DNA of 64,000 nt, from NCBI GenBank assembly GCA_021785515.1, contig JAJYEX010000005.1:125515-189514 (forward strand), written 5' to 3'. The position numbers and the translations under genes are program-made. Below are positions 1 to 64,000 of the stretch, piece after piece. Positions within the stretch are counted from its first letter, which is position 1. Each line of letters opens with the position of its first letter. This stretch comes from Pseudomonadota bacterium. GTDB lineage: Bacteria > Pseudomonadota > Gammaproteobacteria > Acidiferrobacterales > UBA6901. The notes under the pieces were generated by a model. That model saw only the letters and a program-made list of their open reading frames with translations. It was not told the origin of the DNA and ran no database searches.

Positions 1-252
1 GTCGTGCTTCTTCGGCCAGTCGTGCTTCTTCGGCCAGTCGTGCTTCTTCGGCCAGTCGTGCTTCTTCGGCCAGTCGTGCTTCTTCGGCCAGTCGTGCTTC
101 TTCGGCCAGTCGTGCTTCTTCGGCCAGTCGTGCTTCTTCGGCCAGCCGCTCCACCTCAGCGAGCCGTGCTGCTTCCACCAGCCGTGCTTTTTCCGCCAGC
201 CGCTCCGCTTCAGCCAGTCGCGCTGCCTCCGCCTGCCGTTCCGCCTCTTCCC
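1..252. repeat. 18-bp tandem repeat array inside the coiled-coil gene
   Basis: Eight identical head-to-tail copies of GTCGTGCTTCTTCGGCCA fill 1-144, followed by six diverged 18-bp units to about 252. On the minus strand each unit encodes AEEARL or a variant. The unit is a multiple of three, so gain or loss of copies keeps the frame. The array probably continues beyond the left edge. Exact identity of the copies suggests recent expansion. Confidence 0.95.
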
Positions 253-958
253 GGGCTAACTTAAGCGCGGCTTCTGCCTGGGAGAGTTGACGTGCCCGGT
301 TTTCTGCTTCGGCCCGAACGAGTTCCTCGGCACGCGCCTTTGCTACCGCGACGCGGGCAGCTTTTTGCGCCTTTACCACGGCTCGGGTTTCGCTCTTGGT
401 CCACGTCTTGGAGCGAGGGTGTGTCGCCACCGGCAGGACGTGCGATTCGGTAGTTCCATTGGCGACCGGTAATGTCGAGGTGTCCGGTACAGCAACCACA
501 TTTTCCTCGTCTACCCCGGTAGGGTGCACGATTCCGGCCATAGACGTACCTGATCCGGCAGAGTCAATCGTGTTGCGGTTCGCCGGAATGGATGCGTCCG
601 GGACTGGCCGCGCCATGTCGGCCAGTTTGCGAACCTCAGCATGTTTCTTTGCTTGGTTGTCGAGTTCAGCGTTAGCTGCCTCAAACATTGCCTGCGCTTC
701 CGCAAGCAGTCGGGCGGCTTCGGCGCTCTCGGGGCTGTGAGATACCTTGGCACGTGCAATCTTGAGCGCCTCAGCAGTTTGGTCGCGCCGGGCCGAAAGG
801 TAGGCTTCGTAGAGTTTTTCTTCCTGGGCGTGCAATTCCTGGCTCAGGTCAGGCCCAGCTTCACAAGCCTGAACAAAAAAATGACCGCAACCACACCGCA
901 TAGCACTTGCTGCATGGGTGGTTGCACACTGGGGGCACTCCTTATAGAAAATGCTCAC
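1..958 (-). CDS. zinc-ribbon protein with long AEEARL-repeat coiled coil (3' end outside window)
   Basis: The frame reads leftward from a GTG at 956-958 and is still open at base 1, so the C-terminus is missing. The first 30 residues hold a probable zinc ribbon: CPQC, then CGCGHFF about 15 residues later. A hydrophilic region of about 170 residues follows. From about residue 190 the protein is charged and Ala/Glu/Arg-rich, ending in hexapeptide repeats AEEARL, a predicted long coiled coil. No signal peptide is seen, so it is probably cytoplasmic. GTG is chosen because it keeps the CxxC pair and a TAG stop lies 21 codons upstream with no ATG between; the ribosome site (GGGAC) is weak. It resembles the coiled-coil parts of the two Sel1 proteins nearby. 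Function unknown. Confidence 0.72.
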   Translation of the reverse strand, partial: MSIFYKECPQCATTHAASAMRCGCGHFFVQACEAGPDLSQELHAQEEKLYEAYLSARRDQTAEALKIARAKVSHSPESAEAARLLAEAQAMFEAANAELDNQAKKHAEVRKLADMARPVPDASIPANRNTIDSAGSGTSMAGIVHPTGVDEENVVAVPDTSTLPVANGTTESHVLPVATHPRSKTWTKSETRAVVKAQKAARVAVAKARAEELVRAEAENRARQLSQAEAALKLAREEAERQAEAARLAEAERLAEKARLVEAARLAEVERLAEEARLAEEARLAEEARLAEEARLAEEARLAEEARLAEEARLAEEAR

Positions 959-1646
959 GTTCTTGTCCCGAAGGGTTGCATAGCAGTAACACGTGCCAGA
1001 AGCCGGTATAGGTGCCGATTCCTAGAACATTGCCTGCCTATAGAATATGGCACGCTGGAGGGGATTCGCCTCTGATGCCAGACGATCAGGTGCGCCCGGC
1101 GGACAAATGGTATTTAGGTGTGTACCCGGATTTCAGACCTTAATTACCATATTTTTTATATGGTTTTTAGGAGCCGGTATTGGAATCCTGAATCCTTGCG
1201 AATACGGGGATCTGGGAGAGCGCAGGGTTGGTCATCGGGCACGCTGCGCTGGCCGCAGTGATTAATCCCCTTATTCGGAAGTCACCAGCCCAGATATTCC
1301 GAGTACCCGCCCTAAGGGCCGGTGCCTGATAGGGGGTACGGTCTGCCAATATCCTGCAAAATGTCATCCGCGGATCACGTAACCCGGTCGTTGATCGCGG
1401 TAGCCACGGGTGCAAGGCGCCATCATCCATGTGGGCAGTGTGGTGATTCTGAACGTTTTCCTTCATTGAAACAGAATTCACAAAGTGTCTTGCGCTGTGC
1501 AAGTGCCAGACTATAGTAAAAACCAGTGGGTTAGGGCAGCATGCGGTCCGCGGACGCGGTACTTTTGTTAGGGGCCGGGTTCTGCCGGCTCGGATGGGAT
1601 AACAAGCAAGAGCGAAAATCTCCACAAAACGTGAGGGGATCAGAAG
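959..1646. other. 688-bp intergenic region
   Basis: No convincing gene was found. The region separates the divergent coiled-coil gene and porin gene and must hold their promoters. An AT-rich inverted repeat (ACCATAT/ATATGGT) lies at 1146-1164 and is followed by TTTTT, so it could be a weak terminator or promoter element. A short GC hairpin (GCCCT/AGGGC) lies at 1309-1319. The porin promoter candidate is listed separately. Confidence 0.5.
1490..1517 (+). promoter_or_regulatory. candidate sigma-70 promoter of the porin gene
   Basis: TTGCGC at 1490-1495 and TATAGT at 1512-1517 are separated by 16 bases. The -10 matches consensus at five of six positions and the -35 at three. The porin start codon is about 130 bases downstream. 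Confidence 0.35.
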
Positions 1647-2846
1647 ATGAAGAAATGGCTAGTGGGTGCGTTGGGGGCATTTTTAGCCTTTGGCGCCAGT
1701 CAGGCTTATGCGGTTCAAGGAGTCCGGATAAACGGTTTTCTCACAGCCGGAGCGACCTATGCCGATACAGCGGTCTGTCAGGGTGATGTGGCCTGCACTG
1801 CTGGGGTTGGACGGGGACCTGTGAGCCAGGACGGGAATATTTCCAACCAGGTCGGGTTCAGCAACGACAGCCGGTTCGGTCTGCAGATTTCCGCCAAAAT
1901 CAACTCCAAGGTGGATATGACCGGCCAGCTTCTATCGCGTGCCAATAATAACGACTACGCCATGAGGGCGAACTGGGCGTTCGTCACCTACCATTTGGCG
2001 GACCCGCTCGCTATCCGGGCCGGTAAGCTGAAGCTCACGACGTTCCTGATATCGGATTACTACGAGGTGGGTTATGCCTACCCGTGGATAACGCCGCCCC
2101 AGGAGGTTTACTACTCCAACCCGATTTCCACGATCAATGGCATGGATGCGCTCTACCGCGTGAACTTCGGGCAGTTTTCCATGCTGTTTCAGCCCTATTA
2201 CGGCACCAGCACGGGCGAGCAGGCGCTTGTCCCGCAGGAGGTTATCGGAGGGGTCCCCGAGGTGGTCGGAGGGGCTGCGCCGGGTGTCGTGTCATCTCCT
2301 CCAGGCACCATTGCCTACGCGAACTTCACGGCAAACAGTATGTACGGCATCAACGTCAGCGCCGGTACCAATGCCTTTACCTTGCGCGGGGGCTACCTCA
2401 AGACCCTGGTTAGCGCCCCATCGTTTGGTGTGACCAACAAGACAGCGACATTCTCCAGTGTCGGCGGCAGCATGGACTGGGAGAACATCGTGCTGTATGC
2501 GGAGTACTTTCAGCGTCGCATCGAGCAGGGCGCCAATGAAGCGTTTCCGGACCAGAAGGGTTGGTATACCACCCTCGGGTACCGCATTGGCAAGTTCCTG
2601 CCCAACGTGACCTTCGCCAAACTTGAAAACAACCACAATCCGGTGGGTCCTGGCTATGGCACGCCGCTCGCACAGAGTTCTGTGACCGGCGGGGTGCGTT
2701 ACGAACTCGGTACCGGTGCTGATATCAAGCTTGAGGCGGAAGAGGTCAAACCGCTCGACGGGACACGCGGGTTGCTCATTGGGTATCTGCCCACGGGCAA
2801 GAGCCACGTGATGATCTACAGCGTTGCCATCGACCTCGTGTTCTAG
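1647..2846 (+). CDS. outer-membrane porin-like beta-barrel protein
   Basis: This 399-residue protein starts with a clear signal peptide (MKKWLVGALGAFLAFGASQAYA, cut after about residue 22). The mature part has alternating polar and hydrophobic stretches rich in Gly, Asn, Tyr and Phe. It ends in an aromatic residue (IDLVF), the usual signature of BAM-dependent outer-membrane barrels. AGGGGA lies upstream of the ATG. The gene is 13 bases ahead of a small PstS-like gene, which suggests one operon. An uptake role for phosphate or another oxyanion is inferred from that pairing only; no selectivity motif was recognised. Confidence 0.75.
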   Translation: MKKWLVGALGAFLAFGASQAYAVQGVRINGFLTAGATYADTAVCQGDVACTAGVGRGPVSQDGNISNQVGFSNDSRFGLQISAKINSKVDMTGQLLSRANNNDYAMRANWAFVTYHLADPLAIRAGKLKLTTFLISDYYEVGYAYPWITPPQEVYYSNPISTINGMDALYRVNFGQFSMLFQPYYGTSTGEQALVPQEVIGGVPEVVGGAAPGVVSSPPGTIAYANFTANSMYGINVSAGTNAFTLRGGYLKTLVSAPSFGVTNKTATFSSVGGSMDWENIVLYAEYFQRRIEQGANEAFPDQKGWYTTLGYRIGKFLPNVTFAKLENNHNPVGPGYGTPLAQSSVTGGVRYELGTGADIKLEAEEVKPLDGTRGLLIGYLPTGKSHVMIYSVAIDLVF

Positions 2847-2859
2847 GAGATTCGGACAA

Positions 2860-3300
2860 ATGGCAAGACTACTGAAAAAGTTGGCAGTCCTTCTGTTTGT
2901 CGTCGCCGGGATCTCCGGAATGACGAATTCGGCCGACGCGGCGCTGGCCATAATCGGGAACCCCGCCAATTCGCTAGAGGGGATCAGCGTCACTGATGTT
3001 GCCATGATCTATCTGGGCAAGTCGGACGAGCTTCCCAACGGTGAGACGGCCGCGGCAGTTGATCAGTATCGTGGCAGTCCGGTCCGTGCCGAGTTCTACC
3101 GCAAGGTGGTGGGCATGAGCCAGGACCGCCTGGATGCCTACTGGTCCCGGATCATTTTCTCGGGCAAGGGCAACCCGCCGCGCGTGGTTGGTGGCAACAA
3201 AGCGGTGATACGCTGGGTTGCCGCCCATCGGGATGGTATTGGTTACGTTAGCGGGGTGGTACTCAACCGTTCGGTCAAAGTACTACTGATCATCCCCTGA
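2860..3300 (+). CDS. small periplasmic PstS-like (phosphate-binding type) protein
   Basis: The 146-residue product has a signal peptide (about residues 1-27, ending ADA). What follows resembles the first lobe of PBP-like phosphate-binding proteins: AIIGNP, an IYLGK motif, a QYRGSPVRAEFYRKV segment, and WSRIIFSGKG. Full PstS proteins are about twice as long, so this is a single-lobe relative and not a complete transporter subunit. The start at 2860 is set by AGGAGA at 2845-2850. No permease or ATPase gene lies nearby. It probably binds an anion together with the porin upstream, or acts as a periplasmic sensor; that role is inferred. Confidence 0.72.
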   Translation: MARLLKKLAVLLFVVAGISGMTNSADAALAIIGNPANSLEGISVTDVAMIYLGKSDELPNGETAAAVDQYRGSPVRAEFYRKVVGMSQDRLDAYWSRIIFSGKGNPPRVVGGNKAVIRWVAAHRDGIGYVSGVVLNRSVKVLLIIP

Positions 3301-3952
3301 CATGCAGGCATGAGGCATTTCCTCGGGGAACGGACTGGGTGTCTGTTCCTCGAGGCGTGGTACCGAAATCCGCTTTTTTTTGAATTTGGTTTCATCACGC
3401 CTGAGGTTCTGTCTGTTCTGTGGCTGCGCCGGGCAATTGCACGCGTATTGATCGGGTTCTGCGCATGTGCGCCGGCCCTCGATAAACGCGGCGGGACGTC
3501 CAAGTCTCCCCCGCGCACTCAGGTCTTAAGCGCACTCTTTGTGCCTTCGCATCCGCTGCGGCACTGCCGCGGCCGCGCCTCTCTATCGAGCGGCATGCAT
3601 TTCCGATGCACGCCAGGCGCTCGATACGCAATGGCTTAAACGGCGTTTCGGTTGTCCTTGGGCCAAGGTGGCCTTGCGAGCCGCCCGCCTGAACCCTATG
3701 CCTCCCGCGGACTACGCGCCCTCGCTTCGCTTTCCCTGGCGCGCAGTAAGTGTGCGGACCGGATGGTTTGTGGATCGCCGACTTTACCGACCGAAGACCC
3801 GGATTGCCGGATAGTTGCAGGTGTGTGTCTGGCAGTACAGCGCCTTTACCGTAGTTGTCAGGTGAGCAGCGGCGCAGGTCAATCGACGCCGAGAGGTGGC
3901 AGTGCACGCCGGCCGCGGGCCGGCTGGACGGCACCGGGACGGGCCCGGCGGC
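3301..3952. other. 652-bp region without a recognised gene
   Basis: Open frames exist on both strands here but none has a ribosome site, family resemblance or protein-like composition. The left end holds the inverted repeat described separately. The rest lies between the 3' ends of the PstS-like gene and the Sel1-repeat gene. I see no RNA gene in it. Confidence 0.5.
3321..3355 (+). terminator. large inverted repeat after the PstS-like gene
   Basis: CCTCGGGGAAC at 3321-3331 pairs with GTTCCTCGAGG at 3345-3355 (10 of 11 Watson-Crick pairs plus one G-U), with a 13-base loop. It lies 20 bases after the stop codon. There is no immediate T-run (a T8 tract comes about 15 bases later), so it may be a processing or stability stem and not a classic terminator. 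Confidence 0.45.
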
Positions 3953-4789
3953 TTATTGGCAGGTCGACAGGAACCGGGCAGCGGGTCCCTTGCACGGGTC
4001 CGGAGAGAAGTGGTCACCGGTTTTCGCCTGGTGCGGCGGTGCCGATGCCTGGAGTTTCATCTTGTGCGCCTGGGCCGCTTTCCGGCTGCGTGCTTCGGCG
4101 ATGGCGCGCTGCCTGGCTTCGGCTTCGGCGCGCGCTTTTTCGTCGGCTATTTTTCTCGCTTGAAGCGCGGCAGCTTGTTCGTGTTCCCGCTTTCTGGCGG
4201 CCGCCGCGGCGGCCGCTTCCGCTCGTTGCCGGGCTAACATGGCAGCGGCGCGCCGTTTGGCGATCGCGGCAGCCCTGGCGGCCTGTGCAGCCCGGATGCG
4301 CGCCTGCGCTCGCGCCTTGGCAAGGGCGGCAGCCCGTACTGCTGCCTGCTCCTTCGCCAGGATGGCTGCCCGCTGGGCTGCGAGCTCCTGAGCCTTTGCC
4401 TTCTGGGCGTTTTGAAGGATCTGGTTCCAGTTGGCCAGCTTTTGCTTGGCTTCAGCGTTTCCCTGGCGCGCAGCGCGCTCATACCATTGGTGCGCCAGTT
4501 GCAGGTTGGCCTGCGTGCCGAGACCGTCTTGATACATCTTGCCGACGTAAAACTCGCCGTTGGGGTCGCCGCTTCGGGCCATGCGCAGCTGTGCGCTGAA
4601 CAGGCTGGTTTCGGCCTGACTTACTGAATCGGCACGGGCACGGCCGGCTGCCAGCACGGCCAGCATGATGATGCCGGTGCATGTGATTGCCCAGACAGGG
4701 CTCCTGCGGCCGTGGTGCCGTCGGATCAGGCGCTCAGCCGCCTCTGCGGCGAAAGACTGGTCACTGCGTATAGGGTGTGCATGGTTCAT
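3953..4789 (-). CDS. Sel1-repeat protein with Ala/Arg-rich coiled coil
   Basis: This 278-residue protein has a hydrophobic segment at about residues 31-52 followed by ARA, a signal peptide or anchor with a long N-terminal extension. A Sel1-like repeat follows (GEFYVGKMYQDGLG, then AHQWYERAARQGNAEAK, about residues 72-113). Next comes about 130 residues of Ala/Arg/Lys/Gln-rich coiled coil. The short tail has two Cys residues (DPCKGP and STCQ) that could form a disulfide. It has the same architecture as the next upstream gene, pointing to duplication. It is probably periplasmic. Function unknown; Sel1 proteins usually mediate protein-protein contacts. Confidence 0.72.
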   Translation of the reverse strand: MNHAHPIRSDQSFAAEAAERLIRRHHGRRSPVWAITCTGIIMLAVLAAGRARADSVSQAETSLFSAQLRMARSGDPNGEFYVGKMYQDGLGTQANLQLAHQWYERAARQGNAEAKQKLANWNQILQNAQKAKAQELAAQRAAILAKEQAAVRAAALAKARAQARIRAAQAARAAAIAKRRAAAMLARQRAEAAAAAAARKREHEQAAALQARKIADEKARAEAEARQRAIAEARSRKAAQAHKMKLQASAPPHQAKTGDHFSPDPCKGPAARFLSTCQ

Positions 4790-4854
4790 GTGGTCTGACT
4801 CATACAGGCTGATGTCCGCCTCGTTCGGTGCCGTGCGCTACGGTCCATCCGTCC

Positions 4855-5793
4855 TCAACGTCTGGCGAATTCGATCATCTGATGCCGTTCATCGGTACAC
4901 GCCACCACCTGTGTGTTGCGTGCCTGGCATTGCAGCGTGTGCCCCGGCGACTGCCAGCCAAGCTGTGCGGCCGGAGGATCGGCGACGATGCCACCATTCG
5001 GAGCGTCGGAGCCATCCCCGCTCACATCCAGGACGTGGTACAGGTAGTGGACGGTAAATGTGCCCTGCGGACCGAAGTTTGATGCGGTAGACTTTACCGT
5101 ATAGGTGAGCGCCGAACCGTTGACATCAGCGTGCAGCCGTTGCGAAAAGCAGACGATTTTGGCATTTCCAGCCTGAAGACAGCTGGTATTCGGGGAAGGC
5201 AGCATGGACGCCGCATTGACGTTGTTGAACCAGCCACCGCTGAGGACGATCGGCAACGCATCAATGCGTCGTTGTGCCATCCTCTCCGCCTGGGCCTTTC
5301 TGGCAGCCGCGGCCCTCTGCTCGGCTGCGCGTGCTTCTTCCGCCTGGGCGCGGGCAGCGCGTTCGGCGTCGAGGCGTGCGCGGGCGGCAAGCTCGGCCTT
5401 CACGCGTGCGCGAGCTTCCTGCGCGGCCCGCTGGCGGGCAGCGGCCTCGGCGCGCTCGCGCACGGTATTTTCTGCAGCCATAACTTTGGCTTTTGCGGCC
5501 TCGCGGGCGGCGTGGCTGGAATGATCGAGCTTATCCTTGGCCAGCTGATTTCCCTGGGTGGCGGCCTTTTGGTACCACTTCTTGGCTTCGGGCTCGTTTT
5601 TGGGTACACCCTTGCCCGCTTCATATAGCGTGCCGACGATATACTCGGCGTTGGCGTTGCCGTTCTGAGCCTTGGCCATGAAATATTGGAAAATCTGCAC
5701 CTGTACTGGCACGGGAGGTACTGGCCCGGGAGCCTGGGCGAGAGCCGGCAAGGCAAATATGGCGCAAAATAGGGCAATGGCAAATCTCGACAT
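4855..5793 (-). CDS. secreted Sel1-repeat, coiled-coil protein with a C-terminal domain
   Basis: The 312-residue product begins at the ATG at 5791-5793, chosen because it directly opens a signal peptide (MSRFAIALFCAIFALPALAQA) and has GGGGAG upstream; an ATG 54 bases earlier would add an unlikely extension. Domains: Pro-rich linker, Sel1 repeat (about residues 45-90: AEYIVGTLYEAGKG, AKKWYQKAATQGN), Ala/Glu/Arg coiled coil (about 95-180), and a C-terminal domain of about 130 residues with four Cys residues (TSCLQ, IVCFS, LQCQA, VACTD) that I do not recognise. It lies 65 bases upstream of its shorter paralogue and is probably co-transcribed with it. Likely periplasmic. Confidence 0.75.
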   Translation of the reverse strand: MSRFAIALFCAIFALPALAQAPGPVPPVPVQVQIFQYFMAKAQNGNANAEYIVGTLYEAGKGVPKNEPEAKKWYQKAATQGNQLAKDKLDHSSHAAREAAKAKVMAAENTVRERAEAAARQRAAQEARARVKAELAARARLDAERAARAQAEEARAAEQRAAAARKAQAERMAQRRIDALPIVLSGGWFNNVNAASMLPSPNTSCLQAGNAKIVCFSQRLHADVNGSALTYTVKSTASNFGPQGTFTVHYLYHVLDVSGDGSDAPNGGIVADPPAAQLGWQSPGHTLQCQARNTQVVACTDERHQMIEFARR

Positions 5794-6122
5794 CTGGGCA
5801 ACTCCCCGAGCGGTCGTACAACACATGAGGTTATTTTTTAAGGTCATGTTTGCTAGGTGCGGCGTCTATGCCGGTCTTCAGTCTAAATGTATAGAACAAA
5901 ATCCGCAGATTGAAAGCGTCGCGGAGCTTGATATTGTTTGCCGGCGGAATATGGCTCGGTCCCGTCCCCTGGGCGGGTTGGCAGGTGTCGGTTGTCGGGG
6001 TTGTCCCGCCGCTTCTGGGCCTGTGCGCCCAGGGGGCAGTGCACCGTGATTTGGCGGTCATTCCGTGCCAACTTGAGCGGGGGTCGGGCACCGGACGGTG
6101 CCGAATGGCGTAAGCCACGCTG
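5794..6122. other. 329-bp intergenic region
   Basis: This separates the leftward Sel1 gene from the rightward methyltransferase gene, so divergent promoters are expected. It contains AT-rich patches near 5880-5945 but no motif pair I would call. No gene was seen. Confidence 0.45.
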
Positions 6123-7010
6123 GTGTTCTGCCAGGGCGGTATCCCGGTGACCGGGCGGGGGGTGGGCGAGGGACAGGGTCGCGACTGCGGGAGCGTGGTC
6201 CGGCATATCCGCGCAGTATTCGACCGCGCTGCCGCCGGATACGACCGCGAGCCCCTGCGGATCTTCGCATTTGCAGCCGACCGTCTGATCGGGCATGCCG
6301 GCATAAAGCCCGGGCATAAGGTGCTGGACGTCGCCACGGGTACCGGTGTTGTTGCCGTCTCCGCGGCGCAGGTAGTCGGGCCTGCAGGACGCGTCACCGC
6401 GATCGATGTATCGGAGCGGATGCTCGATCGGACGCAGGAGAAGCTTGCGCGGTTGGGCGTCACGAACGTCGATGTTCATCTGATGGACGCAGGGGCGCTG
6501 GAGTTTCGCGCCGGATACTTTGATGCGGTGGTGTGTTCCCATGCGCTGGAACTGCTTCCGGATATGGAGGATGCAGTCCAAGGCTGGGTGCGCGTGCTGC
6601 GGCCAGGCGGCGTGCTTGCTTTTTCCAGCTTCGGCGCTGGTGCATTCGAGCCCATGCTGGGCATGTTGATGCGGCGTATCGCACGCCGGATGACTTCCGG
6701 AGCCGGTCCTGTCTTTGCCATCGGGCCGCACCGTCTGGCCGTTCCGCAACGTTGCCAGCAGTTGCTGCAGGGTGCGGGGTTGGACGACCGCCGGGTCGTT
6801 GAAGAAGCGCTTGGTTATCATCTGCGTGATGCGAGCGAGTGGTGGGAAGTGATTATGGGTAGCGGCCTGCGCGAACTTCCGGACCAGCTCGATCCGGCGG
6901 CGGTGGAAGCCGTCCGAGACGAACACCTGGCCGAACTGGCAGCAATCATGAACGAGAATGGATTGTGGCTTGACGGCAGGACGCTGTTTGCTGTCGCGCG
7001 CAGAACCTGA
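6123..7010 (+). CDS. class I SAM-dependent methyltransferase
   Basis: The core fold is plain: motif I VLDVATGTGVVAVSAA (about residues 68-83), motif II AIDVSERML, an FDAVVCSHALELLPD segment, and LRPGGVLAFSSFG. It is closest in style to UbiE/BioC-type small-molecule methyltransferases; the substrate is unknown. The C-terminal third (about 210-295) is family-specific. The start is uncertain: GTG at 6123 gives 295 residues, and in-frame GTGs at 6162 and 6195 would remove 13 or 24 poorly conserved residues. An acyltransferase gene follows 88 bases later on the same strand, so a lipid-related substrate is possible but unproven. Confidence 0.8.
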   Translation: MFCQGGIPVTGRGVGEGQGRDCGSVVRHIRAVFDRAAAGYDREPLRIFAFAADRLIGHAGIKPGHKVLDVATGTGVVAVSAAQVVGPAGRVTAIDVSERMLDRTQEKLARLGVTNVDVHLMDAGALEFRAGYFDAVVCSHALELLPDMEDAVQGWVRVLRPGGVLAFSSFGAGAFEPMLGMLMRRIARRMTSGAGPVFAIGPHRLAVPQRCQQLLQGAGLDDRRVVEEALGYHLRDASEWWEVIMGSGLRELPDQLDPAAVEAVRDEHLAELAAIMNENGLWLDGRTLFAVARRT

Positions 7011-7098
7011 ATCCGCAGTCTGCGCTCGACGTGGCCGTGGCCAATCTTCCCGACGACGTGTTGCCGGCACTTAAGCCGTTACGCCGGCAAGGCCGCCC

Positions 7099-7950
7099 AT
7101 GCAGCGCGGCGACACGCTTTTCCCCTCAGTGGTGCGTCCTATACTTCAATACAGCATGGCGCACGTCGCGCCAGTTTTGCGGGCAGCGCTTGGGGGACGA
7201 TTGATTTACCGTCTGGTGCGCATCATATGGCTTGGCCTGTGCTGGCTGGATCTGACGCTATTCACCGCGCTGCTCTACATGCTCTCGTTCGTGAGCGCGG
7301 AGTGCACCCAGCCGGCATATGCCATGCTGTTTCGTGCGTGGTGCCGGGCATTCGTGCGGGCGCTCGGCGTGGAGCTGAGATTGCATCAAAAGTACCAGGA
7401 TCCGCTGCCGAAGCATTTCATCCTGATTGCCAACCATCCGTCGGCGTTCGAGGATATCGGCGTGCCGGCCCTGTTCAATGTCATATCGCTTGCAAAGATC
7501 GAGGTCCTCGACTGGTGGATCGCCGGCCGTATCAATCGTTCGGCGGGCACGCTGTTCGTCAAACGTGAGTCGCGCGAGTCGCGGCACGCTGCTTCCGAAC
7601 AGGTCGTCGAGCAACTGGGCAAGGGACGCAACGTTGCCATTTATCCCGAAGGGGGTTGCCGGGGAAAGCGCATCTTTTCCTCATTCCGTTATGGCGCATT
7701 CGACATATCGTTGCGTACCGGTGTCCCCATCGTGCCGGTGTTTCTCCAGTACGAGGCCCAGGACACCTTCGAATGGAAGCCGCACGAAACGCTGATGCGC
7801 AAGCTGTGGCAATTCCTGAACGCGCCGAATAAGCACGTAAACTACTATGTGTACGACGCCATAGATCCCTCCGGGTTTTCCGACAAACGCAACTACTGTG
7901 AATTCGTCCACAGACTGTACGTGGACTGGCAGGCAAAGTACCTGGACTAA
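7099..7950 (+). CDS. PlsC-type lysophospholipid acyltransferase
   Basis: The 283-residue protein has an N-terminal membrane segment (about residues 38-66) followed by the acyltransferase domain. Motif I is NHPSAFED (His113), so the HX4D box reads HX4E, with Asp one place later. Motif II is LFVKRESR, motif III YPEGG (about 182-186), motif IV VPIVPVF. These enzymes transfer an acyl chain to a lysolipid at the inner membrane. The acceptor could be lysophosphatidate or another lysolipid such as an ornithine lipid. AAGG lies upstream of the ATG; an internal ATG at 7156 is an alternative. It is followed by a kinase-TPR gene on the same strand. Confidence 0.8.
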   Translation: MQRGDTLFPSVVRPILQYSMAHVAPVLRAALGGRLIYRLVRIIWLGLCWLDLTLFTALLYMLSFVSAECTQPAYAMLFRAWCRAFVRALGVELRLHQKYQDPLPKHFILIANHPSAFEDIGVPALFNVISLAKIEVLDWWIAGRINRSAGTLFVKRESRESRHAASEQVVEQLGKGRNVAIYPEGGCRGKRIFSSFRYGAFDISLRTGVPIVPVFLQYEAQDTFEWKPHETLMRKLWQFLNAPNKHVNYYVYDAIDPSGFSDKRNYCEFVHRLYVDWQAKYLD

Positions 7951-8096
7951 CCTGTTACTGCCATTCCGGTGTTCTTGCCGGATATCGGGTGCAGATTCCA
8001 ATTCATCGGCGCGGAATTGGTAGTGCCCGCCCGGTAGTGTATTTTGAAATTGATTCACAGGGATCTGTCGGGAACCGTGGCAAGAGGTGACTTTCC

Positions 8097-9512
8097 TTGA
8101 ACCTGGCGAGATGGCAGGCTGGTGACACGATCGCTGGCCGTTGGCGTGTACATGAGGTTCTGTCTGGCCCCTACGGAGTGGTGTACGTCGTATTTGACGC
8201 TCAGTCTGGCGAGATGCTGGCCGCAAAGGCCTTCTCGGATGTGTTGCAGGGCTGGGACCGGGTTCTGCCGCACCGTATAAAAAAAGAGACATTGCCCTGG
8301 CTCAAACTTCCCGAGCACCAAAACCTGGTCCGGCCGCGATTTGTTCACAGCGTTGACGGCTGTCCGCTGCTTTTCATGGAGTACGTCTGTGGCACGCAAC
8401 TGGGCCAGCTGATCGGGTCGACCAGCCTGACCGATGATCCGGCGACGGTGCTGCGTTTGGCCATACAGCTGTGCGAGGGACTGGAATTTGCGCAATCGAA
8501 CGGCGTCGGAGCGCATCGCGACATCAAGCCGGGCAACTGTCTGATTACGTCTCAGGGGGTTCTCAAGGTTACTGATCCCGGTCTGCTCAGGGCTATAGAC
8601 GACTCGCTGATCGCGACTGCCGGCGATGGACGCAGCAGCGCACGGGCGCGCACGCGCGCAGACATCGCGGCACTTGTCCACGGACGCCAGATGGAAGATG
8701 ACAAGTACGGTGTCGCGGCGGCCGCCTATCTGGCACCGGAACAGTTTACGGCAAGCAAACACGTTGACCAGAGGGCGGACATTTACGGTTTCGGCGTATT
8801 GCTGTTCGAGATGGTTACCGGGAAGCTTCCGTTTGTGGCCCGCAGCTGGGCGGAGTATGAACAGGCACACCGCAACAATGAGCCTCCGCCGCTGCCGGCG
8901 GTCCGGCAGATGTTCAGCGACGTCATCCGCACCTGTCTCTCCAAGGACGCACCGCGGCGCTTTACGGACTTCACGGCCGTACGCCGGCAGCTTGCGCAGC
9001 TGTTGCGATCGCTGACGGGTGACGGCGACGTGCTGCCGCTTGAGGGTGACGAGCTGGAGGCCGAGATCCATGACAATCAGGGGCTCGGGCTTCTGAATTT
9101 CGGCTATCTGCGGGAGGCATTTTCCGCCTTCGAGCGTGCTCTGGAGTTCAGTCCCGATCACCCGGTACTGTGGGCGCACAAAGGCGAGGCGCTGCGCCAG
9201 CTTGGTCAAAGCGAGGAGGCGCTAGTTTGCCATCAGGTCTCGCTTGAGCTCGACGCGAAATGCGTGGCTGCCTGGTACCACCGTGGGCTGGCGCTGCGGG
9301 TTCTCGAGCGCTTCAAGGAGGCGCTCGTTTGCCACGAGCGCGCACTGGAGCTCAACCCCCGTTGCTGGCAGGCATGGATGGACAAAGGCCTTACGCTGGC
9401 CGCTCTCGGCGACCACGGTGCCGAACTCGCCTGCTATGACCGTGTGCGGCAGCTCAATCCGCGGGCCGCGTCGATGCGACGCGGGCCGGGCGCTGCGGCA
9501 CGCCTGACCTGA
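8097..9512 (+). CDS. Ser/Thr protein kinase-like protein with C-terminal TPR repeats
   Basis: The start is TTG at 8097, supported by AGAGGTGA seven bases upstream. Residues 1-300 form a Hanks-type kinase: loop SGPYGVVY (23-30, first Gly lost), Lys44 in AAKAF, catalytic loop HRDIKPGN (140-147), metal motif DPG in place of DFG (160-162), LAPEQ (212-216), and DIYGFGVLLFEMVTGKLPF. Residues from about 305 to 465 contain four or so TPR units with WAHKGEAL-type signatures. No transmembrane segment is evident, so it is probably cytosolic. The intact Lys, HRD, Asn and APE motifs suggest activity. It sits between an acyltransferase and a PilZ gene; the target is unknown. Confidence 0.85.
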   Translation: MNLARWQAGDTIAGRWRVHEVLSGPYGVVYVVFDAQSGEMLAAKAFSDVLQGWDRVLPHRIKKETLPWLKLPEHQNLVRPRFVHSVDGCPLLFMEYVCGTQLGQLIGSTSLTDDPATVLRLAIQLCEGLEFAQSNGVGAHRDIKPGNCLITSQGVLKVTDPGLLRAIDDSLIATAGDGRSSARARTRADIAALVHGRQMEDDKYGVAAAAYLAPEQFTASKHVDQRADIYGFGVLLFEMVTGKLPFVARSWAEYEQAHRNNEPPPLPAVRQMFSDVIRTCLSKDAPRRFTDFTAVRRQLAQLLRSLTGDGDVLPLEGDELEAEIHDNQGLGLLNFGYLREAFSAFERALEFSPDHPVLWAHKGEALRQLGQSEEALVCHQVSLELDAKCVAAWYHRGLALRVLERFKEALVCHERALELNPRCWQAWMDKGLTLAALGDHGAELACYDRVRQLNPRAASMRRGPGAAARLT

Positions 9513-9875
9513 ACCGGCGGAAGCACTCTAGCAGCGTCCTTCAGTCAGTTTGTGGACCAGCCGCTGGACCTTGCCAGACGGAATCTGTCGGGGGCAGGCT
9601 GGGAAGGGTCGCAGAAGGCGCAGCATGACTGCATCGGCCCGCAGGCGGTGAATATGTCCGGGTGGCCGGCCCTGGCCCCGTTTCCATGACGTTTGCCGGA
9701 GGTGTGGAGCGGCAGTTTGCCAACGCAGGCTGATGCGGGTCCGGCCATGCCTTAGGACCATCGCCGACTGTTTCCCTCAAGTGACACGTTCGCGTAATAT
9801 TCCCTAAAAAATAGTGGTTATAGGCACGGATGCCGATCAGCGGTGTGGTTTCATTCCAAATTGCAGGGGGGCGCC
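9513..9875. other. 363-bp intergenic region
   Basis: No gene was found between the kinase-TPR gene and the PilZ gene. The last 80 bases are AT-rich (TAATAT at about 9795, TTATAGG near 9818) and probably hold the PilZ promoter, but no -35/-10 pair stands out. Confidence 0.45.
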
Positions 9876-10199
9876 ATGAGTGATGAACGCCGCGACAACC
9901 CGCGCATGCCGATTGCGCTCGATGTGACGTTGCATTACAGCTCTTTGAGATTGCTTGACTGCCAGACCCGCGATCTGAGTCTTGAAGGTGCTTACGTACA
10001 TACCGGGGGGCAGGCCCTTCCGGAAAGGGCCTCTGTCGACATGGCCCTTGTGCTGTCCGTTGGTGATGAGGTCCGCTACCATAACCTCTGCGCCGAAGTC
10101 GCACGCGTCGACCGCGATGGTGTGGGGGTGATGTTCGTTCAGTGTAACTATGCATCGCGCAAGATGTTGGCAAGCCTGTTGGATACTGGATGGGAGTGA
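9876..10199 (+). CDS. PilZ domain protein
   Basis: This 107-residue protein is almost entirely one PilZ domain. The c-di-GMP binding features are present: RRDNPR near the N-terminus (RxxxR type) and the DLSLEGAYV stretch (DxSxxG). PilZ proteins bind cyclic di-GMP and transmit the signal to a partner. The ATG at 9876 was preferred over one 33 bases earlier because the PilZ arginines then begin at residue 5 and GGGGGG lies just upstream. It is convergent with the large ligase gene. The partner is unknown; the adjacent kinase is one candidate. Confidence 0.85.
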   Translation: MSDERRDNPRMPIALDVTLHYSSLRLLDCQTRDLSLEGAYVHTGGQALPERASVDMALVLSVGDEVRYHNLCAEVARVDRDGVGVMFVQCNYASRKMLASLLDTGWE

Positions 10200-10239
10200 A
10201 GCAGTCTCTCGCTGGACCAAGGGCGTCGCTGATACCGCA

Positions 10240-10260
10240 GTCAGCCGGAACCCGGCTGAC
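10240..10260. terminator. hairpin between convergent pilZ and ligase genes
   Basis: GTCAGCCGG at 10240-10248 and CCGGCTGAC at 10252-10260 form a perfect 9-bp stem with a 3-base loop. It overlaps the last codons of the ligase gene and follows pilZ by 40 bases. There is no T-run on either strand, so termination activity is uncertain. Confidence 0.4.
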
Positions 10261-13162
10261 GGGTGATGGCGTCTGAGGCAAGCAGGTCCGGTTCCCCGGT
10301 CAGTTTTAGAATCTGGTCGCGCACGGCGTCACGCAGTTTCACCGCCGCTTCCCAGCCGCCTGCGGATGCACTGACCGCGGGCGCCACATCAATCTGTACG
10401 TCGCCGCGGCGCGGAAACCACTGATCTCCACGCAGAATCGAGCGGGTTCCGCGGATGGAGATGGGTATCACGGGGCTGCCCGACTCGGTTGCCACGTAAA
10501 ATGCGCCGGTGTGAAAGGGCAGTATACCGGGCATGCGCGTAAGGGTGCCTTCCGGAAAGAACAGGAGGCTTTGCCCCGATCGGACCGCCGCCAGCGCCGC
10601 GTCGGTGCTTTGCACGCCGCCCTGCGGATCGGAGCGTTCCGCGAACAGCGCTCCAATTCGCCGCAGGAACACACCGGACACGAACTGCGAGCGAAGTTCG
10701 CGCTTGGCGATGAACGTCGGGCGTTTTTGCAGCAGCGCCGACAGCACTACGCCGTCGAAGTAGCTCGCATGGTTGGCGGCAAGCACGGCGCCCGATAACG
10801 GAATGTGCTTATGTCCGGTCGTGCGTATCGGAATCCCGGCGCACCGCAAGAACGTCCTGGCCATGCCGTGGACGACGCGCCAGCGCATCCGGCGTACTGG
10901 CAGGATTGCCACCATGATCCATGTGGCCGTACCCAGCACGCAGAGCAGACACCACCAGTACGCGGCGTAGAGCAGCGTTGCCAGCTGCGCACCGGCACGA
11001 CCGGCGCGTTGGCGGATGTTACGGCTATAGAGGCGGACCGCCTGCCACCATATTGGCGGCGCCCGCTCGGTCAGCCGGCCGCTTTCGTACAGTTCGCGGC
11101 ACGCCGCGCGGCGAATCTTGCCGCTGGACGTCTTCAGCACGGTATGCGGTGGGGCGAGCACGACCTCGTCGGCCCCGGCGTCGATCAGGCCGGTTACCAG
11201 CTCCTCGATCTGTTGTCTCAGTGATGCGCGTTGCTGTTCCTCCACAATCCGCGTCTCGGCGACGATGACAAGCCGTTCGGTGCCGCTGGCGCGGTCGTGG
11301 CTACCGAACGCGACTACACAGCCGCGGCGGATTCCTGCCAGCTCGCCGATTGCCTGTTCCACCTCGTGGGGGTAGATGTTGCGTCCGGCGCGGATGATGA
11401 TGTCCTTGCTGCGTCCGGTGAGATAGATGTCACCGGCGACGGTGTAGGCCAGATCCCCGGATTCCAGCCATGTTCCGGAAATCAGCGCGGCGGTTGCGGA
11501 TGGATTGCGCAAGTAGCCGCGGGTGGTGGATGGACCACGGAACTGCAGTCTGCCTTCGTGCCGATCAGCCAGTTCGTGGCCGCCGGGGTCCACGATCCGG
11601 ATCTCGTGACCTGGCAGAGCGTGTCCGCATGCAACAAATTCGAGAGCGGTGACATCATCCTTGTCGGCCGGTGTTGCAAGGCCGTTGTGCACTAGCGCGT
11701 CACGCTGTACGCGGTCGATGATCGGCGTGCGCCCGGGTGGCGGAAAGCTCAGGCCGACCGAGCATTCGGCAAGACCGTACACTGGAGTCATGGTTGCCGG
11801 GCGGAATCCGGTGCGTGCGAAGCGTTCTGTAAAATGGCGTACGGTGTCCGGACTGACCGGCTCGGCCCCGTTGATCGCCATGCGCCACGCGCTCAGGTCC
11901 AGACCTTCGACGTCCGCATCGTCAACTTTGTGCAGACACAGCTCGTAGGCGAAGTTCGGGGCGGCTGACAGCGTTGCGCGATGACGGTGCATCGCCCATA
12001 GCCAGCGTTCGGGGCGGGCGAGAAACCGCTGTGGCGGCATGATGACTGCCAGCACCGCGAAGTAGAGCGACCCCAGCCAGGCCCCGATCAGGCCCATGTC
12101 GTGGTAGAGCGGCAGCCAGCTGACGAATATGTCGGTTGAGTCCACCGCCATGGCCTCGCCGATGGCGCGGATGTTGGCGAGAAGATTGGCGTGGGTCAAT
12201 ACGACGCCCTTGGGATCGCCGGTACTGCCGGACGTGTACTGGACGAGTGCCGTGTCGCCGGCCGTGCAGCTGACCGGCGGCGGGTCACCGGCTTGCGCCG
12301 CAAGGTCGTCTACGGTGGTTACACTCCTGATCGTTCCGACCAGACCGCGTACCAGCCCGGCAATGCGGCGGCCCTCGGCCGTGGTGACCAGGATGCGCGC
12401 CTCGGCGTTTGCCAGGATCCCGGCTTGCCGTCGCAGATGCTCTTCGAGCTGGGCAGGCCGGAATGGCGGATAGATCGGGACCGGAACAGCGCCCGCGTAG
12501 AGGACCGCGAAGAACGTGGTAAAGAATTCGGCACCGGTGGGCAGCATGATTGCCGCGGTCTGGCCGGGTTGCAGCCCACGGCTGCGCAGGCCCCCGGCGA
12601 CGCGTAGCGCGCGCCGGTGCAGTGTGCCGTAGGTGATGATCTCGCCGCTGTCGCCGGCGTCCTCAAGAACGATGTGCGGCCGGTCGGGATGGTTGGCGAC
12701 ATGCCAGTCGAGCACCTCGAGCAGCGTGCGGGCGGCAGCCGGGGTTGCCTGCAGCGGTTCGAGCGCCAAGGTAGTTGGCCGTAGTGTGTGGGCGGACTCT
12801 GGCGCGCCCGACTGCCGTAGGGCGTCCAGCAGCTCCTGCAGGGTCTGCGCCTGCATCAGGACCTGTTCGTCGAGTCGCACCTTGAGGCCGTGTTCCAGGC
12901 GCAACAGCAACTCGGTCCGTCCCAGACTGTCCAGGCCCAGGTCGCGGTCGAGCGTGCTGTCCAGGCCCACGTGCAGTGTGCTGCGGCGATGCGGGTGCAG
13001 GGTAAGGACCAGGTCCCGGGTGATTTCGAGCAGCTGTTGCGCGGCCGCCTTGTTCTGGTCCGCTGTGACCGGATCAGCCTGATGGGGGTCAGAGGGCGAC
13101 ACGGTCGCGCCGCATCCGGGTGCCGCAGGGAAAAGCCGGTTTGCGACCCGCCGTTTTCCCAC
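10241..13162 (-). CDS. ACP / fatty acyl-AMP ligase / PlsC acyltransferase fusion
   Basis: This 973-residue protein joins three activities. Residues about 38-118 are an acyl carrier domain with the phosphopantetheine Ser79 in GLDSLG. Residues about 145-710 are an ANL-superfamily adenylating domain with P-loop YTSGSTGDPKG (309-319), the YGLAE motif and a C-terminal KTSSGKIRR; the overall sequence is closest to long-chain fatty acyl-AMP ligases. After a membrane segment (about 720-750), residues about 780-950 form a PlsC domain with NHASYFDG (HX4D) and FPEGTLTR. The likely scheme is that the fatty acid is adenylated, loaded on the ACP, then passed to a lysolipid. The start is GTG at 13162; a GTG at 13102 is an alternative. 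Confidence 0.88.
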   Translation of the reverse strand: MGKRRVANRLFPAAPGCGATVSPSDPHQADPVTADQNKAAAQQLLEITRDLVLTLHPHRRSTLHVGLDSTLDRDLGLDSLGRTELLLRLEHGLKVRLDEQVLMQAQTLQELLDALRQSGAPESAHTLRPTTLALEPLQATPAAARTLLEVLDWHVANHPDRPHIVLEDAGDSGEIITYGTLHRRALRVAGGLRSRGLQPGQTAAIMLPTGAEFFTTFFAVLYAGAVPVPIYPPFRPAQLEEHLRRQAGILANAEARILVTTAEGRRIAGLVRGLVGTIRSVTTVDDLAAQAGDPPPVSCTAGDTALVQYTSGSTGDPKGVVLTHANLLANIRAIGEAMAVDSTDIFVSWLPLYHDMGLIGAWLGSLYFAVLAVIMPPQRFLARPERWLWAMHRHRATLSAAPNFAYELCLHKVDDADVEGLDLSAWRMAINGAEPVSPDTVRHFTERFARTGFRPATMTPVYGLAECSVGLSFPPPGRTPIIDRVQRDALVHNGLATPADKDDVTALEFVACGHALPGHEIRIVDPGGHELADRHEGRLQFRGPSTTRGYLRNPSATAALISGTWLESGDLAYTVAGDIYLTGRSKDIIIRAGRNIYPHEVEQAIGELAGIRRGCVVAFGSHDRASGTERLVIVAETRIVEEQQRASLRQQIEELVTGLIDAGADEVVLAPPHTVLKTSSGKIRRAACRELYESGRLTERAPPIWWQAVRLYSRNIRQRAGRAGAQLATLLYAAYWWCLLCVLGTATWIMVAILPVRRMRWRVVHGMARTFLRCAGIPIRTTGHKHIPLSGAVLAANHASYFDGVVLSALLQKRPTFIAKRELRSQFVSGVFLRRIGALFAERSDPQGGVQSTDAALAAVRSGQSLLFFPEGTLTRMPGILPFHTGAFYVATESGSPVIPISIRGTRSILRGDQWFPRRGDVQIDVAPAVSASAGGWEAAVKLRDAVRDQILKLTGEPDLLASDAITRQPGSG

Positions 13163-13452
13163 GCAGGCTGGCCGGCGGAATGATCACCTGCATGCCATCC
13201 CGCCCGGTGTCGGGTGCTATGTCCCGCCTGTCCATGTTCCCGTGTCCTCTGCCGCAGGTCTGGGCGGGACCGGCGGCGATCAGCCGCGGCTCCCGTCTAT
13301 GCGTTCCCCGGGCATTGTAAGCCTTCGCCGCGGCTTTCCGGTAGCGCGTGGCCTGCCGCGAGCGGGGTGCAGGCGGTGGTGCGCCCTCGCTCATCGGCAA
13401 ACTGCGGTATGATACGAACACCGTCGATCAGTGAATGGGGTGCGGGTTCATT

Positions 13453-13857
13453 ATGTCCCGGAAAAACGATGTCCCGTCCAGCCACCCTGTGGCGCCGGTC
13501 CGGTTCTTTACGGAGGAGGAGCTGGATGCGCTGGAGCTTGTAGACCCTGATCGGGCCTATCGCATCGCGCGCGCCCAGGCCATGGCGGAGCAATCAGCCA
13601 GACGGGTGGTGCCCGCTGCGCTGCCGGGCGGATCTCCGGATGCAGACAAGGTGCGGGAAGCAGTAGAGGATGTGCGCCAGATCCTTGTCCGTGACGGCGG
13701 CGACATTGAACTCGTGGATATTCGCGGCTCGACGGTACGGGTGCGCATGAAGGGTGCCTGCGTCGGGTGTCCGAATTCCGTGCTTGATCTGAAAAACGTT
13801 GTTCAGAAGGTGGTGCTCGCTGTGCCGGGCGTTGAACGGGTGGAAAACACGTTCTGA
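13453..13857 (+). CDS. NifU C-terminal-domain protein (Fe-S cluster scaffold type)
   Basis: The last 75 residues are a NifU-like domain: VREAVEDVRQILVRDGGDIEL, then GACVGCPNS with the CxxC pair that binds a 4Fe-4S cluster, then VPGVERVENTF. The first 60 residues are a variable, hydrophilic extension. Such proteins store or deliver Fe-S clusters in the cytoplasm. Start: ATG at 13453 (MSRKND) is preferred; an in-frame ATG at 13435 would add six residues. No isc or suf genes are adjacent, so it is probably an accessory carrier. It is convergent with the NlpC/P60 gene. Confidence 0.82.
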   Translation: MSRKNDVPSSHPVAPVRFFTEEELDALELVDPDRAYRIARAQAMAEQSARRVVPAALPGGSPDADKVREAVEDVRQILVRDGGDIELVDIRGSTVRVRMKGACVGCPNSVLDLKNVVQKVVLAVPGVERVENTF

Positions 13858-13947
13858 GTCCGGGGACCGACTGTTGCTGGCCACCGCCGCGGGTGCAACC
13901 CACACGAAAAGCCAGACGGAGAGTGCAGGACGCAGCGTTCGCGTGCC

Positions 13948-14442
13948 TCACTCCCGCATGAACGGAAACCGCCGCACACTGACGAAATGCCGGCGCCAGT
14001 ATGGGTTGAACAGACTGTCTATCCGCACTGGCTGTCCGGTGGTCGGTGCGTGTACGAAGTCGCCGTGTCCGATGTAGATGCCGACGTGTGAAGAGGAGAT
14101 ACCGCGCTCCTTGAAAAAAATCAGATCCCCCGGGCGTATATTACGGATCGATTCCCAGATACCGTCGCGGTGCTGGGCTACGGTGGTCCGCGGCACTTTC
14201 TCCCCGGCCTGTCCATAACAGTAGTAAACCAGTCCGCTGCAGTCGAAACCGCTCGGCGTATCCCCGCCGTAGTGGTACGGTCGTCCGACCATGCGGCGGG
14301 CCACTGCGACGACCCGACGTGCGATGAGGGTCGGGTTGTTCTCGCGAACCGGAGTGGTGGAGCACGCCGCCAGCATAACGCACAGTACCGCCATGAGCAG
14401 GAAGGGGAGTGGTCGGCGCCCGCCGGGCGCAGGCGTGAGCAT
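13948..14442 (-). CDS. NlpC/P60 family lipoprotein (peptidoglycan endopeptidase type)
   Basis: The 164-residue protein has a lipoprotein signal (LAAC, lipidated Cys27) and an NlpC/P60 domain. Catalytic residues visible are Cys68 in GFDCSGLV, His119 in SSHVGIYIG and His131 in FVHAPT. Family members such as E. coli Spr/MepS cut peptide cross-links or stems of peptidoglycan. It lies nine bases downstream of the preceding hypothetical gene on the same strand, and the two are likely co-transcribed. The family and catalytic set are clear; the bond cleaved is inferred. Confidence 0.9.
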   Translation of the reverse strand: MLTPAPGGRRPLPFLLMAVLCVMLAACSTTPVRENNPTLIARRVVAVARRMVGRPYHYGGDTPSGFDCSGLVYYCYGQAGEKVPRTTVAQHRDGIWESIRNIRPGDLIFFKERGISSSHVGIYIGHGDFVHAPTTGQPVRIDSLFNPYWRRHFVSVRRFPFMRE

Positions 14443-14451
14443 GACAGGTCC

Positions 14452-14955
14452 CTACAGGCCGGCCGGGTTGATTCCGGGAAGCGGTTCGCCCGCCTCCCAC
14501 ATCGCGCGGAAGCGGCGTGCCAGCAGCGGGCCGGGCTGAGGTGATGGGCCGGTGGCGGGCTGCTCAAAGTCCGGCAGGTGCAGAACAGTGTGGCTGTCAG
14601 CGAGCACAAACAGCTCGCGCAGGCCTGTGTGATTCTCCCCGACGCGCCGTAGTTCGATGGCGTCGCCGAAGCGCCGTGCGAGCGCAAGCATGCGGGGGTT
14701 GTCTCGACTGAACTGCTGGCTGTCCTCGGTCAGAATGTAGACGCGGTTGCTGTGGTGGCGCGCGATGAGATGTCCAATCGCCTCGGCGACGCGCTGGTTG
14801 TTGAAATAATAGCCGTCGAGTGCTGCCCCGAAGATGGCGACGTCATGCTGCGCGCCTTCGAGCAGTGAGACGATCGCATCCTGGATGCCAGCGCGCGTCT
14901 TGGTGGATGGCGCCGGTGGTTCCATGGTTGCCGGCGGGTCAGCGTTATCGCTCAT
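14452..14955 (-). CDS. conserved hypothetical protein, possible phospholipase-D-like fold
   Basis: This 167-residue cytosolic protein has no signal peptide. The pattern of a regulatory helix, then VAIFGAALDGYYFNN, NRVYILTEDSQQF and ELFVLADSHTVLHLPDF resembles the fold of phospholipase-D-like or DUF7931-type proteins, but no HKD catalytic motif is present. It is probably non-enzymatic. The ATG at 14955 is followed by a Pro-rich linker. It sits between purB and the NlpC/P60 lipoprotein gene on the same strand. Function unknown; the fold suggestion is from memory and low confidence. Confidence 0.7.
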   Translation of the reverse strand: MSDNADPPATMEPPAPSTKTRAGIQDAIVSLLEGAQHDVAIFGAALDGYYFNNQRVAEAIGHLIARHHSNRVYILTEDSQQFSRDNPRMLALARRFGDAIELRRVGENHTGLRELFVLADSHTVLHLPDFEQPATGPSPQPGPLLARRFRAMWEAGEPLPGINPAGL

Positions 14956-15099
14956 GGCTCCAGTGCCGTGATGGGGTCAATGCCCGCGTCGGGGCGTCAT
15001 CCCCTAGATTATAGACCTACGCATCGCTGCGTCCGGGTGATGCACCGTGCCGCACGGCGGACGGCAGACTCCGGCTGGCGCGGCCGCCAGCGGCGAGGG

Positions 15100-17650
<2,551 letters not shown>

Positions 17651-17670
17651 GCGGTTGGGCAGGGCAAGAT

Positions 17671-18117
17671 TCAGGAAACCTCACGCAGGCTATCCAGCGG
17701 ATAGCGCGCGCCGGCAAGAAAATCACTGACGCACAGCTGGACCTGCGGACTGCGATGGCGGGTGGCGCACCTGGTGATTTCGGCCGCGGTCATCCACACG
17801 GTCCGTATGATGCCCGCATCAAGCGGACGGTCCGCGTCATGGCGCAGCAGATCCCCGGTGAATGCGAAGCGCAGGAAGGTCTTGCCGTCTGCGCCGGTTG
17901 GCCACCGGTACACGCCCAACAGGGCCCGTGGTGCAAAATGCCATCCCGTTTCCTCCAGGGTTTCGCGCACGACCGCCTCAACCAGGGTTTCACCGTCTTC
18001 CAGATGACCGGCCGGCTGGTTCAGCATGGCTTTCCCGCCGATCCGCTCCTCGACCAGCAGAAAGCGGTCATCGCGTCGAATGACTGCGGCAACGGTAACA
18101 TGCGGCTTCCACCTCAT
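17671..18117 (-). CDS. nudJ: Nudix hydrolase NudJ
   Basis: The 148-residue protein carries a complete Nudix box: G37, E43, R51-E52, E55-E56 and G58 within [16 protein letters not shown] and the following residues. NudJ hydrolyses thiamine pyrophosphate precursors and nucleoside di- and triphosphates. The call rests on the box, the length (E. coli 153) and position between rluE and mnmA, as in E. coli. Its ATG overlaps the rluE stop (ATGA at 18114-18117), implying translational coupling. Confidence 0.93.
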
Positions 18118-18677
18118 GCCGGGACATCATACAGGGGTTGCGGATTTGCATCACGCCACTGGCCGGGTTGCAGGCCGTCCAGATTCCAGGGTCCGATGGC
18201 GAAACGCACCAGGCGCAGCGTGGGGTGGCCGGTAGCCGCCGTCATGCGTCGTACCTGCCGGTTGCGCCCTTCAGTGATGCGGATCTCGAGCCACGATGTG
18301 GGGATCTCGCGCCGCCAGCGTATCGGCGGATTGCGCGGCCACAGCTGCGGTTCGGGTATAACCCGTATCCCGGCCGGCTGGGTCATCCTGCCTTCGATCA
18401 GGATCCCGCTGCGAAGCCGGACCAGGGCCTGTGCGTCCGGAATGCCCTCGACCTGGACCCAGTAGGTTTTCGGCAGCTTGTAGCGTGGGTCGCTAAGCCG
18501 GTGTTGCAGGCTCCCGTTGTCGGTCAGCAGCAGCAGTCCTTCGCTGTCCTTGTCGAGACGGCCGGCCGGATAGATGCCCGGCAGTGCCATGAAATCGGCC
18601 AGGGTCGCGCGGCCTTCGTGGTCCGTGAACTTGGTCAGGACGCCGTAGGGCTTGTTGAAGCAGATCAGTCGAGGCAT
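18114..18677 (-). CDS. rluE: 23S rRNA pseudouridine synthase RluE
   Basis: RluE makes pseudouridine 2457 in 23S rRNA. The 187-residue protein begins [14 protein letters not shown] and has the catalytic Asp in [11 protein letters not shown], plus [12 protein letters not shown], all typical of the RsuA/RluB/E/F family without an S4 domain. The ATG at 18677 is chosen because it opens the conserved fold and a TATAAT box lies 38 bases upstream; longer frames would run through that box. It is first in the rluE-nudJ-mnmA-purB run. Confidence 0.92.
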
Positions 18678-18714
18678 GTCTGGGGCCGGGGGAGGGAAGG
18701 ACTGGACTGGCAAC

Positions 18715-18720
18715 ATTATA
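18715..18720 (-). promoter_or_regulatory. rluE: candidate -10 box of the rluE operon
   Basis: The minus strand reads TATAAT at 18720-18715, a perfect -10, about 38 bases before the rluE start. No good -35 is seen 16-18 bases upstream, so an activator or extended contacts may be needed. Confidence 0.4.
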
Positions 18721-18871
18721 TAACGGACGCTGGTTGCGGCACGATCGCGCACTGGAGGTGGGGCAGCGGATCGTGTCGGCGCTGCTGCTGGAACATTGTC
18801 GACACGCTGCGTAAAATGGCTGGCGACGTGCCCCCCCAAGATCCGTCCTGAACGCTAGAGGCGAGCCGCTA

Positions 18872-20218
18872 TTGCCTGATTCCAGTCCGAAGCGTCCGCT
18901 GTCCCGCGGTGTGCACGCGTTCCTCCGCGCTTTTGTACGCCTGACTCAGCGCGGTATCCGGCGCAACTGGCTGGATCACGGTGTTCTGTGGGTGGGCGTG
19001 GCCATCGTGGGCGTACTGGCAGTGCTGTTTGCGCGCTGGAACCAGGATGTGCTGGTGATATTCCAGGACTGGATCTCCGGCCGCGCGTGGCTGGCGCTGT
19101 TTATCACGCCCGTGTTTACCGCGGTCGCGGTGTGGGTGACGCGTAGATGGTTTCGGGGCGCCGAAGGCAGCGGTATTCCCCAGGTGATCGCCGCCCTGCG
19201 CGACCCCCGCGATTCCGGCCGCAATGGGCAGCATTTCAGCCTGCGTATCTTAACTGGGAAAATCGGTGTTGGGTTGTTCGCGGTGCTGGGCGGTCTGACG
19301 TTCGGCCCGGAAGGGCCAAGCGTGCACATCGGTGCCTCGGTGATGTATGAGATGCGCCGCTTCTTTCCGCGGCCCACCCTGCGGCTCGAGCGCTTGTTGA
19401 TCCTGGTGGGGGCGGCTGCGGGCCTGTCGGCCGCATTCAATACGCCCCTTGCGGGTGTGCTGTTCGCTATCGAGGAACTCTACCGTAACTCCGAGATCCC
19501 CAACATCGCAGTGGTGGTTGTGGGCATTGTCGTTGCCGGCCTGGTGTCCCTGGCGATCGCCGGCAACTATCTCTATTTCGGACAGCTCAACGCACCCGAA
19601 ACATTTCCGCTCGCCTTTGCCCTGCCGGTTCTGGCAGCGGCAGTTTTGTGCGGCTTCGCCGGCGCGACTTTCAACCTGCTTTTGCTTCGGCACGCGCGAT
19701 GGATTCCTTCGCGGCTCATGGTCTGGCGTGACCGCGCCCCGTTGGTGTGGGGTGCGGCGCTCGGGCTGCTGGTGGCCATCATCGGCATTGCCACCGGTGG
19801 TGAGACCTGGGGCAGCGGCTATGAACAGGCCCGGCACCTGGTTCTGAACCATGGCTCGCAGGTGGGCTGGTTCTACCCGTTGGCCAAGATGGTGAGCATG
19901 CTGCTGTCGAATTTTACCGGACTCCCGGGCGGACTGTTTGCCCCGGCCCTGTCGATCGGTGCCGGATTTGGGCGCTGGATCAGTCAGTGGTTCGGACGCT
20001 TTCCGCAGCCAGCGATTGTGGCCGTGGCCATGGTGGGTTTCATGTCGGCGGTGACTCAATCGCCGCTGACATCGTTTGTGGTGGTCATGGAGATGGTCAA
20101 CGGCAGTGGACTGATCATTCCGCTGATGGCCGCGTCGCTGATCAGCAGCCGTATCTCTGGCCTGTACACCGAGCCGCTGTATGGTGCGATTGCGCATCAG
20201 AACTACATGGAGAAATGA
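18872..20218 (+). CDS. ClC family chloride channel / H+-Cl- antiporter
   Basis: This 448-residue integral membrane protein has the ClC signature motifs: GSGIPQV (anion site), GPEGPSVHIGAS with the gating Glu, and GGLFAPALSIGAGFG. About ten or more hydrophobic helices are present and no C-terminal CBS domains. The gating Glu suggests a proton-coupled exchanger, but channel behaviour cannot be excluded. The start is TTG at 18872 with GAGG about ten bases upstream. It is divergent from rluE and lies, together with an MFS gene, between rluE and icd. Confidence 0.92.
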   Translation: MPDSSPKRPLSRGVHAFLRAFVRLTQRGIRRNWLDHGVLWVGVAIVGVLAVLFARWNQDVLVIFQDWISGRAWLALFITPVFTAVAVWVTRRWFRGAEGSGIPQVIAALRDPRDSGRNGQHFSLRILTGKIGVGLFAVLGGLTFGPEGPSVHIGASVMYEMRRFFPRPTLRLERLLILVGAAAGLSAAFNTPLAGVLFAIEELYRNSEIPNIAVVVVGIVVAGLVSLAIAGNYLYFGQLNAPETFPLAFALPVLAAAVLCGFAGATFNLLLLRHARWIPSRLMVWRDRAPLVWGAALGLLVAIIGIATGGETWGSGYEQARHLVLNHGSQVGWFYPLAKMVSMLLSNFTGLPGGLFAPALSIGAGFGRWISQWFGRFPQPAIVAVAMVGFMSAVTQSPLTSFVVVMEMVNGSGLIIPLMAASLISSRISGLYTEPLYGAIAHQNYMEK

Positions 20219-20721
20219 CAACGGTCTGGGCATTCGAACGGCTGGCGGGTCATTCGGCGTTGGTCCAGGAGATGCCGGCTCGGGTTTCCTGACCGAATGA
20301 GCGGCTGGCGTGGTGCGCGCGACGGCGATCGCGAGCGGACTTCACCGGCGCGGGATCGTCCGGATTCTGACCTCGGGTTTCGCCGGTTTTTGTTCACGCG
20401 CGACTGTTTTCCGCTTCCGCTCGCTGTGTGCTATGCTCGCCGCACTGGTGCTATGTGGTCGGCGGCTTGCTTCCAGTCCGCAGAGAGTGTGAGTTCCGCA
20501 CGGGTCTTCCAGCTTCCCATCAGGCAATCATTGACTCGCTGCGTCGAGTTCGATAACAGATGGACTACTGGTTTGCGTCCGTAGCCGGATGGTTGTTGCC
20601 GGTTTCATGCGCGGATCGTTTTTAACCAGGTGGCTGCATGGCCGCCTGACCTGACCTGACCTGACCTGACCTGACCTGACCTGACCTGACCTGACATCAC
20701 TTAACCGGATCCTCGCCGCTC
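20219..20721. other. 503-bp intergenic region ahead of the MFS gene
   Basis: No gene was found. The right part carries the ten CCTGA repeats listed separately. The region must hold the MFS promoter, but no clear -35/-10 pair is visible. Confidence 0.5.
20645..20694. repeat. pentanucleotide tandem repeat (CCTGA)10
   Basis: Ten perfect copies of CCTGA run from 20645 to 20694 and end 27 bases before the MFS start codon. The repeat contains TGA in every forward frame, so it cannot be translated on the plus strand; it lies in the 5' leader or promoter. Change in copy number would shift spacing by five bases per unit. Confidence 0.97.
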
Positions 20722-21969
20722 ATGTCCAAGTCTTCTTCCGCTGCTGATTCGAATCCGGCTGGATCGTCCGCCATGACGGCGCTCGAACGGCGTTCAAGTC
20801 TGACGCTTGCATCGATCTACGGATTGCGCATGCTCGGCCTGTTTCTTGTTCTGCCCGTGTTTGTGGTCTACGCGCGCCACCTCCCGAACGCAACCTCGAC
20901 GCTGGTTGGCTTTGCCCTGGGCATCTATGGCCTGGGTCAGGCCGTGATGCAGATTCCTCTGGGTGCGGCCAGCGATCATTTTGGCCGCAAGCCCGTGATC
21001 ATATTCGGGTTGCTGCTGTTCGCCGCCGGGTCGTTTGTGGCGGGGGCAAGCGGCAACCTCTACGTGATCATCATCGGACGCATTCTGCAGGGCATGGGGG
21101 CGATTTCTGCGGCGATTGCCGCCCTGATTGCCGATTCCACCCGCGAGCAGCACCGCACCAAGGCGATGGCTCTGGTTGGCATGACCATAGGTTTGAGTTT
21201 CGTCATCGCGCTGGTTGCCGGGACCGCCCTGGACCATGTCATCGGGGTCCCGGGCATCTTCGACCTGACCGGCGTACTCGCCCTGCTGGCGATCGCAGTC
21301 GTCATCTGGATTGTGCCGAACGTGCCGATGTCCACGCATGCGGAGGAAACCGAAGGACATTGGGCGCGTGATGTGTTCACGGCGCCGCTGCTGCGCCTCG
21401 ACTTTTCGATTTTTGTGGTCAATTTCCTGCAGGTGGGACTGTTCGTGGTGGCGCCGGTGGCGCTGATCCGGCATGCCGGTATTCCGCTGCGCGATCACTG
21501 GATGGTCTACCTGCCGGTTACCGTGCTGTCCTTCATAGTGGCGGTCCCGGGCATTATCTGGGCGGAACGGCATGGGTACATGAAGACGGTATTCCTGGGC
21601 GCGGTCGCGGTGCTCGGCCTGAGCATGTTCGGTATGGCCGTTGCCTACGACCATCCAGTCGGCCTGATAGCCGCGATGTTCTTCTTTTTTGTCGGTTTCA
21701 ATGTGATGGAAGCGCTGTTGCCCTCGCTGGTTTCGCGTACCGCTCCACCCGCGCGCAAGGGTCTGGCGCTGGGTGTCTACAGCACCGGCCAGTCTCTGGG
21801 AATCTTTGCCGGCGGCGCCATCAGCGGCCTGCTGGCCCAGCACTCGGGCCGGCCAGCCGTCTGCTTTGCCGGCGCGATCCTGGCGGCGGTGTGGTTCTTC
21901 GTGGCCAGTTTTCTGCAGCCTCCGGCCAAGCGCCGGAATCCGGTGCCCGCGGCAGATCCTGCGGCCTGA
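20722..21969 (+). CDS. YajR-like MFS transporter
   Basis: The 415-residue protein has 12 predicted membrane helices and MFS motif A as GAASDHFGRKPVI. Long matching segments to E. coli YajR include YGLRMLGLFLVLPV, LIADSTREQHRTKAMA, and NVMEALLPSLVSR. E. coli YajR has a C-terminal ferredoxin-like YAM domain; this protein stops after the last helix plus about 15 Pro/Ala-rich residues. The substrate is unknown; drug or metabolite efflux is typical. The ATG at 20722 has no strong ribosome site; an ATG at 20773 is an alternative. The upstream CCTGA repeats may affect expression. Confidence 0.88.
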   Translation: MSKSSSAADSNPAGSSAMTALERRSSLTLASIYGLRMLGLFLVLPVFVVYARHLPNATSTLVGFALGIYGLGQAVMQIPLGAASDHFGRKPVIIFGLLLFAAGSFVAGASGNLYVIIIGRILQGMGAISAAIAALIADSTREQHRTKAMALVGMTIGLSFVIALVAGTALDHVIGVPGIFDLTGVLALLAIAVVIWIVPNVPMSTHAEETEGHWARDVFTAPLLRLDFSIFVVNFLQVGLFVVAPVALIRHAGIPLRDHWMVYLPVTVLSFIVAVPGIIWAERHGYMKTVFLGAVAVLGLSMFGMAVAYDHPVGLIAAMFFFFVGFNVMEALLPSLVSRTAPPARKGLALGVYSTGQSLGIFAGGAISGLLAQHSGRPAVCFAGAILAAVWFFVASFLQPPAKRRNPVPAADPAA

Positions 21970-22077
21970 AGGCGGCCGCCATGCCTGCGAGTCCGTGCGC
22001 GGCAGATCGGGCGGGGCTTTCTCTGCCCGGCCCGCAGGCACAGTCGGCCCGCGGGCGCGCGAACCGGCCGTTTCCCG

Positions 22078-22083
22078 GTATAC
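22078..22083 (+). promoter_or_regulatory. icd: candidate -10 box of icd
   Basis: TATACT at 22078-22083 lies 66 bases before the icd ATG in the short gap after the MFS gene. The -35 region is poor. Confidence 0.35.
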
Positions 22084-22149
22084 TAGCGCCCCGTTTCCGT
22101 ATCCTTACGGCGTCAGCCAAACCCTATCGACCGCTAGAGAAGCCCGCTC

Positions 22150-23424
22150 ATGGCCTATGACAAGATCAAGGTGCCCGCCCGGGGCAAACGCATCACTGCC
22201 AACGCTGATTTCAGCCTCAACGTACCCGACTGCCCGGTCATCCCAGTGGTGGAGGGGGACGGAATCGGCGTCGACATCACGCCAGTCATGCGCACCGTCG
22301 TGGATGCCGCAGTCACCCGGGCCTATGGCGGGCGCCGATCCATTGCCTGGATGGAGGTCTATGCCGGCGAAAAGGCGGCGAAGGTGTATGGCAGCAACCA
22401 GTGGTTGCCGCAGGAAACGCTCGATGCCCTGCGCGATCACGTGGTTTCGATAAAGGGGCCGCTGACCACCCCTGTAGGACAAGGGGTGCGTTCTCTCAAC
22501 GTTGCCATCCGTCAGGCACTGGATCTCTATGCCTGTGTGCGCCCGGTCCGGTATTTTCCAGGCACGCCATCGCCGCTGCGACACCCCGAACTGACGGACA
22601 TGGTGATATTCCGCGAAAATACCGAGGACATCTATGCCGGAATTGAGTGGCCGGCGGACTCCCCGCAGGCGCGCCAGGTCATCTCATTTCTCCAGACCCA
22701 GATGGCCGTCACCCAGATCCGTTTTCCGGAAAGTTCCGCCATCGGGGTCAAGCCTGTTTCGCGTGAAGGATCTGAGAGGCTGGTCCGCAAGGCCTTGCGC
22801 CATGTCATCGATCACGATCGTCGCTCGCTGACCCTGGTGCACAAGGGCAATATTATGAAATATACGGAGGGTGGATTCCGCAACTGGGGATACGAGCTGG
22901 CAAAGCGGGAGTTTGGGGCGCAGCCCATCGGTGAAGGGCCGTGGTGTACGATCGTCAATCCGCGCACCAAGCGCGAGATCGTCGTGAAAGACGTGATCGC
23001 CGACAATTTCCTGCAGCAGATCCTGTTGCGTCCCGCAGAATACGACGTGATTGCGACACTCAACCTGAATGGCGATTATATTTCCGACGCGCTTGCCGCC
23101 CAGGTGGGGGGTATCGGGATCGCGCCAGGCGGCAATATTGCGGATGCGGTTGCTGTGTTCGAAGCCACCCACGGAACGGCACCGAAGTATGCCGGAAAGA
23201 ACCAGGTAAATCCCGGGTCCATGATCCTGTCAGCGGAGATGATGCTGCGGTATATCGGCTGGACCGAAGCGGCCGATCTGGTTATCCGCGGCATGAGTTC
23301 GGCGATCGCCGGGCGCACCGTCACCTACGATTTTGCGCGGGTGCTGGCTGCCGACGGCGAGACGTCCGGTGTGACCCAGGTCTCCTGTTCGGGTTTCGGC
23401 GATGCCGTCATCGCCGGGATGTGA
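22150..23424 (+). CDS. icd: NADP-dependent isocitrate dehydrogenase
   Basis: Icd oxidises isocitrate to 2-oxoglutarate in the TCA cycle. The 424-residue protein has [13 protein letters not shown], the substrate loop [19 protein letters not shown] with SLNVAIR upstream (phosphorylatable Ser in E. coli), the Asp cluster, and [19 protein letters not shown]. In that last segment Lys, Tyr and Val match E. coli residues 344, 345 and 351, and TYDFARVL keeps Tyr and Arg equivalent to 391 and 395, which indicates NADP. In E. coli icd adjoins rluE; here two transporter genes intervene. Confidence 0.97.
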
Positions 23425-23481
23425 TCGCGACCCGGGGTCTCAGACAACGCCTGGCGGGGTTGTGTCGGGCGGTTCGGGACC

Positions 23482-23513
23482 CGGAAAAAGAAAACCCGGC
23501 GGATGCCGGGTTT
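23482..23513 (-). terminator. rho-independent terminator of the cold-shock gene
   Basis: On the minus strand AAACCCGGC (23513-23505) and GCCGGGTTT (23500-23492) form a 9-bp stem with a 4-base loop, followed at once by a U-rich tract TTCTTTTTCC. It lies 45 bases after the cspD stop. It could also slow transcription leaving icd. Confidence 0.88.
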
Positions 23514-23557
23514 AGGAACAGCTCGGAAGCTGTGCAGGACCGCTATCGTGTCAACTG

Positions 23558-23764
23558 CTAAGACACTGCGCGGATATTGGTCGCCTGCGGACCCTTTGGC
23601 CCGTCCTGGATTTCAAACTCGACCTGCTGCCCTTCCTTGAGAGTCTTGTATCCGTCCATTTCAATTGCCGAGAAATGAGCGAATACATCGTCGCCGCCAT
23701 TGGTGGGCGAGATGAAGCCATACCCTTTGCTGGCGTTAAACCACTTAACAGTGCCTGTCGCCAT
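23558..23764 (-). CDS. cspD: cold-shock domain protein, CspD-like
   Basis: This 68-residue single-domain protein has RNP1 KGYGFIS and RNP2 DVFAHFSAI, the nucleic-acid binding motifs of the CspA family. The name cspD is based on position: in E. coli cspD is divergent from clpS, exactly as here. Several family members are similar enough that sequence alone does not decide. AGGGGGAT precedes the ATG by a few bases. It is ended by a strong rho-independent terminator. It probably binds single-stranded RNA or DNA. Confidence 0.92.
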
Positions 23765-24130
23765 ACCACATCCCCCTAGTTCTTAACGGGGCCGCATTTC
23801 GCGGTCCATTCTTATTGCGCTTACATGAATGCGTTCCGTTTCCCCAGGAATTGCGCCAACGAAGTCCGGGTGCTTTTCCGAGCAAAATCAAGCCCGCATC
23901 GACCCCATCTTCCCGCTTTTTTTGTCCAAGTCAAGAACGGCGCATGGCGGGACCGGAATTGCCATATCCCGGATAGGGGGGTGGAAATCCTGTCGGGAAG
24001 CCGACAGGACGTCGGGTTATTGCTCCCTGTAGATGCACCATGTCATCTGAAAAGTCTTGAATTTTCGGGTAGTGGTCCCAAAATGTAGATACTTCACGGG
24101 CATGGTCTAATCTGTGAGTTATGAAGGGTC
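23765..24130. other. 366-bp divergent control region between cspD and clpS
   Basis: This carries the start signals of both genes. TTGACT on the minus strand near 23935-23930 is a possible cspD -35. A perfect hairpin lies at 23988-24009. CTTGAA at 24056-24061 with CCCAAAAT at 24077-24084 is a weak heat-shock-like pair for clpS. No gene was seen. Confidence 0.5.
23988..24009 (+). repeat. perfect inverted repeat upstream of clpS
   Basis: TCCTGTCGG at 23988-23996 pairs perfectly with CCGACAGGA at 24001-24009 around a GAAG loop. It sits in the middle of the cspD-clpS divergent region, away from any 3' end, so it is more likely regulatory or part of a small transcript than a gene terminator. Confidence 0.6.
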
Positions 24131-24448
24131 ATGAGCGACAAGCAGCTTCAATATACTGACGGTCTGGCGGTTCAGGAGGCCAAGCCAGAGCTTAAGAGGC
24201 CGCAGCTCTATAAAGTCATCCTTCTGAATGACGATTATACCCCCATGGAATTCGTGATTGTGGTGCTGGAGCGTTTCTTCCACAAGAGCCGTGAGGAGGC
24301 AACGCGCATCATGCTGCATGTGCACCAGCGGGGGATCGGAGTATGCGGGCTCTATACGCGCGAGGTGGCTGAAACCAAGGTGCGCCAGGTGATGGTGTTT
24401 TCGGCGGACAACCAGCACCCTCTGCAGTGCACGATGGAGCCGGAGTAG
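24131..24448 (+). CDS. clpS: ATP-dependent Clp protease adaptor ClpS
   Basis: ClpS recognises N-degron residues (Leu, Phe, Trp, Tyr) and hands substrates to ClpA. The 105-residue protein has the conserved [16 protein letters not shown] with the Asn-Asp pair of the amino-terminus pocket, [21 protein letters not shown] and a conserved C-terminus. Length equals E. coli ClpS (106). AAGGG precedes the ATG. clpA follows after 80 bases. Confidence 0.97.
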
Positions 24449-24528
24449 GGTCTAACTGTAAGTGTCGCATGTGATGGTGTGTGCGTAGTTTTAAGTAAGG
24501 CTGGACGGGTTTCCGGGAGGGTAGCCAG

Positions 24529-26766
24529 ATGTTGTCTCAGGAACTGGAGTTCTCGCTGAATGCGGCGTTTCAGGACGCACGCGAGAAGCGCCATGAGTAC
24601 ATCACGGTCGAGCACCTGCTGGCCGCGCTGCTGGATAATCCCAGCGCGGCGCGCGTGCTGCGCGCCTGTGGCGGCAACATCGACGAGCTGCGGCGGAACC
24701 TTAAGAACTTTCTGAACGAGAGCGTTCCCAGTATTCCCGCCGGCAGCGAGAATGACACCCAGCCGACCCTGGGGTTCCAGCGCGTCATCCAGCGTGCGGT
24801 GCTGCACGTACAGGGTGTCGGCAAGAAGGAAGTCACGGGTGCGAACGTGCTGGTCGCGATTTTCGGCGAGAAGGACTCGCACGCGGTCTATTTCCTGCAC
24901 AAGCAGAATATCAGCCGTTTCGACGTGGTGAATTTCATTTCCCACGGGATCTCCAAGATCCCTGGAGAAGGTCAACCGGAACTGCCGGCTCCGGAAGAGG
25001 GCGAGGACGGCGGCAGTGCGCCGGAGCGCAGCCCGCTCGACATTTTCACGGTCAACCTGAATGAGCGTGCGCGGGCCGGCAAGATCGACCCGCTCATCGG
25101 GCGCGAGCATGAGTTGCAGCGCACCATCCAGATTCTCTGCCGCCGCCGCAAGAACAATCCGCTGTATGTGGGCGAGGCCGGGGTCGGGAAAACAGCGATC
25201 GCCGAGGGCCTGGCGAAGAAGATCGTCGACGGAGAAGTGCCGGAAGTGCTGTCGAAGAACACGATCTACGCGCTTGACATGGGAGCGTTGCTGGCAGGAA
25301 CCAAGTATCGCGGCGACTTCGAAAAGCGGCTGAAGGCCGTCCTGCACCACCTTAAAAAGCAGGAACATGCAGTGCTGTTCATTGACGAGATCCACACCAT
25401 TATCGGGGCGGGAGCAGCCTCGGGCGGCGCCATGGATGCGTCTAATCTTCTCAAGCCGGTGTTGTCGTCGGGTGACCTGAAGTGCATCGGTTCCACGACG
25501 TACCAGGAGTACCGGGGCATCTTCGAGAAGGACCGGGCGCTGTCGCGGCGGTTCCAGAAGATTGACGTTACCGAGCCCTCGGTCGAAGAGACCGTGCAGA
25601 TACTCCAGGGACTGAAAGGGCGCTTTGAAGAGCACCACGGCGTGCGCTACACGAGCCAGGCGCTACGTACGGCCGCCGAGCTGTCGGCCCGGTTCATCAA
25701 TGACCGGCATCTGCCCGACAAGGCGATCGATGTGATCGACGAAGCCGGGGCCAGCGTGCATCTGGTGGCACCGGGCAAGCGCAAGAAAACCATCGGGATC
25801 GGCGATATCGAGGATATCGTCGCGAAGATCGCCCGCATTCCGCCCAAGAGCGTGTCCTCCTCGGACGTCAAGGCGCTGCGTACTCTCGAACGGGACCTCA
25901 AGCTGGTCGTGTTCGGGCAGGATCAGGCGATCGATGCCCTGGCGACATCGATCAAGATGGCGCGCTCCGGGCTTGGACAGCCGGAAAAGCCCATAGGCTC
26001 CTATCTGTTCTCCGGGCCGACGGGGGTGGGAAAGACCGAAGTTACCCGCCAGCTCGCGAAAGTGCTGGGGCTGGAGCTGATACGCTTCGATATGTCCGAA
26101 TACATGGAGCGGCATACGGTATCGCGCCTGATCGGGGCGCCTCCCGGCTATGTCGGATTTGATCAGGGCGGCCTGTTGACCGACGCGGTGACGAAGCACC
26201 CGCATGCGGTGCTGCTGCTCGACGAGATCGAGAAGGCTCATCAGGACGTATTCAATCTCCTGCTTCAGGTTATGGATCACGGGACCCTGACCGATAACAA
26301 TGGGCGCAAGGCGGATTTCCGGAACATCATCATCGTGATGACGACCAACGCCGGTGCCGAGTCCATGAGTCGCTCGTCCATGGGTTTCCGCCATCAGGAC
26401 CACAGCCGCGATGACGTCGATGCGATCAAGCGGATGTTCAGCCCCGAGTTCCGTAACCGTCTGGATGCGGTCATTCCGTTCAGGCCGCTCGACAAGGGCA
26501 CGATCGCGCATGTGGTGGATAAGTTTATCCTTGAGCTCGAGGCCCAGCTGGAGGAGCGCAATGTCACGGTGGAGTTCGACGTGGATGCCCGCGCCTGGCT
26601 GGCGGAGCATGGCTATGATGCCGCTATGGGTGCCAGACCCATGGCACGGCTCATCCGGGAAAAGGTCAAAAAGCCTCTGGCAGACGAGCTTCTGTTCGGC
26701 AAACTGGCAGGGGGCGGGTCCGTGCAGGTGAGCGTCAAGGACGGGGAGCTCGCCTTCGAGTTCTAG
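24529..26766 (+). CDS. clpA: ATP-dependent Clp protease ATPase subunit ClpA
   Basis: ClpA unfolds proteins and feeds them to the ClpP peptidase. The 745-residue product has the N-domain (1-145, docking for ClpS), AAA module 1 with Walker A GEAGVGKT and Walker [10 protein letters not shown], and AAA module 2 with GPTGVGKT and [11 protein letters not shown]. It lacks the long ClpB-type middle domain, which together with clpS upstream fixes the call. A GGGAGGG ribosome site precedes the ATG. No clpP gene is in the window. Confidence 0.97.
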
Positions 26767-27098
26767 CGCCGGGATCGAGGCCCAGGCGGCCGCGGTGTTC
26801 CGCCAGCCGGCTCACCGCCGGACGGCTGGTAAGCGTCCCCCTGCGGCGCGGCACCCTTGCCGGTCGCCTGTTCAGGACCTGCGCAGGTTCGTTTCGCCGA
26901 GTGTTCCGCGGTGCTTCCTCGAGGAAATAATCCACAAGGCTCCTGCGTCTTCCCTTGAGACGGGGCAGAATGGCCGGTTGGCGTCTTCCCGGTACCGGGG
27001 CACCGGCATTTGGGACGGAGCCAGCACGGATTTTTATCACCCACCCCGCGAAGTCCCCGTCACTGTCAATTTATTTCGCCCACTAGGAGGCTGACCCC
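26767..27098. other. 332-bp intergenic region after clpA
   Basis: No gene was seen. A 7-bp stem (CCAGCCG/CGGCTGG, 26803-26829) without a T-run lies 36 bases after clpA. A perfect 12-bp palindrome TTCCTCGAGGAA is at 26915-26926. The right end has AGGAGG for the next gene. Confidence 0.5.
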
Positions 27099-27521
27099 AT
27101 GTTCAAACGACTGACTTCGTTGATTCTGCTGGTGCTGGTGATGCTGGCTGCTGTCCCGGCGGCACAGGCAGCCACCAAGGTGGTCCTGCAGATCAGCGAT
27201 GCCTCGCCGGCGAAGCAGACTTTGGTTCTCAATGTTGCGAACAATCTCATCAGCGCCTATGGCCTCGACAACGTGAAGATCCACATTGTCGCATTCGGCC
27301 CCGGTCTGAAGCTGTTGTTCGCGAAGAACCCGAATGTAGTCCGTATCCAGAGTCTTTACGCATCCGGCGTCCACTTCGACGCCTGCGAGAACACGCTGCG
27401 GGCCATGACCAAGAAGCTTGGCTACCGTCCGAAGCTGGACCCCTATGCCACACCGGTTCCGGCGGGCATCGTCCAGATCATAAAGCTCGTGCACCGCGGC
27501 TACACGCTGGTACGGCCCTAG
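27099..27521 (+). CDS. periplasmic DsrE-like protein
   Basis: The 140-residue protein has a signal peptide (cut after about residue 25, AQA-ATK). The rest has the DsrE/DsrF-like fold pattern: VVLQISDASPAKQTLVLNVANNL, IHIVAFGPGLKLLF, and HFDACENTL with Cys96 as the likely sulfur-carrying or redox residue, then HRGYTLVRP. Cytosolic DsrE proteins carry sulfur; secreted relatives are common in sulfur-oxidising and other proteobacteria but their role is unclear. AGGAGGC sits upstream of the ATG. A 9-bp inverted repeat follows the stop. Confidence 0.82.
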   Translation: MFKRLTSLILLVLVMLAAVPAAQAATKVVLQISDASPAKQTLVLNVANNLISAYGLDNVKIHIVAFGPGLKLLFAKNPNVVRIQSLYASGVHFDACENTLRAMTKKLGYRPKLDPYATPVPAGIVQIIKLVHRGYTLVRP

Positions 27522-27537
27522 GCGCCATTTGACCGTC

Positions 27538-27574
27538 TCCGCAGCCTCCGGACGCTGTTGCCGGCGGCTGCGGA
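27538..27574 (+). terminator. inverted repeat after the DsrE-like gene
   Basis: TCCGCAGCC at 27538-27546 and GGCTGCGGA at 27566-27574 are perfect complements (9 bp) around a 19-base loop. It starts 17 bases after the stop codon. No T-run follows, so intrinsic termination is uncertain. Confidence 0.4.
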
Positions 27575-27616
27575 CTGGCGCTTGCCTGCGCCCGTTACCT
27601 CGGTTAGGGTGACGGG

Positions 27617-27961
27617 ATGGAGTCCATCGTCCTGGTGCGGCCCGCTTTGGCGTTCGAGTCAGCCGAGCCGCTGTACACGCGGGTCCCTACCCGCGATGAG
27701 TACGGGCGGTGTCTGGGCGATTTCATGATGCTGTTTCCCGGATTGCGCGATCGCCCCGGGCGTCAGCTCAGCGATGTCCTCGGCCGTATCCGGGCGGTAC
27801 TGGGCCGCTATGCCGAAGTGGTGTTTGCCGAGATCAATCTGCGCCTCAATCTGCTGTGGGTATCGGTGCGGCCGAGACCCGGAGTGATCCTGGAGATCGC
27901 AGCGGAGCTTAAGGCGATGATTCCCGAAGCGCTGCTGGTGGGCGAAAAATGCGGCAGTTGA
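27617..27961 (+). CDS. hypothetical protein
   Basis: I do not recognise this 114-residue protein. It has no signal peptide or membrane segment. Features are MMLFPGLRDRPG, VVFAEINLRLNLLWVSVRPRPG and VILEIAAELKAMIPEALLVGE, suggesting a small alpha/beta domain with a two-layer sheet. AGGGTGACGGG precedes the ATG, an adequate ribosome site. Codon use and composition are like the neighbours. It lies between the DsrE-like gene and convergent infA; the space suits a stand-alone gene. Confidence 0.62.
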   Translation: MESIVLVRPALAFESAEPLYTRVPTRDEYGRCLGDFMMLFPGLRDRPGRQLSDVLGRIRAVLGRYAEVVFAEINLRLNLLWVSVRPRPGVILEIAAELKAMIPEALLVGEKCGS

Positions 27962-28000
27962 TGGGCGCCGTACCGCGTTGCGGCAGAGACGGTCAGGCTG

Positions 28001-28219
28001 TCAGCGGGCGCGGAAGGTGATACGGCCCTTCGACAGGTCGTAGGGGGTAAGCTGCACCGTCACCTTGTCCCCCGTCAGGATACGGATATAGTTCTTGCGC
28101 ATCTTCCCGGAAATATGGGCCGTGATCACGTGACCGTTCTCGAGTTCCACCCGGAACAGGGTGTTCGGCAGGGTCTCGATGATCGTCCCCTCCATCTCAA
28201 TGTTTTCTTCTCTTGCCAC
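28001..28219 (-). CDS. infA: translation initiation factor IF-1
   Basis: The 72-residue protein is nearly identical to E. coli IF-1: [40 protein letters not shown] and [16 protein letters not shown]-1 binds the 30S A site during initiation. The start is GTG at 28217-28219, which gives exactly the family length; GAGG lies a few bases upstream. Position near clpA matches E. coli. Confidence 0.98.
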
Positions 28220-28368
28220 GCCTGACCTCGCTGTTGGATTCGCAGCAGGGATCTTCGCCTCGCCCGCTGGCGCCGTATGATGCCGCACTCGCGGGAGGGC
28301 GTAAAGACGCAGCGTGCAGGATGGCCTGCGGCCGTCGATGCCGCCTGAAACCGGAGGGGTGGGCGATA

Positions 28369-28614
28369 TCAGCCGAATCGCAGGCCGGCGCGCCGGTGGC
28401 GGGCCGGCGCGAGCCAGGCGACGTGCGGGTGAACCGCCTCTTCGCTAAGCAGGATTTCGACTGAAAGAAACCGGGCGAGCTGGGTATCCGTGGTTAGCCC
28501 CGAGATGCTCTCCCGCAGTTTGCGATAATGAAAATCATTGATATACAGGGTATTAGGATGGAATCCGTGGTCAGCATGGAAGTCACGGATGAGCCGGAAC
28601 AGAAAGCTGAGCAT
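28369..28614 (-). CDS. conserved hypothetical small protein
   Basis: The 81-residue product begins [18 protein letters not shown] and contains [19 protein letters not shown] and [20 protein letters not shown] think similar short proteins occur in other gammaproteobacteria, but I know of no function. There is no signal peptide. The ATG at 28614 has GGAG about ten bases upstream and is preferred to one 27 bases earlier. It lies between infA and bpt on the same strand. Three His residues near the middle and end could bind metal, which is speculation. Confidence 0.65.
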
Positions 28615-28806
28615 GGTCTGTCGTCTCCAGGGAGGAGCCATCCGCGGGTATCCGCGGAGGGCTCTGGTTCACTTTCGATGGCTGACCGGGGTTACAGCCT
28701 GCCGATCTCCATCAGCACCCGTGGCAAGGCTACCGGGAAATGATGACCACAGGATGACCGTGGGTGGCCAGGTTGAGGGCGGGCCGCGGGTGGCCGACGC
28801 GGCGGA

Positions 28807-29559
28807 TCAGGGGCGGTCCCCGGCCAGGGTATCCCAGCGTCCGTCACGGAGGGCCTCCAGCGGACGGAAGTTCTTTTTGTATGCCATTTTCGGACTCTGC
28901 TCGATCCAGTAGCCGAGGTAGAGCCACGACAGCCCCCGCCGTCTGGCTTCGGCAATCTGCCAGAGGATGGCGTAGACGCCGAGCGCACGGGTTCTCTCGT
29001 CGGGATTGTAGAACGTGTAAACGGCCGAGAGTCCGTCCGGCAGTACGTCGGTGACGGCAACGCCGAGCAGCTCTCCGTCACGCGCGCGTGATGATGTTTT
29101 CGTGGCGCGGGTACGCAGCTCGCAGAATTCGGTCTCGACCTGCGTGCTGCGCAGAAATCCGATGTATTTTCCCGGATCCGGATCATCCATGGTGGAGCCG
29201 GGGTGGCGGCCGGCCTGGTAGTGGCGGTACAGCGCAAAGTGTTCAGCGCTGAACGCGGGAGGTCTGACGGTCACCCGCACGTCGGCATTTCGTGCCCAGA
29301 CCCGTCGTTGTCCCCGGGATGGCCGGAAACGCTGGACAGGAAGGCGTACCGGAATGCAGGCGGCGCAATCCTGGCAGTAGGGCCGGTAGACCAGCTCGCC
29401 GCTGCGGCGGAAGCCCTGCTGCACAAAGTGCGCATAGCTGTGGGTGTCGAGAGCCTGTTGCGGGTCTACGAACACGATGGTGCTGCTGCGCTCCGGCAGG
29501 TAGCTGCAGGGATGCGGCATCGACAGATACAGGTTCGGCTTGCCCTGCGTTGCTGTCAT
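28807..29559 (-). CDS. bpt: aspartate/glutamate leucyltransferase Bpt
   Basis: Bpt moves Leu from Leu-tRNA to N-terminal Asp or Glu, making substrates for ClpS-ClpA. The protein (250 residues) has the family N-terminus HPCSYLPERSS, RPYCQDCAACIPVRLPV with the conserved Cys set, and LYLGYWIEQSPKMAYKKNF. ATG at 29557-29559 overlaps the aat stop as TAATG, suggesting coupling; another ATG at 29571 would add four residues. E. coli lacks this gene; it is common in other gammaproteobacteria. Confidence 0.95.
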   Translation of the reverse strand: MTATQGKPNLYLSMPHPCSYLPERSSTIVFVDPQQALDTHSYAHFVQQGFRRSGELVYRPYCQDCAACIPVRLPVQRFRPSRGQRRVWARNADVRVTVRPPAFSAEHFALYRHYQAGRHPGSTMDDPDPGKYIGFLRSTQVETEFCELRTRATKTSSRARDGELLGVAVTDVLPDGLSAVYTFYNPDERTRALGVYAILWQIAEARRRGLSWLYLGYWIEQSPKMAYKKNFRPLEALRDGRWDTLAGDRP

Positions 29560-30263
29560 TAGATTTGCCATCCAGGACTGATTTCGAAGGCCCAGCTTCC
29601 TGATTGCCCCGGGAGGCCGAGGGCGTGGCCGAGCAGTGACAGAAACGTTGACCGCGGAATCTCTTCCGCGCCCAGGCTGGACAGGTGCGCGGAGGTCACC
29701 TGGCAGTCGATCAGGCGGTACCCCCAGGCCTCGAGCTGCCGTACCAGATGGACCAGCGCGACCTTGGAAGCGTCGGTGGTCCGGCTAAACATCGATTCCC
29801 CGAAGAATGCGCCGCCGAGCGCCACCCCATACAGTCCGCCGACGAGATCCCGGCCGATCCAGGTCTCCACCGAATGGGCGTGTCCTGCCGCATGCAGGTC
29901 GCAGTAGGCGTCCTGCATCTCGGCTGTGATCCAGGTGCCTGGTTGGCCGCGGCGTGGCTCGGCGCAGCCCTCGATCACCTGCCGGAAGGCGTTATCAAGG
30001 GTGACGCGGAATCCGGAGTGTCTGAGGGTCTTGCGCAGACTGCGGGAGATTTTGAGCTGATCCGGGAACAGCACCATGCGGGGGTCGGGCGACCACCACA
30101 GTATCGGCTGCCCGGTCCCGTACCACGGAAAGATGCCGCAGCGATAGGCTTCGAGCAGACGGTCTGTGCTGAGGTCGCCGCCCACGGCCAGCAATCCCTC
30201 AGCTGAAGCGGTTTCCGGCGAGGGAAAGTGCACCGGGGATCCGTACGGCATCAATTTCGGCAT
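29559..30263 (-). CDS. aat: leucyl/phenylalanyl-tRNA-protein transferase
   Basis: Aat adds Leu or Phe to N-terminal Arg or Lys, creating N-degrons for ClpS. The 234-residue form from ATG 30263 has the E. coli length and matches it from [21 protein letters not shown] onward, with [31 protein letters not shown] and LIDCQV. The frame stays open upstream to 30377, so longer starts at 30314 or 30350 are possible. It sits between the FemAB-like gene and bpt in an apparent operon. Confidence 0.95.
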
Positions 30264-30339
30264 GGCCGGCACCGTGGCATGATTCCGCTGCGCCGCCGGA
30301 TGATCTGTCTGCATGCTGCCGCATTCGGAGCGCCTGCGT

Positions 30340-31485
30340 TCAGATTTCATGTCCTTTTTTGAATGGAGAATGTTCATTTAGTTCATCAAGATGGGAGGAC
30401 ATCGCGTGGTCCTCCCGTTCCAGGAAATCAGCGACCGCCCGGCCGAATTCCGGGTGGCGCAGCCAATGAGCGGAGTAGGTTCTGTTCGGCAGAAACCCGC
30501 GTGCCAGTTTGTGGCCGCCCTGGGCGCCACTCTCGAATCGCGCCAGCCCGCAGTCGATGCAGTACTCGATCGCACGGTAGTAGCAGGTCTCGAAATGCAG
30601 GCCCGGAATGTCTTCGAGACCCCCCCAGTAGCGGCCGTAGAGCGTATCGTTTCCCCGGAAATTGAGCGCCGCGGCAATGTCGGTATGGTCGCGGTGCGCG
30701 ACCACCATGACGATACGATCGCCCAGGGTTTTTCCCAGCGCAAGGAACAGCTCCAGGTTCAGAAAGGGCGCGCCTCCGTACTTGCGGATGGTGTCAAGAT
30801 GGAACTCGTAGAACCTGCGCCACTGTTCTGCGTCGATGTCGCTGCCGGTCAGCACGGTGGTGCCGATGCCTGCCTCCCGCAGCAGCTCGCGTTCGCGCCG
30901 GATTTTCTTGCGTTTCTGGGACGAAAAGTCCCCCAGAAATTCTCCGAAATCCCGGTAGCCCCGGTTGTGCCAGTGAAACTGGTAACCGGTTCTGCGCATC
31001 ATGCCGCAGGCTTCCAGGACCGGCAGGTCCTCGTCCGTGGGAAACAGCCAGTGCAGCGACGACACGTTCAGGCTATCGGCCAGATCACGCGCCGCGCCAA
31101 CCAGTTGCCTGCGGATCGTGTTCGGGTCTGGCCCGGGTGCCACAAGCAGGCGCGGACCCGCTGCCGGGGTAAACGGGACTGTCGCCACCAGCTTCGGATA
31201 GTAGCGCAGGCCGGCACGGCGGTAGGCATCGGCCCACGCCCAGTCGAAAACGAATTCTCCGAACGAGTGGCTCTTGAGGTAGAGCGGTACCGCGCCGACC
31301 AGCCGATCGTTCGAGTCGTGCAGCAGCAGGTGGCGTGCCGACCATCCGGTGGCGTCGATGGCACACCCGCTGTATTCCAGCGCATGGAGGAATGCATGGC
31401 AGAGAAATGGATTGTCGCTGCCTGCCACGCCATCCCAGTCCTCCGGCCGGACCTGTCCTAGGCTTTCCGCAACCGACGCCCGCAT
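30340..31485 (-). CDS. GNAT/FemAB-like acyltransferase (peptidogalycan family)
   Basis: The 381-residue protein belongs to the family called peptidogalycan biosynthesis/recognition (DUF482-like), a double GNAT fold. Segments seen are [15 protein letters not shown] near the N-terminus, [26 protein letters not shown], and [16 protein letters not shown] followed by [15 protein letters not shown]. No signal peptide. These proteins often lie next to aat, as here. The substrate is not established; tRNA-dependent aminoacyl transfer is a family analogy only. Confidence 0.87.
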
Positions 31486-31701
31486 GGGACCAGTTTAATA
31501 CTGCAACCCGCTGCGGGCCACGGTATTTTGAATTATCAGGCGGATTGGCCCACAATACCTGCGGCTGTTGCGATCCGGCAACCGCCCGAGATGTGCAGAT
31601 CGCGGCAGGCGGGCACGGCGCTTCATGGAAACGACTACACCACCTCGGCTACGCCCGGGCGATGCCCGCAGACGGTGTCCGGCGCGCGCAGGGTCCGCCT
31701 G

Positions 31702-33321
31702 ATGGCGTTGCGTCTGGCCATTGCCCAGGCCAACCTCCTGGTCGGCGACGTGCCCGGCAATGTCGAGCGGGTGCTGCGCATGACCGGTGATGCCCGCCGC
31801 ATGGGGGCCAACGCCGTGGTTTTCCCGGAACTGACCCTTACGGGCTATCCTCCCGAAGATCTCCTGCTGCGCGATGCGCTTTACAATCAGATACGCACGG
31901 GGCTCGACCGTCTGTGTCGCGAGGCGCGCGGCATTGATCTGATTGTCGGCTACCCGCGGCGTCTTGATGGCCGTGTCTTCAATGCGGTTTCCGTGGTTCG
32001 CGACGGGGTCTTGGCGGCGACCTATCACAAACATCTGCTGCCGAACTACGGTGTGTTTGACGAGAAGCGTTACTTTGAGGCTGGCACTGCCCCGTGCGTT
32101 GTGGAGATCGCGGGCGTTCCGGTGGGTCTGACGATCTGCGAGGATGTGTGGCAGCCGCAGCCGGTGCGCCTGACGGCACAGGCAGGAGCGCGGCTTATGG
32201 TAACCATCAATGCCTCTCCCTATCACATGGAGAAGGGTCGCGAGCGCGAGCAGATCATGGCAATACGTGCCCGCGAGAACCGGTTGCCCTCGGTCTACGT
32301 GAATCTCGTCGGAGGGCAGGACGAGCTCGTCTTTGACGGAGACTCGTTCGTGGTCGACGCCGCCGGGGAGGTCGTGCAGCGTTTTCCGGCCTTCGAACAG
32401 GGCCTGTATGCGGTCGATTTCAGTGTGCACGGAGACACCGTGGTTCCGGCCGCGGCGGAACTGCCGACACCGGGGCCGCTCGAAGAAGAGGTGTATCGTG
32501 CGCTCGTGCTGGGCGTGCGCGACTACGTGGAGAAGAACCGCTTTCCCGGAGTGGCCATCGGCCTGTCCGGCGGCATCGATTCGGCGCTCACTCTGTGCAT
32601 CGCCGTCGATGCCCTGGGCGCGGAACGGGTGGAAACGCTGATGATGCCGTCGCGTTTCACAGCGAGCATGAGTCTGGAGGATGCCCGGGCAATGGCGCGG
32701 ACCCTCGGCGTGCGTTACTCTGTCATCCCGATCGAGCCGATGGTCGAGGCGTTCAACGCGGCGTTGCGCAAGGAATTCCAGGGGCGCAAACCTGACGTCA
32801 CGGAGGAGAACATCCAGGCACGCATACGTGGCAGTCTGCTGATGGCGGTCTCCAACAAGACTGGACGCCTGGTGCTCACCACCGGGAACAAAAGTGAAAT
32901 GGCGGTAGGCTATGCGACGCTCTACGGCGACATGGCCGGCGGCTACGCGGCGGTCAAGGACGTGTTCAAGACCCTGGTGTACCGGCTGGCAGCTTACCGC
33001 AACCGCATTTCTGCTGCGATCCCCCTGAGGGTCATTGATCGACCGCCGTCGGCCGAGCTTGCCGACGGCCAGCTGGATTCGGACAGCCTGCCACCGTACG
33101 ATGTGCTGGATCCGATACTGGGGTTGTATATAGAGCATGACCGGTCCCCGCAGGAAATCACCGCCGCCGGCTTTGATGCGGCCACGGTGGCGCGCGTGGT
33201 TGCGATGGTGGACCGCAACGAGTACAAGCGCCGTCAGGCGGCGCCCGGGGTGCGCATCACGCGCCGCGCCTTCGGCCGGGACCGTCGTTACCCCATCACT
33301 TCGGGTTACAGAGAACTATAG
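31702..33321 (+). CDS. nadE: glutamine-dependent NAD+ synthetase
   Basis: NadE amidates nicotinic acid adenine dinucleotide to NAD using Gln. The 539-residue protein has an N-terminal nitrilase-type glutaminase with Glu in FPELTLTGY, Lys in YHKHLLPNY and Cys in LTICEDVW, then an NAD synthetase domain with SGGIDSAL and TTGNKSEMAVGY. The ATG at 31702 matches the family N-terminus MALRLAIAQAN and has AGGG upstream; an upstream extension in frame is unlikely. glnB lies 88 bases downstream. Confidence 0.97.
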   Translation: MALRLAIAQANLLVGDVPGNVERVLRMTGDARRMGANAVVFPELTLTGYPPEDLLLRDALYNQIRTGLDRLCREARGIDLIVGYPRRLDGRVFNAVSVVRDGVLAATYHKHLLPNYGVFDEKRYFEAGTAPCVVEIAGVPVGLTICEDVWQPQPVRLTAQAGARLMVTINASPYHMEKGREREQIMAIRARENRLPSVYVNLVGGQDELVFDGDSFVVDAAGEVVQRFPAFEQGLYAVDFSVHGDTVVPAAAELPTPGPLEEEVYRALVLGVRDYVEKNRFPGVAIGLSGGIDSALTLCIAVDALGAERVETLMMPSRFTASMSLEDARAMARTLGVRYSVIPIEPMVEAFNAALRKEFQGRKPDVTEENIQARIRGSLLMAVSNKTGRLVLTTGNKSEMAVGYATLYGDMAGGYAAVKDVFKTLVYRLAAYRNRISAAIPLRVIDRPPSAELADGQLDSDSLPPYDVLDPILGLYIEHDRSPQEITAAGFDAATVARVVAMVDRNEYKRRQAAPGVRITRRAFGRDRRYPITSGYREL

Positions 33322-33339
33322 GGCCTGATGCCGCGGCAC

Positions 33340-33368
33340 TTGCAAAGCGCGCTGCGCGCGGATATATA
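33340..33368 (+). promoter_or_regulatory. glnB: candidate sigma-70 promoter of glnB
   Basis: TTGCAA at 33340-33345 and TATATA at 33363-33368 are spaced by exactly 17 bases. The spacer contains a GCGC-rich palindromic stretch. The glnB ATG is 42 bases downstream. This would allow glnB expression apart from nadE. Confidence 0.45.
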
Positions 33369-33376
33369 AGAGATAG

Positions 33377-33748
<372 letters not shown>

Positions 33749-33773
33749 GCGGACCGGACGCTGCCCGGAGCGT

Positions 33774-34556
33774 TCACCCTGCAGCAAGAGCGCGGATCTG
33801 TCCGATGTAGTGACTGTCCGGGAAATTCAGTTCCAGCACCCGCAGGCTGTCATCGGCGAGTTGCTTCATTCCCATCTTCTCGTAAGCCATGGCCTGGATG
33901 GCCAGCGCCTCTTCGACCGCCGGTGTGCGCGAGTAGTGTTCGATGACGTACTTCGCCCGGCTTGCCGCTGCGACATAGGCGCCACGCTTGTAGTAGTACT
34001 GCGCAATATTGAGCTGGCTCTTTGCCATCAGATTGAGCAGATAGTCCATGCGTTTGCGGCTGTCGGCCGCGTAGCGGCTGCGGGGAAAGCGGTTGACGAC
34101 CACGCGGAAGGCATCGTAGGCATCCACCAGACGTTTGGTGTCCCGGCGGGTGCGGCTGTGACCCGAGAACAGGTTCGAAAGGGTGCTGTGGTGGAAGCCG
34201 AAATTCGCCAGGCCCTTGAGATAGTAGGCGTAATCCACATACTGGTAGGTCGGGTGCAGGCGGATGAACCGGTCTGCGGCATCGATGGCCTCGTTCGGGT
34301 GGCTATCCTTATAATACGCATAGGCAATGTCGATCTGCGCCTGCTCGGCGTAGGCACCGTAGGGGAAGCGCGCGTTGAGGGTCTGGAAATTCTTGATCGC
34401 GCGGGAATAGTCTCCATGGGTGAGGGCGTACAGCCCGTCCCGGTAAAAATGTGCCGCAGACTCGTTACTGTTTCCGGAGCGCTTCAGGGTAGAGCAGCCG
34501 GCGAGGATGGCGGTGGCGGTGACAGCCGCGATACGGCGCAAATTTATGGACGGCAT
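33774..34556 (-). CDS. bamD: outer membrane assembly lipoprotein BamD
   Basis: BamD is an essential part of the BAM complex that inserts beta-barrels. The 260-residue product has a lipobox LAGC (Cys21), then TPR-type units: AAHFYRDGLYAL, AIKNFQTLNARFPYGAYAEQAQI, EAIDAADRFIRLHPTY and QYYYKRGAYVAAASRAKYVI. Length matches E. coli BamD (245). The ATG at 34554-34556 opens the lipoprotein signal directly. It is divergent from rluD, as in E. coli. The start codons overlap on CATG. Confidence 0.95.
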   Translation of the reverse strand: MPSINLRRIAAVTATAILAGCSTLKRSGNSNESAAHFYRDGLYALTHGDYSRAIKNFQTLNARFPYGAYAEQAQIDIAYAYYKDSHPNEAIDAADRFIRLHPTYQYVDYAYYLKGLANFGFHHSTLSNLFSGHSRTRRDTKRLVDAYDAFRVVVNRFPRSRYAADSRKRMDYLLNLMAKSQLNIAQYYYKRGAYVAAASRAKYVIEHYSRTPAVEEALAIQAMAYEKMGMKQLADDSLRVLELNFPDSHYIGQIRALAAG

Positions 34557-35616
34557 GAGTTCACATCGGACTTTGAGTGATGCGAAGAATACTCCGAATC
34601 TCCCGGCACGAGAAGCCGTTGCGGTGCCCGTGAGTGGTGTGGAGTCCACGGTAGTGTCGCTATGCCTGCCAGCCGCGCAGGCGGGGCAGCGACTGGACCA
34701 GGCGCTGGCCGGTCTGCTGCCGGAGTACTCGCGTTCCCTGATCCAGAAATGGATCCGGTCCGGTCTGGTGCAAATCAACGCGGCCACCGCACGCGCACGC
34801 GACCGCGTCCGGGGCGGGGAGCAGGTCCGTATTTCCATCGAGCCGTCGGCGGGCGAGAGCTGGGAGGCGCAGGCCATTCCGGTCAGCGTGGTCTATGAGG
34901 ACGATGAGCTGCTGGTCGTCGACAAGCCGGCAGGGCTGGTGGTGCATCCGGCTGCCGGCAACTGGGAAGGGACCCTGCTCAATGCGTTGCTCAATCGGGA
35001 TCCGCAACTGCGGCAGCTGCCGCGGGCCGGTATTGTGCACCGGCTTGACAAGGACACCTCGGGGTTGCTGGTGGTAGCGCGCACCGAACGCGCCCGCCGC
35101 GACCTGACCGAGCAGCTGCGCCAACGTAGCCTGACGCGTGAATACCTCACCGTTGTGTGTGGCGTCGCGGTGGCGGGCGGGACGATAGATGCGCCGATCA
35201 GCCGGCATCGGGTGCATCGCAAGCGCATGACCGTGAGCGCGGGTGGCCGGGACGCGGTCAGCCATTTCCGGGTGGAAGCCCGCTACCGGGCCCACAGTCT
35301 GCTGCGGGTCAGCCTGGAGTCCGGCCGAACCCACCAGATCCGGGTACATATGGCTCATCAGCGGTTTCCGGTGTTCGGAGACCCGGTGTATGGCGGCCGG
35401 CTTCACATTCCGCCGCTCAGCAGCGAAGCGTTTGCCGCCGTCCTGCGTGCATTCCGACGCCAGGCGCTGCACGCTGCGCGCCTCGCGCTGGTGCACCCCG
35501 CAAGTGGCGAGACCGTTTCCTGGTCGAGCCCCCTTCCGGCCGATATGGCAGCACTTGTCGAAGCATTGGAGGGGGACATGCGGGCGCACGCAGCCGGTCG
35601 CCGGCGCAATGGCTAG
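34555..35616 (+). CDS. rluD: 23S rRNA pseudouridine synthase RluD
   Basis: RluD makes pseudouridines 1911, 1915 and 1917 in helix 69 of 23S rRNA. The protein has an S4 domain (QRLDQALAGLLPEYSRSLIQ), VYEDDELLVVDKPAGLVVHP, catalytic Asp in HRLDKDTSGLL, and GRTHQIRVHMAH. The conserved part starts about 40 residues in. ATG at 34555 is used, but a GTG near 34630 would also fit and would leave room for a promoter. pgeF overlaps its end by eight bases. Confidence 0.94.
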   Translation: MSSHRTLSDAKNTPNLPAREAVAVPVSGVESTVVSLCLPAAQAGQRLDQALAGLLPEYSRSLIQKWIRSGLVQINAATARARDRVRGGEQVRISIEPSAGESWEAQAIPVSVVYEDDELLVVDKPAGLVVHPAAGNWEGTLLNALLNRDPQLRQLPRAGIVHRLDKDTSGLLVVARTERARRDLTEQLRQRSLTREYLTVVCGVAVAGGTIDAPISRHRVHRKRMTVSAGGRDAVSHFRVEARYRAHSLLRVSLESGRTHQIRVHMAHQRFPVFGDPVYGGRLHIPPLSSEAFAAVLRAFRRQALHAARLALVHPASGETVSWSSPLPADMAALVEALEGDMRAHAAGRRRNG

Positions 35617-36352
35617 TTTTGGCGATTGCCTCTTGCCGGATTGGCCGGCACCGCCCTGGGTGAAGGCGCTCACGACGGTTCGCGGCGGCGGATCCAGCGG
35701 CCATCCCTACGATAGCCTCAACCTCGGGTCGCACGTGGGTGACGATCCGCAGGCCGTGGCACGCAACCGGGCGCAGCTGCGTGCGGCGTTCGGTTTCCCG
35801 ACGGAACCGGCCTGGCTCAGGCAGGTGCATGGCACGCGGGTCGTGCCCGCGGCAGAGGTCGGCCCGGATACCGCCGCGGACGGCAGTTTTGCCGACCGTC
35901 CCGGTTCGGTTTGTGCGGTCCTGACTGCCGACTGCCTGCCGGTTTTGCTTTGCGACGCGACCGGCACCAGGGTGGCGGCGCTGCATGCGGGCTGGCGGGG
36001 ACTGGCTGCCGGGATCATCGAGCACGGCATTGAAGCGATGGGACGGATACCGCAGACCCTCATGGCCTGGCTGGGGCCGGCCATCGGGCCGACGGCCTTC
36101 GAAGTGGGCCCGGAGGTGATGGGGGCGCTGGCCGGGGACGATGCGGAAGCCCGCGCGCTGTTCACCCCTGGTCGCGGCGACAGGCTGTTCGCCGATTTCT
36201 ATGGGCTCGCGCGCCTGCGCCTGCGCCGGGCTGGAGTGGCGGCGGTCTACGGTGGCGGCCTGTGCACGGTCGCCGATCCCGGAAGGTTCTACTCCTATCG
36301 CCGCGATGGGGTGTGCGGGCGGATGGCGTCGCTCATCTGGCTGGAGCAATGA
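35609..36352 (+). CDS. pgeF: peptidoglycan editing factor PgeF (YfiH, multicopper polyphenol oxidoreductase-like)
   Basis: The 247-residue protein has the conserved Zn-binding residues of the YfiH/LACC1 family: His in LRQVHGTRVV, Cys in TADCLPVLL and His in ALHAGWRGLAAG. E. coli PgeF prevents wrong amino acids in peptidoglycan; relatives also act on purine nucleosides. The ATG at 35609 overlaps the rluD stop (AATGGCTAG), the coupling seen in E. coli. Ends SYRRDGVCGRMASLIWL, the usual C-terminus. Confidence 0.95.
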   Translation: MASFGDCLLPDWPAPPWVKALTTVRGGGSSGHPYDSLNLGSHVGDDPQAVARNRAQLRAAFGFPTEPAWLRQVHGTRVVPAAEVGPDTAADGSFADRPGSVCAVLTADCLPVLLCDATGTRVAALHAGWRGLAAGIIEHGIEAMGRIPQTLMAWLGPAIGPTAFEVGPEVMGALAGDDAEARALFTPGRGDRLFADFYGLARLRLRRAGVAAVYGGGLCTVADPGRFYSYRRDGVCGRMASLIWLEQ

Positions 36353-36406
36353 ACGGCAGACGCGCTGCCGGGGATGCTGGCGGTTCGGTAACCGGGATTC
36401 CCGGCC

Positions 36407-37672
36407 TCAGACTGCGACGGTGGGCAGGTAATTGTTGGCGTTGATGTTGTAGGCGCCGCTCGGCAGGACCCGCCGTATCTCGGGTATCATCCCGGATGTT
36501 TCCGCACCGGCACCGTACAGGTCAATCACCGGGACCACGGCGTGGGGTTTCTTGTTTTCGTCGAGCACCACGGCCACTTTCGGCCGCAGGCGGCGTTCCC
36601 GGTTCACCGTGATCACGACGCCCACGCTGCCGGTGTTCAATTCCACGATGCTACCGATAGGATAGATGCCCATGCACTGGATGAACTGTTCCACCAATGC
36701 CGGATGAAAGTCCGTTCCGCGCGCATCATAGAGCCTGGCGAGCGCGTCGTAGGCGGACAGCCCGGCGTGATAGGAGCGGTCGCTGGTGATCGCGTCATAT
36801 GAATCGACCACTGCCCCGATCAGGCCGAACAGGCCGATCTTCTCGCCGGTGATGCCGTTGATGTACCCCGTACCGCCATAACGTTCGTGGTGGGAGTGTG
36901 CCACGGTCACGGCCGCCGCCGGAATGCCGCGGGTGTTGTCGAGGATCTGTACCCCGAGCGGTACGTGGCTCTTCATGATTTCGTACTCGCGGTCGGTCAG
37001 CCGGGCCGGTTTGTTCAGAATATCGTTCGGCACCCTGAGCTTGCCTATGTCATGGAGCAGTGCCCCCGTGCCCAGCAGCTCGAGGTCCTCTTCCGACAGG
37101 CCCAGGTGGCGGCCAAACGTCAGGGCCAGGATGCATACCCGTAGACTGTGCAGGGCGGTGTATTCATCCTTGTTCTTGAGCTGTGTCAGCCATACCAGTG
37201 CGTCCGGGTTGCGCACCACGCTCTCGACCATTCCGCCTATGGCATATCTCGTCCGCTGGATGTCGAGGCTGCGACCGAGCCGGACATCATCCATGATGGT
37301 ATATATGAGTTCGCGGGTAGTTGATTCCAGGATGCGGGCCGAACCCATTTCCTGATCAAGGCTCACCTGGTCCCGGTAGCGCGCCGGTGCGCGGTGCGGA
37401 ATCAGCCTGGGCAGCACATCGGCGTAACCGGTGTCTCCAGTGATGATCGTGGACGGCGTGGCAGAGGCCAGAGGTCTGGTATGCGGTGCCATGGGCTTCC
37501 CCGGATCATCCGTGATGTACACGTACTGACACAGGCTGCGCAGGGTGCTCAGTTCTTCGTCGGTACGGATCTCAAAGCCTTGGAACAGAAAAGGAGTACC
37601 CACCCACGGGCGGTCGAGCTCGTAGACGTACATTCCTTTACGTAGTTCCTGCACATCAATCTTGCGGTTCAT
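36407..37672 (-). CDS. HD-GYP-like phosphodiesterase with DUF3391 domain
   Basis: The 421-residue protein has an N-terminal DUF3391 (KIDVQELRKGMYVYELDRPW), then an HD-GYP domain. The metal-binding HD is intact in LLHDIGKLRVP, as is SHHERY. The hallmark HHExxDGxGYP reads HHERYGGTGYI, so the usual Asp is Gly and the Pro of GYP is Ile. Activity on cyclic di-GMP is therefore uncertain. The C-terminal part (about 320-421) is family-typical. ATG at 37672 is preferred to a TTG two codons earlier. It is convergent with pgeF. Confidence 0.88.
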   Translation of the reverse strand: MNRKIDVQELRKGMYVYELDRPWVGTPFLFQGFEIRTDEELSTLRSLCQYVYITDDPGKPMAPHTRPLASATPSTIITGDTGYADVLPRLIPHRAPARYRDQVSLDQEMGSARILESTTRELIYTIMDDVRLGRSLDIQRTRYAIGGMVESVVRNPDALVWLTQLKNKDEYTALHSLRVCILALTFGRHLGLSEEDLELLGTGALLHDIGKLRVPNDILNKPARLTDREYEIMKSHVPLGVQILDNTRGIPAAAVTVAHSHHERYGGTGYINGITGEKIGLFGLIGAVVDSYDAITSDRSYHAGLSAYDALARLYDARGTDFHPALVEQFIQCMGIYPIGSIVELNTGSVGVVITVNRERRLRPKVAVVLDENKKPHAVVPVIDLYGAGAETSGMIPEIRRVLPSGAYNINANNYLPTVAV

Positions 37673-37856
37673 GGACAAATCTGCACTGCTTGATTATCGC
37701 AGGACGCGCCTTGGAGGAAGAATGTTCCACGGCCGTTCCTGGGCATTTTGCCTGTAAAGCCTTAAACTAATTCTAGTCCAAGCGTTTGCGGTGCTCCACC
37801 CGGTGCCAGGTGTCGACCCGCGGACGCAGTATATGGCCTCATGTAGGTCCATGTAT

Positions 37857-38723
37857 CTAGGCCAGTTCGTCAAAACGCATCGACAGGTCGACCGCGTGCG
37901 GACTCTTGGTCAGGTTGCCGACCGAAATGTCATCTACCCCGGTCTCAGCCACGATCCGCACCGACTGCAGGCTGATGCCCCCCGAGGCCTCGAGCCGCGC
38001 CCGGCCGGCGGTTTCGACCACCGCGGCTCGCAGTCGAGCCACGTCAAAGTTGTCGAGCAGCAGCCGTTCGGCGCCGGCGGCCAGCGCCTCGTGCAGCTGG
38101 TCCAGGGTCTCGACCTCGATTTCCACAGGCGTGCCCGGTGGACAGAGGTTGCGGGCGTTGCGGACCGCGACGCCAATCGAGCCCGCCGCGAGGATATGGT
38201 TTTCCTTGATCAAAACCGCATCGTACAGGCCCATGCGATGGTTGCAGCCGCCGCCGCAGCGCACGGCGTACTTCTGGGCGTTGCGTAATCCAGGAATCGT
38301 CTTGCGGGTATCCAGGATGCGCGCATGGGTGCCGCGGACGGCCTCGACGAAGCGCCGCGTCTCAGTGGCAGTGCCGGAGAGCAGCTGCAAAAAATTGAGC
38401 GCGGTGCGCTCGGCGCTGAGCAATGCCCGCGCTTGCCCGCGGATCCGGCACAGCACCTGGTTGGCCTCTATGCCGTCGCCGTCGGAGGCAGTCCAGTCGA
38501 TCCGCACCCGGTCATCGAGCTGCCGGAACACGTCCTCGAACCACGGCCTGCCGCACAGCACTGCCGATTCGCGGCTGACGACGTGGGCTGCTGCCGTCGC
38601 CTCCGGGGTTATCAGTGCCGCGGTGATGTCACCGCGGCCCACGTCCTCATGCAGGGCGCGGTGCACGTCCGCGGCGATTTCGGCTGGCGCGGGCGGGGTG
38701 TAATCGGTTCGGGTCCGGGGCAT
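37857..38723 (-). CDS. nadC: nicotinate-nucleotide pyrophosphorylase (carboxylating)
   Basis: NadC makes nicotinate mononucleotide from quinolinate and PRPP in de novo NAD synthesis. The 288-residue protein has HEDVGRGDITAALI, LSAERTALNFLQLLSGTAT, ILDTRKTIPGLRNAQKYAVRCGGG with active-site Arg and Lys, NHRMGLYDAVLIKENHI and LEASGGISL. Length is standard. NadE is in the same window but 4.5 kb away. It is followed on its upstream side by a fragment of an antiporter gene. Confidence 0.97.
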   Translation of the reverse strand: MPRTRTDYTPPAPAEIAADVHRALHEDVGRGDITAALITPEATAAAHVVSRESAVLCGRPWFEDVFRQLDDRVRIDWTASDGDGIEANQVLCRIRGQARALLSAERTALNFLQLLSGTATETRRFVEAVRGTHARILDTRKTIPGLRNAQKYAVRCGGGCNHRMGLYDAVLIKENHILAAGSIGVAVRNARNLCPPGTPVEIEVETLDQLHEALAAGAERLLLDNFDVARLRAAVVETAGRARLEASGGISLQSVRIVAETGVDDISVGNLTKSPHAVDLSMRFDELA

Positions 38724-38769
38724 GGTTGGGGTATTTAACCATAAACCGTGATCCGCAGGTTGTGCCTGG

Positions 38770-39030
38770 TCACGCCGGCAGCCGCAAGGTGTAACGTGTA
38801 TAAAACCATTTCATGGCCAGCGGGGGCGGCACGGTGGTCAGCGCAGCCACGACCACCAGCACTGCGGAAGCGGCGCCGTCGAACAGGTTGCTGGACCGGC
38901 CGAGCGCCACGAATATCAGTCCGACTTCGCCACGCAGCACCATCGCCATCCCCACCGCCAGGCGCGACCGCATCGGCTTGCATATCAGCATCCCCGCCAC
39001 TATCTTTCCCGCGATGGAGCGCGCCAACAG
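38770..39030 (-). pseudogene. remnant of a cation:proton antiporter (CPA2 type), C-terminal part
   Basis: About 85 residues read like the last helices of a Na+/H+ or K+/H+ antiporter: LLARSIAGKIVAGML, SRLAVGMAMVLRGEVGLIF (family motif GMVPRGEVG, with Pro changed to Leu), FDGAASAVLVVVAALTT and PPPLAMKWF. Intact proteins are 380 residues or more. Upstream the frame continues only as the complement of the plsC gene, with no antiporter similarity and no start. It therefore looks like a 3' fragment left by a deletion or rearrangement. Confidence 0.65.
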
Positions 39031-39097
39031 CGACGACGATCGTGCCCGGACGAGCGGGAGTGTGTAGCGGACGTCGCGTCGTGCAGCGAGAGCGCCG

Positions 39098-39814
39098 GTG
39101 CGGCAGTTTGCGCTGTCCGGAACGGATCCCGTGGTGCTGAAGCTGGTGCCGGCGGCAGGTGCGGGTGTGGTGGCAGCCTGGGGCTGGCACCGCTTCATGC
39201 AGCGTTTGGATTCAGCCCGGCAGGCTGAATGGGGCAGGCGATGGCTGAACCGGCTCGACGGGTTTAATCGCATCTGGTGCCGGCGGTTTCACCGCCTGAG
39301 CGGGGGAGAAATCACGCTGCCCCTGAAGGGCCCGGCGCTCGTCGTAGCCAACCATGTGTCGGGACTCGATCCCCTGCTGATGATCGCAGCCAGTCGCAGA
39401 CCGTTGCGGTTCCTGATTGCCCGAGAGGAGTATGAACGTCGGGGCCTGCATTGGCTGTTCGCCGCGATCGGCTGTATCCCGGTGAAACGCGAAGGGAGTC
39501 CGCGTGCAGCGCTGGCGGCGGCGTGCAGGGCACTCGAGCGCGGGGAGGTGGTGGCACTGTTTCCGCAGGGCCGTATCCGTCTTGACCATGAACCCCGGGT
39601 GCCGCTCAAACGCGGTATCGCATATCTTGCTCGCGCCAGTGGCGCCCCCGTGATCGCGGTGCGGATCGACGGGGTGCGGGGCGCCGGAAGGACCGTGTCA
39701 GCGGTGCTTCTGCGTTCCCGGGTGCGTCTGCGCCATTTTCCGCCGCTGCACCTGCAGGAGGACGACATGGACCGCTTTCTGTCGCGGCTGCAGGCGCTGC
39801 TCGGTACGCCATAG
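39098..39814 (+). CDS. PlsC-type 1-acylglycerol-3-phosphate acyltransferase
   Basis: The 238-residue protein has the acyltransferase boxes NHVSGLDP (HX4D), GCIPVKRE, FPQGRIR and a VIAVRIDG segment. It probably adds the second acyl chain in phospholipid synthesis, with the acceptor unproven. The start used is GTG at 39098; it has no clear ribosome site and a later start is possible. It lies next to the antiporter remnant and 128 bases before clpB. Confidence 0.83.
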   Translation: MRQFALSGTDPVVLKLVPAAGAGVVAAWGWHRFMQRLDSARQAEWGRRWLNRLDGFNRIWCRRFHRLSGGEITLPLKGPALVVANHVSGLDPLLMIAASRRPLRFLIAREEYERRGLHWLFAAIGCIPVKREGSPRAALAAACRALERGEVVALFPQGRIRLDHEPRVPLKRGIAYLARASGAPVIAVRIDGVRGAGRTVSAVLLRSRVRLRHFPPLHLQEDDMDRFLSRLQALLGTP

Positions 39815-39874
39815 CTTTTGGCTTGCCGACCGGGTCGTACGGCCGCCGAAGGCGGGCCGGCAGGCCCTGGATTG

Positions 39875-39902
39875 CTTGAAAATGTCACGGAACTGCCCCA
39901 TT
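39875..39902 (+). promoter_or_regulatory. clpB: heat-shock (sigma-32) promoter of clpB
   Basis: CTTGAAA at 39875-39881 and CCCCATT at 39896-39902 are 14 bases apart. Both boxes match the RpoH consensus (CTTGAAA, CCCCATNT). The clpB ATG is 41 bases downstream. Confidence 0.88.
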
Positions 39903-39942
39903 GAAACGCGCATAACACCCGTTCCGACGAGAGACATTGCCG

Positions 39943-42549
39943 ATGCGCATGGACAAGCTGACCACGAAGTTTCAGACGGCCCTGGCCGAAGCCCAGAGCC
40001 TGGCGGTAGGCCGCGATAACCAGTTCATTGAACCGATACATCTGATGGCTGCCCTGCTCGATCAGGAGGGCGGTACCAGCCGCCACCTGCTGATGCAGGG
40101 GGATGTCAACGTCAACGCCCTGCGTTCGCAACTCAGTCAGGCCATGGACCGGCTGCCCTCAGTCGAGGGCTCCGGCGGGGAAGTGCATGTCTCGAACGAT
40201 CTCGGCAAGCTGCTCAACGTCACTGACAGGCTGGCGCAGAAACGGGGTGACCAGTACATCTCCAGTGAACTGTTTGTGCTCGCTGCTCTGGAAGACCAGG
40301 GCGAGCTCGGCCGCCTGCTGAAAGAGAGCGGCGCGTCCCGTGCCGGACTGGAAAAGGCCATCGACGTCCTGCGTGGGGGCCAGAACGTGCGCGATGCGGG
40401 GGCCGAAGACCAGCGCCAGGCGCTGGAACGCTATACCGTGGATCTGACCGAGCGCGCCGAACAGGGCCGGCTTGACCCGGTAATCGGGCGTGATGAGGAA
40501 ATCCGCCGGGTGGTGCAGATTCTCCAGCGCCGCACCAAGAATAACCCGGTGCTCATTGGCGAACCTGGAGTGGGCAAGACCGCCATTGTGGAGGGCCTCG
40601 CCCTGCGTATCGTGAACGGCGAGGTGCCCGAGGGCCTGAAGGACCGCCGGCTGCTGTCGCTTGACATGGGTGCTCTCATCGCCGGTGCCAAGTACCGGGG
40701 CGAGTTCGAGGAGCGCCTAAAATCGGTGCTGAACGACCTCGCCAAGCAGGAAGGCCGCGTCATCCTGTTCATCGACGAACTGCATACGATGGTGGGTGCA
40801 GGGAAGGCAGAAGGCGCGATGGATGCGGGGAACATGCTCAAGCCGGCACTTGCGCGCGGCGAGCTGCATTGCATCGGTGCCACCACGCTTGATGAATACC
40901 GCAAATATATAGAGAAGGACGCCGCGCTTGAGCGTCGCTTCCAGAAGGTCCTGGTGGACGAGCCAAGCGTCGAGGACACCATCGCCATCTTGCGCGGACT
41001 GAAAGAGAAATACGAGGTCCATCACGGTGTGGATATCACCGACCCGGCGATCGTAGCGGCCGCGATGCTGTCGCACCGGTACATCACCGACCGTCAGCTT
41101 CCCGACAAGGCGATCGACCTGGTGGATGAGGCGGCGTCGCGGATACGCATGGAGATCGACTCCAAGCCCGAGTCGATGGACAGGCTGGACCGGCGCATGA
41201 TCCAGCTCAAGATTGAGCGTGAGGCCCTGAAGAAGGAGGCCGACGAGGCATCCCGCAAGCGCCTCGAGACGCTGAACAGCGAGCTGCGCAAGCTCGAGCG
41301 CGAGTATGCCGATCTGGACGAAGTGTGGAAGGCAGAGAAAGCGGCGGTCAGCGGTGCACAGCACATTAAGGAGGAGCTTGATCGGGCGCGCGTGGAAATC
41401 GAGACCGCCCGCCGCGCCGGGGATCTGGCGAGAATGTCGGAACTGCAGTATGGACGCATCCCGGAACTGGAGAAGCAGCTGGCGGCTGCGTCTGTTGCCG
41501 AGGGCCGCGAACACCGGTTGCTGCGGTCGGCGGTAACGGAGAATGAGGTGGCGGAGGTGGTGTCCCGCTGGACCGGCATACCGGTGGCAAAGATGATGGA
41601 AGGGGAGCGCGACAAGTTGCTGCGCATGGAGGAGGAACTCGGACACCGTGTGGTAGGACAAGCGGAGGCCATCACCGCGGTGGCGAACGCAATTCGCCGG
41701 GCGCGCGCCGGCCTGTCCGATCCCAACCGGCCGAGCGGGTCGTTCCTGTTTCTCGGACCGACTGGCGTGGGCAAGACCGAGCTCACCAAGGCGCTGGCCG
41801 CGTTCCTGTTCGACACCGAGGAAAGCATGGTGCGCATCGACATGTCGGAGTTCATGGAAAAGCATTCCGTGGCACGGCTCATCGGCGCCCCGCCCGGTTA
41901 TGTCGGCTACGAGGAGGGCGGCTATCTGACCGAAGCGGTGCGGCGCAAACCCTATTCCGTGGTACTGCTGGACGAGGTCGAGAAGGCGCATCCGGAGGTG
42001 TTCAACGTATTGCTGCAGGTGCTCGACGACGGACGTCTTACGGACGGTCAGGGCCGGACAGTGGATTTTCGCAATACCGTTATCGTGATGACCTCCAACC
42101 TTGGGTCGCAGCTCATCCAGGAGCTGGCCGGGGAAGATAATTATGATCAGATGAAGACTGCGGTAATGGGTATCGTAGGCCAGCATTTCCGGCCGGAATT
42201 CGTCAACCGCATCGACGACATTGTCGTATTCCATCCGCTGGCGCGTGAACAGCTGCGTCGCATTGCGCTCATTCAGGTGCAGTACCTGCGCAGCCGTCTG
42301 CAGGCGCGTGACCTGGATTTGCGCCTGACCGATGAGGCGCTGGACCGGCTGGCGCAGGCCGGCTTTGATCCGGTCTACGGCGCCCGTCCGCTGAAGCGCG
42401 CGATCCAGCAGTCGATCGAGAATCCGCTGGCGCAAGAGCTTCTTGCCGGCAAGTTCGCGGCGGGTGATGTGGTCGTGGTTGACGTTGAGGGCGACAGGCT
42501 GAGGTTTCGCCGGGAGGATGGGTCACCCAGGCGATCTGCGGCCGGCTGA
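39943..42549 (+). CDS. clpB: ATP-dependent chaperone (disaggregase) ClpB
   Basis: ClpB resolves protein aggregates together with DnaK. The 868-residue protein has the N-domain, AAA-1 with [15 protein letters not shown] and ILFIDELHT, the long coiled-coil M-domain (about 400-525), and AAA-2 with [15 protein letters not shown]. The M-domain separates it from ClpA. ATG at 39943 ([11 protein letters not shown]) aligns with the E. coli start MRLDRLTNKFQ and has GAGAG upstream. A near-consensus sigma-32 promoter lies just upstream. Confidence 0.98.
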
Positions 42550-42773
42550 CCGGTACGGCTGCGCTGCGGGTCGGCTGGTGGCGCGCCGTACCGGTGGTCG
42601 TTTGTCATCGGTAGCTATTCCTTCTATCATGCAAGCCCTGTCCCTGTTGGGGGCCGGGGCTATGCACACTGAACAGTGCAGTACGCGCGTAGCGGCAGCG
42701 CAGTTCCCGGGTCATCGATATACACTACTAAGCTCCTGAAGGGCGCCACGCACCAGTCAGGGAAGGCGGATGC

Positions 42774-43376
42774 ATGTTCCGGCGGCTGCGATCGCCATCA
42801 CTATCCGGGTTGGGTCTGTGGCAGCTGTGGTCGGATCTGGCCACGCGACGCCATCGGCACCGCCAGTTTGTCACCATCGCCTATGTTGTGCTGCTCAGTG
42901 TGGCCGGTCTCCCGCAGCGTACGCCGCTGTTGTTCTGGCCCGGAGCAGCGCTGGTTGTCATCGGGGAGGCAGTGCGCCTGTGGGCCTCCGGTCACGTGAA
43001 AAAGGATCGGATTCTGGCGACCACCGGTCCCTACGCTTTTGTGAGGCATCCACTGTATGTGGGCAATAACGTGATCGTTGCTGGTTTCTGCATGGCGTCT
43101 GGCCAGTGGTGGAGTTTTCCGCTGTGGCTGGTGCTGGCGCTGGCGTTTTTTCCGCCGGCTATCGCCCATGAAGATGCATTGTTGCACCGGCTGTTTGGCA
43201 GTGCCTGGGAAGAATGGAGTGTTCGCACCCGGGCGCTTGTGCCCGGGATCGACCGATACCGGGCGGCAGTGGGCGGGGAGTGGTCGCTACGGCAGAGCCT
43301 GCGGGTAAATGGCGAACCGCTTATCGCCGCGTTTCTGGGCGGCTGTCTGTACTTCCTGCACCTCAAGCTCGCCTGA
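42774..43376 (+). CDS. isoprenylcysteine carboxyl methyltransferase-like membrane methyltransferase
   Basis: The 200-residue protein has four to five hydrophobic segments and the ICMT/PEMT signature: EAVRLWASGHVKK, ATTGPYAFVRHPLYVGN (SAM binding), and a later HEDALL with the conserved Glu. Bacterial members methylate lipid or unknown substrates. The ATG at 42774 starts about 50 bases after a CTCCTGAAGGG stretch. The small kinase gene starts seven bases after its stop, so the two are likely one unit. Confidence 0.82.
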   Translation: MFRRLRSPSLSGLGLWQLWSDLATRRHRHRQFVTIAYVVLLSVAGLPQRTPLLFWPGAALVVIGEAVRLWASGHVKKDRILATTGPYAFVRHPLYVGNNVIVAGFCMASGQWWSFPLWLVLALAFFPPAIAHEDALLHRLFGSAWEEWSVRTRALVPGIDRYRAAVGGEWSLRQSLRVNGEPLIAAFLGGCLYFLHLKLA

Positions 43377-43383
43377 GCATCTG

Positions 43384-44220
43384 ATGAGCACCGTGATACA
43401 TGGTGTTTCCGATGACGAGCTGGTCCGCTGGGTCGAGCACTGTGCGGTGCGCCGCAGTGCGGTTCTGGCCAGCGGGTATCAGGGTGTTGTTTACCTTTTC
43501 GACGAGAATGACCGGCGCCTGGTGATCAAGGTGGCGTCCGGACGCGGTCCGATGCGGTGGTTGCGCCGCCGCATGCTGCGCAACGAGTTCAAGGCCTATT
43601 CGCGTCTGGCGGGCCTGCCGGGATGTCCTTACTGCTACGGCCTGATTGGCGGCCGCTACCTGGTTCTCGAATACCTGGAGGGCCAGTCGCTGCGGCAGGG
43701 CGAGGCCGAGGACCGTTCCAAGTACTATGCCGAGCTGTTCTGTCTGATCGGCGAGCTGCATCGCCGCGGAATCGCGCACTTTGATCTCAAGCGCAAGCAC
43801 AACCTGATGGTGCTTGCGGGCAGCAGTCCCGGTATTGTCGATTTCGGGGTGTCCGTCGTCCGCAAGGGGGGATTTGCTCCGGTCAATCATTTTTTCTATA
43901 ACCTTGCGGTCAAGATCGATTTCAACGCCTGGATCAAGCACAAGTATCGCAAGCGCTACGGCGAAGTGTCTGCCGCAGACCGTGCCTATCTCAGACACAC
44001 CCGTGCCGAGAAGGCGGTGCGTGTCATCAAGCGTGTATGTCGTGCGCTACGATCCTTTTCCACGGATGATCACAAACGGGCAGATGTTTTGCGCGCCGGG
44101 AATCCGGCGCATGGCCATCCTGATGCGCGCCCCGGTGGATTCGATGGCCGCCAGCGCGGTGACAGGGCGGCGGTGTGCGATGCCCTGGATGCGGCGAAGT
44201 CCCTGCCGCGCGACTACTGA
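43384..44220 (+). CDS. small protein-kinase-fold protein (WaaP/Bud32-like)
   Basis: The 278-residue protein has a kinase fold: GYQGVVYLFDENDRRLVIKV (loop and Lys), YLVLEYLEGQSL, catalytic HFDLKRKHNLM (HxD and Asn), and IVDFGVS (DFG). Size and style resemble LPS-core kinases of the WaaP/KdkA group and Bud32. It may phosphorylate a sugar or lipid of the envelope. The last 55 residues (after CRALRSF) are low-complexity, Asp/Arg/Ala-rich, and unlike a kinase; the real end may differ. It is preceded by a membrane methyltransferase. Confidence 0.78.
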   Translation: MSTVIHGVSDDELVRWVEHCAVRRSAVLASGYQGVVYLFDENDRRLVIKVASGRGPMRWLRRRMLRNEFKAYSRLAGLPGCPYCYGLIGGRYLVLEYLEGQSLRQGEAEDRSKYYAELFCLIGELHRRGIAHFDLKRKHNLMVLAGSSPGIVDFGVSVVRKGGFAPVNHFFYNLAVKIDFNAWIKHKYRKRYGEVSAADRAYLRHTRAEKAVRVIKRVCRALRSFSTDDHKRADVLRAGNPAHGHPDARPGGFDGRQRGDRAAVCDALDAAKSLPRDY

Positions 44221-44484
44221 GAGCTCGCCGGCCAGAGAACGCCAGTGGCGCGGGCCGGTCCGGGCAGCTGGCGTAAAGCTGGCGGCGCCGTATGGTGGAG
44301 ACTTGACGTGTGTGACGGGACTGCGCGACGGGGTGGGTCGATGGATTCGAAAAAACTGGCGGGGTCCGACTTCACGTCGGCGGGGATGCGATGGTGGAAC
44401 AAGGCTGCACGTGGTGTAGGCGGACAATTGCAAACCGGTCGCAGCGGTGACGGTCAGACCACCACCCGCGGTGGCTGCTGAACC

Positions 44485-45843
44485 ATGCGGATCGTCGTGA
44501 TCGGCGGGGTTGCGGCCGGCATGAGCGCGGCAAGCCAGGCCAAGCGGCGCGCGCCCCAGGCCGAGGTAATCGCGCTTGAGCGCGGTGCGTATGTGTCCTA
44601 CGGGGCCTGCGGGATGCCGTACAACATCGAGGATCCGCAGCGCGATATTGAAGATCTGGTGGTCATCACTCCTGCGGAATTCCGCCATGCACGCGGAATC
44701 GACGTGCGCATCAGACATGAGGTGTGTGCGATTGATCCGACCCATAAAACGCTCGCGGTGCGGGATTTTGTCAACGGCCGGGACTATGTTCAGGACTACG
44801 ACCGGCTGGTGATTGCCACCGGGGCACGGGCGGTGCGCCTGCCGATCCCCGGGCTGGATCTCCCGGGGGTGTTCCAGCTGCGCGAGCTGACTGACGGTGC
44901 TGCAATCAAGCGGTTTCTCGACGACAGCTCGCCGCGTCGCGCTACCATTATCGGTGCCGGTATGATTGGCATGGAGATGGCCGACGTGCTTACCCGGCGG
45001 GGACTGACGGTACAGATTTTCGAGCGCGACGGTCAGGTGATTCCGGGTTTTGAACCGGTCATCGCAGAACTGGTAACCGGGGAGTTGCAGCGCCACGGCG
45101 TGCGCATCGACACCGGCGTGGCGGTGCAGGCGATCGAGGTCAGGGACCAGGGCCTGGTTGTGCGTACTGACCGGGGAGATGCGGCAACGGATTTGGTGAT
45201 TGTTGCGGCGGGAGTGCGCCCCAGCGTTGATCTGGCCCAGGGAGCAGGCGTGAAACTGGGGGCAAGTGGAGCTATTGCCGTCGATGCCATGCAGAGAACC
45301 GGCATCGCTGACATCTATGCGGCCGGTGATTGCGCCGAGGCATTTCACGAGGTGCTGGGGCAGGCGGTCTATATTCCGCTTGGCACGACCGCGAACAAGC
45401 AGGGCAAGGTGGCCGGAGCGAATGCTGCCGGCGGTGCAGAACGGTTCGCGGGCATTGTGGGTACCGCCGGCTTCAAGGTGTTCGGTATCGAGGTTGCGCG
45501 TACGGGCGTGGGTGCGGCGGAGATTAGCCGGCACGGGCTGGATGCGCTGTCATGTGTCTCGCGCCATAGCAGTCGCGGTCATCACTATCCGGGATCAGCC
45601 ACGATCACCACGGTGTTGTTCGTCGAACGCGGCAGCGGAAGGCTGCTCGGTGCGCAGATGGCCGGAGGCGACACGGTCGCCAAACGCATCGACGTGTTTG
45701 CGGTCGCGCTGCGCGCGCGCATGCGGGTGGATGAGGTGGAATCGCTTGATCTGTCCTACGCACCGCCATTCGCACCCGTCTACGATCCGGTGATCATTGC
45801 GGCAGCTGTGGCCCGCAAGATCAGCAGCGGGTCTGGCTCGTGA
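44485..45843 (+). CDS. FAD-dependent CoA-disulfide/polysulfide reductase-like protein
   Basis: The 452-residue flavoprotein has the FAD motif VVIGGVAAGMSAA, redox Cys42 in SYGACGMPY, an NAD(P)H motif IIGAGMIGMEMA and YAAGDCAEAF. This is the CoA-disulfide reductase/NADH oxidase/NPSR subfamily with a single active Cys. There is no rhodanese domain, so it resembles classic CoADR. It could reduce CoA disulfides, persulfides or oxygen. The first ATG at 44485 opens the FAD motif. A dehydrogenase gene follows 88 bases later. Confidence 0.87.
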   Translation: MRIVVIGGVAAGMSAASQAKRRAPQAEVIALERGAYVSYGACGMPYNIEDPQRDIEDLVVITPAEFRHARGIDVRIRHEVCAIDPTHKTLAVRDFVNGRDYVQDYDRLVIATGARAVRLPIPGLDLPGVFQLRELTDGAAIKRFLDDSSPRRATIIGAGMIGMEMADVLTRRGLTVQIFERDGQVIPGFEPVIAELVTGELQRHGVRIDTGVAVQAIEVRDQGLVVRTDRGDAATDLVIVAAGVRPSVDLAQGAGVKLGASGAIAVDAMQRTGIADIYAAGDCAEAFHEVLGQAVYIPLGTTANKQGKVAGANAAGGAERFAGIVGTAGFKVFGIEVARTGVGAAEISRHGLDALSCVSRHSSRGHHYPGSATITTVLFVERGSGRLLGAQMAGGDTVAKRIDVFAVALRARMRVDEVESLDLSYAPPFAPVYDPVIIAAAVARKISSGSGS

Positions 45844-45931
45844 GCCAGATGCCGGTGGTTGTGAACAGCCATGTTGCCGTGGATGTTGCCGGTCCAGATT
45901 TTCGGCTACAGCCTCCTTGCGGATCGCGCGG

Positions 45932-46885
45932 ATGAGCATCGTCTTTCTCGATCGCGGGACGTTTTCGGCATCGGTGCGCTTTGGAGCGCCCGGTGTGGCG
46001 GGCAGGTCGTGGCAGGATTATGCGCACACGTCGGCAGATCGTGTGTTCGAGCGGGCGCGCACCGCCGAGGTGGTGGTGACGAACAAGGTGCCGCTGCCGC
46101 GTGCAGTCATCGAGCGGTTGCCACAGCTGCGACTGATTGTCTGTGCCGCGACGGGTGTCGACAACGTCGATATCGAAGCTGCGCGCCGCCAGGGTGTAGC
46201 GGTGTGTAATGTGCGGGGTTACGCGATCCACAGTGTTCCCGAACATGTCTTTGCCATGGTGCTGGCGCTGCGCCGGAACCTGTTCCGATACCGGCAGGCG
46301 GTGCAGACCGGGGACTGGACGCGCTCCGACTCCTTCTGTCTGCTGACCTATCCCAACGAGGACCTGGCCGGTTCTACGCTGGGTATTGTGGGGGCCGGCA
46401 CGCTGGGGGAGGCAGTAGCCAGGCTTGGACAGGCGTTCGGGATGAACGTGCTGCTTGCTGAGCGCCGGGGGGCGGAGACGACGCGCCCCGGGCGTGTGCC
46501 GTTTGAACGGGTGCTGGCGGATTCCGATGTCATCAGCTTGCATCTGCCGCTTACCCCGCTCACCTGCGGGCTGATCGGCAGCAGCGAGCTGGCGCGCATG
46601 AAACCTGGCGCCATCCTGATCAATACCGCCCGCGGCGGGGTAGTTGACGAGGTGGCGCTGCTGGCCGCGCTGAAGTCAGGCCGCCTCGGCGGCGCCGGTC
46701 TCGATGTGCTGTCGCAAGAGCCGCCTGCGGCCGGTCAACCGCTCGCATTCGCCGATCTGCCCAATCTTCTTGTCACCCCGCACATCGCCTGGGCGAGTCG
46801 CCAGGCACAGCAGCGTCTTGCCGACGGGGTTGTGGAGAATATCGCGGCGTTCTTCCGCGGCGAGCCGCAGAACCGCGTGGTCTAG
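45932..46885 (+). CDS. D-isomer 2-hydroxyacid dehydrogenase (glycerate dehydrogenase-like)
   Basis: The 317-residue protein has the NAD motif LGIVGAGTLGEAVA, catalytic Arg in INTARGGVVDE, Glu in SQEPP and His in VTPHIAWAS. This is the HprA/SerA-like family acting on D-2-hydroxyacids such as glycerate or hydroxypyruvate. The ATG at 45932 directly opens the fold (MSIVFLDRGTF). It is 13 bases before hrpB, so the two genes may be co-transcribed. Confidence 0.9.
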   Translation: MSIVFLDRGTFSASVRFGAPGVAGRSWQDYAHTSADRVFERARTAEVVVTNKVPLPRAVIERLPQLRLIVCAATGVDNVDIEAARRQGVAVCNVRGYAIHSVPEHVFAMVLALRRNLFRYRQAVQTGDWTRSDSFCLLTYPNEDLAGSTLGIVGAGTLGEAVARLGQAFGMNVLLAERRGAETTRPGRVPFERVLADSDVISLHLPLTPLTCGLIGSSELARMKPGAILINTARGGVVDEVALLAALKSGRLGGAGLDVLSQEPPAAGQPLAFADLPNLLVTPHIAWASRQAQQRLADGVVENIAAFFRGEPQNRVV

Positions 46886-46898
46886 CCGAAATCGTCTT

Positions 46899-49466
46899 AT
46901 GTCCCTGCCGATCGAAGAGGTGATGCCGCAGTTGCGCGCGGCGCTTGCTGCGCATAACTCAGTGGTGCTGCAGGCGCCGCCAGGCGCTGGAAAAACCACC
47001 TGGGTGCCGCCGGCGTTGCTCGCCGAGCCCTGGCTCGCCGGCCGTTCCATTGTGATGCTTGAACCACGGCGACTTGCGGCGCGGGCAGCTGCGGCGCGCA
47101 TGGCACAGCAGTTCGGCGAACCAGCAGGCGCGACCGTCGGCTACCGGATTCGTTTCGAGAGCCGGGTGGCGGCGCAGACTCGTATCGAAGTGGTGACCGA
47201 GGGCATACTGGCACGCCGCCTGCAGGTGGACCCCGCGCTTGAAGGGGTGGGCTTGGTGATCTTCGATGAATTTCACGAGCGGCATCTGCACAGCGATCTC
47301 GCTTTGGCCCTGACCCTGGACGCCCAGCGTGGCCTGCGTGAGGATCTGCGCATCCTGGTGATGTCCGCGACCCTGGACACCGCCGCCGTGTCGCAGCTTC
47401 TTGGGCAGGCACCGATTATCTCCAGTCCTGGACGCAGTTTTCCGGTCACCGTGGAGTACTGTGACCGTGACCCTCAGACGCCGCCCGCGGAGTCTGTTGC
47501 CCGGGCCGTCGTCAGCGTCTTGCGCAGCAGCCAGGGTGATGTGCTGGGGTTTCTTCCGGGTGCCCGCGAGATCCGGCGTGCCCGTGAACTGCTGGCAGCC
47601 ATGTTGCCGCAAGACGCTGCGGAGGTTTTTCCGCTTTATGGCGACCTGCCGTGGACGCAGCAGGAGCGTGCCATTCATCCGTCCGGCTGCAGGAACCGCC
47701 CGAGGGTGGTGTTGGCCACCCCGATCGCGGAATCGAGCCTGACCATAGAGGGTATACACGTTGTGGTCGATTCCGGCTATGCGCGCGTGCCGCAGTTCGA
47801 TCCGAAAAGCGGGTTCAGCCGTCTTGTGACCCAGCGGATTTCACGGGCATCCGCCGAGCAGCGCAGTGGACGGGCAGGGCGTATGGCGCCCGGTCTCTGT
47901 CTGCGACTGTGGTCCGAGCACACCCACAGGGGCTTGGTGCCGAAGACAAACCCCGAAATACTCAGTGCCGATCTTGCCCCGCTTGCCCTGGAGATGGCTG
48001 TCTGGGGCGTGGGAGAGGCGGCCGGGCTGTCCTGGATCGATCCGCCGCCGGCTGCGGCCCTTGCCCAGGCGCGCGCCCTGCTGCGCGGGCTGGCTGCGGT
48101 AGACGCCGACGGACGGATCACGGACGTCGGCCGCAGCATGGCCCAGTTGCCGTTACACCCGAGGCTGGCGCGCATGCTCATCGTCGCGCGTGATTCAGGC
48201 CAGACAGCGCTGGCCTGCGATGTGGCGGCCGTCGTTTCGGAGCGCGACCTGCTGGCCGGGGACGCCCGCCGCTCCTGCGACATCGGCGTGCGCCTCGATG
48301 TCTTGCGCGAGTTCCGCGTGGCCGGCCGGTCCGCAGCGCAGCTCCGCGGCGCCGACGCCGAGCGCTGCGCGCGTGTGGATCAGGCATCGCAGCAGTTCCG
48401 CCGGCTGCTGGCTGTGCCCGCGGCGGATTCCGACCCCGATACGTCTGCTGCCGGTGAGCTGCTGGCGCTGGCTTATCCGGATCGCATCGCGATGCAGCGG
48501 GTACCGGGCGAATTGCGGTATGTGCTGGTGAACGGGCGTGGTGTACGCCTGCCCGAACATGAAGGCAGTCTGCGGCAGCCGTTTCTGGCAGTTGCGAGCG
48601 CCGATTGGGCCGCAGTGGAGCGTGCGGGTGCTCGTGGCCCGGGAACAGCGATTAGCTCCGAAGGAATGATCCATCTGGCCACCGCCGTCGATGGCGGCGC
48701 GCTGGAGGGGCTTTTTGCGGGCCAGGTACGTAGCGAAGATGTCGTACGCTGGGATGTCCAGCAGCAGTCGGTGATCGCCCGTCGCGAGCGGCGCATGGGG
48801 GCGCTGCTGCTCGCGAGCACACCCATTGCGGACGTGCCGGCAGAACGTCTGCGGGCGGCAGTGCTCGAAGGCGTGCGGCAGCTTGGCCTGCAGGCGCTGC
48901 CGTGGAGCCAGGAGGCGCGCCAGTGGCAGAGCCGGGTGCTGTGCATGCGCGACTGGTACCCGGAAGAAGATTGGCCAGACGTCTGCGATCAGGCCCTGGC
49001 TGCCTCACTGGAGGAATGGCTGGCGCCCCATCTCGATGGACTAGCGAGGCGCCAGCAGTTCGCGCAGCTTGATCTCGCCCGCATCCTCGCCGGCAGTCTC
49101 GACTGGAGCCGGGCGCAGCGGCTTGAGCACGATGCTCCAGCCCGTATACGGGTGCCGAGCGGCTCGCTGATCTCGCTTGAATACCGGGTTGGTGCGGCGC
49201 CGGTGCTGGCGGTAAAACTGCAGGAACTTTTTGGCCTGGCCGACACGCCCTGCGTCGCCCGTGGCCGGGTGCCCGTGACCCTGCATCTGTTGTCGCCGGC
49301 CCGTCGTCCGATTCAGATGACCCAGGACCTGCGTGGCTTCTGGGACCGGACCTACGCTGAAGTGCGCAGGGAACTCAAGGCCCGCTATCCAAAGCATCCC
49401 TGGCCCGATGATCCCTGGAATGCGCCACCCACGGCACGCAGCAACCGCAGGCGCAAACCGCGATAA
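46899..49466 (+). CDS. hrpB: ATP-dependent helicase HrpB
   Basis: HrpB is a DExH helicase of the HrpA/B group. The 855-residue protein has Walker A QAPPGAGKTT, motif II FDEFHERH, motif III VMSATLD, and motif VI QRSGRAGRMAPG. The HrpB-specific C-terminus follows, with SLISLEYRVG, VPVTLHLLSPARRPI and ARYPKHPWPDDPW. ATG at 46899 is preferred over frames that run back into the dehydrogenase gene. Role in RNA processing is not settled even in E. coli. Confidence 0.95.
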   Translation: MSLPIEEVMPQLRAALAAHNSVVLQAPPGAGKTTWVPPALLAEPWLAGRSIVMLEPRRLAARAAAARMAQQFGEPAGATVGYRIRFESRVAAQTRIEVVTEGILARRLQVDPALEGVGLVIFDEFHERHLHSDLALALTLDAQRGLREDLRILVMSATLDTAAVSQLLGQAPIISSPGRSFPVTVEYCDRDPQTPPAESVARAVVSVLRSSQGDVLGFLPGAREIRRARELLAAMLPQDAAEVFPLYGDLPWTQQERAIHPSGCRNRPRVVLATPIAESSLTIEGIHVVVDSGYARVPQFDPKSGFSRLVTQRISRASAEQRSGRAGRMAPGLCLRLWSEHTHRGLVPKTNPEILSADLAPLALEMAVWGVGEAAGLSWIDPPPAAALAQARALLRGLAAVDADGRITDVGRSMAQLPLHPRLARMLIVARDSGQTALACDVAAVVSERDLLAGDARRSCDIGVRLDVLREFRVAGRSAAQLRGADAERCARVDQASQQFRRLLAVPAADSDPDTSAAGELLALAYPDRIAMQRVPGELRYVLVNGRGVRLPEHEGSLRQPFLAVASADWAAVERAGARGPGTAISSEGMIHLATAVDGGALEGLFAGQVRSEDVVRWDVQQQSVIARRERRMGALLLASTPIADVPAERLRAAVLEGVRQLGLQALPWSQEARQWQSRVLCMRDWYPEEDWPDVCDQALAASLEEWLAPHLDGLARRQQFAQLDLARILAGSLDWSRAQRLEHDAPARIRVPSGSLISLEYRVGAAPVLAVKLQELFGLADTPCVARGRVPVTLHLLSPARRPIQMTQDLRGFWDRTYAEVRRELKARYPKHPWPDDPWNAPPTARSNRRRKPR

Positions 49467-49495
49467 TGTAAGGGTCTGGTCCTCGGTACCCGGCT

Positions 49496-50389
49496 CTAGC
49501 GGGGGGCAGGGAGGTCCGCGCACCAGCGGTCGATCGCCTGGCGCATCGCGTCAGGTGCTTCAGTCGGGATCCAGTGCCGCGATTCCAGCGTCACTACGCG
49601 GCAGCCGTGCATTTTGGCCAGCAGTGCGCGGGTGCGTTCGAGTCTGCTAAATGCTGCGCCGGTCGAGAGCAGCGCCAGAGCAGGCACGTCCTGGAGCCTG
49701 GCGAAGGGTGGCAGGGGGCCGGTCACCGCCGCCAGATCGTCCAGGTAGTTCGCGCTTGGCGTATACCGCAGATCCTGCCACGGCGAGGCGTAGCGGCGCG
49801 TAAGCGATTCACTGTCGTGGTCTTGTGCCATGGTGAGCCGCGTGATCCGGTCCAGTTCCGCAAGATCCAGCGCCGGTATCCGGCGCCGTCGTATCCCTAT
49901 CCGGTTGAGGATGCGTACGCCGGTTGCCATGGCCAGGATCAAGGGCCGCAGTGTTCGCGCGATCCTGAGGGTGGTGGATTGTGCGTCCGGCAGTATGGGC
50001 TCAATCAGCACCAGACCCTGTGTCTTCTGCGGGAAGCGGGAGGCGAACTGCAGGGCGATGTTCGCCCCCAGGCAGTGGCCGACGAGTACTGCACGCGGGT
50101 GGCATTCCGCATCAAGGATTGCGGCGATGTCGTCGCACCAGCGTGCCATGCTGAGGCGGCGACGCACTGGCGACGCGCCATGACCCCGCAGGTCGAGGCG
50201 TACTATCGCCCAGTTGCGGCGCAGCGTCGTGTTGCGCACGAACTCCGACCAGCGCGTCAGGTTGCTCGCCATGCCGTGGATGAGCACGATCATTCCGGTC
50301 GGAACCGCGCTTGTCGAGGAGCAACGGTAGGCGATGGTGGCGCCATCTGGGCGGCGCAGGGTCTTCGCGGTGTCGGGTTCCTTCGGCAT
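49496..50389 (-). CDS. alpha/beta hydrolase with a cysteine in the nucleophile elbow
   Basis: The 297-residue protein has an alpha/beta-hydrolase fold: oxyanion strand IVLIHGMASN, RLDLRGHG, and a nucleophile elbow VGHCLGAN where Cys106 takes the usual Ser place. The C-terminal SRHWIPTEAPD carries the likely catalytic His. Cys nucleophiles occur in dienelactone hydrolases. The ATG at 50389 (MPKEPDTAKT) is used; one 48 bases earlier is possible. It is convergent with hrpB. Substrate unknown. Confidence 0.82.
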   Translation of the reverse strand: MPKEPDTAKTLRRPDGATIAYRCSSTSAVPTGMIVLIHGMASNLTRWSEFVRNTTLRRNWAIVRLDLRGHGASPVRRRLSMARWCDDIAAILDAECHPRAVLVGHCLGANIALQFASRFPQKTQGLVLIEPILPDAQSTTLRIARTLRPLILAMATGVRILNRIGIRRRRIPALDLAELDRITRLTMAQDHDSESLTRRYASPWQDLRYTPSANYLDDLAAVTGPLPPFARLQDVPALALLSTGAAFSRLERTRALLAKMHGCRVVTLESRHWIPTEAPDAMRQAIDRWCADLPAPR

Positions 50390-50936
50390 GGTTCGGCGCA
50401 GTCGTCGGCCGTGGCGGGTCGCAGGCACCTCAGTCAACGGGCCGGGGTTCTGGTGCGGGTTTAGGCTTAGCGGTTTAGCAAGTGAGTCCTGGCCGGCCGC
50501 CTACTCCCGGCCGGGTGGCGCCCCGCTGCTCTTGTCGGCCGGGTGATCGCAAGGTCCTGCGATGCCGTCGACGTTGTCGCCCGGGCGTCCGGGATGGGCG
50601 AATTGCGATACCGGGATGTAGCGCTGATCTGCATAATGGTTTGCGGGCAGCTCCCACTGCCGGGCCCGTCTGGCGGTCACCGCATTCCGGTGTCTGCGTG
50701 GACCGCCGCAGTATGAAGAATAGCTTAACCCAACTGTTGACGGTCTCCAACCCGTTCCAAAGACCGCGGCCGCTGCCGGCGTTTCATCAAGTGATTGATA
50801 ATTAATTGAACTGCTGCGCTTCCAGCCAGTGCCGCCCGGGATGGCCTGATCTCCCATCAATCCGGGAATGTGGCATAATCAGGTGTGCCCCGTCCTGACG
50901 TGCGGACCAGCTGACTAATTTTCGACAAGGTTGACG
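50390..50936. other. 547-bp intergenic region
   Basis: This lies between the divergent hydrolase and DsbG-like genes. An AT-rich patch is at 50791-50810. CATAAT at 50874-50879 is a possible -10 for the right-hand gene, about 58 bases before its start. No gene or RNA was recognised. Confidence 0.5.
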
Positions 50937-51782
50937 ATGAAGACTCCGGGATTGACAGGCAGATTGCTGCCTGCCGCCGTGCTGGCTTGTGCGATGCTGA
51001 CAGGTTCCGATGCGATGGCCGGGAAGACGGCGGTGTCCGCCTACCCCCTGTCCATCCAGACGGCGCTCCATTCGGGGATGAAGCTAATCAGGCAGTTTCC
51101 CGCGGTTTCCGGTCTGACGGGCTGGGTGCTGTCCCACGATGGACGATATAGCATGGTCTTTACCACCGCGGACAGGAAGACGCTGATCCTCGGGACTTTG
51201 GTTGATGAGAAAGGAGCGGACCTGACGTCCGCCTACGCTGCCAAATACATCCCCAAGCCGGACTATGCCACGCTGTTTCCGGCGCTGAAGTCGACCGGTT
51301 ACGTCGTAGAGGGGGCGGGCGCCAATGCCAAGAGCGTTCTGTATGTGTTCTTTGATCCGAATTGCATCTATTGCCATCTGACGTGGAAGGCCCTGCAGCC
51401 GTACGAAAAGGCCGGGTTGCAGGTGCGATGGATTCCGGTCGCCTTCCTCAAGCCGACATCGGCGGGCAAGGCGGCGGCGATCATGGAGGACAAGGATCCG
51501 CCGGCAGTGTTTCGCGACAACGAGCTGCGCTTCAACACCGCGACCGAGGAGGGTGGGATCAAGCCTCTGGGCCGGCCGCCAGCCGCTGTCCTCGCCCGTA
51601 TCCAGCAGAACGGGCAGCTTATGAGCCGCTTCGGATCGAACGGAACCCCGACTCTCGTCTGGAAAACCAAGTCGGGTGTCGTGCGGGCAATTTTTGGCCT
51701 GCCGAAACTGGATCGTCTGCCGTCCATTACCGGATTGCCGCTACAGAAGATAGATGATCCGGAACTGGCAAAGTTCCATTAG
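50937..51782 (+). CDS. dsbG: DsbG-like thiol:disulfide interchange protein
   Basis: The 281-residue periplasmic protein has a signal peptide (cut near ADAMAG, about residue 29), an N-terminal dimerisation-like domain and a thioredoxin fold with FFDPNCIYC (Cys143, Cys146) and NGTPTLVW for the cis-Pro. DsbG isomerises or protects cysteines in the periplasm. The CIYC pair differs from E. coli DsbG (CPYC). ATG at 50937 has AAGG upstream. It is followed by degP, which also acts in envelope quality control. Confidence 0.88.
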   Translation: MKTPGLTGRLLPAAVLACAMLTGSDAMAGKTAVSAYPLSIQTALHSGMKLIRQFPAVSGLTGWVLSHDGRYSMVFTTADRKTLILGTLVDEKGADLTSAYAAKYIPKPDYATLFPALKSTGYVVEGAGANAKSVLYVFFDPNCIYCHLTWKALQPYEKAGLQVRWIPVAFLKPTSAGKAAAIMEDKDPPAVFRDNELRFNTATEEGGIKPLGRPPAAVLARIQQNGQLMSRFGSNGTPTLVWKTKSGVVRAIFGLPKLDRLPSITGLPLQKIDDPELAKFH

Positions 51783-51968
51783 CGGGAAGGGGAAGCCCGC
51801 AGGAATACCGGCACGTATGCGCCGGTTTGAGGGCTTATCGGATGCGGATGGCAGAACTTTTTGCCTGTTCAGTGATCCATGGAAAGGTATGTCCCGGCCC
51901 GCGCAGGAGTTATCAGGTCCGGGAATGCCTTGATCGTCGCTGTTGCGTATATACCTGGAGGTTTCCGG

Positions 51969-53474
51969 ATGTCGATTGACCGTCGTTCATTCAAGATTGG
52001 CGTTATTGCGGGGCTGTTTCTGGTCGTCGGCATAGCCGTCGGCATGGTGTTCGCTATACGCATGAAAAGCGCGGAATCTGCGACCGCGTTTGCCGGGGTG
52101 GATACCCGGGCACTGCCGATCAAGGTCGATGCCGGGCCGGATTTTGTTCCGATTGTGAAGGCGGACCTGCCGGCAATCGTCAACATATCGACGACGCGCA
52201 TCATCAAATCTCCCGCCCAGACGATGAACTCGCCTTTTGGCGAGGATCCGTTCTTCCGCCAGTTTTTCGGCAACCAGTTCTTTCATAATTTCCAGATCCC
52301 GCGCGAGGAACGCGAGAGCGCGCTGGGCTCCGGCGTGATCGTCAGCCCAAACGGCTACATCATCACCAACAACCACGTCATCGCCAAGGCCGACACCATC
52401 AAGGTGATTCTGGGCAACAACCGCGTGTACAAGGGAAAGGTGGTCGGCGCAGATCCGCTTAGCGACATTGCGGTTGTGAAGATCAATGCAAAGAATCTGC
52501 CGGTCATTCCCTGGGGCAATTCGAGCAAGCTCCAGGTCGGGCAGTATGTGCTGGCGATGGGCAACCCATTCGGTCTGAACCAGACCGTGACCATGGGCAT
52601 AGTCAGCGCGCTGGGGCGCGAGGATGTCGGAATCGATAACTACGAGGATTTCATACAGACTGACGCGGCGATCAATCCCGGCAATTCGGGTGGCGCGCTG
52701 GTGAATACCCGGGGGCAGTTGGTGGGGATCAATACGGCGATCTACACCCGCAGCGGCGGCTACATGGGCATTGGATTTGCGATTCCCAGCAACATGGCGC
52801 GCAACGTCATGACCCAGCTCATCAAGCATGGGCGCGTTATTCGCGGCTGGCTTGGCGTGTCCATCCAGGAGGTCACCCCGGCGCTTGCCAAGAACTTCGG
52901 TCTGCCGAATTCCAACGGAGCGCTTGTGGGCGAAGTCTTCAAGGGCAGCCCTGCGTTCCGGGCGGGTCTGAAGACTGGCGACGTGATCGTCAAGTACGAT
53001 GGCAAGGTTGTCGACAACCCGACGACGCTACGCAACTTCGTTGCCAATACGCCTGTTGGCAGCGAGGTCGACATCACCGCGATCCGCAACCGCAAAACCG
53101 TGGTGCTGCATGCCAAGATTGTGGAGCAGACCAAGCAAGATCTTGAGATCGCCAAGACCGGCGGCGGACAGACGCAGGAGAGCCGGCACACGCTGCTGTC
53201 GGGGCTTGCTGTCCAGAACCTGACTCCGCAAATCGCGAGCCAGCTCGGACTGCCGGGTTATTCGACCGGTGTGGTGATTTCGCAGGTCAATCCTGACAGT
53301 GCTGCTGCTGCGGTGGGCTTGCAGCCCGGCGATGTGATCACTCAGATCAACCGCCAGACGGTCCGCAATCTGGCCGATTACCGGCGCATCACCGGCAAGC
53401 TTGGCAAGGACCAGAGCGTGCTCCTGCTCATCAAGCGTGGGAATACGAACATGTTCGTGGTGATCAATCGATGA
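51969..53474 (+). CDS. DegP/DegQ-type periplasmic serine protease (Do family)
   Basis: The 501-residue protein is anchored or secreted by an N-terminal hydrophobic segment (about residues 9-31). The trypsin-like domain has His136 in NNHVIAK, Asp166 in LSDIAVV and Ser240 in NPGNSGGAL. Two PDZ domains follow (about 295-385 and 405-500). It degrades or refolds misfolded envelope proteins. ATG at 51969 has GGAGG nine bases upstream. A small lipoprotein gene overlaps its stop (ATGA). Confidence 0.95.
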   Translation: MSIDRRSFKIGVIAGLFLVVGIAVGMVFAIRMKSAESATAFAGVDTRALPIKVDAGPDFVPIVKADLPAIVNISTTRIIKSPAQTMNSPFGEDPFFRQFFGNQFFHNFQIPREERESALGSGVIVSPNGYIITNNHVIAKADTIKVILGNNRVYKGKVVGADPLSDIAVVKINAKNLPVIPWGNSSKLQVGQYVLAMGNPFGLNQTVTMGIVSALGREDVGIDNYEDFIQTDAAINPGNSGGALVNTRGQLVGINTAIYTRSGGYMGIGFAIPSNMARNVMTQLIKHGRVIRGWLGVSIQEVTPALAKNFGLPNSNGALVGEVFKGSPAFRAGLKTGDVIVKYDGKVVDNPTTLRNFVANTPVGSEVDITAIRNRKTVVLHAKIVEQTKQDLEIAKTGGGQTQESRHTLLSGLAVQNLTPQIASQLGLPGYSTGVVISQVNPDSAAAAVGLQPGDVITQINRQTVRNLADYRRITGKLGKDQSVLLLIKRGNTNMFVVINR

Positions 53475-53821
53475 GTCCGGCCAGCAGGTGGCGCCGCCGC
53501 CTGGGTGGTTTCGCTGCAGCCGGCGTCCTGGGCGTCATGCTCGCAGGCTGCAGCACGGTTCAGGTCGGGCGGAACTTCAGCGTGCAGGCCTTCGCCAGCC
53601 GGGTGGTGCGTGGTCGCACCACCGAGGCTGAGGTGCGCAGTTGGCTGGGTGCGCCGGGCAGCACCGGCATCGTGGTGCAGAGCAACGGTGAACGCCTTAC
53701 CAAGTGGGCCTACTTCTACGGACAGGGGACGCTGCCACGGCTGAACGGTGCACATCTGAAGATGCTGGAAGTGCAGTTCGACCGGCACGGCATCGTGCGC
53801 GCGTACAACTGGTCGCGCTAG
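53471..53821 (+). CDS. BamE/SmpA-like lipoprotein
   Basis: The 116-residue protein has a lipobox LAGC at Cys27 and a short domain with VVRGRTTEAEVRSWLG, KWAYFYGQG and LEVQFDRHGIVRAYNW. This pattern (TTxxEVxxxLGxP then WxYxY) is that of BamE/OmlA-like lipoproteins. It is translationally coupled to degP by an ATGA overlap. It probably sits in the outer membrane; function is unproven. Confidence 0.8.
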   Translation: MSPASRWRRRLGGFAAAGVLGVMLAGCSTVQVGRNFSVQAFASRVVRGRTTEAEVRSWLGAPGSTGIVVQSNGERLTKWAYFYGQGTLPRLNGAHLKMLEVQFDRHGIVRAYNWSR

Positions 53822-53953
53822 GCCGGGTGGTGGCGGGGAAATAGCCGGACCCTTGGCCCGGCGGGTGTGTGCGTCCCGTTTTTGCACGGACGGATCCGTA
53901 TCGACGTTTTCCGGAATGTTGATTGCGCGGCCGGTACCGCCACCTGGCGAAGC

Positions 53954-54337
53954 CTAGGTGTCGGGGTCCGATTCCGGAGCCGCCAGACCACGGATCTTCC
54001 GGCGTGCGCTGTCGACGTTGAGAGCGCACGGGAAGGGCGGGTTGCCGGCAATCTGCTGTGACAGCGCGAAGGCTGCGTACGGGCGGATGTTGGTAGCGAC
54101 CATGGTGATGCCGGATATCATGCATAGCGAATTCATGGTCGTCATCCACTCGTAATACACGTTATCGATGAGCGCCACGCTTTTCAGGTCGTAGATGAGG
54201 AAGCGGGCGCGCTGTTTCTGCAGATACCCCAGCAGCGGCACGAGGTAGGCGTCCGGATCGGTCGGATCCAGGCCCTCACCCGGCTCGAGCAGCACGCTGT
54301 CCTCGCCAATGGGCGTCAGGTGTATTCCGGGGATCAT
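53954..54337 (-). CDS. RsbS-like STAS domain protein
   Basis: The 127-residue protein is a lone STAS domain, as in stressosome core protein RsbS: FLIYDLKSVALIDNVYYEWM, then GITMVATNIRPYAAFALSQQI. In B. subtilis RsbS the MIDSF motif carries phosphorylated Ser59; here the same site reads LIDNV, so Asn59 replaces Ser. The gene is last of four in the same direction. It would form the stressosome core with the RsbR-like protein. AAGGATG precedes the ATG. Confidence 0.82.
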   Translation of the reverse strand: MIPGIHLTPIGEDSVLLEPGEGLDPTDPDAYLVPLLGYLQKQRARFLIYDLKSVALIDNVYYEWMTTMNSLCMISGITMVATNIRPYAAFALSQQIAGNPPFPCALNVDSARRKIRGLAAPESDPDT

Positions 54338-54373
54338 GGGCTGATCATCCTTTCGTCGCCGGACGTCGCGTGT

Positions 54374-55252
54374 CTAGCCCTTGCCCTGGTGCACTTCCAC
54401 TTTGAGGCGACGGAACGCTTCCTTCAGACCCTCGGACAGGGTCGCGCGCGTCGTCACTTTGCCGAGATCGATGTTCAGGCTCGTTAGCGATCGGGCTATT
54501 TCGGGACGTATGCCAGTGAGGACAGCCTCGGCGCCCATGAGTCCGACGGCACGAATCATCTGGATCAGGTGGTGCGATACCTGAGAGTCTATGGCCATGA
54601 CGCCGGTAACGTCGATCACCACGACCCGGGCGCGTTCCGCTTCGATGCGCGACAGCAGGTTTTCCATGACCATCATGGTGCGGGTTGAATCCAGGGTTCC
54701 GATGATCGGCAGGGTGAGTACCCCGTCCCAGATCTCCGTGATAGGCGTCGACGTTTGGCGCAGCTCCTCCTGCTGGGCCTGTATGGTTCGCTCCTTTTCC
54801 TCGAGATAAACGTGAAAGACGTCCAGGATGATGTCGTTGAAAATCGAACCAAGCAGCAGCAGAATCGCCCGCGATTGGGCGAAGTCGACGGTGGCGTCGG
54901 CCTCAAGGTTGTCCAGGAAGACACGCTGCAGGAACTGTATGTAGCGCACGAACTCGTCAAGATTGCTGCCGCGCGCCTGGATCTGCTGGGAAAAGCTGGT
55001 GAAAAACTTGCGCAAAGCGCCAAACTCGGCGCTGCGCCGGTCCAGCTGTGTGCCGGTTTGGAGCAGTATGACCACCAGTTCCAGGAATTCGAGACTGTAG
55101 TCGTTGATCTCTTCCTTGGACAGCAGGTTGGCCTGCCCGAATATTTTGTGGCCCTGCTGCTCGATGATCGCCGAGATCTTTCCCACATTCAGCATGAGCA
55201 GATCGATCAGTATCTGGCTGGTGGTGCGCTGGGTTGGGGCGGGTGTCGTCAT
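54374..55252 (-). CDS. RsbR-like stressosome protein (sensor domain plus STAS)
   Basis: The 292-residue protein has an N-terminal helical sensor domain (about 1-155), a linker EEKERTIQAQQEEL, then a STAS domain with the RsbR signatures LPIIGTLDSTR, VVVIDVTGVMAIDSQVSHHL and LTGIRPEIARSL. B. subtilis RsbRA is phosphorylated at Thr171 and Thr205; here the matching residues are Ser189 and Ser223, so a hydroxyl is kept. GAGGAC lies before the ATG. It is 11 bases after the RsbT-RsbX fusion gene. Confidence 0.9.
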   Translation of the reverse strand: MTTPAPTQRTTSQILIDLLMLNVGKISAIIEQQGHKIFGQANLLSKEEINDYSLEFLELVVILLQTGTQLDRRSAEFGALRKFFTSFSQQIQARGSNLDEFVRYIQFLQRVFLDNLEADATVDFAQSRAILLLLGSIFNDIILDVFHVYLEEKERTIQAQQEELRQTSTPITEIWDGVLTLPIIGTLDSTRTMMVMENLLSRIEAERARVVVIDVTGVMAIDSQVSHHLIQMIRAVGLMGAEAVLTGIRPEIARSLTSLNIDLGKVTTRATLSEGLKEAFRRLKVEVHQGKG

Positions 55253-55263
55253 GGGAAATGTCC

Positions 55264-56322
55264 TCAGTTTGCCGCGGTTCGGATCACGAACAGGGAGCGG
55301 TCATCGTTGCCGCGGCTGGTGACCTGCGCAAGAAGGAAAGCGATCAGCTGCGGGTGCAGCCGCCATAGACCAGGAAAAGACCGGAGCGTCCAGTTGCGGC
55401 GCAGGCCGTCGGAGCATGTAAAAAACAGGGCCTGCGGGGGAAACGACAGGCTTTCGGCGCGCAGGCTGCGATGATCGTGTCCCAGGATACCGGGAGAGAA
55501 GGTGATGCTCCGCCGCTCGCCGTTGCAGATCAGGTAGGCGCTCATGTCGCCGACGCCGACAAAGCTAAGGGTGTTGCTGGCGTGTTCGATCTCGCACAGC
55601 AGCCCCACAGCTCCGCGTCCGCCGGCGGTCATCCGGCGGTCGATGTTCTGCATCAGCGTCTCAAGTGGAGCATCGATGTGCAGAACCTGATCCACGCCCC
55701 GGACCGCCTCGGCAGCCTCCCGCCCGTGTCCCAGGCCGTCGACGTGCAGCCAGCGGGTCCGCGTGCCGTTCAGGTTTACGGCCAAGGCGTCGCCGTTGAA
55801 CAGACTGTCCTGGTGAGCGCGCAGGCACAGGCCGTAGCTTGCGGGCGTGGATCTGACCGGATGGGATTCAGCGTCATAAAAACGCGCCCAGACGGCGGCG
55901 CCGTGCCAGGGCAGCTGGTCGGTGCCGGTGTCGGGCACCGAGTACATTTCGCTTTCATGCGCCAGACGCCGAATGGCACCCAGCCCTTTTCCGAGCGTAT
56001 TTGCCGTGGTGTACCCGTCGCGCTGCGCCCGGTCGAGGTCGGGAATGCCGGGGCCGTAATCTATGGCGAATATGTCGAGTGCCGGCCGCGGCAGGCGCGA
56101 TTCCCACACCTGTACCAGGCCGCTGCCCAGGGCGAATTTGATCTGATTGGTGACCATTTCGTTGCACACCAGTTCCATGCGTTCGCGCGTGAGCTGGGAA
56201 AATCCCATGCGACGGGACACAGCGCGCAGCTTCGAACGAAGCAGCACCTGCCCGCTTTCGTGCTGGACGTTCTGTTCGACCAGCAGGCGCAGTGGCCCGT
56301 TGTCCGGCGGCGTGTGGCTCAT
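55264..56322 (-). CDS. RsbT-like kinase fused to RsbX-like PP2C phosphatase
   Basis: The 352-residue protein joins a small GHKL ATPase (about 10-150: LVCNEMVTNQIKFA, IDYGPGIPD, GKGLGAIRRL) to a SpoIIE/PP2C phosphatase (about 155-350: LHVDGLGHGREA, FVGVGDMSAYL, FTCSDGL, NDDRSLFVI). In B. subtilis RsbT phosphorylates RsbR and RsbS and RsbX removes the phosphate; here both are in one chain. The ATG at 56322 overlaps the stop of the upstream GGDEF gene by four bases (ATGA). Confidence 0.88.
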   Translation of the reverse strand: MSHTPPDNGPLRLLVEQNVQHESGQVLLRSKLRAVSRRMGFSQLTRERMELVCNEMVTNQIKFALGSGLVQVWESRLPRPALDIFAIDYGPGIPDLDRAQRDGYTTANTLGKGLGAIRRLAHESEMYSVPDTGTDQLPWHGAAVWARFYDAESHPVRSTPASYGLCLRAHQDSLFNGDALAVNLNGTRTRWLHVDGLGHGREAAEAVRGVDQVLHIDAPLETLMQNIDRRMTAGGRGAVGLLCEIEHASNTLSFVGVGDMSAYLICNGERRSITFSPGILGHDHRSLRAESLSFPPQALFFTCSDGLRRNWTLRSFPGLWRLHPQLIAFLLAQVTSRGNDDRSLFVIRTAAN

Positions 56323-57341
56323 GCGCGTTCCAGCGCCACTTCCGGTTTTATGGAATCCGAGTCCACCCACCGACCGCGTCCGAGGCGCTTTGCTTCGTAG
56401 AGCGCGGCATCGGCGCGTGTCACCAGGGTCGTGGGGCTGTCCTGCGACTGCAGGGTGGCGATCCCGATGCTGGTCCGCCCCTCCATCCCGTCAAGAATCT
56501 GTTGGGCTACACGGTGCGCGATGGCCATCTCGGCGAACAGCACGATGACAAATTCGTCTCCGCCCATGCGGCAGGGAAAATCGACATCCCCGCGCACTGC
56601 TGCCCGCATAACGGCGGCCATGCGCCTGAGGTGCTCGTCGCCGAACTGGTGGCCGTGGGTATCATTGATCTCCTTGAACTTGTCGAGATCAAGCACGATC
56701 AGGCACAACGGCTCGCGCTGTCGCAGACAGCGCGCTACGGCGTCGCGCAGGCGTGTGTCGTAGGCGCCGCGGTTCAGCAGGCCGGTGAGGCTGTCCGTCT
56801 CGGCCAGGCGAATGGATTCCTGCAGCTCGGTCTTCTTGCGGTTGAGCGCGGTTTCGAGTTCGGCAAGTTCCGCCGCCGCCCGCGCCTTGGCACGATCAAG
56901 CTCGGCGCTGATCTCGTGATTGCGGCGCCGCAACAGCTCGGGATCGGTGGTTTCCCCGGCGAGCTGGAAGCGCTCACCCAGCGCGCTGAGCTGCGTTGGC
57001 AGCAGCTTCCCGGGAAGTGTGTCTAGCAGTTCGCGGTGCCCGTTCCAGACGAGAAGCAGCCGCTCTTCCTCAATGTCGATCTCGGCGCGCACCGGTTCGA
57101 CCGCCGCCGCGGCTGCGTGCCGGAGCCGCGCGAGAATCGCATCCAGCCGGACAGCCGCGGCAAAGACGTTACCGCCGGCAGCCTGTACGGCGTCGATGGC
57201 AAACTGGGCGAAGCGCCGTCGGTCCGGTTCGACCATGAGCGTCATCGCCAGCACGCGATTTGCCGTGCCGCGCGCTGCTTCTAGGGACGCTGTCGTCGCG
57301 GCCGCTCGCGGGTGTGGTTCGGTGCAGGGGTTCGCAGACAT
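56319..57341 (-). CDS. diguanylate cyclase (GGDEF)
   Basis: The 340-residue protein has an N-terminal helical region (about 20-170, with a coiled coil ELDRAKARAAAELAEL) and a GGDEF domain with TDSLTGLLNRGAYD, LDKFKEINDTHGHQFGD and an intact MGGDEFVIV. The inhibitory RxxD site is not evident (Gly sits in the Arg position). It should make cyclic di-GMP. It is first in the stressosome-type operon and has no membrane segment. ATG at 57341 is preferred to a TTG eight codons earlier. Confidence 0.9.
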   Translation of the reverse strand: MSANPCTEPHPRAAATTASLEAARGTANRVLAMTLMVEPDRRRFAQFAIDAVQAAGGNVFAAAVRLDAILARLRHAAAAAVEPVRAEIDIEEERLLLVWNGHRELLDTLPGKLLPTQLSALGERFQLAGETTDPELLRRRNHEISAELDRAKARAAAELAELETALNRKKTELQESIRLAETDSLTGLLNRGAYDTRLRDAVARCLRQREPLCLIVLDLDKFKEINDTHGHQFGDEHLRRMAAVMRAAVRGDVDFPCRMGGDEFVIVLFAEMAIAHRVAQQILDGMEGRTSIGIATLQSQDSPTTLVTRADAALYEAKRLGRGRWVDSDSIKPEVALERA

Positions 57342-57569
57342 GGGAAAGTGTGGTTTTGGCGACAAATGGTCCTGGAAATGGTTATAGGCGGCGTTGCGCT
57401 GTCTTTGAAGATAGCCGATTGCAATTAATATGCCATACTCTGCTGTAATGCCGTTTCAGCGCACCTGGTTATGGCACGGTTTGTGCTCGTTTTGGGGCTA
57501 TAGATATTGATGGGTCCGGCTCTGTTTGGGCCGGGTTCGACGGCAAGCACAATCAGTCTGGAAGGCACT

Positions 57570-58736
57570 ATGCAGCTGGACACTGGAGTTAGAGAAGAGG
57601 CGAAGACCCGGATTTTGGTTGTGGACGACTCACGCCTCATGCGCGTGGCAGTGCAGCGCGTGCTAGGGCCCGAATACGACCTGGTCGAGTCCGAGGATGG
57701 AGAGGCGGGCTGGGAACAGCTGCGGGGCGATGACGCCATCCAGGTCGTCATCAGCGACGTACAGATGCCGCGACTCGACGGCTATTCCCTGATCTGCCGT
57801 ATCCGGGCGGCCGACGAGACGCGCATCAGCGAGGTGCCGGTGGTGGTCATCACAGGCGCCGAAGACGAGATCACGCGCGAACGCGCCTACGCCTGCGGCG
57901 CCAACGAATTCATCACCAAGCCCATCGATTCAGCACAGCTGCTGGCCTGCGTGCGCGGGCTTATCCGGGGCGACTCGACGGACATCGACGCGATCCAGAC
58001 AGCCGCGGCGCTCGGAGATCAGTCCGACATCGACAGCCTGACCCGTCTTGATAACCGCCGCTGCTTTCTCGAACGCGGCCGGGAGTTGCTGTCCTCGGCG
58101 CGCAGTGCCGGCAGCCAGATTTCGCTGCTGCGCCTGAGCATCGACGACTTCATATCGCTGCGTGCCCAGCACGGAGATGACTACGCGGATCATGTGCTGA
58201 TATGGGTTGCCGATCTGCTGCGCAGCAGGACCCGCAAGGGCGACGTGATCTCGCGCACGGGAAACTCGGAATTCTCGGTCATGACTCAGTCGTTCGGGCG
58301 CCTGGAGGCGGCAATGCTCTGCGAACGTCTGCGCGCGGCAGTGTCTGCGGCACCGTTCAGCCATGACAGAGTGGCGGCGACGGTGACTGTCAGCCTGGGT
58401 CTCGTGGCGTCGGGACACGATCCGGGGGATTCCCTGGAGGATCTGTACGGTCTTGCCTACCGGCGCATGAAGGTTGCCGCTGGCGGGGGTGGCGACCGCA
58501 GCTGCGTCGGGGAAGAGGCCGACCCGGGTTGCATCGAGGAAGCGGTGATGCAGGAGCCTGGGCTGGACCAGGCGCTGGAACTGGTTGCCCGCAGCGAATT
58601 CGGACAGCTGGAGCCCTATGCGCTGCAGCTCGCACTGCGCGTGTTCCCGCTGCTCGAGTACTGCAACACCAAGTTTTCACTGGGCGTCGGACAGGAACTC
58701 AAGACGATCCGCGACAGTCTTGCGCACATGGATTAA
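57570..58736 (+). CDS. response regulator with degenerate GGDEF domain
   Basis: The 388-residue protein starts with a REC domain (about 14-130: ILVVDDSRLM, phosphoacceptor Asp63 in VVISDVQMP, conserved Lys in FITKPID). A GGDEF-like domain follows (SLTRLDNRRCFLERG), but the active site reads TGNSEF instead of GGDEF, so cyclase activity is unlikely. A 65-residue helical tail ends the protein. GGAAGG lies before the ATG at 57570. It is divergent from the stressosome operon and may share its control region. Confidence 0.88.
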   Translation: MQLDTGVREEAKTRILVVDDSRLMRVAVQRVLGPEYDLVESEDGEAGWEQLRGDDAIQVVISDVQMPRLDGYSLICRIRAADETRISEVPVVVITGAEDEITRERAYACGANEFITKPIDSAQLLACVRGLIRGDSTDIDAIQTAAALGDQSDIDSLTRLDNRRCFLERGRELLSSARSAGSQISLLRLSIDDFISLRAQHGDDYADHVLIWVADLLRSRTRKGDVISRTGNSEFSVMTQSFGRLEAAMLCERLRAAVSAAPFSHDRVAATVTVSLGLVASGHDPGDSLEDLYGLAYRRMKVAAGGGGDRSCVGEEADPGCIEEAVMQEPGLDQALELVARSEFGQLEPYALQLALRVFPLLEYCNTKFSLGVGQELKTIRDSLAHMD

Positions 58737-58847
58737 GTTCCGGACACAGCCGGTAGTTTTGCCCTACCCAGACGGGCCCGCATCCGATGCGCAGTCCGAC
58801 CAAGGAATCCGTCCAGTGCGACCTGATTTCCCTCAGGCTGTTTTGGC

Positions 58848-59459
58848 ATGTCGGCGTTGATGACCGGACCGGCGGCTGACCGTCAGCGTGCCACCCCTCT
58901 CCGGCGTCTGGCGCTTGCCATCCTGCGCATTGCCGGCTGGCGAGTCGAGGGCACAGCCCCGGCTATCGTCAAATACGTCCTGATCGGCGCCCCGCACACG
59001 TCCAACTGGGATTTCGTGCTGGCCTTGCTGGCCAAGGCGGCGCTCGATCTCCGTTTCCGCTGGGTCGGGAAGGACAGCCTGTTCCGGTGGCCGTTCGGGG
59101 GACTCATGCGATGGCTGGGGGGCATACCCGTCAACCGCCGGGCGCGGAACCAGTTCACTGATTTTCTGGTGAAGCAGTTCCGGGAAAGCCGGGAACTGGT
59201 TGTCGTCATCACTCCAGAGGGGACACGCAGCCGTACCGAGCACTGGAGGAGCGGCTTCTATTATCTCGCACTGCACGCCGGTGTTCCGCTCGTTCTCGGT
59301 TTCGTCGACTATCGCCGCAAAACCCTAGGAATCGGTCCGACGCTCACACTGACCGGAGATATGGAAGCCGACATGGCGCCGATCCGGGAATTCTATGCTG
59401 GCAAACAGGGCCTGTATCCGCAAAAAATGGGTGAGGTGCGGATTCTGCCGCGCCTGTGA
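58848..59459 (+). CDS. PlsC-like acyltransferase
   Basis: The 203-residue protein has acyltransferase motifs APHTSNWDF (HX4D), GGIPVNRR, TPEGTRSR and a GFYYLALHAGVPLVLGFVD segment. It is shorter than typical PlsC proteins and has no strong membrane helix, resembling the small subfamily annotated as glycerol acyltransferase. Substrate unknown. ATG at 58848 or 58860 could start it; neither has a strong ribosome site. Confidence 0.82.
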   Translation: MSALMTGPAADRQRATPLRRLALAILRIAGWRVEGTAPAIVKYVLIGAPHTSNWDFVLALLAKAALDLRFRWVGKDSLFRWPFGGLMRWLGGIPVNRRARNQFTDFLVKQFRESRELVVVITPEGTRSRTEHWRSGFYYLALHAGVPLVLGFVDYRRKTLGIGPTLTLTGDMEADMAPIREFYAGKQGLYPQKMGEVRILPRL

Positions 59460-59577
59460 GGAGGGCTCGTGACCATGGGACCGAACCGTCGGTTCCTGCC
59501 GCCATCCGGCATATTCCCGCGCGAGCATGTTCGGTATTTAAGAAAATGTTAAGATACCTGCGGTATTCTTGATGCTC

Positions 59578-60165
59578 ATGACAAATTATTCCTTCTGGGA
59601 CCGGCCGACGCGGTTCCTCCACCTGGGCCTGGCGGCCACCGTGACTGTTCAGCTGCTGGTGAGTCTGTGGATGGTGGGGCCGGCGAGCCGTCACCCGGCA
59701 ACAGCGCTTGAGCATGCGGGCTTCGTCGTCCATGAATGGGTCGGCCTATGCGCCCTGGTGATCGTCCTGGCGCATTGGTTGTGGTCATTGCAGAGTTCCG
59801 GCGATGCCGGCATCCGTCACCTGTTTCCGCTCGACCGTGAGGGGCGCCGGGAAGTGCTGGCAGAACTGCGTGTTCTGGGTTCAGGGCGGCGCGTCGAGCA
59901 AGGGCCGGGCGGCGGTCTGGCCGGCCTGGCGCATGGCCTCGGTCTGCTGGCTGTTACCGCGATTGCGGCGACCGGGGGGGTGCTGTTCGTGCTGCTCTCC
60001 GGGTTCCGGGACAACCCGGCGCTTACCCACACGGTGGCGCACCTGCATGCGCTGGTCTCGAATTTCGTATGGGTATACTGGTTCGGTCACGTCGGCATGG
60101 CCCTGTTGCACCAGTTCCGGGGAGACGGGGTGCTGCGCCGCATGTTCAGCCTTAGCAAAGACTGA
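59578..60165 (+). CDS. cytochrome b561-type membrane protein
   Basis: The 195-residue protein has four membrane helices with His residues that could ligate two b hemes: FLHLG, FVVHEWVG, LAHWLW, VAHLHA and FGHVGMALLHQF. This is the bacterial cytochrome b561/Ni-hydrogenase-like family that moves electrons between quinone and periplasmic partners. The start is placed at ATG 59578 (MTNYSFWDRPTR); ATG 59572 is possible. No c-type cytochrome gene is adjacent. Confidence 0.83.
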   Translation: MTNYSFWDRPTRFLHLGLAATVTVQLLVSLWMVGPASRHPATALEHAGFVVHEWVGLCALVIVLAHWLWSLQSSGDAGIRHLFPLDREGRREVLAELRVLGSGRRVEQGPGGGLAGLAHGLGLLAVTAIAATGGVLFVLLSGFRDNPALTHTVAHLHALVSNFVWVYWFGHVGMALLHQFRGDGVLRRMFSLSKD

Positions 60166-60202
60166 ATTTTGGGGCCGCGGGAGCTTGTCGGGGCAGGTGG
60201 GC

Positions 60203-60208
60203 TATAAT
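60203..60208 (+). promoter_or_regulatory. candidate -10 box of the lipoprotein gene
   Basis: TATAAT at 60203-60208 is a perfect -10 box about 50 bases before the lipoprotein ATG. No -35 with normal spacing is obvious. Confidence 0.4.
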
Positions 60209-60256
60209 TTAATATTAGGACGGCAACTTTCCCTTCAAGGTAGGCAGGGTGCTTCC

Positions 60257-60916
60257 ATGCGAGAACGAGGGAAATTCTGGATCATCGGCAGGGTCATCCT
60301 GGTGTTGGCGGTGGCGGTCCTTGCCGGTGCCTGTTCCACGATCCAGGTCCAGTCCTCTGAGCTCAGTAATTCCATTTCGCTCAAACCCGGGGATCTGCGG
60401 CGCGGCGGCGTCGCATTCATCACCCCGTCGACTGCCACTGGCCACGAGCAGGACAAGCAGGCGCTCGCGCTGGTATTCGGCGATGTGCTGCAGAAGGAGC
60501 GTCCCCAGTACCGGGTGGTGAGTCTTGCCGAGACCCTGAGCGACATCAATCGCGCCGGCCTCGCTGTCGAGTACACGCACATGTACCGGGATTACCAGGA
60601 TACCGGCATCTTTGACCGCGATACACTGAGCAAGATCGGCCAGGCCGTGGGCGCACGCTACCTGATGCAGCTCAAGCTCGCCGGATTCAGCCAAGGATCC
60701 AACGACCGGTTCGGCACGCTCGGCTTGCGCGTGCTGCAGACGCTGCAGGCAAACGTACGCCTGTTCCTGCAGATCTGGGACAGCAAGAATGGGACGATTG
60801 CCTGGGAAGGGATGGACGAGCTCAATTACGCGTATGATACCGACCGGGAGAAGCCCGTAACCTTCCGCAAGGTCGTAACGGACGCCGCAAACCGTCTTAT
60901 TGCAAAACTTCCCTGA
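60257..60916 (+). CDS. conserved hypothetical lipoprotein
   Basis: The 219-residue protein has a hydrophobic signal and LAGAC (Cys at about residue 27), a probable lipidation site with Ala at -3. The rest includes GGVAFITPSTATG, ALALVFGDVLQ, IGQAVGARYLMQLKLAGF and LQIWDSKNGTIAWEGMDEL. The alternation and the IWDSxxGxIxWEG motif resemble CsgG/LpoB-like lipoproteins, but I cannot name a family. ATG at 60257 opens the signal peptide directly. It faces the PilZ gene. Confidence 0.75.
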   Translation: MRERGKFWIIGRVILVLAVAVLAGACSTIQVQSSELSNSISLKPGDLRRGGVAFITPSTATGHEQDKQALALVFGDVLQKERPQYRVVSLAETLSDINRAGLAVEYTHMYRDYQDTGIFDRDTLSKIGQAVGARYLMQLKLAGFSQGSNDRFGTLGLRVLQTLQANVRLFLQIWDSKNGTIAWEGMDELNYAYDTDREKPVTFRKVVTDAANRLIAKLP

Positions 60917-60940
60917 GGGATGTCCGCCACAACGGGGCGG

Positions 60941-61378
60941 TCAGTCCTCTATATCGTAGAGAAAGTCCGTGAGGTCGGTGTAGGTTGCGTCGTTGTAGTC
61001 GCCGAACTGCAGGGCAACACCCCGCCAGTCCTGGCGGATGACCGTAGCCGGGATGACATGTTCTATCGGCCGCCCGCGGTGCGTAAAGCGGAGTCGGAAA
61101 TCGATCCTGCTGCCGATCTCGAGGTTGGTGCGGTCCATTCCGATGAGCGCTCCCCCCAGGCCTAGGTTGATGACGTGCCATGGCACGGAATGGCTTAGGC
61201 CGCTGTTGACGAGGGTTTCGAACTGTATCTGCTTTCGCAGGCTCGTGCGGTAACGGCGTGGGTGGGAATTGGCAGCGCCAAGCCGGACTGGGGCGGGCAC
61301 CAGCGGATGCACCGTTGCCGGCTGCGGCCGGATAGCGGCGGGCCGGCGGTGCTCCTGGGTCTTAAGTGACTGTCGCAT
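60941..61378 (-). CDS. PilZ domain protein
   Basis: The 145-residue protein has an N-terminal Arg/Pro-rich extension (about 45 residues) and a PilZ domain with PRRYRTSLRKQ, VINLGLGGALIGM, RIDFRLRFTHRGR and VALQFGDYND. The Asp of the DxSxxG motif is replaced by Asn-Leu-Gly-Leu-Gly, so ligand binding should be checked. The ATG at 61378 has AAGGAA upstream; a longer start is unlikely. Confidence 0.78.
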   Translation of the reverse strand: MRQSLKTQEHRRPAAIRPQPATVHPLVPAPVRLGAANSHPRRYRTSLRKQIQFETLVNSGLSHSVPWHVINLGLGGALIGMDRTNLEIGSRIDFRLRFTHRGRPIEHVIPATVIRQDWRGVALQFGDYNDATYTDLTDFLYDIED

Positions 61379-61595
61379 AGCGTGAATTCCTTCTGGGGCT
61401 TCTCTGCAGCTAGTTATACAATTGATTGTCGGGTGCGTTAAGCCTAGGACCATGCCATTCGGCGCGAAATTCATACGGTTCGTCCATTCTGGACAGGTGT
61501 TGCCCGGAACGGCCGCGGTCAGTGCGGACGCATCGTTGTGGCCGCCGCAGGGCCTTTAGCCCCGGGGCGATGTGATTCGGCCCGCTAATGCGCTG

Positions 61596-63461
61596 CTACG
61601 CGGGTTCTCCGATGGGTGCTATCCACGCTACCGGGTGATCGCGCAGGATCGCCTCGAGGGCGGAAGCGCTTAAGGGGTGGTACAAGAGGTAGCCCTGCAC
61701 CAGATCGCAGTTTTCCTGCCGCAGGTGACTGAGTTGCGCCTCGGTCTCAACCCCTTCAGCGATCACCGTGAGCTTCAGGCTGTGTGCCAGTCCGATAATG
61801 GCGCGGGTGATGGCGGCGTCGTGTTCGTCGCTGGTGAGGTTGCGGATGAACGACTGATCGATCTTGAGATGGTCGATCGGAAAGCGGCGCAGGTAGCTCA
61901 GGGAGGAAAAGCCGGTCCCGAAGTCGTCGATCGAAAGCCGCACGCCGATGTCCTTCAGCTGTTTCAGGATGGCGCGGGTGTGTTCGGCGTCCTGCATGGC
62001 CGCGCCCTCGGTAATCTCCAGCTCCAGCAGCGGCGGATCGATCCCGGCCTCTGCCAGCACACGCTTCACCAGGCCGGGAAGATCCTGTTGATGGAACTGG
62101 CGCGCCGATATGTTGACCGCCATCGGCAGCTTTGCCAAACCGGCGTTGCTCCAGGTCTTGCACTGGGTGCACGCGGCCCGCAGCGTCCACTCGCCAATGT
62201 CGACCACCAGCCCGGTTTCCTCGGCGAGCGGGATGAATTCCGAGGGCATGATCACGCCGCGTTCCGGATGCTTCCAGCGCAGCAGTACCTCGGCACCGAT
62301 GACGCGTCCGGTGCGGGTCTCTACCTCCGGCTGGAAATTGAGGCATAGCTCATTGTGTTCGATGGCATGGCGCAGGTAGTTCTGGAGCGAGAGGGATTCG
62401 ACGGCGCGTGCGTTCATGTCTTGCGAGTAGGCCTGGAAGTGATTTCCACCGCGCTGCTTGGCGCGGTGCATGGCGGTGTCTGCATTGCGCAGCAGCACAA
62501 GACTGTCACTGCCGTCCCGCGGATAGATGCTGACCCCGACGCTGAACGTGAGAAAGTATTCGCGGGTGTTCACATACAGCGGTTGCTGTATGCCGGAGAC
62601 CATCCGCCTGGCGAGCTCCAGCGGGGCGTGGCGGTCGGTGAATCCGGACACCAACAGCGCGAATACGTCGGCTTCAAACCGGTAGAGCATCGCCTCGGTG
62701 CCGGTGGCGCGCTCCTCGGTCAGCAGATGTTCCAGACGGGCCGTGACGGCCTGCAGGAGCCCGTCACCCACGCCATGGCCCAGGCTGCGGGTGATGACAT
62801 TGAACCGGTCCAGATCCATCAGTATCACTGCCAGGCGCTGCCTGCGGCCGGGGCCTGCTGCCAGGGCCTGTTCGATGTGTTCCTGAAACCGCCTGCGGTT
62901 GGGCAGTCCCGTGAGCGTGTCGTGGTGCGCCTGATGCGACAGCCGGGCTTCCACCCGGCTGTGGCGGGTGATGTCCGCAATGTAGGCGTGGAATTCTCCC
63001 AGATCCGGTAGGTAGTGGACGCTGCAGGCGAGCACGTGTTTGTCCTTCGGGTATTCCCACACCTGGCGGCCTTCCGGCAGCGCCCGCAACGCTGACAGGC
63101 GCTTTCCCAGATCCGACGGCAGTAGGGCTGCCGGCTCATCGACCGCTGTGCCCAGGTCCCGAAGCATGTCGCCGGCGCCCGCGTTCGCGTAGAGCACCCT
63201 GCCGTCAGCGGACAGCGCCAGCACCGGGTTGGGATTGCGTTCCGCAAACAGCAGTAGCCGCCGGCGCTGGGTTGCAGTCGCCAGAAGCGGAAGCATTCGC
63301 AGGCCAAACACCGCCATGACAGCAATGACCGCCGCGCACAGCGCAATGATGACAACGGGCGCCACGTGCATTGCCGACAGTATGGCCACCACGGCCCACA
63401 TTGCCACCAGCGCAACATAGGCGGTGATGATCTTGATCCTCGGTCCGACCATCCTGTTCAT
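61596..63461 (-). CDS. membrane GGDEF-EAL protein with degenerate GGDEF
   Basis: The 621-residue protein has two N-terminal membrane helices (about 9-60), a PAS-like region (about 65-165), a GGDEF domain and an EAL domain. The GGDEF motif reads FEADVF, so cyclase activity is lost. The EAL domain begins GAEVLLRWKHP, EVL being a permitted variant, and keeps NISARQFHQQD, ELEITEGA, IDDFGTGFSSLSYL, KIDQSFI and AEGVETEAQ. It probably degrades cyclic di-GMP. Start ATG at 63461 opens the membrane segment. Confidence 0.93.
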   Translation of the reverse strand: MNRMVGPRIKIITAYVALVAMWAVVAILSAMHVAPVVIIALCAAVIAVMAVFGLRMLPLLATATQRRRLLLFAERNPNPVLALSADGRVLYANAGAGDMLRDLGTAVDEPAALLPSDLGKRLSALRALPEGRQVWEYPKDKHVLACSVHYLPDLGEFHAYIADITRHSRVEARLSHQAHHDTLTGLPNRRRFQEHIEQALAAGPGRRQRLAVILMDLDRFNVITRSLGHGVGDGLLQAVTARLEHLLTEERATGTEAMLYRFEADVFALLVSGFTDRHAPLELARRMVSGIQQPLYVNTREYFLTFSVGVSIYPRDGSDSLVLLRNADTAMHRAKQRGGNHFQAYSQDMNARAVESLSLQNYLRHAIEHNELCLNFQPEVETRTGRVIGAEVLLRWKHPERGVIMPSEFIPLAEETGLVVDIGEWTLRAACTQCKTWSNAGLAKLPMAVNISARQFHQQDLPGLVKRVLAEAGIDPPLLELEITEGAAMQDAEHTRAILKQLKDIGVRLSIDDFGTGFSSLSYLRRFPIDHLKIDQSFIRNLTSDEHDAAITRAIIGLAHSLKLTVIAEGVETEAQLSHLRQENCDLVQGYLLYHPLSASALEAILRDHPVAWIAPIGEPA

Positions 63462-63637
63462 CGAGGGATACCGCAGCTGGGGGGCCGGCGGCCGGCGCCG
63501 ACCGAACCCAGCCTATTTTACACCCGGCTTCAGTACGTGCCAGCGCGCAGTTTGCCGTGGCGGCAGCGGAGGCTGTGATACACTATACGGGAAGTCCAGG
63601 CTGCTCCCGCCGCCACCCGAGCTGACAATCGCCCACA

Positions 63638-64000
63638 ATGACCGCAGCACTGTCCATTCGGAATCTCATCAAGAACTACCAAAGTGGTTACATGGCGCTC
63701 AAGGGCATAGACCTTGAGGTGCAGCCGGGGGATTTTTTTGCCCTGCTCGGACCCAACGGTGCCGGTAAATCAACCACCATAGGCATTGTGACATCGCTGG
63801 TTACGAAAACCTCCGGCAAGGTCTTGGTTTTCGGGCAGGATATCGACAAGGATTTCAGCCGGGCCAAGAGCTTCATTGGCCTGGTTCCGCAGGAGATGAA
63901 TCTCAACATATTCGAGCCGCTTCTCCAGATTCTGGTCAACCAGGCGGGATATTATGGAATTCCGCGGTCGCGCGCGCTTGAACGTGCCGAATACCTTCTT
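63638..64000 (+). CDS. yadG: ABC transporter ATP-binding protein, YadG-like (3' end outside window)
   Basis: The 121 visible residues contain LKGIDLEVQPGDFFALLGPN, Walker A GPNGAGKSTT, the switch region and VPQEMNLNIFEPLLQI with the Q-loop Gln. The order and wording match E. coli YadG (GIDLQVEAGDFYALLG, TSGRVSVFG), a half-transporter ATPase paired with YadH. The permease gene would lie beyond the right edge. The name is by similarity only. Confidence 0.88.
   Translation, partial: MTAALSIRNLIKNYQSGYMALKGIDLEVQPGDFFALLGPNGAGKSTTIGIVTSLVTKTSGKVLVFGQDIDKDFSRAKSFIGLVPQEMNLNIFEPLLQILVNQAGYYGIPRSRALERAEYLL

Follow-up and report, generated by a model that had tools for sequence, protein, structure and literature searches.

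The locus lies on the minus strand at positions 53954-57341 of the window, the window being the whole 64,000-nucleotide stretch of contig JAJYEX010000005.1 that was analysed. Four genes were found there, in the order GGDEF cyclase, HATPase-SpoIIE fusion, RsbR-like and RsbS-like. The first encodes a GGDEF diguanylate cyclase of 340 aa (56319..57341; PF00990, 3.6e-33), and the second a fused HATPase-SpoIIE (kinase-phosphatase) protein of 352 aa (55264..56322), assigned from domain calls. The third gene encodes an RsbR-like protein of 292 aa with a helical N-terminal domain and a STAS domain (54374..55252; STAS, 1e-14), and the fourth an RsbS-like single STAS protein of 127 aa (53954..54337), whose family profile matched the RsbS structure 6qcm. 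The ATG of the fusion gene overlaps the cyclase stop codon as ATGA. Pfam recognised SpoIIE (3.1e-07) and HATPase_c_2 (1.7e-05) in the fusion protein, the latter at 25.2 bits, slightly below the Pfam cut-off of 27.4. Among the neighbouring ORFs that were read, none was recognised as RsbU-like or as a sigma factor, and the cyclase is the sole candidate output within the operon. A scan of the locus for promoters and terminators gave nothing informative. A first-pass annotation of this DNA had described four co-directional genes at these positions, the first two overlapping by ATGA, with stressosome-type components, a GGDEF cyclase and neither a sigma-factor nor an RsbU output gene. All of this was borne out, with matches to RsbR, RsbS-like, RsbX-type and kinase domains.

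The same gene order, here written G-TX-R-S, was searched for in 84,980 species genomes with no bait other than the fusion protein; 83 relatives were confirmed and the best 80 were kept. HMMs of the four families found all four genes at 70 of these 80 loci; at the other ten at least one gene was uncalled, the missing genes being beyond a contig end or fragmentary. The order was kept in all 70 complete loci, indicating that the four-gene grouping is not due to chance. Spacing is also tight: at 63 of 76 loci the cyclase gene overlaps the fusion gene or is separated from it by no more than 10 bases (the median being an overlap of 4 bases), and the gap from RsbR to RsbS is at most 59 bases in 74/74. 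A draw of 369 genomes from the same class gave 17 fusion matches, comprising 13 full modules, one module cut at a contig end, an R-S-T-TX operon (genome G017), the window itself and a module already found (genome G012). One further G-TX-R-S module (genome G622, locus L199) came from a draw of 399 genomes at phylum level.

The fusion protein is composed of an RsbT-like HATPase_c_2 kinase half (aa 8-150, 55873..56301), identified by its motifs and by a tree, and an RsbX-like phosphatase half (aa 160-350, 55273..55845), identified by comparing its profile with solved structures. Residues E55, N59, D88, G90 and G92 of the kinase half were found in all members whose sequence covers them, and kinase activity is assumed from these intact motifs. 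The best matches of the phosphatase half profile were RsbX-type structures (3zt9, 6.3e-18; 3w40, 1.2e-09), and the aspartates of the PP2C motif (D178, D195, D305 and D341) are conserved, so that an accessory component of stressosomes, the RsbX-type feedback phosphatase, is represented. In the kinase-domain tree, a quick one of 136 columns in which many forks were unresolved, the module kinase half joined the kinase halves of TX fusions, apart from separate RsbT proteins (SH-aLRT 96). These TX fusions come from R-S-T-TX operons, which also have a separate RsbT. On the strength of this tree, the first annotation of gene 2, as no more than RsbT joined to RsbX, was rejected; the HATPase/SpoIIE fusion and its RsbX-like half stood, but the RsbT label of the kinase half did not.

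A separate RsbT, the switch kinase of stressosomes, is not among the components found. Profile matches, which could miss a very divergent copy, detected no stand-alone RsbT in the module's own genome (99.9% complete), where the HATPase_c_2 matches besides the module were in frames at least 347 aa long. Three of these were checked as RsbT candidates and rejected, two being of the histidine-kinase type and one an HTH-HATPase protein.

The catalytic GGDEF and DxD residues were invariant in the module cyclases (77/77), all of which thus carry the GGDEF active site of a diguanylate cyclase. Alignment showed a shifted inhibitory-site motif, RxxxD rather than RxxD (R250-D254, 56580..56594), which suggests little or no product inhibition. 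The shifted form was found in 75 of the 77 module cyclases, three of which have RxxD too, whereas RxxD was found in 15 of 16 comparison GGDEF domains with a readable motif. Ahead of the GGDEF domain, the AlphaFold2 model contains a long stalk helix, likely a coiled coil (aa 134-181, 56799..56942).

The N-terminal domain of the cyclase (aa 26-130, 56952..57266) was predicted by AlphaFold2, with a mean pLDDT of about 84-85, to have the topology b-a-a-b-b-b-a, followed by the long stalk. Pfam gave no match of note for this domain in the window protein, and a Pfam scan of 68 N-domains gave scattered matches, with at most four members per family among 25 of 82 families listed. A fold search of the PDB returned no match at E<=0.001, and hhalign against the T, R and S domains of the module returned nothing. 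When the domain was searched alone, it was found in 15 of 340 class genomes, in one copy each and always together with a fusion match, and was absent from the other 325. Its occurrence only in genomes with the fusion independently supports the cyclase as a part of the module. Judged by these sequence comparisons, the N-domain forms a separate family that is restricted to the module.

We consider it very unlikely that this domain descends from the N-terminal HATPase_c_2 domain of an output kinase and takes the place of RsbT on the STAS core. In many R-S-T-TX operons the protein encoded after TX has an HATPase_c_2-like N-terminal domain, and the N-domain profile matched one of these proteins (L216) collinearly, at 1.2e-05 among 7168 ORFs. 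However, the profile-profile score was matched by 109 of 200 column shuffles, homologues of this L216 kinase taken from other genomes gave no match, and no HATPase appeared among the 50 Foldseek matches listed.

The RsbR-like protein, the only RsbR in the window's genome, matched solved RsbR at 2.2e-31 and is the most conserved of the four proteins, with 76% mean column identity. The RsbRD_N domain is weak in the window protein, but 12 of 13 members of the RsbR family have it (best, 3e-05). Both phosphorylation sites are conserved: Ser189 (54686..54688), equivalent to T171 of B. subtilis RsbRA, is Ser in 76/76 members, and Ser223 (54584..54586), equivalent to T205, is Ser in 73 and Thr in 3 of 76. 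The protein therefore has the N-terminal sensor domain, the STAS domain and the two phospho-sites of a stressosome RsbR.

The RsbS-like protein had no Pfam match on its own, and its family profile placed RsbS first among solved structures (6qcm, 5.6e-05); against the STAS domain of the module RsbR, hhalign gave 93% over 114 columns. It has the single STAS domain of RsbS but not its phospho-serine, Ser59, at whose position the window carries an Asn codon (54161..54163). Among the 75 members aligned, this position is P in 32, Q in 12, R in 6, E in 6, N in 5, T in 4, G in 3, S in 3, A in 2, and K and D in one each, so that Ser or Thr is found in 7/75 (six Thiobacillus, one Gallionellaceae). Canonical RsbS proteins from R-S-T operons, by contrast, have Ser throughout, one Thr excepted, in 31 distinct loci; this set consisted of sequences scoring above 60 bits with a profile built from four RsbS proteins that carry the Ser, weaker RsbS proteins not being scored. 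A Fisher test gave 5e-19 against a canonical count of 28/28, but since that count is an under-count and the sequences are related, this p value is no more than a guide, and the counts themselves carry the conclusion. They show that Ser59 has been lost in the module, being replaced by Asn in the window and kept as Ser or Thr in few relatives.

In B. subtilis, phosphorylation of RsbS Ser59 has been linked to the release of RsbT, and stressosomes with RsbS S59A still signal (PMC3944199). Gaidenko and Price showed that signalling by these stressosomes partly persists when RsbS is not phosphorylated, and suggested that an older mechanism may have acquired Ser59 phosphorylation later in evolution (PMC3944199).

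Stressosome control of c-di-GMP is already known as such, and the present layout differs from those described. In Moorella thermoacetica the stressosome-type proteins RsbR-S-T are reported to control a GGDEF cyclase, MtG, by way of RsbT and an RsbU-N domain that the cyclase carries (Quin et al. 2012, as cited in PMC12143880; PMC4976288). Compared with this description, the module has no RsbT orthologue, has lost Ser59, carries an unassigned N-domain and has the cyclase gene first. By analogy, the RsbT-like half could leave the RsbR-RsbS core under stress and bind the cyclase N-domain, and the overlap of the G and TX genes would fit such a close pair. We regard this as unlikely for the module: the kinase half is not RsbT and is tethered to a phosphatase, Ser59 of RsbS is lost, and the N-domain of the cyclase is predicted to be mixed alpha/beta rather than the helical RsbU-N bundle of an RsbT-activated output of the RsbU/MtG type, to which the window cyclase gave no match. 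The findings thus weaken the model of RsbT release. It had been put forward in the first-pass annotation and is disfavoured by the grouping of the kinase half with TX fusions, the lack of a stand-alone RsbT among the profile matches and the Asn at position 59.

The RSTX modules of Gram-negative bacteria (Vibrio, Chromobacterium, Herbaspirillum) also combine RsbR, RsbS, a kinase, an RsbX-type phosphatase and a c-di-GMP gene, in the order R-S-T-X, with separate T and X and the output downstream (PMC9237108). In the present module, in contrast, the output comes first, the kinase is fused to the phosphatase and the RsbS-like protein lacks the serine. The nearest relatives of gene 2 are the TX fusions of the R-S-T-TX-output operons (L051, L200-L217), in which, unlike in the module, RsbT is still a protein of its own and RsbS is canonical. 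The G-TX-R-S layout was not described in the papers searched, most subscription papers being outside that search, in line with the initial suggestion that it may be undescribed.

The explanation that we favour, although we hold it to be only about evenly balanced between right and wrong, is that the module is a stressosome-derived c-di-GMP switch operating through phosphorylation of RsbR by a tethered kinase-phosphatase. RsbR, with its sensor and STAS domains, and the RsbS-like protein would make up the core, on which the fusion would dock through its HATPase half. The fusion would then set the phosphorylation of RsbR at Ser189 and Ser223, sites recognised by their conservation, while the RsbS-like protein would serve as a scaffold that in most members has ceased to be phosphorylated at the classical site. 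Depending on its state, either the core itself or the fusion would engage the N-domain and stalk of the cyclase, and upon engagement the GGDEF domains would dimerise and c-di-GMP would rise. A freely released RsbT has no part in this scheme. The switch is supported by the intact kinase, phosphatase and cyclase motifs, together with the retention of the RsbR sites, the loss of the RsbS site and the exclusive linkage of the cyclase N-domain to the fusion. Precedents are the control of a cyclase by RsbT and an RsbU-N domain in Moorella, the binding of SiaC to the stalk of SiaD and the S59-independent signalling of B. subtilis. The seven members that retain Ser or Thr at position 59 of RsbS count against the switch.

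A related arrangement is the SiaABCD system of Pseudomonas aeruginosa, where reversible Ser/Thr phosphorylation of a partner also controls a stalked cyclase, the unphosphorylated SiaC regulating SiaD through its stalk (PMC8457831). Accordingly, unphosphorylated RsbR or the RsbS-like STAS protein might bind the stalk and activate the cyclase, the fusion acting as both kinase and phosphatase; this amounts to a narrower version of the RsbR-phosphorylation switch. The parts correspond (a kinase, a phosphatase, a phosphorylatable partner and a cyclase with a small N-domain and a long stalk), the mechanism has been demonstrated for SiaC-SiaD, and SiaD was the second match when the whole cyclase model was searched against the PDB by fold. 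That search was dominated by the GGDEF part, however, and the SiaD match mostly reflects the common stalk-GGDEF arrangement. The two systems are built from different protein families, the STAS proteins of the module being of the stressosome type, and the module cyclase scored 114.7 bits with the SiaD equivalog model, well short of its cut-off of 290. Such a Sia-like mechanism is considered improbable.

Taken further, the RsbR-phosphorylation switch could define a conserved class of stressosomes that works without RsbT and RsbS phosphorylation, signals by RsbR phosphorylation through a tethered kinase-phosphatase and is coupled to the cyclase by a module-specific adaptor of new fold, a possibility that we put forward tentatively and at somewhat less than even confidence. 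The module would be of interest as a conserved relative of stressosomes that lacks the phospho-switch of RsbS and has a module-specific cyclase domain. It represents a natural, conserved case in which the RsbS serine is mostly gone, RsbT is missing and the RsbR sites are kept, making the question of RsbS phosphorylation testable in a four-gene system, with c-di-GMP as a simple readout for such tests.

The module was found in about 90 bacterial species, many of them in sulfur- or iron-oxidising groups; carriers include Thioalkalivibrio, Thiobacillus, Sulfuricaulis, Acidiferrobacteraceae, Gallionella, Sideroxydans, Sulfuricella and Hydrogenophilus. It could thus provide a defined four-gene c-di-GMP circuit for sulfur- and iron-oxidising lineages such as Thiobacillus, Thioalkalivibrio, Gallionella, Sideroxydans and Sulfuricella. 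Many of the module loci are from metagenome bins classified only to class or phylum. Some genomes of the window's order additionally contain a canonical R-S-T-X operon.

The R-S-T-TX operons, comparison loci in which a separate RsbT accompanies the fused kinase-phosphatase (TX), often encode, 3' of TX, a protein with an N-terminal RsbT-like HATPase_c_2 domain (L051, L200, L202-L205, L207, L209, L214 and L216); the one scanned, from L051, is a histidine kinase. The HATPase_c_2 domains of these post-TX proteins formed a single group in the kinase-domain tree (SH-aLRT 92), suggesting that the outputs of R-S-T-TX operons may bring their own RsbT-like docking domain. At loci L173, L174, L176 and L222, RsbX is preceded by two consecutive HATPase genes (R-S-T-T2-X), an arrangement that is possibly a split version of the TX fusion. 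The genome carrying the module also encodes a 347-aa HTH-HATPase protein (L241 1207-2250, contig G000:C22), with an architecture different from that of RsbT.

Divergent from the module is a gene for a response regulator receiver-GGDEF protein (57561-58736, plus strand), which is probably devoid of cyclase activity, since its GGDEF signature reads GNSEF. The nearest relatives, L057, L058 and L073, also have a GGDEF ORF upstream of the module on the opposite strand. Together with genes for a PilZ protein and a GGDEF-EAL protein (60941-63461, minus strand), located within ~6 kb of the module, this neighbour makes up a small c-di-GMP cluster.
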